DNA of 64,000 bases from Nitzschia sp. DOCU1 (lineage: Eukaryota; Bacillariophyta; Bacillariophyceae; Bacillariales; Bacillariaceae), in the NCBI GenBank assembly GCA_951394045.1, contig OX595986.1:3377534-3441533 (forward strand), written 5' to 3'. A program made the position numbers and the translations under genes. Under the pieces are notes generated by a model. It did not search any database and was not told the DNA's origin. It worked only from the letters and a program-made list of their open reading frames with translations. Below are positions 1-64,000 of the stretch, piece by piece (positions within the stretch are counted from its first letter, which is position 1; each line of letters begins with the position of its first letter).

Positions 1-216
1 ATAATTGCATACGGTAATAAACTAGCAGATTTGCAAAATAGGATATCTTGCAAGAGCTCTGATCTAATTTTACTGTGACAGAGGATTGTCACGGAATGGA
101 TGGTTCACTCCTAATGGCCGAACGTTGAGCCTACCTACAGTTGATGAGTGATCATGATTTACCATTTCATTTCCAGTTTGCTGCTGTTGCAAACAATATA
201 TTTGTCAAAAGTCTCC

Positions 217-1296
217 TCAAATATCAAAACCCAAATCTTCATCCAAGTCGAATCCGAGGTCCAGATCGTCGTCAAGATTATCCTCTGGGTTACCCAACAT
301 AATACTATCGAGCGCCGCCTGTTCAATTTCATTCAATTGTGGTTTATCGTGTTTCTTGGAGGCAATGCCCTTCTTCTTGGAAGGCGCAGGTGCTTCGGCC
401 ACCACAGCAGCGGCGGCAGCCTTTTCGGCTTTCTTCTTCTTTTTCTTTTCCTTCTTTTCAGTCGCAGCTTGCCTCCTGCGAAGCTCCTCTTCCTCCTTTT
501 CTCGTTCCTTCGCTCTGAGTTGTTCGATTTGCTCCGGCGACAACCAAATTTCCGGATGCAATGACGCTATTGGATCCACGGCATCAAATTCAATCCCCGA
601 TGGTTGCGCTCCATTCTCATCCATCCACGGCTCGTAGTCGACAACTTCTTCTACCACTTCTTCCAATACCTTATTAGCGTGTTGTGCCGACGCCAGTGAT
701 GGAACCTTGTTGCGTTTCCCCGGTTCTTTCGAAATTTTGCACATGAGACTATGTAATTCCGTCTCCACATCAGCCACTTCAGCCCGAGGCGGTGGTACGG
801 CCGCATGTTCTCTCAGAGCAAAGCGTCTCTCGACCACTCGTTTCAGCGGAGGCGTCAGACCCGAATGATAGTACGAAGGATATCCTTCGGTTTTCGGCAC
901 TGCATCGGCTTCATCCAACGCCATGCTATCTTCATAGACAATCAACATTTGAGCAATGTCCACGCACTTGAAGTACATGGCATGGTCGTGCGTCTTGTGT
1001 AGTTCAATGGGACATGGCAAGTTGACCAGTCGGGCAGGATAGGTGGCCCCATCACAATGAAAGTTCCACAGCGTCGATCCTTCTTGCGTCGGTTCGCACG
1101 TGACTCCTTCTAGATCCAGAAGCGTTTCCTTGGTACTACTGTTACTATTAGCATTTGCGGCAGAAGGACCCGGTCCCATTCTATCCGCTTGTGTGTCTTC
1201 CACTTCTTTCATTTTGTCGCGTAATCGAGTCTCCAAACCAGGAACCAAAATTCTCAGAATGAGAGTGCGATCGCGAATCGGTTGGCGGTCCCCCAT
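217..1296 (-). CDS. TAF7: TAF7 (TAFII55-type TFIID subunit)
   Basis: Single-exon gene for a 359-residue protein. The TAFII55 N-terminal domain spans roughly residues 12-165. Recognisable blocks are the start (LILRILVPGLETRLRD), the central ARLVNLPCPIELHKT, then KCVDIAQMLIVYED, and GLTPPLKRVVERRF at the end. In the family this domain marks the TFIID subunit that contacts TAF1 and acts in RNA polymerase II initiation in the nucleus. The C-terminal half is charged: a Lys/Glu-rich coiled-coil-like stretch, a Lys-rich segment, and a very acidic tail with DLDDDLDLG-type repeats. Length is normal for the family. The start codon faces DRG1 across about 440 bp, so the two share a divergent promoter region. 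Identification rests on the conserved domain; the tail is low complexity. Confidence 0.9.
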   Translation of the reverse strand: MGDRQPIRDRTLILRILVPGLETRLRDKMKEVEDTQADRMGPGPSAANANSNSSTKETLLDLEGVTCEPTQEGSTLWNFHCDGATYPARLVNLPCPIELHKTHDHAMYFKCVDIAQMLIVYEDSMALDEADAVPKTEGYPSYYHSGLTPPLKRVVERRFALREHAAVPPPRAEVADVETELHSLMCKISKEPGKRNKVPSLASAQHANKVLEEVVEEVVDYEPWMDENGAQPSGIEFDAVDPIASLHPEIWLSPEQIEQLRAKEREKEEEELRRRQAATEKKEKKKKKKAEKAAAAAVVAEAPAPSKKKGIASKKHDKPQLNEIEQAALDSIMLGNPEDNLDDDLDLGFDLDEDLGFDI

Positions 1297-1737
1297 GATG
1301 AAATTTTATGTCGTTTGACGTTCTTTTAGTAGTCCCTGATCAAGACGTCGACCCAAACTTGTTTATGTGCCGAAAGGCAACATATAGTTGCCAACAGCAG
1401 TGCAATAGTTGCGAAATGGCAGGACGAGAGATGTTTAAAATGGGCATCGGGAGACCCGCCTCTTTTACCTCTGAAAATCGAGACACGCAAAACGTACGGC
1501 GACCGCGAAACGACGGGTCTCTCTCGTGTGCTGATGTGAGTCGAAGAAGTCAGTTTTAGCAGTCCAAGGTGTCGGCCAGGTGCCAAATTTGGCGCGGCGC
1601 CGATCCACCACCCGCGTCGTTCGACCATGGCGGCGGATGGTGGGGAGGCATCCAACCCATCACACCGACCGTGAAGCAATCAAAAAGACTTTCCACTGTA
1701 CCTTTGACTGATATTTATACAATAAAACTCGACAACC
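1297..1737. promoter_or_regulatory. Divergent intergenic region TAF7 / DRG1
   Basis: About 440 bp lie between two head-to-head start codons, so both promoters and 5' UTRs must be here. ORFs of 80-117 codons exist on both strands but look like chance frames. I see no defined promoter motif. Confidence 0.5.
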
Positions 1738-3224
1738 ATGGGATTGATGGAAAAGATCAAAGAGATCGAGGCCGAAATGGCCCGAACTCAGAAAAACAAG
1801 GTACGTGTTGTCGAGTGGTTGATAGGGTGTAGCAGGGCGGATCTTTGGTGATGTTAGGCGCATCATCATGTCGTATTCTTCGTTTGTATTCTAACCAGTT
1901 TTGAAACTTGTCTACTTTGTAGGCCACAAATTATCACTTGGGTACGCTCAAAGCGAAACTTGCCAAGCTACGTAACGAGCTGTTTGTCGAACAGGCGGGT
2001 GGTAGTGGCGGCGGCGGTGGAGAAGGCTTTGATGTGGCGCGAAATGGAGATGCTCGAGTGGCCCTGATTGGATTTCCGTCAGTAGGAAAATCGACTCTGT
2101 TAGGAGCTTTGACAGCGACCGAATCGGAAGCGGCGGACTACGAATTTACGACTTTGACGTGCATTCCTGGCGTCCTCCGATACAAGGGATCCAAAATTCA
2201 AGTACTCGACTTGCCTGGGATCATTGAGGGTGCCGCACATGGAGCGGGGCGTGGAAAGGAAGTTATTGCAGTAGCGAGAAGTGCGGATGCTATTTTGATT
2301 GTATTGGATGCGGGAAAAGAAGGACTCAATCGGCATCGAGAAATTTTGGAGCGCGAGTTAGAGACGGTCGGCATTCGACTCAATCAACGACCGCCGGATG
2401 TAACTGTGTCGAAACGAAAGGCGGGAGGAGGAGTAAAATTTGCGTCGACAGTACCGCAAACTCTACTAGGGCCTGAACCAGAAAAGCTGGTATACCAGAT
2501 TCTTCGGGAGTACAGGATTAATAGTGCAGATGTCTTGGCGAGAGAAGAAATTACTGTTGACCAGCTGGTGGATGTCATTCAGGGCAACCGAGAATACAAG
2601 CCATGTCTTTACTTGTACAACAAAATCGATACCATTACGATTGAAGAAGTCGATCAGCTAGCACGAATGCCGCACTCGATTGTCGGAAGTGTGAACCAAA
2701 AGTTTAACATTGGTGAGCCTCTCGAAGATGACTTGTTGAAACAGAGAATGTGGGAGTATTTGGGATTGACGCGGATTTATACCAAGCGCAAAGGTACGTC
2801 TCATCTGAAGGATTTGCTATACAGTATTGCATTGATATGATGTGTGGCGGTAGCATGCTAACTTTTTCGTTTCTTCTGCCTCTTGTCGCCCACAGGATCG
2901 CCACCCGATTTGGAGGAACCCGTCATTTTGTCAGAAATCCGAAAAGGCACGTCGATCCGGTCGCTCTGTCATAACATCTCGACTCAAATGCTTCGTGATT
3001 TCAACTATGCCTTGGTCTGGGGTACCAGTGCCAAACACTCCCCGCAACGATGCGGTTTGAGCCACAATCTGGACGATGAAGATGTGGTTCAGGTTGTAAG
3101 CAAAACCATCAAACAGCAGCAACAGGACAAAAGCTATACACAACTGGCCCAGCAATATCAAGACAAGCATTCGAAGAAGAGGCTGGAGGCCAAAAAGAAG
3201 AAGCAGGCCAAGCTGCGTGGCTAG
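1738..3224 (+). CDS. DRG1: DRG1-type developmentally regulated GTPase
   Basis: Three exons: 1738-1800, 1923-2793 and 2896-3224, giving 420 residues. Splice sites are GT-AG (GTACGTG...TTTGTAG and GTACGTC...CCCACAG) and the frame is kept. The protein begins MGLMEKIKEIEAEMARTQKN, the DRG1 signature N-terminus. It has a G1 loop (GFPSVGKST, about residue 70), G3 (DLPGIIEGA, about 117) and G4 (NKID, about 253), followed by a TGS domain and a basic C-terminus. DRGs are Obg-family GTPases that associate with translating ribosomes in the cytosol together with a DFRP partner. Everything expected of a functional copy is present. DRG2 is less likely because the N-terminal block matches DRG1. Confidence 0.94.
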
Positions 3225-3492
3225 TGGTGTACCAGTGTCTTTTCTTCTTCACGCTCTAACGGCGAAGATAAAACATCAAGATGCATAGGATTCTACTAAT
3301 AGAAGTTCACCTATACTGTGACCTCCAATTTCCCAATGAAACGTCCCTTGTCGTAAATCGTCCAAGCATTTTGTTATCAATTGCTTCAATCTGAAAATAC
3401 TTCTTGTATTTTCGCTATTTGGCACTTTCACAAAGACATCCTAAGAGGAGTCGTATCTTGTACATACATTCCACATAACTTGTCACGGTCGT

Positions 3493-3997
3493 CTAGACTG
3501 GCGCTCTTCTCGAATTTCCTCCTCCAAAGCTTTCGAAAAAGTTGGCAATAGCCGGCATTCGCAATATATCTCCAATGATGGGCGTATCTTGCATGGACTG
3601 AGCTGCAATCGGAAAGAATTGACCAAACAAATAAACTAATCCATACAGTTGACACATCATTCCAATAATGGGCCATCGAATCATAACCAGGAGAACACCA
3701 CCAAAGAAGGAAATGATACCACGAAGACGGTCCTTTCGAGAAAAGAAGCGCAATGTTCGGTTTGGTCCTGCACAATGATAAGTGGAATTGTGATGAGAAC
3801 GCTTTTTTGCCTCGGGGTGAATAAGAAGTTGAATCACTCTGATTGTACCTACCGATCGTCAGCGTCAAACCAAGGAGAAAAAGGATATCCCCGAGTGCAA
3901 GCATGGCCGAATCGAACAGAAAGAGCATCCCCAGAAATAAAAACACGATGCCCAAGGCAAGTAGGCCGGTGCCGATTTTCGCATTGTCGCTGATCAT
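3493..3997 (-). CDS. GOT1: GOT1-type Golgi vesicle transport membrane protein
   Basis: Two exons on the minus strand (3997-3853 and 3767-3493), giving 139 residues. The donor GTAGGTAC and acceptor GTGCAG join TLTIG to PNRTLRFF, restoring the family GP-RRT-type junction. Four hydrophobic segments are visible: [49 protein letters not shown] plus [17 protein letters not shown], and a short C-terminal one. This is the Got1/Sft2-like family, small tetraspanning proteins of early Golgi/ER membranes that help vesicle fusion with the Golgi. Length matches family members of about 140 residues. It is convergent with DRG1, with about 270 bp between the stop codons. Confidence 0.88.
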
Positions 3998-4863
3998 TGT
4001 AACTTGGTGGTCAATTCGAAGAGTGTTGTCAAGATAACACTAAAGGGCTAAGATCTGTAGACTTTTGCAAAGAGGGCACGCACGAGCAAACGGCAAGTCT
4101 CAACTATGGCATTGCAGCTCCCGTAGGGGGGACGGGAGTATCACCATCGTCGTCGACGGCAGAGGTCCACAACGTTCTCAAAGGCATTTTGGTCGTAACG
4201 GTCGAAAAACTTGCATGCATGCATGCATGCATCGATTGATCTTGGATCGTGCGAGTCACGGTTTAATCGATTCTTCCGACTACATCGAAGCCGAATGGTG
4301 GTGGTCCGCCTTTCGCGACCATCGGTGACGTCAGAACATCGCCAGAGATGCACATTCGGTGGCCGAAGAGGCGTAACTTTGGCGAAGTTCGTTGTGGTCT
4401 TCAATTAGGAAGTTCTTTTGGTGCGTGTTATTTCGAATAGCCTTTTGTGAAAGTTCGAACTGCCGTGTTATGCACCATATCACCACTGCTGCCAAAGGGG
4501 ACCTCTCATCAAAAATTCGAGGAGGAATGTAGAGAGCTCCTCCGAAAAACAAATCTCGACCTCTCTCGCAAAACTAGCATTCGTGTCAGGGCTGATCAGA
4601 GGGGTGAGATCTCTCGGAGAGGCCACCATCGACCGGCATCTGTCATCACAACCCAAGCATTTCAGAGATCTCTCTTACTTTCCTCGTTTCCCATCCTGTT
4701 GGAAGGAGAAGTGACACAACTTCCGACCTTGCATAGATTAGAAGCAAAAAGGCGGATTCGATTCGGCAGCAGTGGTATCGGATACAAGATAACCATCTCC
4801 ATTCAACACTATCACAGCATCAATCACATCATTCCCGTTACTGCTATCCGAACACTCCAGAAA
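3998..4863. other. Intergenic region GOT1 / D-glutamate cyclase, with (GCAT)n
   Basis: Divergent intergenic DNA. It contains five perfect GCAT tetramers at 4213-4232. The frame of the downstream gene stays open back to an ATG at 4447, but the sequence there does not resemble a conserved domain. A longer N-terminus is possible, though I regard it as 5' leader. Confidence 0.4.
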
Positions 4864-6188
4864 ATGATCTCCAACTCCCCGCAAACCAAGATTAGAGTCG
4901 ATAACAACACTCTTACCAAGGAGGAACAACGCCAGCTATTGCGAGATGTCCTTCCTGCCTGTCAACCACAAGAAGGCACCCCTCAAAACACCTTCACTCG
5001 TACGTTCCTCGTCTGCCTCCTTGGCCTTGACTTGTTTGCGTCAACCTTCAGCCCACTCACCCGATCTGGTTATTCTTTTATTCCATCGACTAAAGAATCG
5101 GAACTGGATGATTTACGAAAGGCTCTCCCCACCATTGAAGTTGGTTCAGAGGATAAGAAAAAGGCTGTCAATAACATGATCGACATTTGCAGTTTCTCGC
5201 AGTGGGAAGGCCCTGAATTAGCCATGTCGGAGGCGAAGGCTGGACCCCTTCACCAGGTGAAGGAGGAAACTGCATCCCCCCAAGAAGCACACTTGGACTG
5301 GCACGGGGCGCCCCGTTTCCATAAGGAACTAGCGCTGCCCCGAGACTTTCGTGCAAAGGTACGCTCTGGCGCCTGGACTGGACCTACTAATGGAGTTTGC
5401 CCGGGTTTCTTGCAATGCAACCTAGTAGTTCTGCCCCAGGGGCCGATCGCCTTTGATTTCCTTCTGTTTTGTCAACGCAACCCCAAAGCGTGCCCGTTGA
5501 TTGATGTTTGTGATGTTGGCTCTCCTTTTCCTTCTGGGGTGGCTCCGGGGGCTGATCTTCGAACAGATGTTCCAAAGTAAGTATTGAATCCTTGAGATCC
5601 TATCTGCACATTATTGTCACCTTTGTTCTAACTCGGCAATACTGTTAACTTCGCCACTCCAGGTATGCTATCTATCGCGATGGAAAGCTAGAGAAAGAAG
5701 TAACGGATGTCACAGAATACTGGCCTGAGCAATCAGTTGCCTTCTTGATTGGATGCTCGTTCTCGTACGACGGGGCTCTCATGGACGCCGGTATTCCGTT
5801 GAAGAGTGCAGAACAAGGCAAGAATGTCCCCATGTACAAAACCTCGCTAAAATGTCGTCCTGCTGGATCCCTCAAGGGAAACATGGTCGTTAGTATGAAG
5901 CCTATCCCCGCTTTACAAGTTTCTAAGCACATCGAGATTACTTCCAAGTACACCCATGCTCATGGAGGACCCGTCTCGGTTGGAAGTGGTACTGCCATTG
6001 GTATCTCTGACCTGGACAAGCCTGAATGGGGTGAACAAATCGATGTTGCCCCTGATGAGGTTCCCATCTTCCATGCTTGCGGCGTCACGCCCCAGAGTAT
6101 CTTGATGGAAAGCAAAGTCCCCTTTGCCATTACCCACAGTGCAGGACACATGTTTGTTACTGATTTGCCATCGGACATGGGTGTATAG
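4864..6188 (+). CDS. DGLUCY: D-glutamate cyclase (DUF1445 / UPF0317 family)
   Basis: Proposed exons are 4864-4999, 5096-5576 and 5663-6188 (380 residues). The second intron (GTAAGT...CCAG) is clear. The first (GTACGT...CTAAAG, 96 nt) keeps the frame open whether or not it is removed; removal gives a natural junction (NTFT-QSELDDLRKAL). The conserved core includes VRSGAWTGPTNGVCPGFLQ, NLVVLPQGPIAFDFLLFCQR, ADLRTDVP, FLIGCSFSYDGAL, VPMYKTSL, VVSMKPIPA, HGGPVSVG, FHACGVTPQ and ITHSAGHMFVTDLP, nearly end-to-end agreement with the family. The human homologue is mitochondrial and interconverts D-glutamate and 5-oxo-D-proline; bacterial relatives are annotated as putative hydro-lyases. An N-terminal extension to the ATG at 4447 cannot be excluded and might carry a targeting peptide. 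Confidence 0.88.
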
Positions 6189-6413
6189 CACTACCAGACT
6201 TACTCGTTTCTCTTACTCTCCCGAGCAGGCTTACGCCTCGGATAGAGGCACCCCCTTCATATTCGAATACAATTCTCTCACACATAGACCGCATTCATGT
6301 CGCCGCAATGACGAGCTAGCGCTAGCTAGCGAACGACTGTTACAATTTAAAGATGTTGTTGCGACTAAATAAAAAAGTCCTTACGTTTGTTTAGCTATCG
6401 TAGTTTAGAGTAT

Positions 6414-8741
6414 CTATTGGCTTCCAGCTAGTCGTTCAATGAGCTCCGACTTCTTTCCTGTTAGCTTGAGGCCCTTTTCGCGCAACATGTCCTTCAAGAG
6501 AGGAATAGTGCATTGTTCCAGTTTTGATACGTCAACGTCTTTGGACGTTGATTTGGCTTTAGATTTGCTCGGTGATGCCTTCTTCGCAGGCTCGTCCACA
6601 GACAGCTGCGATTCGAGTTCCGCCTCGAGCCCCGCAAAGAAGTCGTCCGACTCGCCAAACGAGGAAGAAGCAGAAGCAGAATCTTCCATTGGGCCCAGGC
6701 CGGCAAAGAAGTCATCCAGGTTTTCCACGCCAGCCGTTGCTTTCTTCCGTCCCGCAGACTTTTCTACGTGGACCTCGGTTGTCAAGGCTGCAAAGAAATC
6801 TTCTTCCGTCGACGAAAGATCTGATTGCTCGGGCTTGTCTTGTAATGCATCGCCGAGCTCCCCAGCTAGCGACGCGAAAAAGTCATCGTCGGAAGGAGCG
6901 CTACGTTTCGACTTTTTCGCAGGCGCAAGATCATTGTCTAGGTCACCGGCTAATGACGCGAAGAAATCGTCGTCGGAAGGTTCCAAACGAGGCGACTTTT
7001 TGGGCGGGGCCGACGGCCGTGAACTATCGTCCAATTCTCCCGCCAACGATGCAAAGAAATCGTCTTCATCAGAAGTCAACGCTTGCTTCTCTTTCTTCGA
7101 AGACGAACGAGCTCCGTCATCGATTTCCGAGATCAACGAAGCAAAGAAGTCGTCTTCCCCCGATGCAAATGCATTTTGGCTGGAGTCTCGACTCAAGGAG
7201 TCCTGGGAGCCACTCTTTGAATCCATATCTTTGGACAAGTCCGTCATGAGTGACGCAAAGAAATCGTCGGTTTCTGCTTGAGTTGTTCGGTCTTTTGCAG
7301 GGGATACAAATGCACTCCAGTCCCCGTCGTCGCCAGAAGGTCGTTGTTGTTTCTCTCGCCTATTCTGTCGCTGGGTGGTCCTGCCCCACTGACTGTCCAC
7401 ATCTCCTTGTGCCCAGTTATTATCGCGGCGTTCTCGCTGACCGCTGCGATCCGAGCCTCGAATATCAACATTTCCATCTCTGTAGCCACCACCTTGATTC
7501 CGACGCTCGTTCTCCTGGTACCAGTTCCAGTTATTGTCATTCCGTTGTTGGTCGCGGCCATTGTCTCGCTGAAAGGAGCTTGCGGTTCGATCCTGTCTTC
7601 GATTCCGAGGCCCATCTCCCACAGCACCTTGCAAATCTCGGCGGATATCACTGGGGCGCTGGTCATCATCGTATCTTCCTCGTCGATCGCCTTGGTCCGG
7701 GCCATCAAAATCACGTTGCGTCACTGGCTGTTGCGGTCCCGATAATCCCTTTAGAATTTCGATACTTGACAGCTTTCGGACATCACCTGGATCCATCCAC
7801 TCTTCGTACATACTTCCGTAGGTGTAAAATCGAAGAAAGAGTTTGCCATCCTTGAGGCGTCGAACAACGGCATCTTCATTGTAAAATTTGTTCTTGGCCG
7901 TCACCTTGACCATATCCTCCACTCGTAATCCCTTGTAGACTTTTCTCACCGTTTCTTCCATTTCTGCCGCTTCCTCATCGGCTTCTACTGAATCCAAAAT
8001 GATATCATCCTCCTCGCCTTGTGGTTCCTCTGCCTCTTCCGCTTCCAAATTTTCCAATCCAAATTTCTCGATTTCGTCTTCATTCAAAGAAACCGGAGCC
8101 GGAGGCAGCTTTTTGTGCCCTTTAATATTGATGGTACCCATCCATGACCGACACATGTCCAGTTCTATGTATGATTCCAGCAAGATACAATGGTCGTGAG
8201 GTTTTGATTCTTTCATTTTCTTCAATCGTTTGTCATGACACGACGACTACTCGCTGCTTCAACCGCAATGGTATTACGCACCTTGTATGGCCTCATAGGT
8301 CTCTGGACACAAACGAAGTTTGGCAAAGACGTAGCCCTGGTATTTCACTTTGGTATCCTTGACCATTCGGTTGGCTCCATGCGATCTCACACTTGTCATC
8401 ATGGGAACGACAAACTTTTCCACGTCTGGCATCCCCTCGCAACGTTGCCGACACTGCCGCAACAGATCAAGTTCCAAGCCAGCGACGCAATTCAAAACAT
8501 ACCACATGGCTTCATCATCTTCTTCGATTTGCATGCGATCCCATAACTTGTTTTCGAATAGTGACGTAGTTGACACTTGTCTGGCACCGATATTGGAAGG
8601 ATCGAGAATCGGATGGGACGGTTGGATACGCCGGGACGACGACGAGTCCGATCGAATCAGAGGAACGAATCCTTGCGTCTCTCCAATCAACAAATAAAAT
8701 AATGTGCTCCACAGCACGGTGACTGCCATGGTTGCATTCAT
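6414..8741 (-). CDS. Plastid-targeted NusG/KOW protein with DDFFASL repeats and SAP domain
   Basis: Two exons (8741-8282 and 8164-6414; donor GTGCGT, acceptor CATAG) give 736 residues. The start at 8741 is chosen because it yields a hydrophobic segment followed by TQGFVP, resembling a diatom bipartite plastid presequence. Next comes a NusG N-terminal domain (MWYVLNCVAGLELDLLRQC ... KYQGYVFAKL, TYEAIQELDMCRSWMGT). Then an acidic linker leads to a KOW-like segment (GLRVEDMVKVTAKNKFY ... GKLFLRFYTYG, about residues 225-275) and an Arg/Asn/Gln-rich region. Eight copies of a D-D-F-F-A-(S/G)-L motif fall at about 450-665, and a SAP domain at about 700-734 (CTIPLLKDMLREKGLKLTG). Family knowledge: NusG binds RNA polymerase and affects elongation; SAP domains bind DNA. 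A role in plastid transcription is inferred. It is divergent from STI1. Confidence 0.82.
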
Positions 8742-9154
8742 CGCTGATGTTACTTCTTCGAATTTGAAAGCAACTATATCAATGGTTCCGCGGCCGGTGG
8801 CAAATAGAATTTGTTGATGGGTGGTCATCACAAGTTGAGATGGATCGGATCCTGACGCAATCGCGCGTCATTCAGTGAACCTCCACGGCGCCACGTGGAG
8901 CGCGAAGAAGACTACCATTAGGTTCGATCCCTTCGACCAAACCGTCTTTCCAACGTCCGTGGCGGGAAAAGGTGCGACTTTCGAGTTCGATCGAGCGGCT
9001 TCGAAGGCCATCCATCCGACGCGACGACGGTCGACCAAGACACGACAAAAAGATATCGAAAGAGGTCGACACCACAACAAGAAGAAAACATTGCTGTTTG
9101 ATTTTACCTTTCAGGCTTTACAGTTTATTCACGACAGCATATCATACCGTGAGA
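8742..9154. promoter_or_regulatory. Divergent intergenic region NusG-like / STI1
   Basis: About 410 bp between head-to-head starts; both promoters are expected here. In-frame ATGs at 8831 and 8828 upstream of the NusG-like gene would lengthen it but would bury the targeting signal. No recognised motif. Confidence 0.4.
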
Positions 9155-10948
9155 ATGTCCACTGCTGAAGATGTAAGTTGTTTGACGCTAGTAGAGTGGA
9201 GGGATGATTTATGACAAAAATCGGCGGATTCTCATCGTTCAATTATTGTGAATACTCTGCAGTTTAAAGACGCTGGAAACAAGGCCCTACAAGCGGGAAA
9301 TACTTCCTTGGCAATCGAAAATTATACCAAAGCAATCAACGCCGATGGCTCCAATCATGTCTACTATTCGAATCGGTCGGCTGCCTATTTGAAAATGGGA
9401 GATGCCCACAACGCATTGGAAGACGCGAATGCGTGCATAGCTTTGAATCCCGCCTTTGCCAAGGGATATTCGCGTAAGGGTGCTGCATTGCATTCACTCA
9501 AACGTTATAATGATGCCGTTGCCGCGTACGAGGAAGGTTTGGCCAAGTTTCCGACGGATGCGGGCTTGAAAAAGGGATTGGAGGAAGTCCAACGCGACAA
9601 GAATGGTGGAGGCGTGACTCCCCCCAATGGCGGTGTCCCGCTGGGGGGGTTGTTTGGTCCAGAAATGTTGGCACAAATGGCCATGGATCCTCGAATGCGA
9701 AAATATCTCAATGATCCGGATATCATGGCAAAGATTCAACTGGTGCAAAAGAATCCGAATATGCTGCCTGCCATTATGCAGGATCCAAAGATGATGGAAA
9801 TGCTTAGTGCCATGATGGGACAGGATGCGGAGGATGGTGACGAACCGGCGCCTGCACCAGCACGGGCACCTGTGCCAGCTCCCAAGAAGAAAGAGCCAGA
9901 GCCGGAACCCATGGAGGAAGATTGGTCGAATTTGACACCTGAAGAAAGAAAGAAGAAAGAGACGGAAAAGGCTGCCCGGGAAAAGAAGGAACTTGGGAAC
10001 GAATTGTACAAGAAGAAGGAATTTGTAAAGGCGCTTGAAGCGTACGACGAGGCGATTGCTATTGACCCAACCAATATGACCTTTTTGTCGAACAAAGCGG
10101 CAGTCTACTTTACTCAAAAGAAATGGGACGAATGCATTGAAGCGTGTCTCAAGGCCGTCGAGGTGGGCAAAGAGAATAAGGCATCTTTTGAAGACCGTGC
10201 TAAAGCCTTGACGCGTTGTGCCAAGGCGTACTATCACAAGGGTGATATGGAAAATGCCATTGAAATGTGCAACAATTCTCAGTTGGAGAGCTACAACAGC
10301 GAAACTCAACGATTGCTCAAGACGTACGAGTTGGAAAAGAAGAAAAGAGATACTTTGGCCTATCAAGACGATGCCAAGGCCGAAGAAGCAAAGCAAAAAG
10401 GAAACGAATTCTTCCGTACTCAGGATTGGTCCAAGGCAGTGGAGCACTACGAAGAGGCGGTCAAGCGCGCTCCTAAGAATGCTGCCATTCGCAACAATCT
10501 CAGTGCCGCTCTTTGCAAAATTATGGACTTTAACGGAGCGAAACGAGAAGTTGAAAAGGCTCTAGAGTTGGATCCCAAATATGTCAAGGCCTGGGCTCGT
10601 AAGGGAGACATTGAGTTCGTCATGAAAGAGTTCCACAAGTCCTTGGATTCCTACAAGAAGGGCTTGGAACTTGACCCTAGCAATACTGCCTGTAAGGAAG
10701 GTCTTCGCAAGGTCACACAGCAAATTAACTATGGACGAGCAACCATGACTGAGGAGCAGAAGAAGGAGCAGGCAGCTCACGCCATGGCAGACCCAGAGAT
10801 TCAGGCCATCCTGTCAGACCCCGTCGTCCAGCAGACACTCAAAGACTTTGCGGAGAATCCGAAGGCGGCGCAAGAAGCAATGCAAAATCCAGGCATGCGA
10901 GCCAAGATTGAAAAGCTCGTCATAGCGGGTGTCGTAGAAACTCGTTAG
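9155..10948 (+). CDS. STI1: STI1/HOP HSP70-HSP90 organising co-chaperone
   Basis: Exon 1 (9155-9172) encodes only MSTAED; the intron (GTAAGTTG...TCTGCAG) is 90 nt; exon 2 is 9263-10948. Total 567 residues. The family architecture is complete. TPR1 covers about 5-110 (FKDAGNKALQAGN). DP1 covers about 135-190 (MAMDPRMRKYLNDPDIM). A charged linker with Pro/Ala repeats follows. TPR2A is near 240-355 (KELGNELYKKKEFVKALEAY), TPR2B near 375-495 (AEEAKQKGNEFFR), and DP2 near 510-560 (ALSDPVVQQ-like). The protein bridges HSP70 and HSP90 in the cytosol to pass clients between them. Gene structure and length are ordinary. Confidence 0.95.
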
Positions 10949-11382
10949 TGATGGCTTGGGTGAGGGGCTAGGTACGACGGTGCACTAGTAACAAATGCCT
11001 AGATTACAGTTCTGCACACTTTGCGTCTCGTCCGGCTAAATGTAGAACCCTTGTCGTGGAAGAGAATTTTGTCTCATGAATAGGGTGTTTTCGCCACATT
11101 CACTCCTTCGCCTCAACTTTCTATCGGATAATTCTACCAGTCAGTATCCGCAAGTGGCGAATATAGCTCCGGCGAGCGAAGAGATCGTCAAGGTAGGAGG
11201 ATGAAAACATGGGAAGGTCCACTTCGATGGCTTCTTCGATCATAGCAGCACAAGAAGCTAGATGCGAATTTTGTGAATTGCATTCACTCCTTCGAACTTC
11301 GGCACAACGTCTTCATGGACACGATAAGGTAGTTGCTAACTGTATAGTGCGTACTATGCTCTGCTTTCACCATAGTACTAGT
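10949..11382. other. Intergenic region left of the tandem duplication
   Basis: Downstream of STI1. I see no gene. The segment 11172-11381 contains sequence related to 14010-14245 on the far side of the duplication: 11172-11193 and about 11329-11381 recur there in inverted form, and about 11222-11335 recurs in direct form. Confidence 0.5.
11329..11381. repeat. Left imperfect inverted repeat flanking the duplicated block
   Basis: Read forward it begins GGTAGTTGCTAACTG and contains GCTCTGC and TTTCAC. The reverse complement of 14010-14090 begins GGTAGTAGTTACTAAACTG and contains CTCTGC and TTTCAC in the same order. Similarity is gapped and imperfect. It could be a degraded terminal inverted repeat or the trace of an inverted duplication. 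Confidence 0.45.
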
Positions 11383-11930
11383 ATATTATTGGTAAAATGA
11401 GACCGGGATCGTATTTTCTGGTAGCCCGGCCACACAGTCTACGTCATCATACCCCATCCAAAATTGGAGTATTGGACCCATAGGATAGGGCGAGCGGGAG
11501 TATGAAAATGCAACGAGGGTCTCATCTGCAGTCGTATAAATATCGATGGAAATGAGACCCTACCACGAGAAAATAGCGCTACAGTCCTAAAAATGAGACC
11601 CAGTAGCTAAAAGAAGAGTTGTGACTATGCGGTAGCTCGGCATCCTTCGTTCTCAACCCCGAACCTTAGCGAAAGTAAAATACTACTATATTTAGCAACC
11701 CCAGAGAGATTGAAAGTAGCAACCTTGCATGTTCATGTTTTCCTTCTGATAAGGTCACCGAGTCACCGTCATATCCGTAAAGCAAGTACTAGCACGCACC
11801 GTGCAGGGCTAGTATTGCTCGCCTTCGATATACCTACTGAAAGCTAGTAGTTCTAGTACTATGATTGACCACTATTCCGTACTATAGTAGTTTGTAGTTC
11901 TTCCAAGTAGTAGAATCCCCCGCCATTTTC

Positions 11931-12450
11931 TTACAAACTGTGAATGGTAAAAAACCCCAATCCCAAAGATTTTAATTCCAATCCTTTTTCATTCGCCAAG
12001 TGCAAGACACAAATAAAGTAAAATGATAGTAGGGTCATATCAGCTTGGCTTTGAGTCATTTGAATTTTGCGTGCAGTATCTTGAAAGGACAAAAAGGGCG
12101 AAGGAGCATCTTGGTTGGTTTCCGTAGAAGTAGGAGATCGTAGAAGGCTCTGGATCCAAACTCTTCTCATCGTCTTCGTCCATGAGTTCCTCATTTTCTT
12201 CATCAGCAGCCAACGACTGTCGACGCGCCTTCAAGGTTCGCTCAAGTTTGTCCCAAAGATCCTTCTTGAGACGCTTGACATCGACCTTTTTCGCAACCGT
12301 AGCATATCTGACCCTGACCTTTTCCACCTTGCGCACTCTCTCCAAATCTGGTATCACAAAGTCACCATCATCGTTCCCTTCTCCAACAAAGGCATCACCA
12401 TTATCATCCCCATATGGTTGGTTGTCGCAGCCACCGTTGCCCCAGGTGGA
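11931..12450 (-). pseudogene. Condensin subunit H (CAP-H/Barren) 3' fragment, copy 1
   Basis: Minus-strand remnant of the Barren/CAP-H C-terminus. One frame carries DFVIPDLERVRKVEKVRVRY followed by ATVAKKVDVKRLKKDLWDKL, the block near the CAP-H C-terminus. A second frame, shifted by one base near 12130-12160, continues with LSFQDTARKIQMTQSQAD and FICVLHLANEKGLELK, the CAP-H terminal block. I find no intron that would join the two frames. The fragment lacks the N-terminal two thirds of the protein and has no credible start. The open frame extends upstream to about 12645 through a poly-Thr tract made by the TTG microsatellite. An intact gene for this mitotic chromosome condensation subunit should lie elsewhere. 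The same lesion is in both copies, so decay preceded duplication. Confidence 0.78.
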
Positions 12451-12462
12451 GTTGATAGAGAA

Positions 12463-12504
<42 letters not shown>

Positions 12505-13242
12505 GCTGGTGGTGGTGATGATGTTTGCATAAAACTTTGTTGCGTCGCGATGACGGATTGCCTCCGATGCTGCCGACTGACGCGTCGTTGCGCGACGTAT
12601 GGTGTCGATGCGTAGTGTGTTGGGCAGGTTATGTAGACTTTGTACTAAGGTCTACAGGGTCTCATGTACGGTCTTATTTTTTTAGGGTACGGTCATATTA
12701 TTGGTAAAATGAGACCGGGATCGTATTTTCTGGTAGCCCGGCCACACAGTCTACGTCATCATACCCCATCCAAAATTGGAGTATTGGACCCATAGGATAG
12801 GGCGAGCGGGAGTATGAAAATGCAACGAGGGTCTCATCTGCAGTCGTATAAATATCGATGGAAATGAGACCCTACCACGAGAAAATAGCGCTACAGTCCT
12901 AAAAATGAGACCCAGTAGCTAAAAGAAGAGTTGTGACTATGCGGTAGCTCGGCATCCTTCGTTCTCAACCCCGAACCTTAGCGAAAGTAAAATACTACTA
13001 TATTTAGCAACCCCAGAGAGATTGAAAGTAGCAACCTTGCATGTTCATGTTTTCCTTCTGATAAGGTCACCGAGTCACCGTCATATCCGTAAAGCAAGTA
13101 CTAGCACGCACCGTGCAGGGCTAGTATTGCTCGCCTTCGATATACCTACTGAAAGCTAGTAGTTCTAGTACTATGATTGACCACTATTCCGTACTATAGT
13201 AGTTTGTAGTTCTTCCAAGTAGTAGAATCCCCCGCCATTTTC

Positions 13243-13762
13243 TTACAAACTGTGAATGGTAAAAAACCCCAATCCCAAAGATTTTAATTCCAATCCTTTT
13301 TCATTCGCCAAGTGCAAGACACAAATAAAGTAAAATGATAGTAGGGTCATATCAGCTTGGCTTTGAGTCATTTGAATTTTGCGTGCAGTATCTTGAAAGG
13401 ACAAAAAGGGCGAAGGAGCATCTTGGTTGGTTTCCGTAGAAGTAGGAGATCGTAGAAGGCTCTGGATCCAAACTCTTCTCATCGTCTTCGTCCATGAGTT
13501 CCTCATTTTCTTCATCAGCAGCCAACGACTGTCGACGCGCCTTCAAGGTTCGCTCAAGTTTGTCCCAAAGATCCTTCTTGAGACGCTTGACATCGACCTT
13601 TTTCGCAACCGTAGCATATCTGACCCTGACCTTTTCCACCTTGCGCACTCTCTCCAAATCTGGTATCACAAAGTCACCATCATCGTTCCCTTCTCCAACA
13701 AAGGCATCACCATTATCATCCCCATATGGTTGGTTGTCGCAGCCACCGTTGCCCCAGGTGGA
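13243..13762 (-). pseudogene. Condensin subunit H (CAP-H/Barren) 3' fragment, copy 2
   Basis: Second copy of the fragment in 11931-12450, offset by exactly 1312 bp and with the same reading frames, frameshift and microsatellite. It cannot encode CAP-H. Confidence 0.78.
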
Positions 13763-13774
13763 GTTGATAGAGAA

Positions 13775-13816
<42 letters not shown>

Positions 13817-14009
13817 GCTGGTGGTGGTGATGATGTTTGCATAAAACTTTGTTGCGTCGCGATGACGGATTGCCTCCGATGCTGCCGACTGACGCGTCGT
13901 TGCGCGACGTATGGTGTCGATGCGTAGTGTGTTGGGCAGGTTATGTAGACTTTGTACTAAGGTCTACAGGGTCTCATGTACGGTCTTATTTTTTTAGGGT
14001 ACGGTCATA

Positions 14010-14090
14010 GTATGATTATCAGTGAAACTATTATGCATGCAGAGTAGAGCACCTACCGGTATCCAGTTTAGTAACTACTACCTTGACGTC
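14010..14090. repeat. Right imperfect inverted repeat flanking the duplicated block
   Basis: Counterpart of 11329-11381 in inverted orientation. Immediately after it, 14081-14116 is the inverted, gapped counterpart of 11172-11193 (CCTTGACG ... GATCTCTTCGCTAGC). In contrast, 14132-14238 matches 11222-11335 in direct orientation, sharing GATGCGAATTTTGTGAATT and CCTTCGAAC. Confidence 0.45.
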
Positions 14091-14840
14091 CGAAGTCGAT
14101 CGATCTCTTCGCTAGCAGCGTTAGTAGTTCGGCTTCGACGGCTTCTTTGATGATAGCACAAGCTATGATAGATGCGAATTTTGTGAATTCTATTGATTCC
14201 TTCGAACATCGGCGCACAGGTTTCATCGGCACGACCCCATCTTACCGGTAGAGAGACGCAGAGATGCCCTATGAGTCATCTTTTATGCCCTTGGATATCA
14301 TAGAGAGTGGAATAATAGGAGAGCCGATTTCAATAGTGGAACGTGCACTTACAATTCAGTTGTAATGGTGGTGTCGCAAGTTATCCGACCGTAAAACATC
14401 CCACGATACGAACAGCGAGTGGCCGAGAACGAAATAGATGCACAAACCACGAGGTCTCGAAAAGGCGAGATGTGCGAAGGCATATATCTATATTTTGTTG
14501 CAAAGGGTCTTTAATAAGTACGAGGATACCACGTCATGCGTGGTCAGCTGACAATACTTATTGGCACTTCTCACGTCAGCGCGGAAGACACAACGTGTGT
14601 ACTCTATTGAACTCTACTAGCGACGACGTTGGGGGGAATGAATAGCGCAACGAGGACCACGCATCAAATGGGGATAAAATCCTCCCACTGCTGAAGACCT
14701 CAACGTTACGAAAGAAGTTGGAGGAGATAATCGTTCGTTTTTTCTGCAAAGGACGTGATTGTAACTACGCAGTTCCATTTAAACAGTCCCCAGGAAAAGG
14801 AATAAATTAAATTCCATCCAAGCATTTGAAGTATCTGAAG
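14091..14840. other. Intergenic region before the ankyrin gene
   Basis: Apart from the repeat remnants at 14081-14238, I see nothing firm. An ORF of 100 codons at 14343-14645 has no recognisable features. The promoter of the ankyrin gene should be in the right part. Confidence 0.35.
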
Positions 14841-16814
14841 ATGATTAGACCACTGAAGAGGCAAAGGGTTTCGGAAGGGGTCGCACATCCTTCTCCCCCA
14901 GCGCCAGTCGACTTGCGGGGACTTCTTTCAGGCCGGAAGTGGGAATCTGCCCTTGATAGATTGAAGACCAATCCCGAGGAAGCTAGCAGCGATGAGGATC
15001 CATCTCCTTTGGCCTTAGCGTGTCGCTTTGGCGCCCCCATGGAGTGTGTGAAAGTGATATTACAGGCTTGTCCCGCCAAAGTCCGCCACTTGCTGGGCTC
15101 TAGAGGAACACCCCTGCACGAAGCTGTGGTCTGCGACGATGTCGGGCCCGAAGTTATTGATATCTTACTTTCCGCTGATGTACAACTGGGTTCATCAACT
15201 CGACGTGCAACTTTGATGCAAGACGTCGACGGTTACACTCCACTTCATTTGCTAATCAGACGGCGTTTCCAGACACACATTATGGGGTCACCGGGGGAGG
15301 ACAGTTACTTGATGGAGCTCTTGGAGATGCTTGTCAAAAGTTCACCAGAAGCTGTGGTTATTCCGGACCGCGGGGAGTACGAGGAACCACCAATTGTCAT
15401 GGCCCTCAAGGCTAACATATATGCGCCGCTTCTTCAGACCGAGGAGGCTACTTCGGCGAGGATCGAGAGAAAGATCAACGAAATGGTTAATTGCATGCTT
15501 CGATATTATCCCAGTGCTGCAAGCTGCGTCTTCAGCGGGCATCGGGGGAAATACACGGCCTTGCACTCGGCTGTATTCCATGGTAGATGTGCAGAGACAA
15601 TTGAGCTACTGATCGAAGCGGAGAATCGCTGTCCTTCCACTAAGCGGGCGGGCCTACTAGCCAATACACAAGGGGAAATGCCTCTTCACTTTTGTGCCAT
15701 GCGAGGGGAGCCGCCACGCTCAGTTGCCTCTGTGGCGGCCGCGGCGCCGGAAGCAGTCAGCATGAGGGATGCATCTGGGCTTACACCTGTTCACTGGCTG
15801 TGGATTCGGTTTGTAAGCAACCTACTTGCTCTCGAGGATGGTGGGAGGGCGACAACGCGAAACATTCCGTTGCGCAGAAGGAGCAACACTCCTGGCCTAT
15901 CTCATTACACCGCGTTTGCAACGTTAGTGCAAGGAGATTTCGACCAGGATCTGACCCTCCTTCGAAGAGTTGATCCCTCGGTTGATTTCCTCCGTATGCG
16001 TCATATTCCCAATGAAGTCCTCGACGATGAAGAAGCACACTACTGGGCCGAAAGGACTGTTGAAATTCTTCAGCGAGTGCGCGAACGTTATGAGAGTGGA
16101 GCTACTGACGAAGAAGGAATTGTCATGTGGTCAAGATTGGAGGCCGTCACTTGCCTATTCTGGACAAAGCTGGTCTCAATGCTCCAAGCAAGCTGGCAGG
16201 CAGGTCGTGGTAATGATGATTTCTCTGTGGTACGGACCGCATTCAAAGGGATTAGTTGTCCGCCACCAGTTGCAAGGATAGTTGCTTCTATGTATCCAGA
16301 GGAACTGAGTCTCGCGGATTCTGATGGACGACTACCGTTGCACCATGCCGCTAGAAGGCCCTGGCATGCGTGGGATTGGCCTAGACAAGATGGAACGAGC
16401 GACGGGGCAAATGCGCAGGTGCTCCAGACTGAATCCGCCTTCCTCCTTAAGGTTGCCATGCTGCTATCACCGAGAGAAGCAGCCAACCAGAAGGACAAGT
16501 CCAACTGTCTGCCGATCCACTATGCAATTCGAACCTTCATCCGAGCTTGTAGCTCCAGCGGGCGCCTTTATTCTCCGGTGCCAGCCGCCGAAATCCAAGA
16601 GCTACTCAAACTTTTTGTTAAGCTGAATCCAGAATCGCTTAATGAGCCAGATCCAAGTACTGGCTTGCTTCCTTTCCTGGAAGCTGCTGCTGCCGCGACG
16701 GAAACAAAACGGGGTTGCGCGTCGGCTTCATTTCCTGATGAACTTGCTACCTCGGTAGTGTATCAGCTGCTTCATGAAAATCCCTCTCTCGCTACACCGA
16801 AGTGTTCGACGTAG
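14841..16814 (+). CDS. Ankyrin-repeat protein
   Basis: Intronless, 657 residues from the ATG at 14841. Degenerate ankyrin units are spread through the protein: DPSPLALACRFGAPMECVKV, GTPLHEAVVCDDVGPEVIDI, DGYTPLHLLI, YTALHSAVFHGRCAETIELL, GEMPLHFCAMRG, SGLTPVHWLW, DGRLPLHHAARR and NCLPIHYAIR. Some spacings are much longer than the canonical 33 residues, as is common in the large diatom ankyrin families. No membrane segment or catalytic domain is seen. The start is basic (MIRPLKRQRV), which might be a nuclear signal. Function unknown; protein-protein interaction is the usual role of the fold. Confidence 0.8.
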   Translation: MIRPLKRQRVSEGVAHPSPPAPVDLRGLLSGRKWESALDRLKTNPEEASSDEDPSPLALACRFGAPMECVKVILQACPAKVRHLLGSRGTPLHEAVVCDDVGPEVIDILLSADVQLGSSTRRATLMQDVDGYTPLHLLIRRRFQTHIMGSPGEDSYLMELLEMLVKSSPEAVVIPDRGEYEEPPIVMALKANIYAPLLQTEEATSARIERKINEMVNCMLRYYPSAASCVFSGHRGKYTALHSAVFHGRCAETIELLIEAENRCPSTKRAGLLANTQGEMPLHFCAMRGEPPRSVASVAAAAPEAVSMRDASGLTPVHWLWIRFVSNLLALEDGGRATTRNIPLRRRSNTPGLSHYTAFATLVQGDFDQDLTLLRRVDPSVDFLRMRHIPNEVLDDEEAHYWAERTVEILQRVRERYESGATDEEGIVMWSRLEAVTCLFWTKLVSMLQASWQAGRGNDDFSVVRTAFKGISCPPPVARIVASMYPEELSLADSDGRLPLHHAARRPWHAWDWPRQDGTSDGANAQVLQTESAFLLKVAMLLSPREAANQKDKSNCLPIHYAIRTFIRACSSSGRLYSPVPAAEIQELLKLFVKLNPESLNEPDPSTGLLPFLEAAAAATETKRGCASASFPDELATSVVYQLLHENPSLATPKCST

Positions 16815-17399
16815 AATGAATCGCCTCAAATGGCCATCAATAGGGTGTAGGCGAAAAAGTAACCAATATCAGACCGCCTGATACGATTGGGGTTAAGTTA
16901 GCAAATGCAAAGGATAATCTAGTAGCAGAGATGAAATAGAGGAGTGCAGTGTAAAGTTCATGCCCGCGCGGCGCTCCGTCCTGCGCGCCTATTGCGTTCC
17001 ATTGAGTCGACTACCCGGTAGGTTGAGTCGAGTCAGTCTATGCTAACTCTCAACGGGTTTTGCGATGCCACGAGGCCCACCGACCGGCACATAGCGCGCG
17101 TGCTATTTTAGAGCATCATTTCAAAATCGCATCAACGCAGCATAGCAAGATGTAAACCTAACTTTGATGTTGTGGTGTTTCGTTGGCATTGGTCCTGAAG
17201 GCATATGAAGAGGGTTTCGCATCTGGGATCCACATTTAAAGTGGGGCGGTCAGGAACGATCCAAAATTTCGTACTATTACGTACAACGCAACGACTCCCA
17301 CCAACCACCTATGATGGATCAGGACAGGACGGCACAACGGTGAGCTCACAATTTCGCATAATTGCTACTATCTTCGAACAATCATTTTCCCTCCCCGAA
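16815..17399. other. Intergenic region
   Basis: About 585 bp between two genes on the plus strand. A GC-rich patch near 16960-16990 contains GCGC-rich motifs. The open frame of the next gene extends upstream to about 17205 without a convincing start. Nothing else recognised. Confidence 0.35.
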
Positions 17400-18410
17400 A
17401 TGTCTGCTTTATCAGATCGAGATCGGATCCACAACAAGGATAAGCCATACGCTGTGACTTTCTTTGATTTTTACGACGTGCACCAGCTGTTGCACTACAC
17501 GAGCAAGATTCTCGAGCAACCCTTTTCGAATCCGGTTCAGCTTATTGACACTCGTAGTCAAAATGAAGACACTTCGCTCTTTTTGGATCTTCCTGTGCCT
17601 TGGCATCTGATCCCAGGGACGGGATGAAAACACAGCGATTATCTTGGCATTGGCACCTCAGGATCAGATCTCGATTTCAAGGAAGTCCTCGGGAAATCGC
17701 GCGCTGCAGTCTTGAATGACCCATCGCTCTTGAGCGAGCATCGTAATGAGTTCAAGGCATTCTTTGATCACGGGGGGACAATTTTTGTTATCGGTAGAGG
17801 TATAGAAACTGTCCATGAGATCTTTGGCTGCGATTGGTATCCTGCGGCATCCCATCCTGATCGAAACTGCGAATGCGTGCCTACTGGGGCAGCTGCATTT
17901 CTAATTGGATTGGAGAGCGATGAACGAGCTGTTTATCCGTCGGAGGTTTACGTTGGAAGGGCACGATTGATTGAAGTTCCTCGGGGCGAAGCACTTTACG
18001 TGCCGAGACCATACATCACCAAGCGCCAGTTTATCGCGCAAGATTGTGCTGTGGAAGAAGAATGGTATGACGACGAGAAGGAACAGATTGATCGGCGCAA
18101 GTTTCTTCAGAAGCACTACGGTGACCATGAAGCCCTTGAAGATATTTTGGAGCTGGAAGAGAAGTGGAAATCCTACGTTCCACCAACGGCCACACCAGTG
18201 GCGGTTCACCTTTCTCCACACGAGGGAGGAGGGGCCGTCGTGTACATCGGAGACGTTCTCAATGAAGACACTCGTATGAGATCCCTTCTGGCCAGACTGT
18301 TAACGACCAACTTTCAGGAACAAAAGAAGTTTTCCGGCGTCCCATACCGATACCGATCCATTCACGATGGGCCATCAGTTGGCTTGTACAAGGGTCATGT
18401 CCCCAACTAG
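17400..18410 (+). CDS. Unknown protein with an in-frame TGA (probably intronic)
   Basis: The frame from the ATG at 17400 is open to 18410 except for one TGA at 17625-17627. The best explanation is an intron at 17554-17661 (GTAGTC...CTCAG, 108 nt). Its removal deletes the TGA, keeps frame and gives a natural junction (LIDTR-SDLDFKEVLGKS), for a 300-residue protein. Other options are selenocysteine readthrough or a nonsense mutation. The protein has alpha/beta-like segments (GGTIFVIG, AAFLIGLES, AVVYIGDV) that loosely recall a class-I glutamine amidotransferase-like fold, but no catalytic motif can be assigned. The 3' UTR contains a 7-bp stem (18448-18454 with 18476-18482) that does not form a proper SECIS. 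It is convergent with the DsbA-like selenoprotein. I do not recognise the family. Confidence 0.6.
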
Positions 18411-18597
18411 AGGCCAATGGGGTTGAGGGCAACAGTGAAGAAATGGTGCCTCTCGGGGAGATGAAATCTGGATTGGAGAGGCTTATGATTTCCTTGTGGA
18501 GTAGCAACACGTAGAATAAATATCAAAGTTCATCGTCATTCTCAGTGCAAGTTACATTCACTTCCAGGTTACAGCTACATCCCGTCATGGATGGAAC

Positions 18598-18672
18598 AAG
18601 GCTTACATCGAGTCGAGACCAGGAGAGTGTATCAACACTCCTCATCTGGAACAAACTGTCATTTCAAGCCCT
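18598..18672 (-). ncRNA. SECIS-like element in the 3' UTR of the DsbA-like gene
   Basis: Read on the minus strand, 51-125 nt after the TAG stop. A 7-bp helix I pairs AGGGCTT (18672-18666) with AAGCCTT (18604-18598). After a small internal loop comes ATGAC opposite CGAT, giving the U-U, G-A, A-G, N-N non-Watson-Crick quartet. Helix II pairs AGTTTGTTCCAG with CTGGTCTCGACT, 12 positions each side: nine pairs and three pyrimidine-pyrimidine mismatches. The apical loop holds a mini-helix GAGTGT/ACACTC. The usual apical AA is not evident (ATGA stands there), so the call is good but not canonical. Confidence 0.6.
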
Positions 18673-18722
18673 GTCCACAAACATTGAAACAGGACACTGT
18701 GGACTTTCGCCGTCAAGCGCAT

Positions 18723-19704
18723 CTACGCGGCAATGATTTTCGGTGTGTGGCTTCCTCGACCTACTACCTCGTCAGGAACCCCAAGAATATCTCCAAATAC
18801 CGGTCCTCCGTGAATTTCACCCTTCATTTCGATTTCCCGGAAAACTTTCACAAAAACGTCTGATCGTGCAGCCCCATCGATGACCGTCCTGCCCTCGATG
18901 ATAAACTTTGGAATCGAGTGAATTCCCAGTTTGTTAAGCGCCTGTAGCGCCTTCATTATTTCTTCCCGTCCTTCGTTTCCATTCAAAAACTCCAAAAGTT
19001 CCGCCTCGGTCGGGACATCTTCGTCAAGCAAGTTGGAAAGTAATTCTGACACGGCACTTGCGAGGCGCGGACGATCGTTCAAAGAGTGGCCGTCAACGAA
19101 GTAGTACCTGTGGAACTGGTGAGAATGGACCAATTTGTCGCCTCGAGTCCATGCTTTACAATACGCATACTTACTCATTCAGACGATCGTAGACAGCCTC
19201 GCTTACAGCCAGTCCGTATCGTTTCCCTAAATTCTGGATCAATCGATGGGACGCCATTGTATTTGCCGCCAATCGGTCGAGATTAAAATGAGGGATACCG
19301 GCCTCCATGCCTCTCCCTTTGAGATCATGCCGACGCTTTTGTTCTTCCCAGCCACGTTTGCCACCCCATTTTTGTATCAGACGGTCCCGATTGCTTTCGA
19401 TGAACGGCTTGTCTTCGTCGTATCCGGGTTCCAAGAAGAATGGCACCCGTATGACAGAGAATGCAATCGGGCGAGGCGCACCGGGAAGAGGATCTTTAAG
19501 GACCTGTTCGATGGCCCGATTCAGATGCTTCTTCCCGATGTACCCGTTGGGTCACAGAGTATCCGAAATGAGCTCTACAGGAATCACCAACGGACTGGAA
19601 CCACTCAAATGTGTCGCAGAAGCCGAGAACTGTCTGACTGAATGGGTGGAAAGTCGATGACGGGCGACCTGCACCGCCGCACTTCGGAAGCTTGAGCAAA
19701 ACAT
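18723..19704 (-). CDS. DsbA/FrnE-like thioredoxin-fold selenoprotein, mitochondrial
   Basis: Exons 19704-19175 and 19107-18723 (GTAAGTATG...CCACAG, 67 nt intron) give 304 residues if TGA at 19554-19552 is read as selenocysteine 51. The TGA falls in VELISDTL-U-PNGYIGKK, exactly where family members have the CPxC or CPWC active site. Sequence on both sides aligns without a gap: AIEQVLKDPLPGAPRPI, GMEAGIPHFNLDRLAANTMA, YYFVDGHSLNDRP, LGIHSIPKFIIEG with the cis-Pro. The second cysteine is glycine, so the site is of the single-chalcogen type. The N-terminus (MFCSSFRSAAVQVARHRLST ... RQFSASA) looks like a mitochondrial presequence. A SECIS-like fold is in the 3' UTR. An oxidoreductase role is inferred. 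Without recoding the gene would be read as a broken fragment. Confidence 0.82.
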
Positions 19705-20214
19705 CGATTGGGCGCTACCTACGGCCGCTTATTGCCTTCTAGTTCTTGATTGCAGACGTCAAAAAGTCGATATCAAAGACCTATTATGCACAATGATGAT
19801 CCGCCTTGCGTTGCGGCACTTGTTTTGATGTCCTTTCTCGCAGTTGCTGCGCGAGAGAGCTCTTTTGCTTCCTTTTCTCGTGCCAACGCCACGTCATTTA
19901 GAGGAGAGGGAACCGTACAAGGACAGCCAGCAAGACACTAACTATGCCAAGTCATGTTTACCCCCTTTTGACTTTGGCTCACGACGCTTTTCTGGTAAAT
20001 TAGAGGCTGTCTGTCTTCCGTTTCCCACGACGAGATCTTTCCAGCGTCGCGGCGGGCCGTCAAGAAAGATCTTTCTTCTACATGATGACCATGGAAGGCA
20101 TCACCCCTCGATGTTACAACGAAGCTCTGAGAAAGCGATTCTTCTTACTTTTTGTATGCAGTTACGAACGTTAGTCAATCAAATTGTGTTGTGAAAGGCG
20201 ACGGAAAATCAGGA
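19705..20214. promoter_or_regulatory. Divergent intergenic region selenoprotein / THUMP methyltransferase
   Basis: About 510 bp. A 5' exon for the methyltransferase may be hidden here: a splice-acceptor-like TTTTTGTATGCAG ends at 20161, and small ORFs with hydrophobic N-termini start near 19786. I could not build a convincing model. Confidence 0.35.
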
Positions 20215-21504
20215 ATGTTGAGACGTGGAATACATGCCTTTAGACTATTTCTTGCGGTGACATCTTTGTTCGTCCAAGGCCTCGTCCTGCAAACTTGGAC
20301 GGTTGTGCCTCCCTCGACTAATCCAAACTCTCGCCTCAACGAGGAATTGCTAAAGACGCTTGAAGTTAAAACTGGTTTGAAATGTCAGCGAGTTGACCGA
20401 GGTCGCATCTGGCTCGAGGTGGCCGATCCATCCGTGCTAACGACGATTAATGCAAGGTCTGTTCGTCTTGTGGTTCTGGAACGGTCCGTCCATACAGAAA
20501 ATCTCTCTACCGACACAATCCTGGCATCCCTGTGTCAAGGCGAGGATTTCAAAGGGCAGATGGATAAAGCGATTCGTACCTGGGTGAACATGGGGAATGC
20601 TATTTCATGTAAGGAGCAAGGGAACAAGACGTTCGTTATCCAGTGCACGCGGTGGGACGGCTTTGTGAACCCACGTCAACCAACCACATTGCTTGTGAAT
20701 GCCATGTCAACCAAACTTGCCGACACGTTTGGCTGGAAACGAGTCAAAAAGTCTCAAGACCCGACATTTTCCCTTCATTTACTCTTATACGATTCTTCTG
20801 TGGCGCTCGAAATGGTAGTTTTGGCGCGGCCGATGGTCATTGACGAGCTACCCAAGCCGGGATTTAAGCGCGTCGAATCCTTTGTGGTGGGCAAAGCGGC
20901 AAGCATTGAGGCAAATCATATCGTCTTGGATCCCATGTGTGGTCGTGGAACCTTTCTAGTAGAGGCAGCTACTTTTTGGCCCGATGCCAAGTACTTTGGA
21001 GTTGACGCATCACCCGAGCAGCTTGGGGACGCCGCGTTGAACTGTCAGGCTGCCATGGTGAAAGTTGACCTGCGTATTGCTAATGCCAGTCAGCTGGCAC
21101 AATTTCCAGATTCATCCGTAGACAGAATACTATGCTGTCCGCCATTTGGTCGTCAGTTTGATAAATCCTCCTCTGAACTCTATGCGGACTTGCTCCTCGA
21201 ATGGTCTCGTGTCATAAAACCCGACGGCAAGATGGTGTTACTGATTGACAGCGGTAACCTGCTCGAACTAAAAGAAGCCATCACTACTGCTGGTTGCCAG
21301 GTTGTTTTCCAGCGGTCCGAGTTTTGGCTAGGAAAGATTCGTGCTACGATTCTCGTAGTCCACAAGGGTGACGCACAACCTAATGACAATTTGGTACAAT
21401 CAACACCATTTGATTGGGAGGTTGGTGAATTGAGGGGTCGCGCACTTTGGACGTCCCTTCGGTCGCAAGCATTACCAAAACTAATGCCTGTACGACTAAA
21501 GTAG
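20215..21504 (+). CDS. THUMP-domain-type RNA guanosine N2-methyltransferase (THUMPD3/Trm14-like)
   Basis: 429 residues from the ATG at 20215, after which a hydrophobic segment (FRLFLAVTSLFVQGLVL) could be a signal or targeting sequence. The C-terminal half is a Rossmann-fold UPF0020-type methyltransferase: DPMCGRGTFLVEA (SAM-binding motif I, about residue 240), YFGVDASPEQL (motif II), and the catalytic loop CCPPFGRQF (about 306, the N/D-PPFG-type motif), then VIKPDGKMVLLID. The N-terminal half has THUMP-like spacing (GNKTFVIQCTRW, STKLADTFGW). Relatives methylate guanosine N2 in tRNA. Which RNA is modified, and whether it acts in an organelle, is not shown. The true N-terminus may lie in an upstream exon. 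Confidence 0.8.
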   Translation: MLRRGIHAFRLFLAVTSLFVQGLVLQTWTVVPPSTNPNSRLNEELLKTLEVKTGLKCQRVDRGRIWLEVADPSVLTTINARSVRLVVLERSVHTENLSTDTILASLCQGEDFKGQMDKAIRTWVNMGNAISCKEQGNKTFVIQCTRWDGFVNPRQPTTLLVNAMSTKLADTFGWKRVKKSQDPTFSLHLLLYDSSVALEMVVLARPMVIDELPKPGFKRVESFVVGKAASIEANHIVLDPMCGRGTFLVEAATFWPDAKYFGVDASPEQLGDAALNCQAAMVKVDLRIANASQLAQFPDSSVDRILCCPPFGRQFDKSSSELYADLLLEWSRVIKPDGKMVLLIDSGNLLELKEAITTAGCQVVFQRSEFWLGKIRATILVVHKGDAQPNDNLVQSTPFDWEVGELRGRALWTSLRSQALPKLMPVRLK

Positions 21505-21558
21505 GCTTTATGGTGATTCACAATCTGAAACGCTACTACTAATAATAGAGGCAACTAT

Positions 21559-22952
21559 CTAACCCCTTGCCTTGGCTTGTTCCTCCTTCTCCTTTTGCTT
21601 CTTGAGCATTACTTGATTCCACTTTTCAAACTTTCGCATTTGCTCTTCTTGCTTTTCTTCTTGACGCTGATTCAACCAACCCATTAGACCAGAGGAACTA
21701 CCCGACATGCTGGATGGCGCTGGACCCACCAAATCCTTGGATGTCAGTTGTTGGGGCGGACGGAAGTTTGATCTGCTCGGCTCCAACTCTGGTTCAATTT
21801 CCAACGACCGCGACGCCATCTTAGCAAAACCACCTAGTCCTCGATTCGTACGCTCCTCCCGAGCCTGGCGATAATATTGGATTCGTCGTTCCTGTTCGTC
21901 GGCAATTTCGTCAGCGTCCATTCCTTGGTACTGGCTCAACAGTTCGGGGATGTTATCATATCCTTCTCTGGCGATTTCAATCAAGAACGGAGTAATTCTC
22001 TCCAAGGTGTTATCCTCACGATCATTAGCGTCGGTGTAAGGCTTGATACGTAAAAGATTATCTGGATTCATGGCACATTCGGCCGGGTCGTCGTCGAGCA
22101 CAATCATTCGATTAATGTTGCGATTGAGGCGTCCGAGATCTTTCATGTGCACTCCATCCTTGTAATAAGTGGCATCGCGATAGAGACGATGCATGATACA
22201 TCCCGATTTATCAAGCGAAGTGACTACAGGATCTGCAACTGCGTCGATAGAAGGAGAGTAGAGCACAATTTCATAATACTGGGCCATGTCCAAAAGAAAC
22301 TTGTCGACTCCAGGCCTCTTGGCGTGCCTCCAGCCATACTTTCGATCCCAAGTCGAATTTACAAGCGTATTCTCCAAATCTAGAACTAGTGTATGGGGAA
22401 CGGGAATGTCGTGTGGAACATTGGGCATCTGTGGAGAGAAACAAGTTCGCATTTGAGTCGAGAGCCACGAAATGCCGCCAGGGAGACAAAAATCCATAAA
22501 CTTACCTGTGACCAATCTGGCAACAATTTGTCGTGAGATGGCTTTGCAATTTGATCCGTGTAACTTTGGATGAGTCCTGTGAGCCCAATCATCTTGGAGA
22601 ACTTTGCAGGGGGGCTATTTTCATCGCCGATACCCCACACGAGAATCGCCGATGGGACTCCCACAGCGGCATACCAGATCCAACGCGAGGCTAAAAATCT
22701 TGTCGAGTTGACGCCTCCACCGCTCGACGCAGCCGCATCTCCCGCTTGCTTCTGCTGTTGTAGGAGTTGCGCAGCACGTTCCCTACGTGCAGCTCGAAGA
22801 GCCGATCGTTCTTGAGGCGAAATTTGCTTGCGAACGAGCGGGACGCTCGACGCAAAACGAGAAGTCAAATGGGAGGGAGCAGCCATCGGCGCTGCCTGTC
22901 TCCTCGATATGGCCCCCGCCGTTCGCAAAAGCGACAACCTGCCAGCAATCAT
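21559..22952 (-). CDS. TIM50: TIM50, mitochondrial inner membrane translocase subunit
   Basis: Exons 22952-22506 and 22428-21559 (GTAAGTTT...CTCCACAG, 77 nt) give 438 residues. The N-terminus is Arg/Ala/Ser-rich (MIAGRLSLLRTAGAISRRQA), a mitochondrial presequence. One membrane segment lies near residue 90-107 (WIWYAAVGVPSAILVWGI). The FCP1/NIF-type domain follows (LVLDLENTLVNSTWDRKYGW, KRPGVDKFLLDMAQYYEIVL, HRLYRDATYY, NRMIVLDDDP). The phosphatase DxDxT signature is degenerate (DLENT), as usual for TIM50, which is a presequence receptor of the TIM23 complex. The C-terminus is a charged coiled coil rich in Glu, Gln and Lys. Confidence 0.92.
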
Positions 22953-23376
22953 CTTCTTTCAGACAAATGAAGTTATCTTCTTTGTGGTAGAAGAAGTGGT
23001 GACAGGCTAGATATTACTTGCAAGAATCAATCACAAAAGTGTCTGATGCCCATCGTGGGATAACTTGGATCCTTGGATGTGGTGACAAATGTGGAAGGTG
23101 CTAGTGCGGCGGACGGACGCCTTTAGCTACGAATGGATGGATTCGAAGCGTCGTACTACGGACAGACCAATCAATCCTGTTGGTCAAATTCTAGTAAAAC
23201 GACCTACTGTACGTCTTATCCTTTTATCGAACTGTGCGCTTTTGCTACCTGTAGTCAATCGCCTAGAGCAGGTTGTCGCAGATTACCATTCCGCTGGATA
23301 GTTTGGACCAGTCGATGGGGAGGAGAGACTATCTACAGTAAATTAGGGACTGCAAGACAGAATCTCAACATAACTG
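22953..23376. other. Intergenic region upstream of TIM50
   Basis: About 420 bp, between the TIM50 start and the end of the next minus-strand gene. It must hold the TIM50 promoter. Nothing specific recognised. Confidence 0.35.
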
Positions 23377-25776
23377 CTACTCCCCAGTCTGTGTATTCTC
23401 TCCACCGGAGTCTACTGCAGACAGATCCAAGTCAATACCCCGCATCCCTTCGCAACCTTTTGGCGTGAACCATACGAGACTATAGCGTTCTCCTATGAAT
23501 GGGCATGTCCAATGCCGCTGCTTCCAGCCATTAAACTCGATTGCTTTGTATCGAATGTCATGCTTTTCACCTTCTACCATGAGTTCGCCGCCAGAATAGG
23601 TGCCGAAACCAACAATCAAACTCGTAGACTGTCCTGCACCTGCACCGCTATCGGTATGTGGCCGAAATTGGGCGTTGCGATTGATAGCAATGGTGCTACT
23701 GGGTTCACGGTCAGGACAAAGATCACGCTCCAATTGGAACGCTGCCTTGACAAGCTCGGGAAAGAGAAAGTTGGACTTGGGCTGCTTGTTGCCCCCTCCA
23801 GGCATGAAACCAACGGAGAAGCTCCCACTAGCACCACCTTGTCCTTCCACAAAATCATAGGCGGAAGATCGTCCCTGTTTGTTGTTGCGAGCCTGCTTGT
23901 GTGCAATCGACAGTGACTTGGGGACCAGCTCCTTGGCTTCTTCACTATCCGCCGTGGATATCATGACGAGCTGCCGTTTCAGTGTTGTGGAAGGCCACTG
24001 CCCGGACTCGTCGAGACGTCGAAGATGGTAAAGTACCGCTTCAAAGGCCTTTGGGACCGTAGGATCCAAGGAATCCAGCGATGGGGCAAGCGTTTGCCAT
24101 GTGGAAGCATCGACATCTGTGTGTGTTGGCGAGGCTCCGTGAAGATCCTTTGAAAGAGTCTCTTCAGAAGGCGCTTGAGCAGGACTATTCTGCTTCCACT
24201 GTCGGTAATCTTCGAGGTGTGCTTTTGCTTTTTCCACCCACGGAAGCAGCACCGCTTCCGTCCACTCCTTTTCCGCATTGAGACGACCGGTTTCTTCGTC
24301 TCGTCCTTTGGACAGCCATTGCTTGGCAATCTCCTGGTGAATCGTTCGATGCCAGTCTCTTACTCGTTGTAGGATACTTGGTTGATTCCAACCATCGGGA
24401 TAACGGTCGGTACTCCTGGCACTCAAAATCGCTTTGAGTCTGCCCTCCCATGTCATGTAGTGAGAGTCGGCAGCCACCATCCCGAAACTTGGGGCGGGGG
24501 GCGTTGGAATCAGATGAGGATAATGTTCGTCAAAGATACAGTCGATAATGTCCATATCGATCAGATGATTGGCCAACGCAAGGAATACGCCAATGACGCG
24601 GCAAACTTGGCCGTTTAGGAACAAATCCCCCGTGACACTCAAAAGCATAAATGGCTTATTCTCAGCGTCCAAGGAAGGAAACTCCAGAGTCGCTCGATGA
24701 TAGAGGCGGTTCAAGCGTCGATACGCCAGATACTCATGAGCCATGAGCCTCGGCGAAAAGTTGTGGAATCGCTTTCGTTTCAATAATCGATGCTGCTCGT
24801 TCACTTCCACATCTTGCTCCTTTGTGGTGCCTCCCTCCTTTTCTTCTTTCCGAGGCTTCTTTGACTGTTGATTGCTTTTCTTGGACATGGACTTGAGTTT
24901 TCCGAGACTGCAAGTCTTCTCCATGACGGCAGCCTTGTCGTTCATGTCGAGATCCACTACTTGAGTCGCCAAACTTTGCATCATCTTTTTCAGCTGATGG
25001 AGGTAGACTATTGTGGCTGCATCCGTTCGTCGGCTATCGGAACCACTGGAAGCATTTCGATGATTCTTGTTGTTCTCGGAAAATGGAGGTAGAGACTCGA
25101 GTCGGGATCGAAATTCAGGTGTGTTCCAACTGATAAACTCGACCGGTAGTAAGTATTCCACGCGACGGTGGGTAACGTCGGTTTCAGCATTGAAATGGTT
25201 GGCTTGTGGAATATCCTGGCGACCAAACAGTTGAACCGGGCATGGACAAGCCGAAGGAAATTCGGCATTGAGAACCTGTTGCACCTCTGCAACCCATTCC
25301 TCTATAGTCCGATTTCCCCGATTTCTGGGCAACCGAGCCGTCATGACTTCGGTCACAGCGCCGGTATCCTCATCTTGAGCAATCGCATCCAAAGTTCGCT
25401 GAGAATTTCCATAGGATCGATTGTACCTGATGGTATTATTATTCGACGACGAAGATTCATCCGAGATGCCGTCAATCGCATTGTGAAACTTTTGGATCGC
25501 TCGCAGCAGGATTGTCGCCGCGTCGTCACCATTTCGTACTCGGCCCGACACCGGCATGTAGCCAAACAAGAGGACAACTTTGATGCCCTTGTCACTTGAC
25601 CTCATAGCTTGTCGAAAGTTCTCATAGTCTTCTCCCGAAAGGCAAGCCCCGTCCGTCTCGCGCAAATGCTTGAACATGGCATTTCGTGACGGAAATTCGG
25701 CCCCGCAGCCGGCACACTTTTGAGGGACAGCAGGATTCTTTCCCGTCCCTTTGGCCTTCTTGCCAACATCAGCCAT
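23377..25776 (-). CDS. Zinc finger - TruA pseudouridine synthase - 2OG-Fe(II) oxygenase fusion
   Basis: Intronless, 799 residues from the ATG at 25776. Order: a C2HC zinc finger (CAGCGAEF ... KHLRETDGAC, about 21-45). Then a TruA/Pus1-like pseudouridine synthase region (VVLLFGYMPVSGR; a candidate active-site region DEDTGAVTEVMTARL; FSPRLMAHEYLAYRRLNRLY; FLNGQVCRVIGVFLAL). A Lys-rich linker interrupts the synthase part. Finally a 2-oxoglutarate/Fe(II) dioxygenase-like domain (about 620-795) with an H-x-D pair in RPHTDSGAG, a GGELMVEG strand, a distal histidine around KQRHWTCPF, and an Arg in RYSLVWF. The canonical RTD of TruA is not exact (AQDED), so synthase activity is uncertain. Both modules have relatives acting on RNA, which suggests an RNA-modifying protein; that is inference. 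Confidence 0.75.
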   Translation of the reverse strand: MADVGKKAKGTGKNPAVPQKCAGCGAEFPSRNAMFKHLRETDGACLSGEDYENFRQAMRSSDKGIKVVLLFGYMPVSGRVRNGDDAATILLRAIQKFHNAIDGISDESSSSNNNTIRYNRSYGNSQRTLDAIAQDEDTGAVTEVMTARLPRNRGNRTIEEWVAEVQQVLNAEFPSACPCPVQLFGRQDIPQANHFNAETDVTHRRVEYLLPVEFISWNTPEFRSRLESLPPFSENNKNHRNASSGSDSRRTDAATIVYLHQLKKMMQSLATQVVDLDMNDKAAVMEKTCSLGKLKSMSKKSNQQSKKPRKEEKEGGTTKEQDVEVNEQHRLLKRKRFHNFSPRLMAHEYLAYRRLNRLYHRATLEFPSLDAENKPFMLLSVTGDLFLNGQVCRVIGVFLALANHLIDMDIIDCIFDEHYPHLIPTPPAPSFGMVAADSHYMTWEGRLKAILSARSTDRYPDGWNQPSILQRVRDWHRTIHQEIAKQWLSKGRDEETGRLNAEKEWTEAVLLPWVEKAKAHLEDYRQWKQNSPAQAPSEETLSKDLHGASPTHTDVDASTWQTLAPSLDSLDPTVPKAFEAVLYHLRRLDESGQWPSTTLKRQLVMISTADSEEAKELVPKSLSIAHKQARNNKQGRSSAYDFVEGQGGASGSFSVGFMPGGGNKQPKSNFLFPELVKAAFQLERDLCPDREPSSTIAINRNAQFRPHTDSGAGAGQSTSLIVGFGTYSGGELMVEGEKHDIRYKAIEFNGWKQRHWTCPFIGERYSLVWFTPKGCEGMRGIDLDLSAVDSGGENTQTGE

Positions 25777-26205
25777 GTTTGACAATACGTGTCAATGCAA
25801 AAGAGCCTCGAAAGTTTATGGTTTGTACGAAAGGAAGTCTAAGAGACGTTTGTGGTAGCATCCATCTACTTTTGTCGTCGGCACAAGATGACCAGGGCAG
25901 ACTTGGTGGTAAAAATGAGAAGGCGCGAAAATCAATGGACCGAAACGCGGGCAGCGAGGAGGGCATGATCAATCACGAGGGTGTTGGTCACGAGTTACGA
26001 ACGGATCGATGACTGACCGAACGGACTACAACGAACAAACTGAGAAACACTAACTGAGTACTTTGTTTTCGCTTGGCATCTTTTGGTTTCGGAGTTTGTG
26101 GCGGCCGGCCATGGCGGCGCTTCATCCAACCCGCAATGGATGTCCGCCATCATCACTCTCACTGTAGTGTGGCAATCCACAATTCTATTATATCGATAAC
26201 ACAAA
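25777..26205. promoter_or_regulatory. Divergent intergenic region fusion enzyme / PSMA4
   Basis: About 430 bp between head-to-head starts. Nothing specific recognised. Confidence 0.35.
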
Positions 26206-27217
26206 ATGGCTCGTCGTTACGACTCTTCTACCACAACCTTTTCCCCGGAAGGTCGACTTCATCAGGTATGTATCGTGGAATCTTAGTCGAAAGCTTTGCG
26301 GAGGCTCGAGTCCCTCAAGATCCATGGCGAGGGAGGGTGCCATGGCTTGCAGACAAACAATGCCCGTTGCCTTTTCTGACAATATATTGTATCATCCTCT
26401 CTACACCTTATCTATTTCTTAGGTTGAGTATGCCATTGAGGCCATCAACAATGCGGGTACCTGCGTGGGTATTCTAGCCAAGGATGGGATTGTCATGGCC
26501 AGCGAGCGTCGAATTACCAGCGGATTGTTGGCTCCTGCCAAGGTGAGAAATGACATGGCCGTGGAATAGAGTGCGAAAGAGAAAGTACAACTCAATATTT
26601 TCGATTGTTTCGCTTTTTAGGTTTCCGAAAAGACCTATCAGTTGTGCCCCCATGCTGCCTGTAATGTCGCTGGGTTGACGGCGGATGCCAATATCTTGAT
26701 TGATCAAGCCCGTCTTCGAGCGGGCCGGTATGCCTATCAGTATCAGGAACCGATCCCAGTGGAACAGCTCGTAGAATATGTTTGTAACTACAAGCAGTTC
26801 TATACACAACGCGGAGGTTTGCGGCCATTTGGTGTGGCCTTTTTGTTTGCAGGCTACGATGAGCACCATGGCTTTCAATTGTATCAATCGGATCCTTCGG
26901 GTAACTATAGTGGATGGAAGGCGACAGTCATTGGAGCAAACAACCAGGCTGGAAAGTCATTACTGAAATCAGAGTACAAGACTGGTGAAGAAGCGGGAGA
27001 GTCGATCCCTACGGTCGAAGAGGCCCTGAAGCTTGCCGTCAAAGTACTGAACAAGACAATGGATGGTACCACAGCCGCTGCGGCAGCTGAAAAGATGGAA
27101 CTTTACACAATGACGCTGGAAAATGGCGAGTGCAAGCACCATATTCTGAATAAGGAAGAATCCCAGCAAGTAATTGATGCCGTAGAAGCCGACGCGGCTT
27201 CCGCGGGAGATTCGTAG
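26206..27217 (+). CDS. PSMA4: 20S proteasome alpha-3 subunit (PSMA4)
   Basis: Three exons (26206-26265, 26423-26542, 26621-27217) give 258 residues. Introns are GTATGTAT...TTCTTAG and GTGAGAAA...TTTTTAG. The N-terminal alpha-subunit signature is intact ([20 protein letters not shown] then [17 protein letters not shown]), followed by [28 protein letters not shown] and [20 protein letters not shown]. Alpha subunits form the outer gated rings of the 20S core. The C-terminus is acidic and lacks the Lys-rich tail of some relatives. Nothing suggests loss of function. Confidence 0.95.
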
Positions 27218-27458
27218 AAAGTTGGAAGATCTTGGGCTTAATTCAATAGTTTACGATTTGGTGTAAACCCTACTGCCATAGCATAGTACTCTATGTTGTT
27301 GGCGGGGTTCTGTGGGACTATCGCTCAATGGATCTACCGTAGATGTGTAAACGCTCTAGCCGTCGCCGGATGGATTGAAATGCTATGGGTTATGCTGTAT
27401 CTTCGGGTCTGCACCGAAGACCTACTCTAGCATTCGTTGTTGCCTCTATCTGTAGGGC

Positions 27459-28691
27459 TCAATATAATTTGCCAGAAGACTTGACAGAAGCTTCGAGCAC
27501 TTTTGTAAGTGTCTTATAAATCTCGTCCATTGTCGGCCGATTCGAGATGGAATCGGACCAGCCGCGACGTAGCAATCTGCGGATGGCAACGGGCCACGAA
27601 CGAGGTACCGACGGACGCTCCCCGAATATCGACACACTCTCCTTAACTTGATTGCCCATGAGCCCTTCGTATGGTTTTGCAAGTGCCATGATCTCCCAGA
27701 GGAGAATGGAGTACGAAAACACGTCGGCTTTGAGGTTGTAAGGCTCTTTCCGAATCACTTCAACAGCCATATACCTGGAAGTGCCCGTATTACCTGCCAA
27801 TTTAAATGTTGTACCGGGATCCGCGTGGTATGGGATCTCCACGGCCAAACCAAAGTCAAATATTTTCAAAACTTCATCGACATCAAAGCCGACATTAGCG
27901 GGCTTCAAATCACGGAACAAAATCCGCCGCTCGTGCAAGTAGGTAACCGCTGATGCCACATCAATAGCAGATTTCAGACGCTCTTGGAAGAGGCGGTTCT
28001 TATCGGAGTTACGGCCTGACATCAATCCCTTCCGGGTCTTCGCCTCTTCTCGCCAGTAGGAAATCTTTTTTGCCAGCGTCAAACTCAATCGATCCAAAAT
28101 AAGAAAGAAGCCATCGGCTCTTCCAGTTGCGGCAAACCCGCCAATACCTGCTGCCGACCAACCTCTCAATTTTATGATATTTTCATGATCTAGGGCCGAC
28201 AAGAAGTGCGCTTCCATCACAAGATCTTTGGCTCCGACCACCAACTTCTTGGGGTTGTATGCCAACTTGGGATTTAAGTGCTTGACAACATAGAGTTTCG
28301 GACTTTCAGGTTCTTCCGTCAGCTCCGAGTCTACAAGAAACTGTTTCAACTCGTACACATTGGAGAATCCACCAAAGGCAATTAGGTCACCCAGTTCAAA
28401 GTCGTTGCGATCAAAGCGGGGGAGCTGATAAAGACCACAATAACGCTGCACATACGACGACGATGCGACCACTTGTGCCACTCTCATTTCCGTTCTCTTG
28501 ACCAGTCTCTCCGCCAAATCCGGCGATAGTCCATAATCGGCATCTTCTCTTTCTTCGCTAAGACTTATCCCAGTATCACCGGTCATACCGGTACAGTGAG
28601 TGTCTCGTTCATAACTTCGATGAAGCTCGTAGGCAGGATGCCGATGCCCGCCTCCGCCCAAGGAATCGTCCGAAGATGCTCGTGACGCCAT
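27459..28691 (-). CDS. Protein kinase, TKL-like Ser/Thr type
   Basis: Intronless, 410 residues from the ATG at 28691. Kinase landmarks: a glycine loop AFGGFSNVYELK, VVKHLNP (the ATP-binding Lys), a catalytic loop FRDLKPANVGF with Phe in place of His of HRD, IFDFGLAVEI (DFG), GTSRYMAVEVIRKEPYN (activation and P+1 loops) and ADVFSYSILLWEIM. All catalytic residues expected for activity (K, D, N, D) are present. The insert between subdomains is long and charged, as in many diatom kinases. No membrane segment or extra domain is seen, and the N-terminal 80 residues are low complexity. The pathway is unknown. Confidence 0.85.
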   Translation of the reverse strand: MASRASSDDSLGGGGHRHPAYELHRSYERDTHCTGMTGDTGISLSEEREDADYGLSPDLAERLVKRTEMRVAQVVASSSYVQRYCGLYQLPRFDRNDFELGDLIAFGGFSNVYELKQFLVDSELTEEPESPKLYVVKHLNPKLAYNPKKLVVGAKDLVMEAHFLSALDHENIIKLRGWSAAGIGGFAATGRADGFFLILDRLSLTLAKKISYWREEAKTRKGLMSGRNSDKNRLFQERLKSAIDVASAVTYLHERRILFRDLKPANVGFDVDEVLKIFDFGLAVEIPYHADPGTTFKLAGNTGTSRYMAVEVIRKEPYNLKADVFSYSILLWEIMALAKPYEGLMGNQVKESVSIFGERPSVPRSWPVAIRRLLRRGWSDSISNRPTMDEIYKTLTKVLEASVKSSGKLY

Positions 28692-29336
28692 TTTAACGCA
28701 AAGGTGCCGATCCACTCCGGATCTTCAGACGGCAAATGTCGAAAAGATAAGTTGGGACACTTTCTGTGGGGGGGCGTGAAGGCTAAATTGTCTACTGCTT
28801 GCTTCGTTGGAGCTTTGTTGTTAGATGCCTCTACTAGTAGTAGAGGTGTGAAGTCATCCGCGGGCTTTCCCAGCGGCGAAAGGGGATCCGGCGTGCGAAA
28901 GAGAGGGAAAAGACCTCGACGGGGAAAAGCTCCGCGGTTTCCCAGAAAGACGACCAATGGTGTGGTGATGCCGCGCCACGAACCTAAATAAAATTAATGG
29001 CGGGAGAATGAACTATTTCATGGCTTCGCCCCGAAAAATCGGCCCATCGAGATGGTAGTTAAGTGTCGGTCTGGCGAAGTTAATGTTTCATTAGTGCCCT
29101 ATGCCGGAAAGCGGAAGTACGGTCATAATGACTGGTGCGAGTTTGGGGAATCACACAGCCTCTAATTATTCGGCCATGATCGTTTTAGTCCAATAGTCTA
29201 CCAGGTCGTATGGAGAGAGTGAACTATGATGGATTCACGTTGCGAAGCTAAAAGATTAAGTCTCCTAAAACAAGCAACTTGATCGGCACCGGTGGCAAAT
29301 AATGAGTTCATTGTGGTTGTTCCTTGATTAGCTCAA
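28692..29336. other. Intergenic region kinase / YbeY with a perfect palindrome
   Basis: About 645 bp. At 28828-28846 there is a 9+1+9 perfect palindrome, CCTCTACTA-G-TAGTAGAGG. A very similar one is at 43138-43161. No gene recognised. Confidence 0.45.
28828..28846. repeat. Perfect palindrome CCTCTACTA/TAGTAGAGG
   Basis: Nine-base arms around a single G; it could form a hairpin in DNA or in either transcript. It lies about 140 bp upstream of the kinase start. Confidence 0.6.
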
Positions 29337-30131
29337 CTATCCCTCGACAAATCCCAATTCTTTCAGAAGTTCTTCTTCTTTTGCTACCATTTCCTCGTAT
29401 TCGTCATCTTCTTCGTGATCGTGCCCCACTAGATGAAGCATACCGTGTATTAACAGCATGTGGATTCTTTTCTCGGGATCGGACACCTTCGCCATGGCGC
29501 CCGATACTCCTCGATCTCCATCGTCCTCAAAGTCGCTGTCAGCATCTTCTTGACATCTCCGAATCACATATGGTACATCTACCATCACGTCTCCCAATGT
29601 ATAGTAATCTGGTACATCAAACTCGGGATCCTCCAACAACCCGGGCTCTATAGCCTCCAAGAACGGAAAAGACAAAATGTCTGTCGGCGCGTTGACACCC
29701 CGTGACTCCAAGTTGGTTTCTCGCATTTCCTCGTCATCCACCAATAAGAGCGTCAAATCGTAGGTTTCGTAGTCCAGTATTTTGGATATTCGTTGGACGG
29801 TATCCCGCAGCGCCTCTTCATCAATGTTCGGAATGCCGGTCTGGTCGTTGTAGATGGCAATGGTTCCCAGAGGATTTCCAGGTACCCCCCGTTTGCTACC
29901 AAATAATCTTGTGGAAATCGAAGCATTCGATCGGGAAAGAAATCGATTGCCATTCAGTCCAGCACTTGTAGTAGTAGATCTGAGAATGCGAGTGCCGACA
30001 ATGGCGGCAGATCGTCGAAATGCATGGGCCGTCATGATGGTGTCGAAAGGCACGAAAGCTCCACTTGTGCACAGCAAGCTACTGTACAAACAACAAAATA
30101 GAATCAGAAGGCCGACACGAGACAAGGTCAT
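29337..30131 (-). CDS. ybeY: YbeY-type endoribonuclease / rRNA maturation factor, plastid-targeted
   Basis: 264 residues from the ATG at 30131, chosen because the N-terminus then reads MTLSRVGLLILFCCLYSSLL followed by SGAFVPF, a signal-peptide-like segment with an ASAF-like motif typical of diatom plastid proteins. The YbeY domain follows: YDLTLLLVDDEEMRETN, the APTDILSFPF motif, YTLGDVMVDV, and the metal site HGMLHLVGHDHE with three spaced histidines (H-x3-H-x5-H). YbeY is a zinc-dependent single-strand endoribonuclease acting in 16S rRNA 3'-end maturation and ribosome quality control, so a role on plastid ribosomes is the natural inference. An acidic insertion (DADSDFEDDGDRG) precedes the active site. 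Confidence 0.9.
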   Translation of the reverse strand: MTLSRVGLLILFCCLYSSLLCTSGAFVPFDTIMTAHAFRRSAAIVGTRILRSTTTSAGLNGNRFLSRSNASISTRLFGSKRGVPGNPLGTIAIYNDQTGIPNIDEEALRDTVQRISKILDYETYDLTLLLVDDEEMRETNLESRGVNAPTDILSFPFLEAIEPGLLEDPEFDVPDYYTLGDVMVDVPYVIRRCQEDADSDFEDDGDRGVSGAMAKVSDPEKRIHMLLIHGMLHLVGHDHEEDDEYEEMVAKEEELLKELGFVEG

Positions 30132-30557
30132 GAATCTTAGACTGGGGTTAGGGGGGCTTTCCTCGATGCACGACAAGATGCGAGTTGATGCAGTGATGTA
30201 TTTGCCATTCCCAATTTGTCTCCCCGGCGACGACAAAATGGAATGGATGGAGACGACGACAAGATACGATTTTTCGGATCTTGTGGGGTGCGAATTTGGT
30301 CCATGAAGTCGATGAGGGATGTATGTACGTCGTACGGATTTCCTAAAACTATCGCCAGCGCGCCAGATCCATTCTCATCGATGGACTGACGCCAATGCTT
30401 TCCGACGATGACGAGCGGATTTAATGCCGCCGCTCCGTCAAGTCGATAGCATTTTCTGTTCTTTGGGATTACCCTAAAGCCTCAGACCTACTTGCCCGAC
30501 TGTTGTAGCAAGTCCCCAGTGCTTTCTTTGACTGTGCTTAACGACTGTTTCAGAAAG
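30132..30557. promoter_or_regulatory. Divergent intergenic region YbeY / DGAT2
   Basis: About 425 bp. In-frame codons extend the DGAT2 frame upstream to 30492, but without an ATG. Nothing specific recognised. Confidence 0.35.
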
Positions 30558-31676
30558 ATGGTTGACAAAGAGCTGGAAAAAGCCATGTACTTGGACTTTT
30601 GTTCCTTGAGTGACGCCGAAATTCGAAAGTTGGCGAATGGGACGGCCAAGGATCGAGCCGATGCGACGTCTACGGCAAAAGGTCTCACTTCGGAACAGGT
30701 CTTGACTAAGGTCGAGATGAGTTTGTGGGAGGAGATCGTCACAATGCTCTTTCTAGCATTTGGAGTCCCAAATGGTGTTTTTACCATTCCGGGAGTCACG
30801 TTTTTGGTGGGCAAGTTCCTAGTCGGCAATGTGAAACTGGCGTTTACTGTGCTGGCCATCATTCTGCTTCCATTAGCCATTCTTCCACAGTCGTTCAAGC
30901 CTTCGGTGTTGCAAAGTTGGATGGCGATTCGGGTCGCCAAGTACTTTAGCTTTCGGTTCATTTTCGAGGATCGGCCGCCTTGCAAGAACCTGGACGATCC
31001 TAACTACCGCCCACGCATCATGGTGGCACCTCCACACGGAGTCTTTCCATACGGAAACTTGCTGGCCATGGTGGTGTGGCCAGCCGTGTCAGGTAGCTAC
31101 TTTCGAGGACTAGCGGCGTCTTCTGCCTTGAGACCACCCATCTTTAAGCAGATTCTTCGTTCCATGGGAGTCATTGACGCGTCGCGCCATATTGCTCGCA
31201 AGGCAGTAGAAGATGGCGAAAGCTTGGGAATATCGACGGGTGGCGTGGCTGAAGTATTCGAAACAAATGCTGAAGATGAGTGCATCGTGCTCAAGCAGCG
31301 GGTAGGACTTATCAAGCTAGCGATTCGGACTGGAGCAGATCTTGTCCCTTGCTATCTCTTTGGCAACACGGATTTGTTAGGGTGTTGGGCAGGGGAGGGT
31401 ATTCCTCAGGGCCGTAACATTTTGGAGAAAATCTCGAGAAAGGTGGGATTCGCTCTCATTATTATCCATGGTCGGTTTGGATTACCGATTCCCCGTCGGG
31501 TTCCTGTACTGGGCGTAATGGGCAAGCCCATCCCCACGTATAAGTTGAAATGCGATGAGCCCACGCAAGAACAAATCGATTCGATCCAAAAGCTTTTGCT
31601 GGACGAAATGCAAGAAATTTTTGAGCGCTACAAGGGGCTTTATGGCTGGGAGAAAAAGCACCTAATCATCAAGTAA
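30558..31676 (+). CDS. DGAT2: Type-2 diacylglycerol acyltransferase (DGAT2)
   Basis: Intronless, 372 residues from the ATG at 30558. Two adjacent hydrophobic stretches near residues 65-120 (GVFTIPGVTFLVGKFLVG, LAFTVLAIILLPLAILPQ) are the DGAT2 membrane hairpin. The acyltransferase motif APPHGVFPYGN (family HPHG, here PPHG) is followed by SMGVIDASRHIARKA, LGISTGGVAEVFE, RVGLIKLAIRTGADLVPCYLFG and MGKPIPTYKL. DGAT2 enzymes of the endoplasmic reticulum (and plastid envelope in some algae) acylate diacylglycerol to triacylglycerol. Diatoms carry several DGAT2 paralogues; which one this is cannot be told here. The replacement of the first His of HPHG by Pro occurs in other algal members as far as I recall. 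Confidence 0.9.
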   Translation: MVDKELEKAMYLDFCSLSDAEIRKLANGTAKDRADATSTAKGLTSEQVLTKVEMSLWEEIVTMLFLAFGVPNGVFTIPGVTFLVGKFLVGNVKLAFTVLAIILLPLAILPQSFKPSVLQSWMAIRVAKYFSFRFIFEDRPPCKNLDDPNYRPRIMVAPPHGVFPYGNLLAMVVWPAVSGSYFRGLAASSALRPPIFKQILRSMGVIDASRHIARKAVEDGESLGISTGGVAEVFETNAEDECIVLKQRVGLIKLAIRTGADLVPCYLFGNTDLLGCWAGEGIPQGRNILEKISRKVGFALIIIHGRFGLPIPRRVPVLGVMGKPIPTYKLKCDEPTQEQIDSIQKLLLDEMQEIFERYKGLYGWEKKHLIIK

Positions 31677-31717
31677 GAAGATACTTCTAATTTTGTGCAC
31701 TAGAGAGTCTAGTAGTA

Positions 31718-33157
31718 TTAGTCGTCGCCAGTGAAGAAATCCCAGAGCGTACTCAGGATACTGGATGCGCTACTGCTTGCTTCCTCGGCCACTTCCGCGG
31801 CCCCAGACTCCAATCCTTCGGTTGTTGTTTGGTCTCCTTCGCTCCAGAAGCTGTCATCCTTTGGTTGATCGAACTCTTCCGAGGAAAAGCTCGTATCATC
31901 CGAAAACGTGGTCTCGTCCGCAGTTGTGGTCGTGCCATCGTCTGTAAATGTCGTCTCTTTGAAAATGCCATCGTCAGCGCTTGCCGAAGTACTAGAAGCA
32001 TCCGATGGCGCATCGGCCGGCGCCGCGTCTCCAAACAATTCTGATGGTGAATCGGAATCCGTGTCGGATCCCATCATACCAGAGGAGGCTACAGTCGCTT
32101 GGCGATCGGCTTCCACTGCTTGGTCGGTTGCAGCTATCATTTCCTCTGCGCTCTCTCCTCCAACGTCCGCAATAGCTCCACCTGCTGCTGCCGCTTCGGC
32201 TGCACCTTCGCCACCGGCCTCGGCAGCTTCTACTCCTCCTCCGCCACCACCCATTGGTATTGGGATACCAATACCAGGTCCTCCACTTGGTACTCGACGG
32301 GCGATTTCAGCAATCATTCGGTCGGGTGGCATTCCTTGGAGCCACACTTTTCCGGGGCCCGTCAATGTAGTAACGAATAGACCTTCCCCACCAAACATGA
32401 CGTTTTTGATTCCAGGCATCATTTGAATATCGTACTCTATTGTTGAAGTAAAGGCAACGATGCTTCCCGATGTCACTCTCAGAACCTCTCCTTCTTCCAG
32501 ATCCTTCTCCACCAATGTACCACCAGCTTTGACCAGCACGTCACCCTGTCCACTTAATCTTTGAAGAATGAAACCTTGTCCACCAAAGAAACCCGCGCCC
32601 AGCTTTTTTGTAAATTCCATTTCGATATTGACACTTGGATTACTCGCCATGTAGGCGCCGCGTTGGCAGATTAGCGTAGAATTCTCATAATCTTCCAAGG
32701 ACAAGCGTACAATTTTGGAAGGAAAATCCGTTCCTAATCCCACCAAGCCTTCGCCCTTGTCTCCAGTATACGTAAAGTCTGTCAAGAAGACATTTTGACC
32801 CGTCATCATGCGAGCAAAGGCCGCCGAGGCTCCTTGAAGATCCGTGTTCATTTCGACTCCATGTGTCATGAACAACATGGCACCACTTTCGGCTCGCAGA
32901 GTTTCCCCTGGTCGAAGCGTAACCATGGCGACTTGAGACTCTTCTCCTTCAATCTTGGCGGAAACCGAAAAGTCAATCAGTGTGGAAGGCAAATGATTAT
33001 TATTATCGCCGACGGGTACTACAGCAGAGGAGGCTAACGATGCCGTCGAAGAATAGTGACGCAAGGCGGATTCATGGAAAGGGACAACGCGGCGAAACGA
33101 GGATGCAGGTACTCGAGCCAAGCGTGACATTCGAGCGACCCGCAATGAAGCATTCAT
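31718..33157 (-). CDS. AIM24-family mitochondrial protein
   Basis: Intronless, 479 residues. The N-terminus (MNASLRVARMSRLARVPASS FRR) has the Arg/Ser pattern of a mitochondrial presequence. The AIM24 (TIGR00266-type) beta-rich domain covers about 60-300: VTLRPGETLRAESGAMLFMT, GVEMNTDLQG, FLTDFTY, FGGQGFILQRLSGQGDVLVK, GIKNVMFGGEGLFVTTLTGP, GKVWLQGMP. In yeast, Aim24 supports inner-membrane organisation and MICOS stability; the same role here is inferred. The C-terminal 170 residues are an unusual disordered tail, first Gly/Ala/Glu-rich then Ser/Thr/Asp/Glu-rich with many TTT and SDT tracts, absent from the core family. Stop lies about 40 bp from the convergent DGAT2 stop. Confidence 0.85.
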   Translation of the reverse strand: MNASLRVARMSRLARVPASSFRRVVPFHESALRHYSSTASLASSAVVPVGDNNNHLPSTLIDFSVSAKIEGEESQVAMVTLRPGETLRAESGAMLFMTHGVEMNTDLQGASAAFARMMTGQNVFLTDFTYTGDKGEGLVGLGTDFPSKIVRLSLEDYENSTLICQRGAYMASNPSVNIEMEFTKKLGAGFFGGQGFILQRLSGQGDVLVKAGGTLVEKDLEEGEVLRVTSGSIVAFTSTIEYDIQMMPGIKNVMFGGEGLFVTTLTGPGKVWLQGMPPDRMIAEIARRVPSGGPGIGIPIPMGGGGGGVEAAEAGGEGAAEAAAAGGAIADVGGESAEEMIAATDQAVEADRQATVASSGMMGSDTDSDSPSELFGDAAPADAPSDASSTSASADDGIFKETTFTDDGTTTTADETTFSDDTSFSSEEFDQPKDDSFWSEGDQTTTEGLESGAAEVAEEASSSASSILSTLWDFFTGDD

Positions 33158-33516
33158 TGTCGATTTGTCTCACCGAACCCCCTTGGGAGCAAAGAGGAAT
33201 GGATTTTTTGTGTTTCGATCGGTTGCTGATGTTGTGTTGTGTTTGTAGACCGAGTCGTGGTGCATAATAAGAGAAAGATGATGAAAGAAAACCATCGTAG
33301 AAGCAAGTACTCGAGACTGGTTCGTGATTCAGTCAGATCGCATGATTCTATGCGCTGTACTGTAGTATTTTGTGGTGTTGGTGCTAACTCGGCAAGATTA
33401 TTGCTAACTAATAGCTACCCCAAAATCATGATATGGTAAAAGAGTAGACATGAAAGGAGTATTAGAAGCGCCTTTGCAACTTTGCTTGCGTTTACTACCT
33501 AGTAAAGGTTGGAAAG
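33158..33516. other. Intergenic region upstream of AIM24
   Basis: About 360 bp holding the AIM24 promoter and the 3' UTR of the aldo/keto reductase. Nothing specific recognised. Confidence 0.35.
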
Positions 33517-35480
33517 TTATGGGTAGGGACGATCAGGGAAATCCTTCCATGGCTTCAGGTCAAAGGCAGTTTCCCATTCTTTCGGTAGAGCCTCCTTTTC
33601 TTCTTCCTTTTCGTCCGCCTTTTCGCCTTCCTTTCCTGGCTCCTCGGGGGTGCACCACTTTTTCACCAGCGCATACGCTTCTTTTACTCGTGCACGATTC
33701 TTTTCGGGTACCCCGGCCAAATCATCCACAAAATAATCCTTGTCTGGATCTGCTGGCAAGCCTGGCGTAAAGCCCCAATTGATTCTGCCCATCTTGTCAA
33801 TCGCTTCATCCTCGGACAGCGCGGGATCATAGTTCTTGAAGTTGCCAAGAAGCATCTTGTACCGATCTTTGGCAAACTGATGCATGCCCCAAGCCATCAT
33901 ACAATTGTACATCCAGATCGTTTGTGTATGCTCTACGAGATACTTGGATTTGTCGCTTTTCAGAATGCCCTCGTAACACGTCTTGATCCAATCTTCGCCC
34001 AGTGCGTCGACTTGAGCCTGCCTCAACCTGGCACCAGCGGCTTTTACGCGAGGTAGAAGCTCTCCCTTGCCGTGAAGATACGCAGGCACCACACACTGAT
34101 CTAGGTCTGCAACTCGAGCAAATCCGATCTGAACAGTATGAGCAGATGACTTTTCGGAATCAAACTCTTCCAAATTCCAGAGCCAGCCAAGACCGTGCGT
34201 CATGGGTTCTAGGTCTGGCAGAGTCAAGGACCGCAGTTTTCTCGACGGCTCGAAGATTTTACCTCCCTTGTCAAGGACGCTAATGATCGACACTGGTTAC
34301 AAAAAGAATACAGGTAAACAAATTGATCAGTGCAAAAGCGCCTTGCGGAATCCTTGAACATTCACGACGTACCTCCCATATCTAGCTTGTTTGCTAGACG
34401 AACGCATGGCGCGTTTCCTTCGCCGTTGGCGCCGTCGCCAGTGGCGGTATAAGATCCACAAAAATGATAGTGAATATTGACATAGTCAAACTTCTCCGTG
34501 GCAATAAGTTTGTAAATAAAGTCGCTCGGCCCATGTGTACTAAATCCGATATGACGAATTTTCCCCGCCGCCTTGTACTCTTGAATGACAGTCCAACAAT
34601 TTTCTTCCCCACCAAACATCCAATCCCATTGCCATTCTCCGTTCAAACCGTGGAATGCAAACATATCCAAATAATCAACCTGGAGGCGTTCAAAGCACTC
34701 CTCCATCATATCTCGGAATTCTTTGAGATCTGCTCGAGGTCCAACTTTTGTCTGAATGATGAGATCTTCTCGTTTGATTTCGCCGTTGAGCATCATTTGC
34801 TTCAGAGCCACACCCAACTGAAGCTGCGATGATCCGTACCCAAACGCGGTCTCAATATGGTTAATCCCGTACTTGAGAATGGCCTGGCGCAAAATTTGCA
34901 CCAAATTCTCTTGGCAGTCCGAGTACACCTGGTCCATGCAATCAATGGTGCGGCCCCACTGCTGTTGAAATCTCATACAACCAATGGTGACAATCGACAT
35001 TTGTAGCTCGGTCTTTCCAAATCGAACTTTTGGCACTTTGATATCTGTCTCTAGTAGGTGCCGGCACTCCTCCAGCACCAGATTGAGCCCCGCCTCCAAA
35101 TCTATTTCGTCTTTCATGGTCACCAAGCTCGCAATATTTCGTCCAATCTTGACTAGTCGATCGTTGGATTCGGCGCAATACGCTGGTAGAGTTTCTTTCA
35201 AGAAATCTAGCGCAATTTCAATGGCACTTTTTGGAAACTTGGCAACCGCTTCTTCGGCAATCGCCGAGACGCTGGATTTGACCCGCTTGGCGGTCGGCTC
35301 GTCGGAACTCATGGTTTCTCCAATGTCGGCACTAAGGTACGAAGATGATCTGCTGCTCTCTGACGATTCGCAGCTATCAAAGAAAACTGTGAGAATGAGG
35401 AGAAGTGTTGCACAAACGATATTTCTCATCGCTCGTGATGGAAGTGATGGGGGACGATGCGTGGACGATTGCGTGGACAT
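33517..35480 (-). CDS. Aldo/keto reductase with N-terminal membrane or signal segment
   Basis: Exons 35480-34373 and 34292-33517 (GTACGTCG...AACCAG, 80 nt) give 627 residues. After a hydrophobic segment (MRNIVCATLLLILTVFF, starting at residue 18) comes a 130-residue helical region, then an AKR barrel: VRFGKTELQMSIVTIGCMRF, NHIETAFGYGSSQLQLG (catalytic Tyr; the usual Asp is Glu), LIIQTKVGPR (Lys), YLDMFAFHGLN (His), AAGKIRHIGFSTHG and DMGVSIISVLDKGGK. The C-terminal third is longer than in typical AKRs and ends in a Glu/Lys-rich segment. NAD(P)H-dependent carbonyl reduction is the family activity; the substrate is unknown. The long extensions and the hydrophobic leader suggest an organellar or secretory location. 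Confidence 0.85.
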
Positions 35481-35823
35481 CAATGACTCTCGTTTTTGTT
35501 TGCATGGATGGGATCAGAGGCCGAGACGGGGCATTTTTCGTACATACGTCAGAAAAAATGAGATCTTTGACTCGATAGATTGAAAACAGGGCCCAAAAAA
35601 CTGCAGTCAGCACAGCAAGCGGTCGGTGTTAGGAGTAGTGGCCCAAGACTTTGACTTGTTTGATTCAAGGATGACTTCTTTGATTCATTCCCAGAGTGGC
35701 GGGAGGTTCGCCAAGAATGGAATCGAAAAAGAACGAATGAATAGCAACCAGGAGCAATGACGACGCCTTCGTCGCAGCAATCAACCCATGACAATGATTG
35801 AGAATCATAGTATCGTCGCCTAC

Positions 35824-36090
35824 TCACCTTTCGTTCGATTGTTCGTCAACCCGATCTTGCCATGCATCATTCAACAATTGCGCCATGATGACCCCGCCCG
35901 CGATGAAGAGGAATTGTTTGAACTCTTCCTCCTCTTCCTCTTCGTCGTCGTACGACATCATGTCGGCTATGAGTTGGAGTGCCATCATGTTTCTTTCATC
36001 ACTATCACTGTCGCTATCACTGTCACTATCACTGTCGCTATCACTGTCACTGTCACTATCACTGTCACTATCACTGTCACTATCAGACAT
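35824..36090 (-). CDS. Putative small acidic (Ser-Asp)n protein, first exon only
   Basis: From the ATG at 36090 the frame reads MSDSDSDSD..., about 15 Ser-Asp repeats, then RNMMALQLIADMMSYDD, a Glu run, and a hydrophobic segment (FLFIAGGVIMAQLLNDAW). It ends where a strong donor-like AAAG-GTGAGTA occurs (35825-35832), so the stop may lie in an intron and further exons may follow towards lower coordinates; I could not find them with confidence. The mix of a real-looking hydrophobic core and a repeat leader makes chance less likely, but the gene is unproven. The Ser-Asp run would be a good casein kinase 2 substrate in principle. Confidence 0.35.
   Translation of the reverse strand: MSDSDSDSDSDSDSDSDSDSDSDSDSDSDSDERNMMALQLIADMMSYDDEEEEEEEFKQFLFIAGGVIMAQLLNDAWQDRVDEQSNER
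35998..36088. repeat. TCACTATCACTGTC microsatellite
   Basis: Interleaved ACTATC and ACTGTC hexamers in a nearly pure run of about 90 bp. On the minus strand it encodes alternating Ser-Asp. Confidence 0.85.
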
Positions 36091-36758
36091 GATTGTAGCT
36101 ATCCTCTAAAATAGAGATGCTAATAGTTGTTATTGTTGCGATGGAGGAGGGGTGAATTGAAATGAGAAAGAATGTCGTTGTCATTTTTCGTCGGTCGCTA
36201 GTAGTAGATCTTGCATCGCTGACTCGTTGGAATGAAATTGGTTGATCAAAATGTCGTGTGAGACACATTTTACATAACAGCACATTCTAGCCCAACCCCT
36301 TTTTTCACAACCCTAAAAGCCTCGACCCTGTTTTTACATATAAAACGAAGAGATTATTGTAGCACGAGAAGACTACTTGGACTAAATCAAATCGGGGGAT
36401 GGCGTCTGTCTGTTCCGCCGATACCTCTGCGCGCGCGCTATCATAAGACTGACTGACTCCATGGACTCTACATGATACCCGTCGTCTCGTGGAGCAACGA
36501 GCAAAATTTGCTGCATCTCTTGTGTTGGTCACATCGAATCAATTGTAACAGTCAATACAGCACAACGAGTTCCTTCTTCGGGCTGTCCAAAGGCGCTGGA
36601 CAGAGGATTGATCGGGAGACTAGGGAAAAAGTGAAGCTTTTCTTGGGGGAGAGGATTTGTCGATCGCAAATTCGACATGTCATGCCCCCGACGTCAAACT
36701 ACGCTTTATTTTCACCGTCGTATGGACTAGATGAACTGACCAAAGACAGGAATCAATA

Positions 36759-37918
36759 ATGAAGAAACACGCTCGATCGACTAGCAAAGGAAGTTCGGTG
36801 CTTGTATCTCTACTGCTTCTATGTGTAGCGGTCAATTTCTTGGTGAGCTGGATCGCCGGTAGCACGTTGCTAAACTCTGATGCATCGCCATCGTCGTCTG
36901 TGATTCATCCATCCAAGCCAAAACCCAAATTTGAACGCCAGACCATGGCACCGCAGAATTCGTCGCACAATACAGCAGGTTTTATTCATGTCGGAAAGAC
37001 GGGTGGCTCCACCATTTCCAAGCTGTTGCGAAATGGATGCACCTCCTTTGTCGAGGGGCCCTGCCGGACGATCGAGAATGAATCCATCGTCTCGAAAATG
37101 GTGGTACGTCAGTTCAGATGCGGTATCGAAAGGACCACGGTGGGGCTTTTGAAATTCTCATTTCGTTTATTTCCTTGTTTGCTTGCTAGGAACACTACTA
37201 TCACGTGCCGGACTTCCATCGGATACCTTCGTCCAATCATGCTTCCTTTATCATCTCGGTTCGAGACGTCTTTGAACGTACTGTATCCTCCTTCCTCTAC
37301 CACCATCCCAAAAACGCGGCTGCTAATAATGTTACTCTGCTCAAATCACATGAGAAATATGGTCCTTTGGCGTATAGTTGCTTTGATACACTTGACGAAT
37401 TTGCGACTCTGGTCGGTGGTATTCAGGATCCGGGCAGTTGCCGGTATCCCTATCGACACAATGTGGTCGACGCCACGGATTGTCCCGCCTTGGCATGCGC
37501 CACGCTTCACGGAAAGGTTCGATTCTTTGTACATTTGTTTTTCAACTTTCGCAACATTTTGTATACCAAAGTGCCGAAAGAGCCCCCGCGGCGGTTGTAT
37601 TCGCTTCGTCAAGAGTATTTGTGGCAGGACTGGAAAGCTCTCAACATTATGTGGGGACAAGTCGATCCCGTCTACATTCCTCCGAGTAAGTTCAATCAAC
37701 GCAATATATCGGCAATCCCACTACCTATTGGTCGGAACATTAGTCGTCGCGATTCATTATGTACGGCGTTAAAGGCCGAGTACGTGGCCTATTTTCGCAT
37801 TCTTCGCATGTCCCACAACATGAATGAAGAGGATTTTGAGAACTCTGTCAAGATTGCAGAAAAGAGTTGCCCCAATCTAGATATCCGAGAGATAGTTGGA
37901 TCAATTACCGCTCGCTGA
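36759..37918 (+). CDS. Type-II membrane sulfotransferase
   Basis: Exons 36759-37103 and 37190-37918 (GTACGTCA...TTGCTAG, 86 nt) give 357 residues. A membrane anchor near residues 14-35 (VLVSLLLLCVAVNFLVSWIA) follows a short basic cytosolic tail, the type-II topology of Golgi sulfotransferases. The 5'-phosphosulfate loop is FIHVGKTGGSTISKLLRNG and the 3'-phosphate region is SFIISVRDVFERTVSSFLYH. Cysteines and N-glycosylation sequons (NSS, NVT, NIS) in the luminal part support secretion. The family transfers sulfate from PAPS to carbohydrates or proteins; in diatoms sulfated polysaccharides are plausible substrates, but this is inference. No close subfamily can be named from the sequence alone. 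Confidence 0.85.
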
Positions 37919-37971
37919 GAAACTAAAGATACAACATAGCTCATTCGTTTTGTCATTTATATATCTACTAG

Positions 37972-40341
37972 TTATTGTAGTGCTTGATAGACTTCCTTTG
38001 CCACCGCCTTGGCCAAATCTCCATGTGGCGATGCCACCATTTCCACTCGACTCACCACGTACAGAGTCTTGGCGACCTCCTTGACACTGGGACACGCCAT
38101 TGCGGTCGTTCCCAGTGCTACTAGACTTCTTGTAATCGCTTCTGCTTCGTAGCTCCTATCGCGCAATATCGTGTCTACCAACGTGACCACTTGTGCGGCA
38201 ATCACTTCGGTTTGTGCCGACGTTGTCGTTGCCGCCAGTTTGCTCGAATAATGGAGATAGTACGCGATATTATACAGGAGTGTGGCAACGGACAAGCGTA
38301 CATTTTTGTTGGTGGACGAGACAAACGCTTGTGCACATTTCAACATGTCTTCCAGGTGACCAATGGCCGCAGCACAAGACCCTGCCCCTCCCTTGAAGGC
38401 ATTGGCAAAGAGACGGAGCGACAACATGGGAATCGCCACGGCGGCTGGTCCTTGTAATCCTTCCGTCTTGCCGGCTAATTCCACAGCTTGACTCAATAGT
38501 TTGTTCCACACTCCCTCATTCTTGGCCGCTGCAGCATCCGGGTGTGTGACTGTCATTCGTGCCAAATCCAACGCAGGAAAGGCCTCGGCGGGTGAAAACA
38601 TGTCCAGCATTTCCGAGAGCAAGGCTAATTCTGCAGACGATACAGTCGTGGCATGATAACGACTCGTACCTCCGAGCGTCTCCAACAGCGAGGAAAGCAA
38701 CGTCAATTGGGCGTCGGACAATGTTCCAAATTCTTGAATCTTGCTCTTGATCTTATCCAAGGTTGTAGTAGCATTCTTGGCTGGCAATTCAAACGTTTTA
38801 TATCCCGCCATGGGTAAATGTTGAAAGGATACCATGGGAACTCCCGTCGTGGCCACTGGCGTGGGTCCACCTCCTCCACTTCCGCCTAATGTCGGCGTTT
38901 CGGTCCCCACACGTTGTCGAATATAATCGGCAATATCTTGTAGATGATATTGTGGTAGCACATGCTGGTCAATGAATCGTTGTGCCGCCACAAAGGGATT
39001 TTCTCCATTATTGTATCCAATTTGTAATTTGGCAACGCCTCCTCCCGTTTGATCGACTTCAATGGGAAGAACATGATCATAGGATTCTCCATCAATCATT
39101 CCTCCATCACTGGACCCCATGACTTGTCCTACTTCTACCCACGTCCCAGATACCGCACTCCATTGCGCGGCAATAGCAATACCGCCCTTATTGAATACTT
39201 GTACTTGTCCTTCCGATGTGCCCGGTTGAAATGAATTTTGTTCCCACAGTGGCAATTTGGCAATTTCTTCTGCTGTAGGACCCGTGGATTTCTTTTGATG
39301 CGCTTGTTGGACGGCGGCCGCAAATGCTTGACGTTCTTCGACCGGTGCCATGCGATCACTTGCCTTTGTAAAAATGCGCAAGGTTCCATCGTCACAACAC
39401 GTGGCTAAATCTCCATTGGGTAAACTCAGTAATTTCCAAACACAAGCTGGATGCAAAAGAATTTGTGGTTCTTCTTGTGGCGAATCCAAATTCCAAAGAA
39501 CCACATGACCGTCTTCGGCCGATGCTGCGACTGTATGATTCTCGAGTGGAACTACCGAAAGTAACATGGGTGGATGCTGTTGCTGTAAGAACAGCAATGT
39601 TGACAAGCATTCTCCTGTTTCTATTGCCCGCAATCTGACGGTTCCATCATTGGAGCATGTCGCCAGAATATTGTTGTTGCTACTAGGCAAGAGACAAATA
39701 TCTCGAATCGGTCCTTCATGATCATTGGCGACATGATGCGTACAAGTGACTTGTCCAGTCGTGGTATGAACCGTCCATAGACGCACCGAATGATTCATGA
39801 CTTGATTGCCTTGAGCAATCCCTGCAGATCCCGTAGCAATGCGCAAGGTGGCACTCACAGTAGACTCTAAACCGACTACACACACGGAATTTTCGTGATC
39901 TCCCAGAGTCGCCATCATGGCACGACGTGTCACATTCCACACTTTGGCAGTTCCATCCCACGAACCACTAATCAGATACTCTTCTTCTGGAGTTTTGGCA
40001 ATCGCTAAACTCGTCACGGGCTTTTCATGTCCTTCCAATGTCGCCACGAGTTTGTGGTTTTGGCTGTCAAACAAGCGAATTTTGGCATCTTTACAACCCG
40101 TGGCGTACATGCCCCCGGACAAGACACACAAGGCCGTGACGGAATGATTGTGTTGATAGTCCAGAGGAAACAAGGCGGCAGAAGGAACCCCAAAGGCACA
40201 CATGGCGCCACCTTGAGTGCCTGTAAGAATCGTAAAGGCATCGACCGTGTCGCCGCCGTTGTGATTCTCCATGACAATGGCAGCTCGAATGCCTTGACCA
40301 TCCGAGACGAATTGTTGCGATAATTCCCAGTCTACTTGCAT
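37972..40341 (-). CDS. PLAA: PLAA / Doa1 / Ufd3, Cdc48(p97) ubiquitin adaptor
   Basis: Intronless, 789 residues. Seven WD40 repeats fill about 1-335 (e.g. HNHSVTALCVLSGGMYATGC, LEGHEKPVTSLAIAKT, SGSWDGTAKVWNV, LATCSNDGTVRLRAIETGE, ATCCDDGTLRIFT). The PFU ubiquitin-binding domain is near 400-480 (GTWVEVGQVMG, YDHVLPIEVDQ, KLQIGYNNGENPFVAAQRFI). The PUL Armadillo-like domain, which binds the Cdc48 tail, fills about 520-789 (MVSFQHLPMAGYKTFELPA; the end is helical). Family role: ubiquitin-dependent degradation, ribophagy and endolysosomal turnover with Cdc48/p97. All three domains are present and in order. Its start faces that of selenoprotein S, another p97-linked protein, across 378 bp. Confidence 0.93.
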   Translation of the reverse strand: MQVDWELSQQFVSDGQGIRAAIVMENHNGGDTVDAFTILTGTQGGAMCAFGVPSAALFPLDYQHNHSVTALCVLSGGMYATGCKDAKIRLFDSQNHKLVATLEGHEKPVTSLAIAKTPEEEYLISGSWDGTAKVWNVTRRAMMATLGDHENSVCVVGLESTVSATLRIATGSAGIAQGNQVMNHSVRLWTVHTTTGQVTCTHHVANDHEGPIRDICLLPSSNNNILATCSNDGTVRLRAIETGECLSTLLFLQQQHPPMLLSVVPLENHTVAASAEDGHVVLWNLDSPQEEPQILLHPACVWKLLSLPNGDLATCCDDGTLRIFTKASDRMAPVEERQAFAAAVQQAHQKKSTGPTAEEIAKLPLWEQNSFQPGTSEGQVQVFNKGGIAIAAQWSAVSGTWVEVGQVMGSSDGGMIDGESYDHVLPIEVDQTGGGVAKLQIGYNNGENPFVAAQRFIDQHVLPQYHLQDIADYIRQRVGTETPTLGGSGGGGPTPVATTGVPMVSFQHLPMAGYKTFELPAKNATTTLDKIKSKIQEFGTLSDAQLTLLSSLLETLGGTSRYHATTVSSAELALLSEMLDMFSPAEAFPALDLARMTVTHPDAAAAKNEGVWNKLLSQAVELAGKTEGLQGPAAVAIPMLSLRLFANAFKGGAGSCAAAIGHLEDMLKCAQAFVSSTNKNVRLSVATLLYNIAYYLHYSSKLAATTTSAQTEVIAAQVVTLVDTILRDRSYEAEAITRSLVALGTTAMACPSVKEVAKTLYVVSRVEMVASPHGDLAKAVAKEVYQALQ

Positions 40342-40719
40342 ATCTATAATTGAATACTATTGCAACAGCAAAAAAGGCAGCGGAAAATCAATGGCAGCAA
40401 AGAGACATCCAATGGAGCCTCTCCTGAAATTGTAATAAAATGAGAGATGGCCGACGAAAGGAAACGAAACAAAATCCAAGTTTCCGACTCTTTCGATCAA
40501 AATATTGGAAAAGAGAAAGCTATCCGTTTGTACGTACGATGCATGACTACATACCAGTGTACATAACATGAGAAATTTGGAGACCTTCGCTCTCGCCCGC
40601 GAAGGGACCGAAGGACGTGATACCCGTTCTACTACACGCGATACGACCATGGAACATTGCAAATGACCACTCTTATTACTTTTTCGACGACGAATTGAAT
40701 TCGGTATTGCAAGAGTAAT
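40342..40719. promoter_or_regulatory. Divergent intergenic region PLAA / selenoprotein S
   Basis: Both start codons face outward from this 378-bp interval, so it is likely a bidirectional promoter. Nothing specific recognised. Confidence 0.5.
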
Positions 40720-41426
40720 ATGGACTATATCAACAAGGGTGCCTCGGCGCTGAACAATGGAATCGATGCGGTCGTTCAATATGCAATGGAGAATGGAGTG
40801 GTCATTGCGATTTTACTCTTAGTGGCGTATTTTGTTCGAACAAATGGTACGTTGAATGGATGGAATATTGTTTCCAGCACTTGTTTATTTGCAAGTTTGC
40901 TTATACCATAATTTGCCCCGTCTATTAGTCGCCAAGAATCCTACTTTTGTGGAAGCGGCAGGTGGTGGCCATGTCTTGGCACAAGGTACCCCTTCTGCAC
41001 GCAATGCGACTAGTCGAGAGGAAGAATTACGGCAAGTACGATTGCGACAACAAGAATTGGCCAATGAACGAGCAGCCGAAGCTGCGAGACTCCTCAAAGA
41101 AAAACAAGAAAAAGAACGAGAACGAAAGAATCATGTGGCCAAGAAAAAATATTTGGATGGAGGAGACAAATTAGGAAATAGTAGTACCACAAAGTCAACG
41201 ACGACGACAACAACAACGAGTCGGTCTACGGATTCTTCTTCTTCGGCGTCGTCTGGATACAATCCCATGCAACCGTGGGCTGCACATAGCTCGGGATATA
41301 GGTGAGTACTATTAAAAATTGGATACGTCATGCGGGTATTGAATATGGCGTTTCTGACCTCCCTTTTCTTCGTTGGCAATGTACAGACCCGCAAGAAGGA
41401 CTGTGAATCGTGGATGAGGCAGGTAA
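40720..41426 (+). CDS. SELENOS: Selenoprotein S (VIMP), Sec codon TGA near the C-terminus
   Basis: Three exons: 40720-40846, 40929-41301 and 41387-41426, with GT-AG introns (GTACGTTG...CTATTAG and GTGAGTAC...TGTACAG). They give 179 residues if the TGA at 41415-41417 is read as Sec177; the frame then ends G-R-TAA (41424-41426). Architecture matches SELENOS: a membrane segment near residue 28-41 (VVIAILLLVAYFV), a long charged coiled coil (REEELRQVRLRQQELANERA, KEKQEKERERK), a Ser/Thr-rich linker, then GYNPM ... GYRPARRTVNRG-U-G, equivalent to the animal GGYNPL ... RPGRRG ... GGUG end. A SECIS fold lies 106 nt past the stop. In animals SELENOS sits in the ER membrane, binds Derlins and recruits p97/VCP for ER-associated degradation. 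Conventional annotation would end at TGA or omit exon 3. Confidence 0.92.
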
Positions 41427-41531
41427 AACCCAAGGCACTTTTTTAACAAGTGTCTTGGGAGGCTGGGGTGTGGTAGTGTGAACGTGCTGCCGCACTCTGT
41501 TTGTATTCGATGAGGAGAAGACATTGGTGGG

Positions 41532-41609
41532 AGTTGAATGACGTTTGGGTTCGTCCAACAAAGACAGTCTGTTGACGTTTGTTTGAATGGAACCTAGGCT
41601 GATAAAACT
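41532..41609 (+). ncRNA. SECIS element of selenoprotein S
   Basis: Helix I pairs AGTT (41532-41535) with AACT (41606-41609). Next comes the quartet TGAC (41539-41542) opposite TGAT (41600-41603), which forms U-U, G-A, A-G, C-U. Helix II pairs 41543-41552 (GTTTGGGTTC) with 41590-41599 (GAACCTAGGC): 10 pairs, three of them wobble. Unpaired AA at 41557-41558 stands 5' of a mini-helix (CAAA with TTTG), as in form-2 SECIS elements. All core features of a eukaryotic SECIS are present, 106 nt after the TAA stop. Confidence 0.88.
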
Positions 41610-42379
41610 ATACCAATCTCCTGACTTGGCAAGTCTTATACATGGTATTATCTGTTCTAGCTAAAAGAAAGTATGTTTACCCTCTTCCATAATGTTATAT
41701 GGGTGTTATTGGGAACGAGTACTACTGATAGACAACGCACAACAACGATTCTAGTAGAGGAGTCGTTGACTACTGCTATTGGGCCGTTCTGCTTTGCAAC
41801 TAACTACCTTTCAAAAGTCCGTATCGTAGACACGAAAAATGGAAACTATGCTTAGCAATCGATGGTGAGTGCGAATGGAGCTATTGTCTCTCTACTAGAG
41901 ATTAGAGCGGGCGCCCCTCGAAGCACCAATAACTATTGTTGGAGTATACGTATTGGCATAGCGAAGCACACAGAACATAAATGTACCTGGCACACAATAG
42001 TCCATCCGTTCAAAGTTGATGTTCCGAAATACCGGGGACGCCTACCTGGTACAGTACGAGGAAGAAGCTTCAAGATATCGTGTAGGGTGTAATCGTGTGC
42101 CAGCTCATCGTCTACGGGCCTTCCCTAATCCCATTTTGCAGCGCCGCAAAATACGCGAGGGATTTGCAGAACTTCAGAGCAACCGTACATTTTGTACTGG
42201 GCTTTACGAAACAAATTCATCCCCTCTTGCCCGACCATCGAACATTTTGACACCCTGGCAAAAAACGAAGACAACGACGTGTCGCCACGCACCAAATGGC
42301 ACAAGACCCCCATTCGACTTTTGGGTGTTCATTTTTTCTTTGCGCCATTCCAAGAGAACCCATAAAACCATCACCCCCC
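41610..42379. other. Intergenic region selenoprotein S / bZIP
   Basis: About 770 bp. Small ORFs (e.g. 42016-42417, another frame of the bZIP 5' region) have no features. The bZIP frame is open upstream to an ATG at 42296. Confidence 0.35.
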
Positions 42380-42826
42380 ATGAGCGGAGACGAAGCGAAG
42401 GACAAGGCCGATCTTGACGGCAGCGACGATTCCGGCAAGGAAGGAGAAAGTCTCTCTGGGAGCAAGAGAAGCCTCCCCGATAAGCCCATTAGCGAACTTA
42501 CCGCTGAAGAGTTGGCAACCGCAGATTTGAACGAGTTTGAACTGGACCCTGAAAAGCGGCGAGAGGTTCGAAAGATGCGACGTGTCATGGCCAACCGACG
42601 ATCCGCCCGCGAAAGTCGGGAGAGACGAAAGAAGCTTTTGACGGATCTGCAGGAGTCAGTGGAGAGTCTGACCTCGGACAACGCAAATCTTACCAAGGAA
42701 AATTTGGCCTTGCGTCGTGAATTGGCGGCACTCATTGAGCAGTCGGGGGGAGCTGCATCTTTGAGTATGATTCCCAATATTCAGTCTTTGCTTCAGAATA
42801 CCGGCATGGGAGATGGCAGCAAGTAA
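42380..42826 (+). CDS. bZIP transcription factor
   Basis: 148 residues from the ATG at 42380; an upstream in-frame ATG at 42296 would add 28 residues. The N-terminus is acidic (DEAKDKADLDGSDDSGKEGE). The basic region is RRVMANRRSARESRERRKK with the bZIP N-x7-R/K signature (N-RRSARES-R). Leucines follow at heptad positions: LLTDLQESVESLTSDNANLT, ENLALRRELAALIEQ. A short hydrophobic tail (SLSMIPNIQSLLQNTGMG) follows. Nuclear DNA binding as a dimer is the family role. No PAS or LOV domain is attached, unlike the aureochromes of this lineage. Target genes are unknown. Confidence 0.9.
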   Translation: MSGDEAKDKADLDGSDDSGKEGESLSGSKRSLPDKPISELTAEELATADLNEFELDPEKRREVRKMRRVMANRRSARESRERRKKLLTDLQESVESLTSDNANLTKENLALRRELAALIEQSGGAASLSMIPNIQSLLQNTGMGDGSK

Positions 42827-43439
42827 GGGGTTGCTGCCAGATGGGAAGTTTATGCACTCCCAGAATACGCTGCGTTGAACGCAGAAATAAGATAGTACAT
42901 TCATTTCAGACGAACCAGACCCAATCTTGCCAAAAGATGGTAGCTGAATGGGTCCGTTCTATTGCCAATTACTATGTACAAGCAATAGTACAATCGCGTG
43001 GAATCTGTAGTCGATCTCGTTTGGCTGATTCTGCTGCCCCTTGTCCACACGAATGGGAACGAAAAACTCCGAGGTACTTTTACATGGCGTTCTCAATCCA
43101 GAGTCCTTTGGCCATGGACACGCCCAAGTAAAATAAAGAGCCTCTACTAGTAGGGGAGGCTTCCTGTCACTTACTACTTGAGCAAGACAGAGAGAGACGC
43201 AAGTTCTTTGGGAATACCAGTCAAGGAAAATTCAAGTCCAATGAGTCAAACTACCATTCAGTCGTCTTATTCCATCAGTCTCACATTCAATCGGAAGGGT
43301 CGAAGGGATGACCATCGTCGCTGTTTTGAATCATCTCCCGATGGCATCATCATTCCGGTGAGCTTTGAGGGACCCATTCGGTGCTGGTACCGTCTTTTGG
43401 CTTTTAGGAACCAATCATATCACTTGAAAACGCGCGTAT
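42827..43439. other. bZIP 3' flank with a hairpin
   Basis: About 610 bp. It contains the imperfect hairpin at 43138-43161 just after an AATAAA-like AAATAAAG, and a frame at 43178-43759 that runs into the minisatellite. I see no supported gene. Confidence 0.35.
43138..43161. repeat. Hairpin AGCCTCTACTAG/TAGGGGAGGCT
   Basis: Imperfect inverted repeat closely related to the palindrome at 28828-28846 (shared CCTCTACTAGTAG). Confidence 0.55.
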
Positions 43440-43446
43440 TGCGCGG

Positions 43447-43745
43447 GGTAAAAGCCAAAAGACTGCGCGAATTACGCGCGATCGACCAATCATATCACAG
43501 GGTAAAAGCCAAAAGACTGCGCGAATTGCGCGCGATCGACCAATCATATCACAGGGTAAAAGCCAAAAGACTGCGCGAATTGAGCGCGATCGACCAATCA
43601 TATCACAGGGTAAAAGCCAAAAGACTGCGCGAATTGAGCGCGATCGACCAATCATATCACAGGATAAAAGCCAAAAGACTGCGCGAATTGCGCGCGATCG
43701 ACCAATCATATCACAGGGTAAAAGCCAAAAGATGCGCGAATGCGC
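43447..43745. repeat. 54-bp minisatellite, five full copies plus a partial
   Basis: Units begin at 43447, 43501, 43555, 43609 and 43663, and a partial one at 43717. The period is exactly 54 bp with only a few substitutions and no indel until the partial copy. Each unit contains GCGCGAATT, GCGCGATCGACC and CCAATCATATCAC; a solitary CCAATCATATCAC also occurs upstream at 43411. Because 54 is 18 codons, a frame on each strand stays open through the array: plus, VKAKRLRELRAIDQSYHR; minus, a hydrophobic IGRSRAIRAVFWLLPCDM. Neither has other support as a gene. Confidence 0.93.
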
Positions 43746-43837
43746 GTACAAGCTCATAACCTGAAGGGCACCCAATCGATCGACTAATACCGCCTAAACA
43801 AACATTCATCCATTGTTGTTGCTACTGGGTGAAATCA

Positions 43838-44330
43838 ACATGAATGCGAAAATGCGACAATGCGACAATGCGAGAATCGGACAACTACAACCGACACAAC
43901 AAACACGAGAATGTGTGAATGAGTGAATGACAAAGAACATGACAAACACGAGAATGCAAGAATCCAACAACCACAACGAACACGGCAAACATGAGAACGC
44001 AAGAATACAAGAATCCGACAGCTACAACAAACACAACAAACACTGCGAGAATCCAACAACTACAACAAACATGACAAACACAAGAATGTGAGAATCCGAC
44101 AACCACAACAAACCCGACAAACACAAGAACAGAAGAATGCGAGAATCTGATAACTACAACAAAGACAACAAACACAAGAATGCAAGAATGCATCAATGAC
44201 AAAGAACACAACAAAACAAGAACTCAACAAAACAAGAACACGAAAATGCGAGCATGCGACATGGAGTATGATGCGACAACGACAACGAACACAATAAACA
44301 CAAGAATGCAAGAATACGAGAAATTGTCGC
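43838..44330. repeat. Degenerate T-poor minisatellite
   Basis: Many variants of ACAA-CAAACACGAGAATGCGAGAATCC... follow one another over about 490 bp. The plus strand is strongly A/C/G-biased and almost free of T apart from GAATG and GAATC steps. Unit length varies (roughly 25-55 bp). All minus-strand frames are long and Val/Phe/Cys-rich by composition only. I see no gene. Confidence 0.75.
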
Positions 44331-44935
44331 TGAACACTGGCAAAACAACAGCCATTTATTCCACCATTTAGACTAGCCCAACATCAATAGTTATGGCTGC
44401 ATTGGTAAGCTAGGTCATGAGCCAAGAACAAATTGAACGGTTACAAGGGATATGAGGCCACACCACAGCAGGGAGAGGATCAAAGTTCTCAACAAAGGAA
44501 TAGACTCATAGCCATAATCAAAGCGGTGCTAGCTAGAAATCATGCTAACTTGTGCTTATCTCACTATTTGTATGTGAGCGAGCGATGGGCATCTCATTAC
44601 TATGGGGGGCTAGGCTACTATGCATTCCTGGTGATGTGGTGCCGGAGTACCCCGGATGTACAGCGTGGCCTCCTCGCTTCGCTCGTCGGGGGAATTATTT
44701 TTTGCCTCCGGCGGTACCAGCATGGCATAGGTGCCAGCTTTGAAGTTGTTCTCATCGATGAAAGCGTAGCTACATTACCACAGATACCTTGCCCACTTCT
44801 GCACGTTGGTCTCTGATCGCCCTGAAGCTTTGGTCCAAGCTCTCACGTTCTGTGTCATCATTTGAAATTCCCTGAACCGCCCATCAGAGCCATGCATGCC
44901 CGTCCATTCTAAGCACTGTTGCAAACAGAAAAGCC
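44331..44935. other. Intergenic region before the 1625-residue ORF
   Basis: About 600 bp. An ORF at 44433-44816 has no recognisable features. The promoter of the large gene is expected here. Confidence 0.3.
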
Positions 44936-47900
44936 ATGGATCAGCCATTGATTCAGAAGATTATCGAAGCAGTGGAGAGTGGAAATCAACGTTCCCTTAA
45001 TTCTCTATTGGGGTGCCAGCAAAATGTCGCGATTGGATCTGCTTTGATAACTTCAACAGACGGTGCTACCAAGCTCTTGGATACCTGGCGGTCTCGCCTG
45101 AAAGCATCTTCACCTACTTCGGGTGGATCCATAACATTGACTGAGGGATTTCAAGCCCTTCTTATGATACGGTCTTGCTACATTACGCCATGGGAAGCGA
45201 TGAGTGATATGGTCAAACACTGCCAACATTGGCAGATGATTGACCTTTATCGTTGCGTTTCTTCTGCGGAGATGTTTTTAAAAGAAGCTTCTCGTTGGGC
45301 AACGAGTAAAGACTCTGAGTCGGGGTGTCAGGAATTTATCAGGGGAGCAGTCAAGGGGACTATTGACCAACTCTTGAGCGACACTTCTTGTTGTCCTGGG
45401 GACAGATTCAAGCTCCTTGGAGATTTCCTAGTGGCACTTTTGGGGTTCGCCAAAAGAACTTTCAACGAGCCCACGAACGAAGAGTTGCGGCAATACATGG
45501 TCAGCCATAGACCGCCGTCGCTTACTTTCCACATGTGGCTCAGGCTTGTTTACAAGTTGAGATTCATCGTCACAGCCGGGGACATGGATGGGGTTTACAA
45601 AGCTACGCTTGCACACATGAACACTCATGGTTCTGGGCTACCAACGACAGCTCTTGTGAGTGTTTTGGATATCAGCCTATCAGTTGCAAAGACGACAATG
45701 ATAGGAGCTGATCAAGTGCCAAAGCAGAAACTCTCAGATTGGTACCGTATTCCAATTGACGCTCTCACCTGTATGGCAACCAGGCAGGCGGACTACGCCA
45801 TGTTGGAAAACCACCTTTCTTCAACATTGGCGACGATGCCACTGAAAGAACTAAACGAGTTCTGGAAGGTGTTGAAAACCGTAGCTATTGGGGTTGACTG
45901 GGTTGAAATGAGCGTCCTGTTACTTGTCTACCACTGTGCAAGCACGTCAACCGTGCGGGTCAGTTCCGATATTCTCTTCCCAGATACAAAACCGAGGGAT
46001 TCTTGTAATGAGTTGGTCACAGAATGTCAGTCTCGGTTGCTTGAGCTGCTGTTGCCAAAAGATGCAACCAATGAACAACTGGGCCTAAGTGGACAAATCA
46101 AAGACGACGAAACGCTCATTGTTGAAGTGTTGGGGGACCTGACTTATGCCGGTGACGGAATGATCATCGATCCTGATGGGGGCAGTGTACCTTTGCTGTC
46201 TAAAGCAGCAAAGCTTCTCTTGAATGTTGTTTGGATTGGTCGCTTGCATGAAACCGAATCTTACGCTGATTCTACTCATGTTGCAACGAGAAACAATAAA
46301 ATGTTGCGACTCGCAGACTTGATGCTTTGCGGTCGAACGGAAGTACCGGATTCGAGGGCTATGTTATTCTACATCATTTTGCAGACTATTCTATACCATG
46401 AGCTACCACCTTGTCGCCTAGAATTGGGCAATTCATTCCGCCGAGGACTGCTTTCAGAATCCAAGACAACGATACTGAAGAATTCATGCCTCGCGGCAGT
46501 AGCTCTTATCGTGGGCTCAACTGGATTGGACACAGTCTTGGACCCAGCAGCTTTGGAGCCTTGTGTCTCGCTCCTTCTTCAGCCTCTTGATTCAGAGACG
46601 TTCATGCAACTAGTGGCTTCATTGTCAGCGAGCCATGTAGGACGAAATGCGGTTTTGAGTGGCTCGAAAACGTTGTTGTCCAGAGGATATTCGAACTCGT
46701 GGGAGCGTAGCACCATGTCAGATGCAAATGGTGAGAGTGTAGTACGTGCTGGGTTGCTTGGGCTTCTGGAGCTTGTTCGAAGCTCGCCATGGCAATTGCT
46801 GGAGCTTGAGGCCTGGGCCATCTTGTCCAATTGTATCGTCATGGATGCACCCCACCTTCTTGTCTCAGATAGAACTTGGCTTTATGAACAGCTACTGGTA
46901 CTATTGGCAGACGAAGATTTGAGTCCATCCTCTTCAATACACTTCTGCAGAGCCGCCACCGCGAGACTTGCTCGGTTCATCTTGATCGACAACTCTCCTG
47001 ATGTTCCGGCAAGTTTCGTACCAGAGAACGCTTTTATTGTCTGGGAGGATCCATCTACATTGTCAACGCGCACGATCCAAACGGAGGATATCATTTCCTT
47101 GCTTCGATTGTCCCTGACTTTCTTCTTCCGCGTCAACGGCTTGGAAGTAGACGATACCATGGTGGCGACTCGACAGGCACATTTTCACGAGCAAGTCCTC
47201 AATCGAGTGTTGTTTCTACTAAACGAAGAGGCACACTCCGTCGAAGGTCGAGGAAGTCCCAAAAGCTCAGCGAAATCTTTGGGAGCACCAAACGCTGATG
47301 TTCTGTCAGACCAGGGCTCATTTCTGTCGCAATTTTTGCTCGTCGTCTGTGACTACTTGTCACCGCTTATGCGTGCACCCAATGAGGAGGAGAGTCATTT
47401 CGAGAGAGATATGGGGTCGATTTTGAAGAACGAGCGCGATGTCCTCGCTTCAGGGTCAATCAGTGAATATGGTAGTGCATTCTCACCCAATTGGTGGGCA
47501 GCGGATACAGATAACCTCTTCAGCACAAGAGAGGTAGACGTCGAGCCATCTTTTCTGCTGAAAATTGATCTTGCCCTTTGTGAACTCTTCATCGAAGTAC
47601 TATGTGGCCCTCTACTTCAAATTTATCTTAATCAAGAGAAGTCACCAGAGTTGTGTCGAAACATGGTACTTGCGGTCGGACGTGTTCTCGGGCTAAAGCA
47701 GAATATCGCTTCAAGCGCTGTCGAGGTCGATGGTGACGAAGATGACCCCGGAAACGCATTTGGCGTCCCCGCTGTGTTTCAAGCAGCCGCCGAATTTTTC
47801 TCTGCTGCATCCAGGGCAGTTCAGGATCTCGTGACACAAAAATCATCATTGGAAGAGGCAGACGAGATCTTCACGTCGATTTCCCTGTTTTGCAGGGCAG

Positions 47901-49813
47901 TCGATGAAGTACCAAGCGGAGCGGGTGTGGAAGGATGGCAGTCTATTCTTCAAAGCTTGTGGACAATGTATCATGTTGTTGGTAGCGAGAAGGGTGCGTC
48001 TCGCCTCGTATCTTATCTCGAGTCAAAAGTAACCGTGGAGTCAGTCGCTTCGAAGACAGATGCAAGCATTAGTTCTTTGAAGTCTATGAGGAGCTCAGAA
48101 GACGTGGATGCATCGATCCAGAAAATCCGACTAGGCGTTTTGAGAGCTCTGGCTACGAATCTTCGAATTGCCTCCGCCTGCGGGCCCTTGATAACCGCAG
48201 AATCATCCGAGAGCGAATTCAAAGTGGTGAATCAAGCTGAACATTCCGAGATTCCTTTCATCACGAGCATTTTGCGAGCGCTCGTTCACGATCTCAGGAT
48301 AGGACTCGAGGGACAAAGTGGTGGAATCACTGCCGAAATGTATGAATCATATCTTGATTCCATCCAAACATGTGCCCTCATTGTATATCAGTTTTCCATG
48401 CAAGTCGACTCGTTCATATTTGAGGCTTGCTTCTCTGTTTTTGCGGAAGTTATTGCTGTCGTTCGCGAAATACTTCAAACCTTCCCCCTAGAAGACGCGA
48501 CTCTCTTCCGATCCTCTTTAATTGTTGCGATTGCGGGCATCCCGGCCTTTTCACGGGAGCTGCTGAGAAGGCATTTGCTGTTTACACCTATGAACAATTC
48601 GAAGGTGCGAGAAGTAATGAACTCTGAAAGTGAATTGGTTAGAGGACTGTTCGATCAAGGATTGGATATTTTGAGGCGGTGGTCAGCACTTCGCGATCCC
48701 AATTCGGTACCATGGGATAATATCGCTGGAAAACTACACGTGAGTGACGTGGAGGTAGAAATCACCTCGTCGCCGCCAGCTATGGACGAAGCAGTGGCAG
48801 TTGAGAGGACAATCGAAGCCAGGTTACGGACCAAGTCTCTTTGGTCGTGGTCGCTATCTTGTACATTTGTGGCGCTCGAAGAGCAATGGCTCGAATCTTT
48901 TCGATCTATGGTAATGTTCTCGAAGTCGTCTCGAAAAACTATTGACAATAACTGTCAAAGCAGGTTGCTACACTTTTTTTCCTGCAGGCAGCAGGACCTT
49001 CACACTACGCTTTCGTGGTCCGGGCAACTGTTTGCGTTCTCGACTGCCGCCCCCGATTCCCCAATTCAACAGGTTGCGCTTGACATGCTTGCCATGAATT
49101 TACCGAGTGCACCCCGACTTCGGTTTTGTCATCTAATTGCTACAACTTCGAAAGTGCTAAAATACTCAATCGACCAGCTGTGCGCTCTTTTGGATCCGAT
49201 CTTGGAAGCAGCTGATCCTACCATGTGCTTTTTGGAGGCCATGAGTACAGTAGCGGCATGGCTTGTTTTCGATGAATCGAAGTCTGATTTCGCGGTTGGA
49301 ACTTTTCGCTGGCTCTCTATCCTTCGACGCAAACGTCCTCCGGGAGAAAATCCGGGCAAAGGAAGCGATAACACAAACTTGCTCCCCTGGGTTACGAAAG
49401 CGTCATTTCTTGTTCGAGACCTTCATGGTGGATTAAGAAATCTACAAAGAGCGCTAAATCGAAGTCCCGTCGGATCGAATACGGTCTTCGAGGCTTTCTT
49501 CCCTGGTGGTCGCGCGGAGATGCTCCGTTTGACTGCCCAAAAACTTCGCCTTTTGGAGCTCACGATGCCTTCCGAGTACTGTGCTCCAACATTGCCCGAC
49601 TTTCCGTCACTGGGAGGAGCCAAGCGACCAAGGAAGAATCGGCCGCGTCGTCAAGTTTCGGCATTGAGACGAAAGAAACGCGCCGCTACTCATACCACAA
49701 AAAGCCGGAATCGGATTGTGAATGCGTTTTTGAGATTGGATAAAAAGAGCGGCGACGATGGGGGCAAAGACGATGCTTTTGTCGATCTGGAAGACTTTCT
49801 GGTGGAAGGATGA
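44936..49813 (+). CDS. Very large uncharacterised helical protein (1625 residues)
   Basis: One uninterrupted exon of 4878 bp. I do not recognise the family. The sequence is mostly alternating helical and leucine-rich segments throughout, with many Ser/Ala/Leu/Glu-rich runs (e.g. ALLMIRSCYITPWEAMSDMV, SLLLQPLDSETFMQLVASLS, LGLLELVRSSPWQLLELEAW). This suggests an alpha-solenoid (HEAT/ARM-like) scaffold, but I cannot define repeats. There is no signal peptide or membrane anchor. The C-terminus is strikingly basic (GGAKRPRKNRPRRQ, RRKKRAATHTTKSRNR), a likely nuclear or nucleolar signal, followed by a short acidic end (DDAFVDLEDFLVEG). Large nuclear scaffold proteins such as ribosome-biogenesis or DNA-repair factors fit this profile. 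That is a guess from composition. Confidence 0.8.
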   Translation: MDQPLIQKIIEAVESGNQRSLNSLLGCQQNVAIGSALITSTDGATKLLDTWRSRLKASSPTSGGSITLTEGFQALLMIRSCYITPWEAMSDMVKHCQHWQMIDLYRCVSSAEMFLKEASRWATSKDSESGCQEFIRGAVKGTIDQLLSDTSCCPGDRFKLLGDFLVALLGFAKRTFNEPTNEELRQYMVSHRPPSLTFHMWLRLVYKLRFIVTAGDMDGVYKATLAHMNTHGSGLPTTALVSVLDISLSVAKTTMIGADQVPKQKLSDWYRIPIDALTCMATRQADYAMLENHLSSTLATMPLKELNEFWKVLKTVAIGVDWVEMSVLLLVYHCASTSTVRVSSDILFPDTKPRDSCNELVTECQSRLLELLLPKDATNEQLGLSGQIKDDETLIVEVLGDLTYAGDGMIIDPDGGSVPLLSKAAKLLLNVVWIGRLHETESYADSTHVATRNNKMLRLADLMLCGRTEVPDSRAMLFYIILQTILYHELPPCRLELGNSFRRGLLSESKTTILKNSCLAAVALIVGSTGLDTVLDPAALEPCVSLLLQPLDSETFMQLVASLSASHVGRNAVLSGSKTLLSRGYSNSWERSTMSDANGESVVRAGLLGLLELVRSSPWQLLELEAWAILSNCIVMDAPHLLVSDRTWLYEQLLVLLADEDLSPSSSIHFCRAATARLARFILIDNSPDVPASFVPENAFIVWEDPSTLSTRTIQTEDIISLLRLSLTFFFRVNGLEVDDTMVATRQAHFHEQVLNRVLFLLNEEAHSVEGRGSPKSSAKSLGAPNADVLSDQGSFLSQFLLVVCDYLSPLMRAPNEEESHFERDMGSILKNERDVLASGSISEYGSAFSPNWWAADTDNLFSTREVDVEPSFLLKIDLALCELFIEVLCGPLLQIYLNQEKSPELCRNMVLAVGRVLGLKQNIASSAVEVDGDEDDPGNAFGVPAVFQAAAEFFSAASRAVQDLVTQKSSLEEADEIFTSISLFCRAVDEVPSGAGVEGWQSILQSLWTMYHVVGSEKGASRLVSYLESKVTVESVASKTDASISSLKSMRSSEDVDASIQKIRLGVLRALATNLRIASACGPLITAESSESEFKVVNQAEHSEIPFITSILRALVHDLRIGLEGQSGGITAEMYESYLDSIQTCALIVYQFSMQVDSFIFEACFSVFAEVIAVVREILQTFPLEDATLFRSSLIVAIAGIPAFSRELLRRHLLFTPMNNSKVREVMNSESELVRGLFDQGLDILRRWSALRDPNSVPWDNIAGKLHVSDVEVEITSSPPAMDEAVAVERTIEARLRTKSLWSWSLSCTFVALEEQWLESFRSMVMFSKSSRKTIDNNCQSRLLHFFSCRQQDLHTTLSWSGQLFAFSTAAPDSPIQQVALDMLAMNLPSAPRLRFCHLIATTSKVLKYSIDQLCALLDPILEAADPTMCFLEAMSTVAAWLVFDESKSDFAVGTFRWLSILRRKRPPGENPGKGSDNTNLLPWVTKASFLVRDLHGGLRNLQRALNRSPVGSNTVFEAFFPGGRAEMLRLTAQKLRLLELTMPSEYCAPTLPDFPSLGGAKRPRKNRPRRQVSALRRKKRAATHTTKSRNRIVNAFLRLDKKSGDDGGKDDAFVDLEDFLVEG

Positions 49814-50234
49814 GGTTGCATTTTCTCGGCATGACGATGGTCCTTTCGATTTCGGAGTGCAAACATGAAAATAGTCCATCACCTCTCTTTGGTAGCAAAT
49901 ATAGCTTGTGCAGTCGTATGAATCGAATCGTCCTCCTGCATGCCGGCCGGCGCGCTCACCAACATCGCAAAACGCGCGCGCGGCTCTTGGCATCTTTGTT
50001 GCGCGCCAGCCAGGCAATTGGGCTCACAAAATTTCGAAGCATTTCAAACAAAACCGGACCCAGAAAGTTTTGCAACTCACGTTTTGGGTGGAACCCATTG
50101 ATTGTGACAGACGATCAAAGATCCTTCTCCGAAGATCTCGTCTCAAAGAGTTGTGACACTCCACTCTGACCGAATCGCTCTTTCTAATCCAACAATCTCT
50201 CACTTTTCTTTGGCGCCGTCCCACGAGTTGCACG
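49814..50234. other. Intergenic region
   Basis: About 420 bp between two plus-strand genes. A GC-rich patch at 49939-50005 contains CGCGCGCG. Nothing specific recognised. Confidence 0.35.
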
Positions 50235-51158
50235 ATGATTCCAATCGGTGAGGCCATGGCAGAAGCTTTGTTAGAGTCCGACGAAAGCACGGCATCGCTT
50301 TCGGAAACGAGCGTCGACAAGGAATCGTTTGACGATGTACTGCCGCCCGTGCCTCAATTTCGTTTCCGCAACCCTACCGTGGCTCCACTCAAGCCTCGTA
50401 ATCGTCGACGTGGAAATCCAGACAAGGACGGAAAGGTAGCGATTCCAGCTGCGAAAGGCGCAAATGTTCACCCGCTTCCATTTGCTAGAGCAGAATACCC
50501 ACTGTCGATGCAGCGACACGTCGCTTTGGATTGTGAAAGTAAGTTTCCGTACTCGTAGCTTCTGCCGAATGCAATGATTTTGGTCTAACATTTCGTGTCG
50601 TATAAAGTGGTTGGAGTCGGTCCGGGAGGAATGAGATCTGTACTGGCACGCGTGTCGATTGTGAACTTCTATGGAAAGTGCCTGTTAGACACCTTTGTGA
50701 GAGTCGAGGAAAGAGTCACAGACTTCCGCACTCATGTAACCGGCATTACGCAGAAGGATTTGATTTCAAAAGATGCCTTGCCTTTTGGAAAATGCCGCCA
50801 GATGGTCATAAATCTCATCCGGAACAAAATTCTTGTGGGACATGCGCTAGAAAATGACCTTGCTGTCTTGGGGATTCTTCATCCTTGGCACAACATTCGT
50901 GATACAAGCACTTTCTATCCTTTCCAAAAGAACAACAGTTTTGGAGTCGTCGGTCCGAGCCGCCTTAAAGACCTCGCCAAATTGCATCTCGGTATCGACA
51001 TTCAGAGGGAGGGTCAACCGCATTGTCCTTGTGAGGATGCTTGTGCTGCCATGGCCCTATATCGAAAGAACCAGGCAGAATTCGAATATCGCGCAGAGTG
51101 TCAACGTCAAACCATGATGTTCAACTTGCATTACCCAAAACCACCCTTTCGCCCCTAG
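50235..51158 (+). CDS. REX4: REX4/ISG20-like DEDDh 3'-5' RNA exonuclease
   Basis: Exons 50235-50538 and 50608-51158 (GTAAGTTT...TATAAAG, 69 nt) give 284 residues. The intron splits Exo motif I: joined it reads ALDCEMVGVGPGG, the exact REX4 signature. Exo II is VGHALENDLAVLGI, and Exo III is HCPCEDACAAMALYR with the catalytic His and Asp. FVRVEERVTDFRTHVTGIT and FGVVGPSRLKDLAKLHLGI are also typical. REX4 proteins trim or quality-control pre-rRNA in the nucleolus. The N-terminal 95 residues are disordered, Ser/Glu- then Arg/Pro-rich with a possible nuclear signal (KPRNRRRGNPDKDGK). Confidence 0.92.
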
Positions 51159-51295
51159 AATGTATTCTGGTTTCTGGCACCCATTGCGGGACGTGAGACT
51201 TTGACAATATCGGAAATATCTGAGGCTTGACCATTACAATTTGCAGTAGCAACAAACAATATAGTTTGTAATAGACTTGATTACTATATTTGGTA

Positions 51296-52564
51296 CTATT
51301 TGGCTTGGTTTGGTTCCTCCGTAGCTTCATTCGTCGTACTCGCCCCTGGGAGTTCCGGCAAAGCAGGTGGCTTGGACGCATTAGCTGCCGCAGTCATGGA
51401 CATGACGGCCTGCGAAAGGAGCGCATTGACATCGGCTGGTCGATCGTTGAACATAATCGTGTTTGACTTTTGTCCCATCTCTCCGTACATCGAAACATAA
51501 TCCCTTGCCAAAGCAAGACGCGCCGCTTCCATTCCTCCTGATTTGTTGAGCTGTGTTGCGATCATTTCAAGTGCTTCAGCCTGCGCCGCCGCCGTCAATC
51601 GGATAGCTTCCGCCTGACCTTGTGCCTCCAAGAGAATCTTTTGCTTGGATGCCTCGGCTTCGTTTTTAACTTTGGTCAAATTACCCTCGGACTCGTTCGT
51701 CAAGCTAATCTTGACTCCTTCAGATGTAAGTTGCGCTCGTTGTTTGTCTCCCTCGGCTCTCAAGACATGTTCACGTCGATCACGCTCAGCGGCGGCCTGT
51801 TTGTCCATGGCAATCCGAATCTGATGGTCGGGGGTAATCTCTGTAATTTCGTATCGACGAATCTCCAGTCCCCAGGGAAGAGCAGCCTCTTGCAAACTTC
51901 CTTTGATCAATGCATTTAGTCTAGCTCGACCGTGCAAGATTTCATCTAGTTCCATTTCTCCAATCGCGGAACGCATGGCCGACTGGGCATGCTGCAAAAA
52001 GAAAAAAGAAATCAATGCAAAAGAGAAAATAGCGAGAGAACGATGTTATTCAGTAACGGTGACGGACGGAAGATCGATTTCAAGAGAAAGCTGCATTACA
52101 GCCTCGCCTACCTGCGTAACACTGTACAAAGGATTCAGAGCTCCATAGGCCGCAGCTTGGGGATCCTGAAACTTGATAAACAAATTACCCGACACTTCCA
52201 CACTGACGTTATCGCGTGTAATCGCTGCTTGCGGAGGAATATCCATGGCTCGCTCACGAATATCAATCACATAGGCAATTCGATCCACCCATGGGATTGC
52301 AAAGAAGAATCCACTGTCCTGAATCGAATGCAATTTACCGAATCGTTCCACCACGTACTTGTATCCTTGTGGGACAATGTTGAAGAAAGTGTTCGGCTTA
52401 GTCACCGGCCACTGCCAGGCGCTTCCACCCCGACTACCCCAGCCGTCCAAGGTGTAACTTAATGATCTTGCCGCATAATGTCGTGGGAGCGTCGTCAGAG
52501 AAGATCGGCTACCGGTAGCAGCCAAAGCCAGTGATGACGATCGTGCTATTAAATGCCGACTCAT
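51296..52564 (-). CDS. STOML2: Stomatin-like protein 2, mitochondrial
   Basis: Exons 52564-52112 and 51991-51296 (GTAGGCGA...TTTGCAG, 120 nt) give 382 residues. The N-terminus (MSRHLIARSSSLALAATGSR ... PRHYAARSLS) is a mitochondrial presequence. The SPFH domain follows: FFNIVPQGYKYVVERFGKLH, GFFFAIPWVDRIAYVIDIRE, DNVSVEVSGNLFIKFQDPQA, then HAQSAMRSAIGEMELDEIL across the splice junction and LKGSLQEAALPWGLEIRRYE. A coiled coil rich in Ala/Glu and a Pro/Ala/Glu tail follow. SLP2 organises inner-membrane cardiolipin domains and protects respiratory complexes. Without splicing the first exon frame ends after 21 intron codons. Confidence 0.93.
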
Positions 52565-53062
52565 ATTTGTGGATCTTTGGATACGCCGCCGGGAAAGTTG
52601 ATGCCAACAATATCGCAACAAAAATAACTTTAATAAACTGGGCCGGAGAGGCTTCGAACTACGATCTCAAATAGCTTTGAGAGCGGCAGAGGAGCAATTG
52701 TTCGTAGCAACAACTGAGAGTTGTGGAAGACTCAGTCATGTAGTCTCGCGTGGTGTTGTCGGCGTTTCCTCTTTTCGGAGGCAATCTTTTTGTCGCCAGC
52801 AGAAGTCCCCGAGGTAGTGTACTCGTACGTCATGCTGATACTTTGACTTTCGTACGTACGTACCTACTTTGTTTTCTTTGGACTAAGACGATTCGAAATT
52901 TTCGTGCGATCCAAAAAGCTCAACGACGGAGAAAGGAAGAACGGCAAACAACCATGGCACACCACACCAAACTGGACAATATTTGAAACGGGAGTAGTGT
53001 ATCCAAAAGCACTCGAGCCAACACAGTCTTCCAAAGTATTGCTTTACCCACTCTATTTCACC
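52565..53062. promoter_or_regulatory. Divergent intergenic region SLP2 / TLDc protein
   Basis: About 500 bp. It contains a perfect 7-bp hairpin TCTCAAA-TAGC-TTTGAGA at 52665-52682, and a CGTACGTACGTAC run near 52853. The TLDc frame is open upstream but without a better start. Confidence 0.4.
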
Positions 53063-53973
53063 ATGTTCGCCTCGAAATCTGTCTTGGGAGCCACAAAAAT
53101 CTTGTCCACGGTGTTGGTGGCAATTTTCCTTCGGGAAGCTTCAAGTTTCGCTCCTACGACGACAAGGACGACAACAACGACATCACGATACGGCTCTCCC
53201 AGCACAACAACATTACATTCTGTGGAGAACTGGATATCTGGTGTGACGGGGTCACCACCATCCAAACCGCTCCTGACCAAAGAACTCGAAACGTCCCTCA
53301 CTGCTGGAACGTCATTACAAGGCAAGACATTGGCATGTGTGTACAAGGCGTCCAAGGATGGATGGTCAGCGCTCGACTTTCATCGTTGCGTTGATGGAAA
53401 AGGGTCGGGTCTAGTGGTAGCACTTTCTCGATCGGGACAGGTATTTGGTGGATTCAATCCACTTGGATGGAGATCGACCGACGACTACTATCAATCCAAC
53501 GCTGCCTTTTTGTGGTTCGCCAGCGGTAACAAGGCCACTCGGTCTCGCATTTTGACAGGTGGTACGTACTTTTATTCATCCAATCTAAAAGAAATGATTA
53601 TCGTTGGCGAGTAAAGAGATGAGTCTAAGTTGATTTTCTTCGGCGCATTTTGACCAATATTCCAATCGCAGGAAATGCCGCCGTTTTTGACTATGCTACG
53701 GGTGGTCCGTGCTTTGGTGCGGCAGACTTGATCATTGGGGAGCCCAAAGCGGCCATTATGGGTGGATTTGCTGGACCCGACATGATGGATATGTCTGCGA
53801 ACGCTGGTAGTCTACGGGAGGGCAAATGTTCCATTGGAGGATCTTATGATTTCACACAGGGATGGCCAGTGCGAGGGAGGTTCCAGTTGGTGCAGCTCGA
53901 GGTATATTGTAACGCTGCAATATCCGACTTTTCTAGCGGCGGTGGATCTGGCCCCAGTTGGTGGCCGTTCTAA
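53063..53973 (+). CDS. Plastid-targeted TLDc-like domain protein
   Basis: Exons 53063-53561 and 53672-53973 (GTACGTAC...ATCGCAG, 110 nt) give 266 residues. The N-terminus MFASKSVLGATKILSTVLVA plus EASSFAPT has a signal-peptide-like core and an ASAFAP-type motif, so import into the complex plastid is likely. The mature part resembles a TLDc domain: KTLACVYKASKDGWSALDFH, VFGGFNPLGWRSTDDYYQSN, AFLWFASGN, GPCFGAADLIIGEP and the final FQLVQLEVYCN. TLDc proteins are linked to oxidative-stress protection and V-ATPase regulation in eukaryotes; a plastid role is not established. The tail is Ser/Gly-rich and ends PSWWPF. Confidence 0.78.
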
Positions 53974-54363
53974 CAGTGTGGTGTCACGAGCGACTATCAT
54001 AGCCCAACTACTACTCTAGCGATGAGTGAGATTAGAAGCGGTTAACCAAAATTGAGCTAGTGTCTTTGGTAACTTGCCATTCTACTAGAGAGGCCGAACT
54101 TTGATGACAGAAGGGGTCGACATGCACTCGGTGCAGTCGCCGCGACGATTGCAAGCCAACAAGCGTTGTGGCGTTTCCGGTCGAACCAGTCGTCCCGCAA
54201 AGCCAAAGTTGTTGATCCCACGGGACTCAAAGTGGATACAAGCGAAGGAGCACCCCCGAGGAAGTTTTGACCATGACACGAGAGCCAACATCATGGCTGT
54301 AAATGACTTCTTACAAAAAGTTCTTGTTCAGCTTGAGAACTATATCAATCTTCTGCTGATAGA
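53974..54363. other. Intergenic region TLDc / SWEET
   Basis: About 390 bp between plus-strand genes. Nothing specific recognised. Confidence 0.35.
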
Positions 54364-55238
54364 ATGGTGCATGACATTTTCTTCGCTTATGTGTGCCCCA
54401 GCTTGGGTGTGGTAATGTCAACTTTAATGTATCTGGCCCCTGTCAATGATCTGCGGGCGGCGTTGTTGGAAGGAAAGCTCGGAGCGCTGAATCCAGTGCC
54501 GTGGGCAGTGATGACTGGCAATTGTCTGGTAAGCAACCTTCTCGTTGTTATGTCGCTCTTTCTTATCGTGGTCGAGAAGCTCACTCTTGATACCTACAGG
54601 GATGGATGGCGTATGCCTATTACACAAAGGATCCCTTCATCCTTGCTAGCAACGTCCCAGGAATTATTGTCAGTGCATGGCTGAATATGGGGGCCGCCAA
54701 GTTGCAATATTTTCGCGTCCGTGAACTATCGAATGTTGAAGGGAGGACACCAGCAGAAAATAGGAAGTTCGAGCTGGTGCCCCAGGAGACTTTGCTTCTC
54801 AAAATTCTCAGTCTATGGATTTTGATTCTGGTATGCGTTGGGTGGTTCGGACTGACCCATGGTCATCAAATTGCGACGATCGGGATCCTTGTCAACATCA
54901 ATCTTTTATTTTTCTATGGGGCTCCTCTCCAGACAATCAGGGCAGTGATCTTAGAGGGAACTTCAGAGAGTATCCATCGTCCTTTGATGCGTACTAATTG
55001 GTTGAATACTTCGTTTTGGACTCTTTACGGACTGGTGGCACGGAACGACCCAGTAATCTATGGTCCAAACGCAATAGGGTTGTTATTCGGAATCATACAG
55101 GCGATTTTGTGCTGCATATACCCCGAAAGAGTGGAACCAGACGTAGATGTGGAGCCGCTGCTGTCCGAAGAGAATGTCGAGGCTAGTGCCTCATCAAGTC
55201 CGCTCACTGGTGAGGGTCCTGCGGGCGAGCTTGTCTAG
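54364..55238 (+). CDS. SWEET: SWEET-family sugar transporter
   Basis: Exons 54364-54528 and 54600-55238 (GTAAGCAA...CCTACAG, 71 nt) give 267 residues. Two MtN3/saliva units are separated by a central helix, for seven membrane segments. Unit 1 has SLGVVMSTLMYLAPVNDLR, NPVPWAVMTGNCLGWMAYAY and PFILASNVPGIIVSAWLN. Unit 2 has QIATIGILVNINLLFFYGAP, the PLMRTNWLNTSFWTLYGLVA block and YGPNAIGLLFGIIQAILCCI. The conserved membrane prolines and Asn/Trp pairs of the family are present. SWEETs are facilitators of mono- or disaccharide export across plasma or organelle membranes; the substrate is not predictable here. The C-terminus is acidic. The linker between units is longer than in plants (VREL-SNVEGRTPAENRKFE). 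Confidence 0.88.
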
Positions 55239-55333
55239 CAAAGAAAATGTGGATATCGTAGAAAATGTAGCAAGATGGAACTAAAATCGTGTGTCTTCTA
55301 TTCTAGCCGTATATCAATCGAACGATTCACGAT

Positions 55334-58300
55334 TCAATCGTCAACTTTCATGGTCACGAGTTCTTCCAAGGGCCTGTAAAAAGCAACATCAACCCGCTCT
55401 GACGACTTGTACGTTAATGAAAGGCGGGGGTCGTCTTCTTGGAAAAGCGAGTCGTTTGATAGTGTGTTGAGTTTCGCTTCTTCGAAATCCTCCGATAGCG
55501 TGCAATATCGTCCAAGCCCGACAACTTCCATCCCCTCTTCGTCGTCGTCTTCCTCTTCGTCAAGCTTCTCTGGGGACTTGAGTTCGTATACAGAGACACC
55601 ATCTGTTTCCAGAATCAATTCATCACCTGACAGAGAAGTAGTCGAATTCTTGTCGTCGCCGATCAGCATCACTGAGAATCTCGACGATTTTGCCTTCTTT
55701 TGACTCGTCTCATCTTCATCACTTTCAACGTCGCTGCCATCTAGAACGACTTCGTAGCCCATCGACAGTGGCATATGGGAGTCATAGCCCAACTTGGTCA
55801 ATGCCAGCCGTCCATTAGCACCACCAGCTCCATTCGATGAATTGGCGCTGGCCACCAACTCTTTGAATCGCTGTAACTTTTCGTTCTGACTCTCTATCTC
55901 CTTGTCCTGCAAGATGGCTTCGCGCTCAGGTCTTGGGATCATGACACCAAAAAGCTGCTGACCCGGGATCCATGGTGTCTTATTGAGATTGACCACTGAA
56001 ACTCGTCTGTTAGCCCCCCGTTTAGGAGTCAATCGGCACAATCGAGCCGATGATTCGGGTAATGGTCGATCAAAATGTCGGGCTGCAGACGTCAAATCTA
56101 TCCGTTAGTTTGTCTTTGTATACACCGCAAAAAAAAGCATGAACACTTACCAACATGGAAAGAAGGAACTTGTGTGCTGTACTTGCCGAAAGCAATGGCT
56201 TTGATGTCTTTTGCTTTGAGCGCTTCCTCTCGCCGAAGGCGAAGCAAGTTGCTCTGAACATCAAAGTTCTGCATAAGCTGTTTCAGTTTTTCTTCCTTAT
56301 TCCGATTCGCCCTGAAATAAAGATCGACAAGCTTCATATGCGGGCCCAAGAGACCCCATACAAAAAATCTGCCAGTCCACAACAAAATGAATCTCCATGG
56401 TAGAAACATTGTCACAAGACCACTGGCCAAGAATCCTGCAGTGATCCAAAACGACACAACACTCTCCTCCCATGTGACAATGATCTTGATGAACCGAAGG
56501 TATCCACAGTACCGCCCTGCCATGCCTTGGTATCTGGTAAGTCGGGCAAGAATGTCTTTGGGGATCATCGCGTTTGACTTCGATATCTTTGTTGAAATAT
56601 TGTCGTCTCCAATTTCATTCAGCTCTTCTTGCAACTTCCACATGTGTTCTGCAACTAGCTGGTCTTGCTCTAGACGAGCCTTCCAGGCACGTTCGTAGGC
56701 TTTCGCGGCTTCTTCGCCCTCGTGTTCTTTTATTGAGGCTACAGGTGTGGGCGACTTTCCAGTACGCAAAATGTGGAGATAGTGCCAAAAGGATGGGCAG
56801 GTATACCAAGGCGATGGATGCTGTCTTCGAATCGTCGAAGTTGCAAGCATGCCCCACGCGACGCAAAGCAAGGAATATGGGATAATCATGAATGGTCTCT
56901 CGACGAGATCCGTGGCCATGTAGAAAAAAAAGAAGGAATGCAATGGAACCATAACAGAGAAAATCTCCACTTGTCCTCTCCAGAACACCAAGGACGTGAA
57001 AGTATCAGATATCGCATAAGCGAAATTCGCCTTGTATTCGAAGATCTCATTCATGTAGGACCTCGCAACAGTCATATCAAACTCGTTCTCGCCATCATAA
57101 TGTCCAAAACATGTGTACCGAACCACTTTGAAACTCTTCGGTTTCTTGACATTGACAAAGATCTTTGGACGCGGCTTCAGCGCCGCTAGAAGTGCCGCCT
57201 TCTCGTCGGGGCAGTCTATTCTTACGCGGATGGTGATTGAACCAACTGGCGTTCGGTCGGTCACATTAGAGCTGGGATAAAGGTTATACTTCAGCGTGTG
57301 GATTGTGTTGCGTTGAAGATTGGATACATTGACTGCAATACGACCGATAGGCTCGTGACTAGTTCCCAAGTCGTAGTCGAAAACTCCAATGTACAAAATA
57401 CTTGCCGGGTGCATCATTCCAAAGCAGAATGCTCTCTGAGTCCAAGGCAGCCAATGAGGACTAAGTTCATCGTCGATAACGTCAGTCATGGCACAGGTGT
57501 CTTCGTAAACAAGGCAAACGAAAGAGTCTGTGACATTACCCACTGCTTCACCGAAGTCAACGTTTGGCAAATCGTGGCACGCGAGAACTTCACAATAGAG
57601 CTTTCCAAGTGTACCAGATCCTGCTTCGACCCACTTATGGGATGGATGTCTTGTTTCCACATGAATTTCTTGAGGAGACATGAACTTCGTCTCCTCTTCA
57701 CGCTCAGGGTCGGGATATGGTTTCACCTTTTTCTTTTTCTGACCAGTCTCCTTGTCGCGCATTGCGCTCGCGGAGAAAACCCCGCTCAAAGCTTTTACTA
57801 GGCTAGTCTGAGCAACTTCTGCCTCATCTGTCTCCGTGGCCAACTTGGCCAGGGGTCTAAGCTTCGATTTGTCAAACAGCTCCGAGCGATTCGACTCTAG
57901 CACAAGATCTGTGAAAGCTCTCTGGGTTTTGTGGTCAGAAATGTTGGTATTTTGGTTGAATAATCCAACAATTTGCTTGTCCGATTCAGTAGCCATTCGA
58001 AATCTCAACGCTAGAGTACCGAGGGTAAGTGGTTCCTCACCATGCTCATCCTCGATATCTAGTTCAAATCTTTGCTGATCACAATGGGTAAGAATGGCGT
58101 TGGAATCCAAGTTGATCTGTCCCAGAAACAGTCTATTCGAGCTGCACTTTAGCCTCACGGAGAGAGACTTTTCGTGCTTGGAATAGAGCCGAATATTCAA
58201 GACGTTTTCGTTCATTTCCCTTGGGGAAGCTCTTAGCAGAAATAGACTTTTGGTCGACACGGTCCAAATGGGATTGGGGCCCACATCTTCAGCCACTTTT

Positions 58301-58560
58301 GTCTTGTGGATGGTTTCGCTCCCGAACGTTACAATGCAATATGGCCGCAAGCGATCCACGTCCAGGTCTCCGGCTTCCTGCACATCAGGGATTGCCAAGT
58401 TCCTAGCGCCAACAAGCTCACACAAAATCGTCACCTCATCATTTTCGTGGTCTTCGAGAAGGCAGCTATCACCGGCGCTCCCGCTACTTGTTGCGTCCAT
58501 GCCGTCTAATTCATCTTCCCAACTTCCAGAATCCTTCGTCGGTCCTTCAGTATTTACCAT
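55334..58560 (-). CDS. C2-domain / PRT_C membrane protein (MCTP-like)
   Basis: Exons 58560-56151 and 56082-55334 (GTAAGTGT...TCTGCAG, 69 nt) give 1052 residues. Two C2-like modules are seen: about 45-175 (EVTILCELVGARNLAIPDVQ, DVDRLRPYCIVTFGSETIHK, GPNPIWTVSTKSLFLLR) and about 325-450 (GKLYCEVLACHDLPNVDFGE, SFVCLVYEDTCAMTDVI, SILYIGVFDYDLG). A PRT_C-type membrane domain follows near 545-790, with hydrophobic hairpins (SVMVPLHSFFFFYMATDLV, VVSFWITAGFLASGLVTMFL, WTGRFFVWGLLGPHMK). This is the layout of MCTP proteins that tether ER to plasma membrane in plants. The last 250 residues are acidic and disordered. Calcium-binding aspartates look incomplete, so calcium dependence is uncertain. Confidence 0.8.
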
Positions 58561-59177
58561 CTTGTTTCGCAATTTTCATCGTGTTGATAAACAATCGCCA
58601 CGAGTCGTAGACTGGTCCAACGGTCTCCCAAGCTTTTCATCAACAAGCTCCGTCCCGTTTTTGCGATAGAGAAGCTTGCCGTGGCAGCTTCTGCTTCTGC
58701 TGGGTAGAAAATGAAGATGCTATGTATTGAGAAATTATCGAGAGAGATGCGCGAAAACATGGTCCTATCGCTTCAGGAGATAACTTGTTGGAAGCAGATC
58801 GGCACGAAATTCAGAGGAGGCACGTGCATCCTGATATTCATTATCTTCAAATCTGTATAAAATGAGTTTGTTCTCTCACTGGTGTGGCCGCGCTGAACGC
58901 ATTTTTCATCCGTTCGAATTGGAATGCCTATCGTATTCACATAATTTTATGGAAACAGATGGTGGATGCCAGCGCCGACCCGACCGGCGCGCAGATTCGC
59001 TGGTGTCCGTCCGACGTCAGGAATCGACATCCGGCCTCCGGCCGATGACGTATTCGCTAAATTTTTTGACTCAAATGGATGCATTTCCCCCCGAAAGGTT
59101 TGGTTCAAGCTTGCGATCCTTCACCGCAACATCTCTCGCTATCGTTGAACACATTTTGAGACATTGGTAATATCACG
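58561..59177. promoter_or_regulatory. Divergent intergenic region C2 protein / RedCAP
   Basis: About 620 bp. The right part should contain the promoter of the light-harvesting-like gene. I did not identify a specific motif. Confidence 0.4.
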
Positions 59178-60070
59178 ATGGCGCCCTTCAGAACTCTTTT
59201 CACCCTTTTGATCAGCCTTGGTGCTGCCAGTGCCTTCACCACTGGCAAGCCTGCCTCCACCAAGACCAGCAGGTAAGGAAACGACAAGGGAAAATGGGAT
59301 TCCCATCATTTTTCCGATAATCTGTTCCCAAGTTGAGGTGCAAGGATACGCAGGATCGCGCGTGATTTGTACGGTATTATTACGACGCGCCATGGGCGGC
59401 ACCAATACGACGTTTTTCCTTTTGTGACGATGATACCTATGCCATCTTTGATGCCTCAGAACAATAGACTAACATACCTTCTTTGCATTCTAGCGCCTTG
59501 AACATCGTGAACCCCGAGGTTTACGAGAATGCTCAAAAGCAATGGGAATCTGAATTCTCCCCCTTGGCCAAGTGGGGCTGGGGACCTTCCGTTCAAGCCG
59601 AAAAGTGGAACGGACGCCACGCCATGTTCGGATGGTTCTTCATCTGTGCTACCGCCTACTGCAAGGGACATGGATTGATCCCTGAACCGGATATGTTGCT
59701 TGACTTGAAGGAATGGGGTACTCTTGCCACCATCTCTGGAAAGGACACCATCACCAACGAGCGAGCCATCGTCTTGATTGCCAACGCCCACTTCTTTATG
59801 CTTTCTCTCATGGCCACCATCTGCCCTCTCCCATTCGGTGACTCGCTTTTGTTGGACCCCAACCACCCCACATACGACAAAATGGTTGCGCGAAACAAGT
59901 CTCCCTTCGGATACTTGCCTGCATTGAAATTCGGTCTCACTGAGGAAGCCGAGATCCTGAATGGACGTTTGGCCATGGTTGGTCTTATCGCTCTTGTCAC
60001 CGCTACTGCCATCTTCGACAAGCCTATGCTTGACATCGTCAACGACTGGGTTGGTGGAGCTTACTACTAA
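59178..60070 (+). CDS. RedCAP: RedCAP, red-lineage chlorophyll a/b-binding-like protein
   Basis: Exons 59178-59272 and 59494-60070 (GTAAGG...TTCTAG, 221 nt) give 223 residues. Exon 1 encodes just the targeting sequence (MAPFRTLFTLLISLGAASAF), with signal peptide and ASAF motif for import into the secondary plastid. Membrane helix 1 is EKWNGRHAMFGWFFICATAY, with the chlorophyll-binding E-x-x-N/R pattern (EKWNGRHAMFGW). Helix 3 is EEAEILNGRLAMVGLIALVT, with ExxNxRxAM. A middle hydrophobic segment is IVLIANAHFFMLSLMATICP. Sequence and length fit RedCAP, a one-copy LHC-like family of red-lineage algae thought to act in photosystem light harvesting or acclimation; it is not a typical FCP. Confidence 0.88.
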
Positions 60071-60549
60071 GCAAGCAACGGCGCTACAACTCCCTTGTTA
60101 GAGTAGAGTATCACATCTGGACTGTTTTTAGCTTGATACGTCACTTTGCATCCTATTACTCGTACTTTAGGCTTGCCTTGTCTCAAATTTTGCCTTACTA
60201 GACTGGTAAGTGAAGTTGAATTATAACTAGATGGCCCGATACTGCGTAAAGACCACGCCGTCTCCCTAGCACCGTGTCACATTAAACGAGTTCATACCTA
60301 GCTACGAAGCAATATTCTCTCTGGGGGGGTCGAAGGGGCGACCGATGGTAATGCGACTTTTGAATTCCTGGCTCACAAGTATGAAAGATTAATTCAGCTG
60401 CTCTAGCATTACGCTCAACCGTTAAAATCATTTCCTGGGAAATACAACCGGCGCAGCACAGTAAAGAGGCTGTGCTCTTTGCAATCGACAAAATCAAGAC
60501 TATATTCAAATAATATCAGTAGCGAAACATACCATGACTGTGACTTTTC
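60071..60549. other. Convergent intergenic region RedCAP / URC1-like
   Basis: About 480 bp of two converging 3' UTRs. Nothing specific recognised. Confidence 0.4.
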
Positions 60550-62079
60550 TCAGTCCTGGGCCCCATCCTTGCCATTGTAATCGTAGTCACGGCCTTTGGT
60601 TGCCTTGAGCGCCTTTTCGTCAATATTTTTGTAGGCGTCTCCGGCATTGTATCCGTGGTAAACTTTGGCAGTGATCTCAACCTGAGCATCAAGAGGAACA
60701 AGCTCTGGTGGGATTTCCACTCGATTGACAATCTTAATGCCCGTGTTGACAATAGCGTTGTACTTCATGTCAGACATGGAAATGAAGTTGTGAATCTTGG
60801 TTACTCCCAAAAAGTGGAGAGGATCGGGCATAAGCGCTTGGAAACGAGTGTCTTGCACACCAGCAACCTGTTCTGTACAGTTGAAGTAGCGCTCGGCCGA
60901 GTCCCCACCTTCCTGTCGTTTTCGCGTGTTGTAGACTAGGTACTTGGTGACTTCGCCGAGCGAGCGTCCCTCCTTGCGGTAGTAAATGACAAGTCCACAT
61001 CCTCCGCGTTGCGCAGTCTTGATACATTCCTCAATAGCGTGGGTCAAGTAAGGGCGACAGGTGCAAATGTCAGATCCAAACACATCACTTCCGTTACATT
61101 CGTCATGGACACGGCAAGTCAACTCAATGTCTTCATCGGGGATAGTGTCCGGATCACCCCAGATATAAATGGTCAGACCTCCGATGGGAGGAAGGAAGAT
61201 TTTGATGTCAGGGCGAGTGATGAGTTCTGGATACATTCCATTGGTCATTCGGAAGATCGAATGACGCAGATTACTCTCGGTGGTTCCGAAACGACGAGCG
61301 ATTTCCGGCAAATACCAAACAGGTTCAATGGCGGCCTTGGAGCAGATTGACTGGCCAGAAGGAAGAAGAATCTTGCCATCTGCTACAAGACGCCCCTTCG
61401 CCAATGCCTCCCGACACTCGGGGAGATCGATGTGTGCCTTTGTCACAGCAATCGTAGGCCGAATATCCCAGCCCTTCTCCAACCAAGCGGAATAGTGTTC
61501 TGTCGTCATATGTCCAAAGGGATCCAAGGCAGCAATCTTCTTTGGATCGGACCAGGAAGCGTGAGGCCCGATTTTAAACACTGGTGAAGTAAGCCTCAAA
61601 TCAGGAACGTAATCGGGATCCAGCTTATTGGCTGCCACTGCCAAACCAGTATAGATGCAGTAACTACCCTGATGGGCTCCAATAGCGTTTCGCTGCGCAT
61701 GATGACGAACTGTACAAATGACAGGAGCTCGAACGGCGGGATCAGGGTGCCCCCAAGAGACGGGAACGGGATCGTTGCCAAAGGCATCCGTGTGAGTTGT
61801 CAAAGGGATATGCTCCGATTTGGTGAATTCTGGCTCGGGCACGTCATTCACTTGATCTGCTTCCCGCGTGATCGAGAATGAATCCAGGTTAGCGATATCT
61901 GGCGAGTCGAAAGTAACAACCGACGAAGATGAATTTAAACGAATCTCACCTTGAGAACGAGATTTTTTGTGCACAGGGGAGGCTGCACGAGGGTTGAGCG
62001 CGGCAAAAGCGTCCGGATCAGGTTCGACATCAGCATGGCGCTTCTTGGCGATGACTTCAGTTTCTTCTACAGGCGGCAT
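60550..62079 (-). CDS. URC1: URC1-like / GTP cyclohydrolase II-like protein
   Basis: 509 residues from the ATG at 62079 (an upstream in-frame ATG at 62274 would add a 65-residue acidic leader). After a disordered start, residues about 100-290 form the conserved N-terminal module (PVSWGHPDPAVRAPVICTVR, RNAIGAHQGSYCIYTGLAVA, HMTTEHYSAWLEKGWDIRPT). Then comes a GTP cyclohydrolase II-like domain: LTCRVHDECNGSDVFGSDIC TC, with three cysteines at the zinc positions, followed by GGCGLVIYYRKEGRSLGE. The canonical GCHII GRGIG is altered to GRSLG. Yeast URC1 is needed for the URC uracil-degradation pathway; riboflavin-type GCHII activity is less likely. HNFISMSDMKYNAIV near the C-terminus is typical of the group. 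Confidence 0.85.
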   Translation of the reverse strand: MPPVEETEVIAKKRHADVEPDPDAFAALNPRAASPVHKKSRSQGEIRLNSSSSVVTFDSPDIANLDSFSITREADQVNDVPEPEFTKSEHIPLTTHTDAFGNDPVPVSWGHPDPAVRAPVICTVRHHAQRNAIGAHQGSYCIYTGLAVAANKLDPDYVPDLRLTSPVFKIGPHASWSDPKKIAALDPFGHMTTEHYSAWLEKGWDIRPTIAVTKAHIDLPECREALAKGRLVADGKILLPSGQSICSKAAIEPVWYLPEIARRFGTTESNLRHSIFRMTNGMYPELITRPDIKIFLPPIGGLTIYIWGDPDTIPDEDIELTCRVHDECNGSDVFGSDICTCRPYLTHAIEECIKTAQRGGCGLVIYYRKEGRSLGEVTKYLVYNTRKRQEGGDSAERYFNCTEQVAGVQDTRFQALMPDPLHFLGVTKIHNFISMSDMKYNAIVNTGIKIVNRVEIPPELVPLDAQVEITAKVYHGYNAGDAYKNIDEKALKATKGRDYDYNGKDGAQD

Positions 62080-62881
62080 GGTGCTGAGATGGATTCGAAA
62101 GGCAAGAAATTTACTAGCTTGCTGCTTTGTGGTGTAGCTCAGTGATTCTTGGAGGGTTCCTGCTTTTATCAGTGAACTGTCGTCGATAGTAGTGAAGCTG
62201 TCGCAAAAGTGGAAACAAGGATCGTCGTCGTCGTTGTCGTCGTCGCACTTCAACGAGAAAAAGTGAAAAGGCATCGTTCGAATTCTGATGGAACGCTGCG
62301 ATCGGATCTTGCTGGCGTGTGCGTCTGTTGGTTTTCATGGTTTACATATACCCTGGTATCGTACATACCAATCTTACTGTTTTCACGAGTCACGGGTACG
62401 AGTATTCAGTGTGTGTCTGTCTGCGCACCCCCCACGAATAAGAACTTCGACTTCTACATACCAGGTATTGGTCATGACCAGATCACTACGAACGAACAGT
62501 TTACAAAGAGAGAACAACCCCCGGCGAATCCCTATTTAAAGGATGCGAAATGTCGTTATGACTAAAAACTCTCATGAGAAGCCCCTCGAATTCGAACTCT
62601 TGTCGCAACTCGCCTTTTACACTTTCGAGGAATAGAAAAAACTCCGGTCAATCAGCTGTCTCCAACAAAGGATGTCGAGATGCTTCGGGACGATGAGAGG
62701 TCAGTCTGCACTGGCAAGAGGTCCATTTCTGGTGTTGTCGTCGCTAATCTCTTCGTAACTTTTGCTTTCGAAGTTCTACTTTTGACGACTTTCAGTCTCG
62801 ACTCTAATATCCAATCAAGCCATCCATCTACTGAAGCTTTCCTACAATACCGTCCGTAGCATCCTGCACTGATCATCAATC
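62080..62881. promoter_or_regulatory. Divergent intergenic region URC1-like / HSF
   Basis: About 800 bp between head-to-head genes. GTCGTC-type repeats at 62222-62245 are the sense of the acidic leader of the upstream URC1 frame. No heat-shock element was confirmed by eye. Confidence 0.35.
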
Positions 62882-64000
62882 ATGCCTTCCAAGAAGTCCA
62901 ATACTGGCTCGAAATCGTTTCCGCACAAGTTGCACTCACTGCTCGAATCCTCCAGTGAGAATGGGTTCGATCACATAATCTCGTGGCAAGTTGGTGGCAA
63001 GTCGTTCCGAGTCCACGATTCAAAGGAAGTTGTAAAGGATATCCTCCCACAGTATTTCAAACAGACGAAATTCAAGAGCTTTCTGAGACAGCGTAAGTGG
63101 ACTACCGTAGAATGGCGGTGACGTGATTGTAACCCTCGAGCGTACCCTCAAATCTCCTTGATGCAGTTAACATATACGGCTTTCAACGTATTCAGCATGG
63201 TCCGAACAAGGGAGGTTATGCGCATCAGATGCTCGTCCAGGGGATGCCGGAACTCTGCAATCAGATAAAGCGTGTCTGTGCACCTGAGATCAAGGCCGCT
63301 GCAGCGATTGCCAATATTCCCGAAAAGCCGGTACTGGTGCGAAAACGGTCCAACAACAGCATCTCAAACATGTCGAAAGTGTCTGGATTGTCCAGTCTGT
63401 TGAAGAATGGAGCCGGTGGGTCCACGGGAAGTCTGTGCAGCCTTGGAAGCCTTGGGATGAACGGGCCCGAGGCAAATTTCCCCTCAAGTGGGGCGCAGAA
63501 TGCCACCTTCAGCACTGACAACCGGCGTGATTCGCTACCTCTCCCTGGAACCACGATTAGCATTGGGGACAATAGCCGAGCGGGGAGCAATCTCACCCTC
63601 TCCGGGCCGAATGAAATGATCAACTTCAGTGCTGACGATTTCTCGGCTTTTGGAAAGCCGTCCGGTCCGTCGAAGCAGCATGGTGACAATATGAGTGTAC
63701 TAAGTGGGTTATCTGGATGTGGCTTCTCTACTACTAGCGCAGGAGGTAGCCTCGGAGGACTTAACATGACAGGCTCGGACCTCAGCTTCATCAGGGATAT
63801 TCTCCAGAAAAAAGGCGATAAACGAGATGCCCATATGCTCCGCCCCGATTCAAAGAAGGAAAGTGACAACCACAGTTTAGCCGGGAACAGTCTCATCCTC
63901 TCCAGGCCGAATGATATCATCAACTTCAGTGCCGATGATTTCTCGGCTTTTGGGAAGACATTCGGTCCTTCCAAGCAGAACGGAGACAACATGAGTGTAC
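62882..64000 (+). CDS. Heat-shock-factor-type transcription factor, truncated by the window end
   Basis: Exon 1 is 62882-63092 and exon 2 is 63167 onward (GTAAGTGG...GATGCAG, 74 nt), still open at 64000; about 348 residues are present. The HSF DNA-binding domain starts near residue 12: KSFPHKLHSLLESSSENGFD, HIISWQVGGKSFRVHD, VKDILPQYFKQTKFKSFLRQ, LNIYGFQRI and HGPNKGGYAHQML. HSF-type factors are greatly expanded in diatoms, so a classical heat-shock role should not be assumed. The rest is Ser/Gly/Asn-rich and contains a duplicated segment (LSGPNEMINFSADDFSAFGK at about 63600 and LSRPNDIINFSADDFSAFGK at about 63900) with GDNMSV after each. The oligomerisation coiled coil, if any, lies beyond the window. 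Confidence 0.9.

Follow-up and report, generated by a model that had tools for sequence, protein, structure and literature searches.

Gene structure and family membership

The DNA analysed here is a stretch of 64 kb (the window), and the gene of interest is composed of two exons on its minus strand. Exon 1 (19175..19704) starts with an ATG at 19704 and contains the first stretch of the DsbA-like domain, together with a possible mitochondrial presequence at residues 1-38. Exon 2 (18723..19107) ends in a TAG stop (18725-18723) and includes the motif HSIPKF, which we take to be the cis-Pro region. The two exons are separated by an intron of 67 nt (19108..19174, GTAAGT...CAG), and homologous proteins are uninterrupted across its site. 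The earlier note had described a frame from ATG 19704 that is broken by a TGA and kept by splicing. Both the ATG and the TGA were present on the minus strand, and removal of 19174-19108 gave a frame of 915 nt (304 aa) closing in the TAG.

The TGA (19552..19554, minus strand) in exon 1 encodes residue 51 and is the sole internal stop of the spliced frame. The codons round it are GAT-ACT-CTG-TGA-CCC-AAC-GGG-TAC-ATC. Read as selenocysteine (Sec), it gives the motif U-P-N-G, by which we refer to the gene and its protein. Beyond residue 3 (Cys) and residue 51 (Sec), the UPNG protein contains zero Cys or Sec. Two open reading frames flank the gene, both on the plus strand: one at 17628-18410, which is convergent on the UPNG gene, and one at 20131-21504, of which the motif DPMCGRGTFLVEAA is presumably methyltransferase-like.

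Through profile comparison, with C typed for U, residues 43-264 of the UPNG protein matched Pfam DSBA (PF01323) with an E-value of 3.9e-8 and 33.7 bits, above the curated cut-off of 25.6 bits. The best solved relative by sequence was FrnE (5.2e-6), and the closest known systems are FrnE of Deinococcus radiodurans (5cnw, 5coh, 5xwh) and SCO1869 (3gl5). The domain score and the FrnE fold place the protein in the FrnE-like branch of Pfam DSBA. In the FrnE alignment residue 51 falls on the first Cys of CPWC and a Gly on the second, in agreement with the proposal that the TGA stands at the catalytic Cys. A CxxC redox pair is typical of Pfam DSBA and of its FrnE-like branch, and it is absent from the UPNG protein, in which the second Cys is Gly. 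FrnE has Cys at both ends of the motif, whereas the UPNG protein has U first, Gly second and no Cys beyond residue 3. In the structural model, the active-site turn was predicted with a pLDDT below 50.

A structural match was also found to the kappa-class glutathione transferase / HCCA isomerase, well below that of FrnE. These enzymes have a catalytic Ser at the place where the UPNG protein would have Sec. It is possible, though we lean against it, that the Sec protein works not as a thiol-disulfide oxidase but as a Sec-dependent analogue of a disulfide reductase such as DsbM or of the kappa-class glutathione transferase.

Relatives of the FrnE-like UPNG protein were searched for in the genome (52.08 Mb, 63 contigs). 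Besides the UPNG locus, the whole-protein search returned three matches: two distant paralogues with E ~1e-6 and one sequence with E 1.01. The DSBA profile search of the genome did not list the two-exon UPNG locus and found the paralogues L001 (G000:C9:1711194-1711799, minus strand) and L002 (G000:C5:483429-484052, plus strand). Both have a TGA at the first active-site position, in the motifs UPWC and UPFC, respectively. The UxxC motif of the UxxC-type DsbA selenoproteins is found in these two paralogues and not in the UPNG gene. The genome includes at least three Sec-type DsbA-fold genes (UPNG gene, L001 and L002). Another DsbA-like gene, L003 (G000:C3:2267944-2268435, plus strand), has the active site CPYS, with no second Cys there and no in-frame TGA.

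Hairpin in the 3' untranslated region

The 3' UTR of the UPNG gene contains a SECIS-like hairpin (18594..18676, minus strand) that starts 46 nt past the stop. It is composed of a helix I of 12 contiguous pairs, three of them G-U, a quartet of ATGA (18662-18659) and CGAT (18610-18607), a helix II and a long mini-stem, with no apical AA. The ATGA is located 60 nt past the stop. The hairpin and quartet of the earlier note were recovered; the extent given there (18598-18672, with a 7-bp helix I) was too short and is corrected to 18676-18594, with a helix I of 12 bp.

The 95-nt hairpin stretch folded with -33.8 kcal/mol (z -3.15), and three of 200 shuffles were equally good. We also scanned with a score that adds helix I to the inner stem energy. 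As null, the 622-nt stretch downstream was dinucleotide-shuffled 1000 times, and two of these shuffles reached the score of the UPNG hairpin. With -27.9 the hairpin ranked first in the 64-kb window over both strands, and the runner-up was -26.9 at 54447 on the plus strand. The scan criteria were altered between successive versions. In one version, with folding left unconstrained, the UPNG hairpin was not among the hits; another version placed a larger, different hairpin above it.

The Rfam model SECIS_1 had no match in the hairpin region, and its genome search gave zero hits at E 10 or better, with 134 of 977 first-look candidates scored. Since the GPX and MsrA selenoprotein genes were likewise unlisted, these misses are not strong counter-evidence. 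The canonical SECIS pattern (NTGA, 10-13 nt, AA or CC, 15-39 nt, GA; after criteria in passages of PMC2375036) matched only one of ten 3' UTRs of control Sec genes. A weak candidate of this canonical pattern, ~400 nt past the UPNG stop, was rejected; it lies opposite the convergent open reading frame.

The ten control genes carry TGA at Sec positions, known or paralogous, and comprise three GPX, one SelT-like, three MsrA and one SelM-like gene and the two DSBA paralogues L001 and L002 (3' UTRs of L001, L002, L012, L013, L014, L017, L025, L026, L029 and L030). A scan for ATGA only, with a helix I of at least 5, was positive in three of the ten. A scan for NTGA with a helix I of at least 4 was positive in eight, with none in L014 and L017. 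In this second scan no shuffle out of 200 reached the UPNG hairpin. The corresponding numbers for the controls were 0 for L013 and L030, 1 for L002, 3 for L029, 14 for L012, 17 for L026, 34 for L025 and 39 for L001.

The motif AATGA[AC] was found within 200 nt past the stop in all ten control Sec genes, against 92 of 638 smaller windows of the 64-kb sequence; the binomial value of 3.9e-9 is optimistic, the motif having been picked after the NTGA scan was seen. Seven controls contain the longer form GAATGAC. The UPNG gene has AATGA[AC] twice, once inside the hairpin (GAAATGAC) and once, as GAATGAC, outside it. The second AATGAC (GAGAATGACGATG) is located at ~18540 on the minus strand, 182 nt past the UPNG stop, and no stable hairpin was scored there.

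A scan anchored on AATGA[AC], with no shuffle control, gave -20 or better in eight of the ten controls. The weaker ones were L030 (SelM) and L014 (GPX), and the structure of L025 was long and odd. GPX L013 (-36.1) and L002 (-32.2) ranked before the UPNG hairpin (-30.3), which shared third place among eleven with SelT L017. An apical AA 10-13 nt after the quartet was also missing, by eye, in the hairpins of L001, L013 and MSRA L026. From this it seems that the apical AA demanded by standard search patterns can be dispensable in the SECIS elements of this genome; if so, standard searches would miss selenoprotein genes. Judging from these comparisons, the hairpin in the UPNG 3' UTR is likely a SECIS, although the missing apical AA, the Rfam result and the position of the gene's GAATGAC outside the hairpin speak against it. 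Several of the control hairpins with AATGA[AC] are without an apical AA, and the ten control 3' UTRs are unlisted by Rfam SECIS_1. A SECIS model specific to this genome looks feasible.

The TGA site in homologues and the Sec machinery

From protein searches (the best 120 of 489, the best 120 of 539 and the three matches of a third search), 155 distinct proteins were sorted. Among the matches listed, the family is found in Cylindrotheca, Nitzschia, Entomoneis, Mayamaea and Thalassiosira, which points to a diatom, probably a raphid pennate, as the source of the genome. Apart from the UPNG gene itself, the site is spanned by six of the listed proteins only, with C or W in place of U. The earlier note had stated that the family blocks flanking the TGA align, and in these six proteins they are conserved in frame on both sides: VPVELISDTL (and variants) upstream, PNGYIGK downstream and, as in the UPNG gene, Gly at the second active-site position were seen in all six. 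At the site itself, where Cys or U was searched for, Cys was found in P0013 only (CPNG) and Trp in the other five. The W may be a TGA translated under code 4 or a true TGG. Trp is named as a possible replacement of Sec in passages of PMC7539508.

Five of the 155 listed proteins begin with [MV]TQ[RW], which back-translates to NTG-ACN-CAR and contains TGA. These starts fit TGA-CCC-AA of the coding frame, which implies a TGA at the site in five sequences. The residues that follow fit an intron donor in three of the five. Two of them (P0006 and P0037) bear transcriptome labels, and there the caller seems to have shifted frame to dodge the stop. Of the remaining listed proteins, 124 begin past the site and 20 in upstream sequence of other kinds, much of which looks like intron. 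On the evidence of these protein starts, the pattern is the database footprint expected of a conserved TGA. No relative was confirmed in scans of viral contigs and prokaryotic genome contigs, so we infer the TGA of the relatives from proteins only.

SepSecS, tRNA-Sec and SPS2 with U are all present in the genome. Five tRNA-Sec genes scored 72-74 bits (L006-L008; G000:C5:639526-640069 and G000:C6:887673-887758), four of which are in tandem within ~550 bases; the four checked have the anticodon TCA. Two SelD genes were found, and one of them (SPS2) has U in LKGUACK. No match in the genome reached the NCBIfam cut-off for SelB. A 750-aa frame on C5 (L040), below that cut-off, is in our view an eEFSec-like open reading frame, and the other SelB candidates resemble, by eye, plastid tufA, EF1A or eIF2-gamma.

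Matches to MsrA (PMSR) numbered fifteen, some of which are exons belonging to a single gene, and TGA was found in the GUFWG/T motif of L025, L026 and L029. In the families searched, translated in-frame TGAs were located at the Sec positions of GPX, MsrA (GUFWG/T), SelM and SPS2. By eye, the TGAs of L027 and L028 are intronic; L028 is an organellar EF-Tu-like gene. The last codon was checked in ten genes, among them L003, where TGA also serves as a stop.

We consider it very improbable that the TGA arose by recent mutation or acts as a normal stop, so that the gene would be a pseudogene or translation would begin downstream. A start past the site, as in both Nitzschia inconspicua models (MAFSVLR), is what most listed family proteins show (the 124 of 155 above), but the segment upstream is in frame in six homologues, with PNGYIGK directly past the site, and five other sequences imply a TGA at this position. 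In addition, the remainder of the 915-nt frame is without other stop, and according to the structural model a protein begun downstream would lack both the active site and the first of the beta strands. Hardly credible at all is a TGA read as Trp or Cys, with no Sec, through an altered code or near-cognate readthrough: it would suit the W recorded in five homologues, but the translated in-frame TGAs of the searched families are known Sec positions or, by eye, introns, L003 terminates in TGA, and the genome has five tRNA-Sec genes, with a SECIS-like hairpin 3' of the UPNG gene.

The UPNG gene is very probably a selenoprotein gene. Sec at the first active-site Cys, as first proposed in the earlier note, is supported by the conservation on both sides in homologues and by the Cys homologue P0013, and is also backed by the shifted-frame TGA of five sequences, the Sec machinery and the 3' UTR hairpin. 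We hold with considerable confidence that the product of the gene is a DsbA/FrnE-fold selenoprotein, with TGA 19554-19552 decoded as Sec and, most likely, a mono-selenol chemistry using an external thiol.

Proposed chemistry and known relatives

In the proposed mechanism, UGA 19554-19552 would be decoded as Sec via tRNA-Sec, eEFSec and the SECIS-like hairpin of the 3' UTR, and Sec would occupy the place of the nucleophilic Cys of FrnE (UPNG for CPWC). Since the second Cys is Gly and there is no Cys beyond residue 3, no internal selenenylsulfide would form in the main domain, and the single-selenol chemistry that had been suggested from the loss of the resolving Cys fits this composition. The target of the selenolate would most likely be a disulfide, a mixed disulfide of glutathione or a peroxide; an external thiol, e.g. 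glutathione, would then resolve the intermediate, as is known for monothiol glutaredoxins and glutathione peroxidases. The sequence itself shows the frame, the place of the TGA, the homologues, the Sec machinery and the hairpin, and from these we infer Sec insertion, mono-selenol chemistry, a glutathione partner and a mitochondrial location for the UPNG protein; the resolution by glutathione is our best guess.

The leader of the UPNG protein has zero acidic residues in the first 38 and a cleavage-like motif RQF-S. Net positive charge was found in all six leaders examined, and a cleavage-like motif R-x-F/L-S/A, a permissive pattern with no null, in five of them, P0013 with its leader of 20 residues being the exception. 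From these features, a mitochondrial leader on the UPNG protein is plausible.

Selenoproteins of this fold are known from several groups. Parts of PMC7539508 name Sec-containing DsbA as one of the selenoproteins with the widest distribution in algae, and excerpts from PMC6627142 describe FrnE selenoproteins in Mamiellophyceae and M. viride. DsbA selenoproteins with UxxC are described in sections of PMC2874816 for sea squirts and amphioxus, with Sec for the upstream active-site Cys and with published gene models that began downstream; other marine invertebrates are covered in portions of PMC3473315. As far as these extracts describe them, the algal and invertebrate proteins are, like the UPNG protein, Sec-containing DsbA-like/FrnE proteins, and the motif in PMC2874816 is UxxC against UPNG here; those of PMC7539508 and PMC6627142 state no motif for DsbA or FrnE. 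An ocean metagenome survey (PMC2398784, in part) contains a prokaryotic DsbA selenoprotein with UxxV, GOS 'DsbA 3', from five sequences. By the description in that part alone, it resembles the UPNG protein as a Pfam DSBA selenoprotein without resolving Cys, and differs in being prokaryotic and in having UxxV instead of UPNG.

No DsbA with UPNG or UxxG was described in the portions of the open literature searched, supplements and SPDB apart. The terms UxxG and CPNG are absent from the main text of PMC7539508, and the UxxG entries in passages of PMC13188914 are arsenite methyltransferase, rhodanese-like and methyltransferase fusion proteins. The novelty is below what the earlier note implied, because Sec DsbA/FrnE proteins are already published in algae and a prokaryotic UxxV DsbA is known. 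What appears new, from the predicted protein, is a FrnE-like selenoprotein of a eukaryote in which the motif is UPNG and residue 3 is the only Cys. Such a protein would illustrate how a redox enzyme with two cysteines can turn into one with a single selenium.

For diatoms as a group we tentatively propose, with somewhat less than an even chance of being right, a mitochondrial one-selenol enzyme of the DsbA fold that is not a disulfide oxidase. It would be a selenium counterpart of the kappa-class glutathione transferase or of monothiol glutaredoxin on a FrnE scaffold; the mature protein would have no reactive thiol or selenol but the genetically encoded Sec, resolved by glutathione or another small thiol. 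Diatoms rank as major primary producers, and selenium is required by several of them. A diatom family with a single Sec as possibly its only thiol or selenol outside the leader is a candidate for this need.

The databases mostly record the UPNG-protein family from a wrong start. The diatom gene models P0060, P0066, P0104, P0114 and P0129 either start past the Sec site or carry a partial mark, and their annotations therefore lack the active site.
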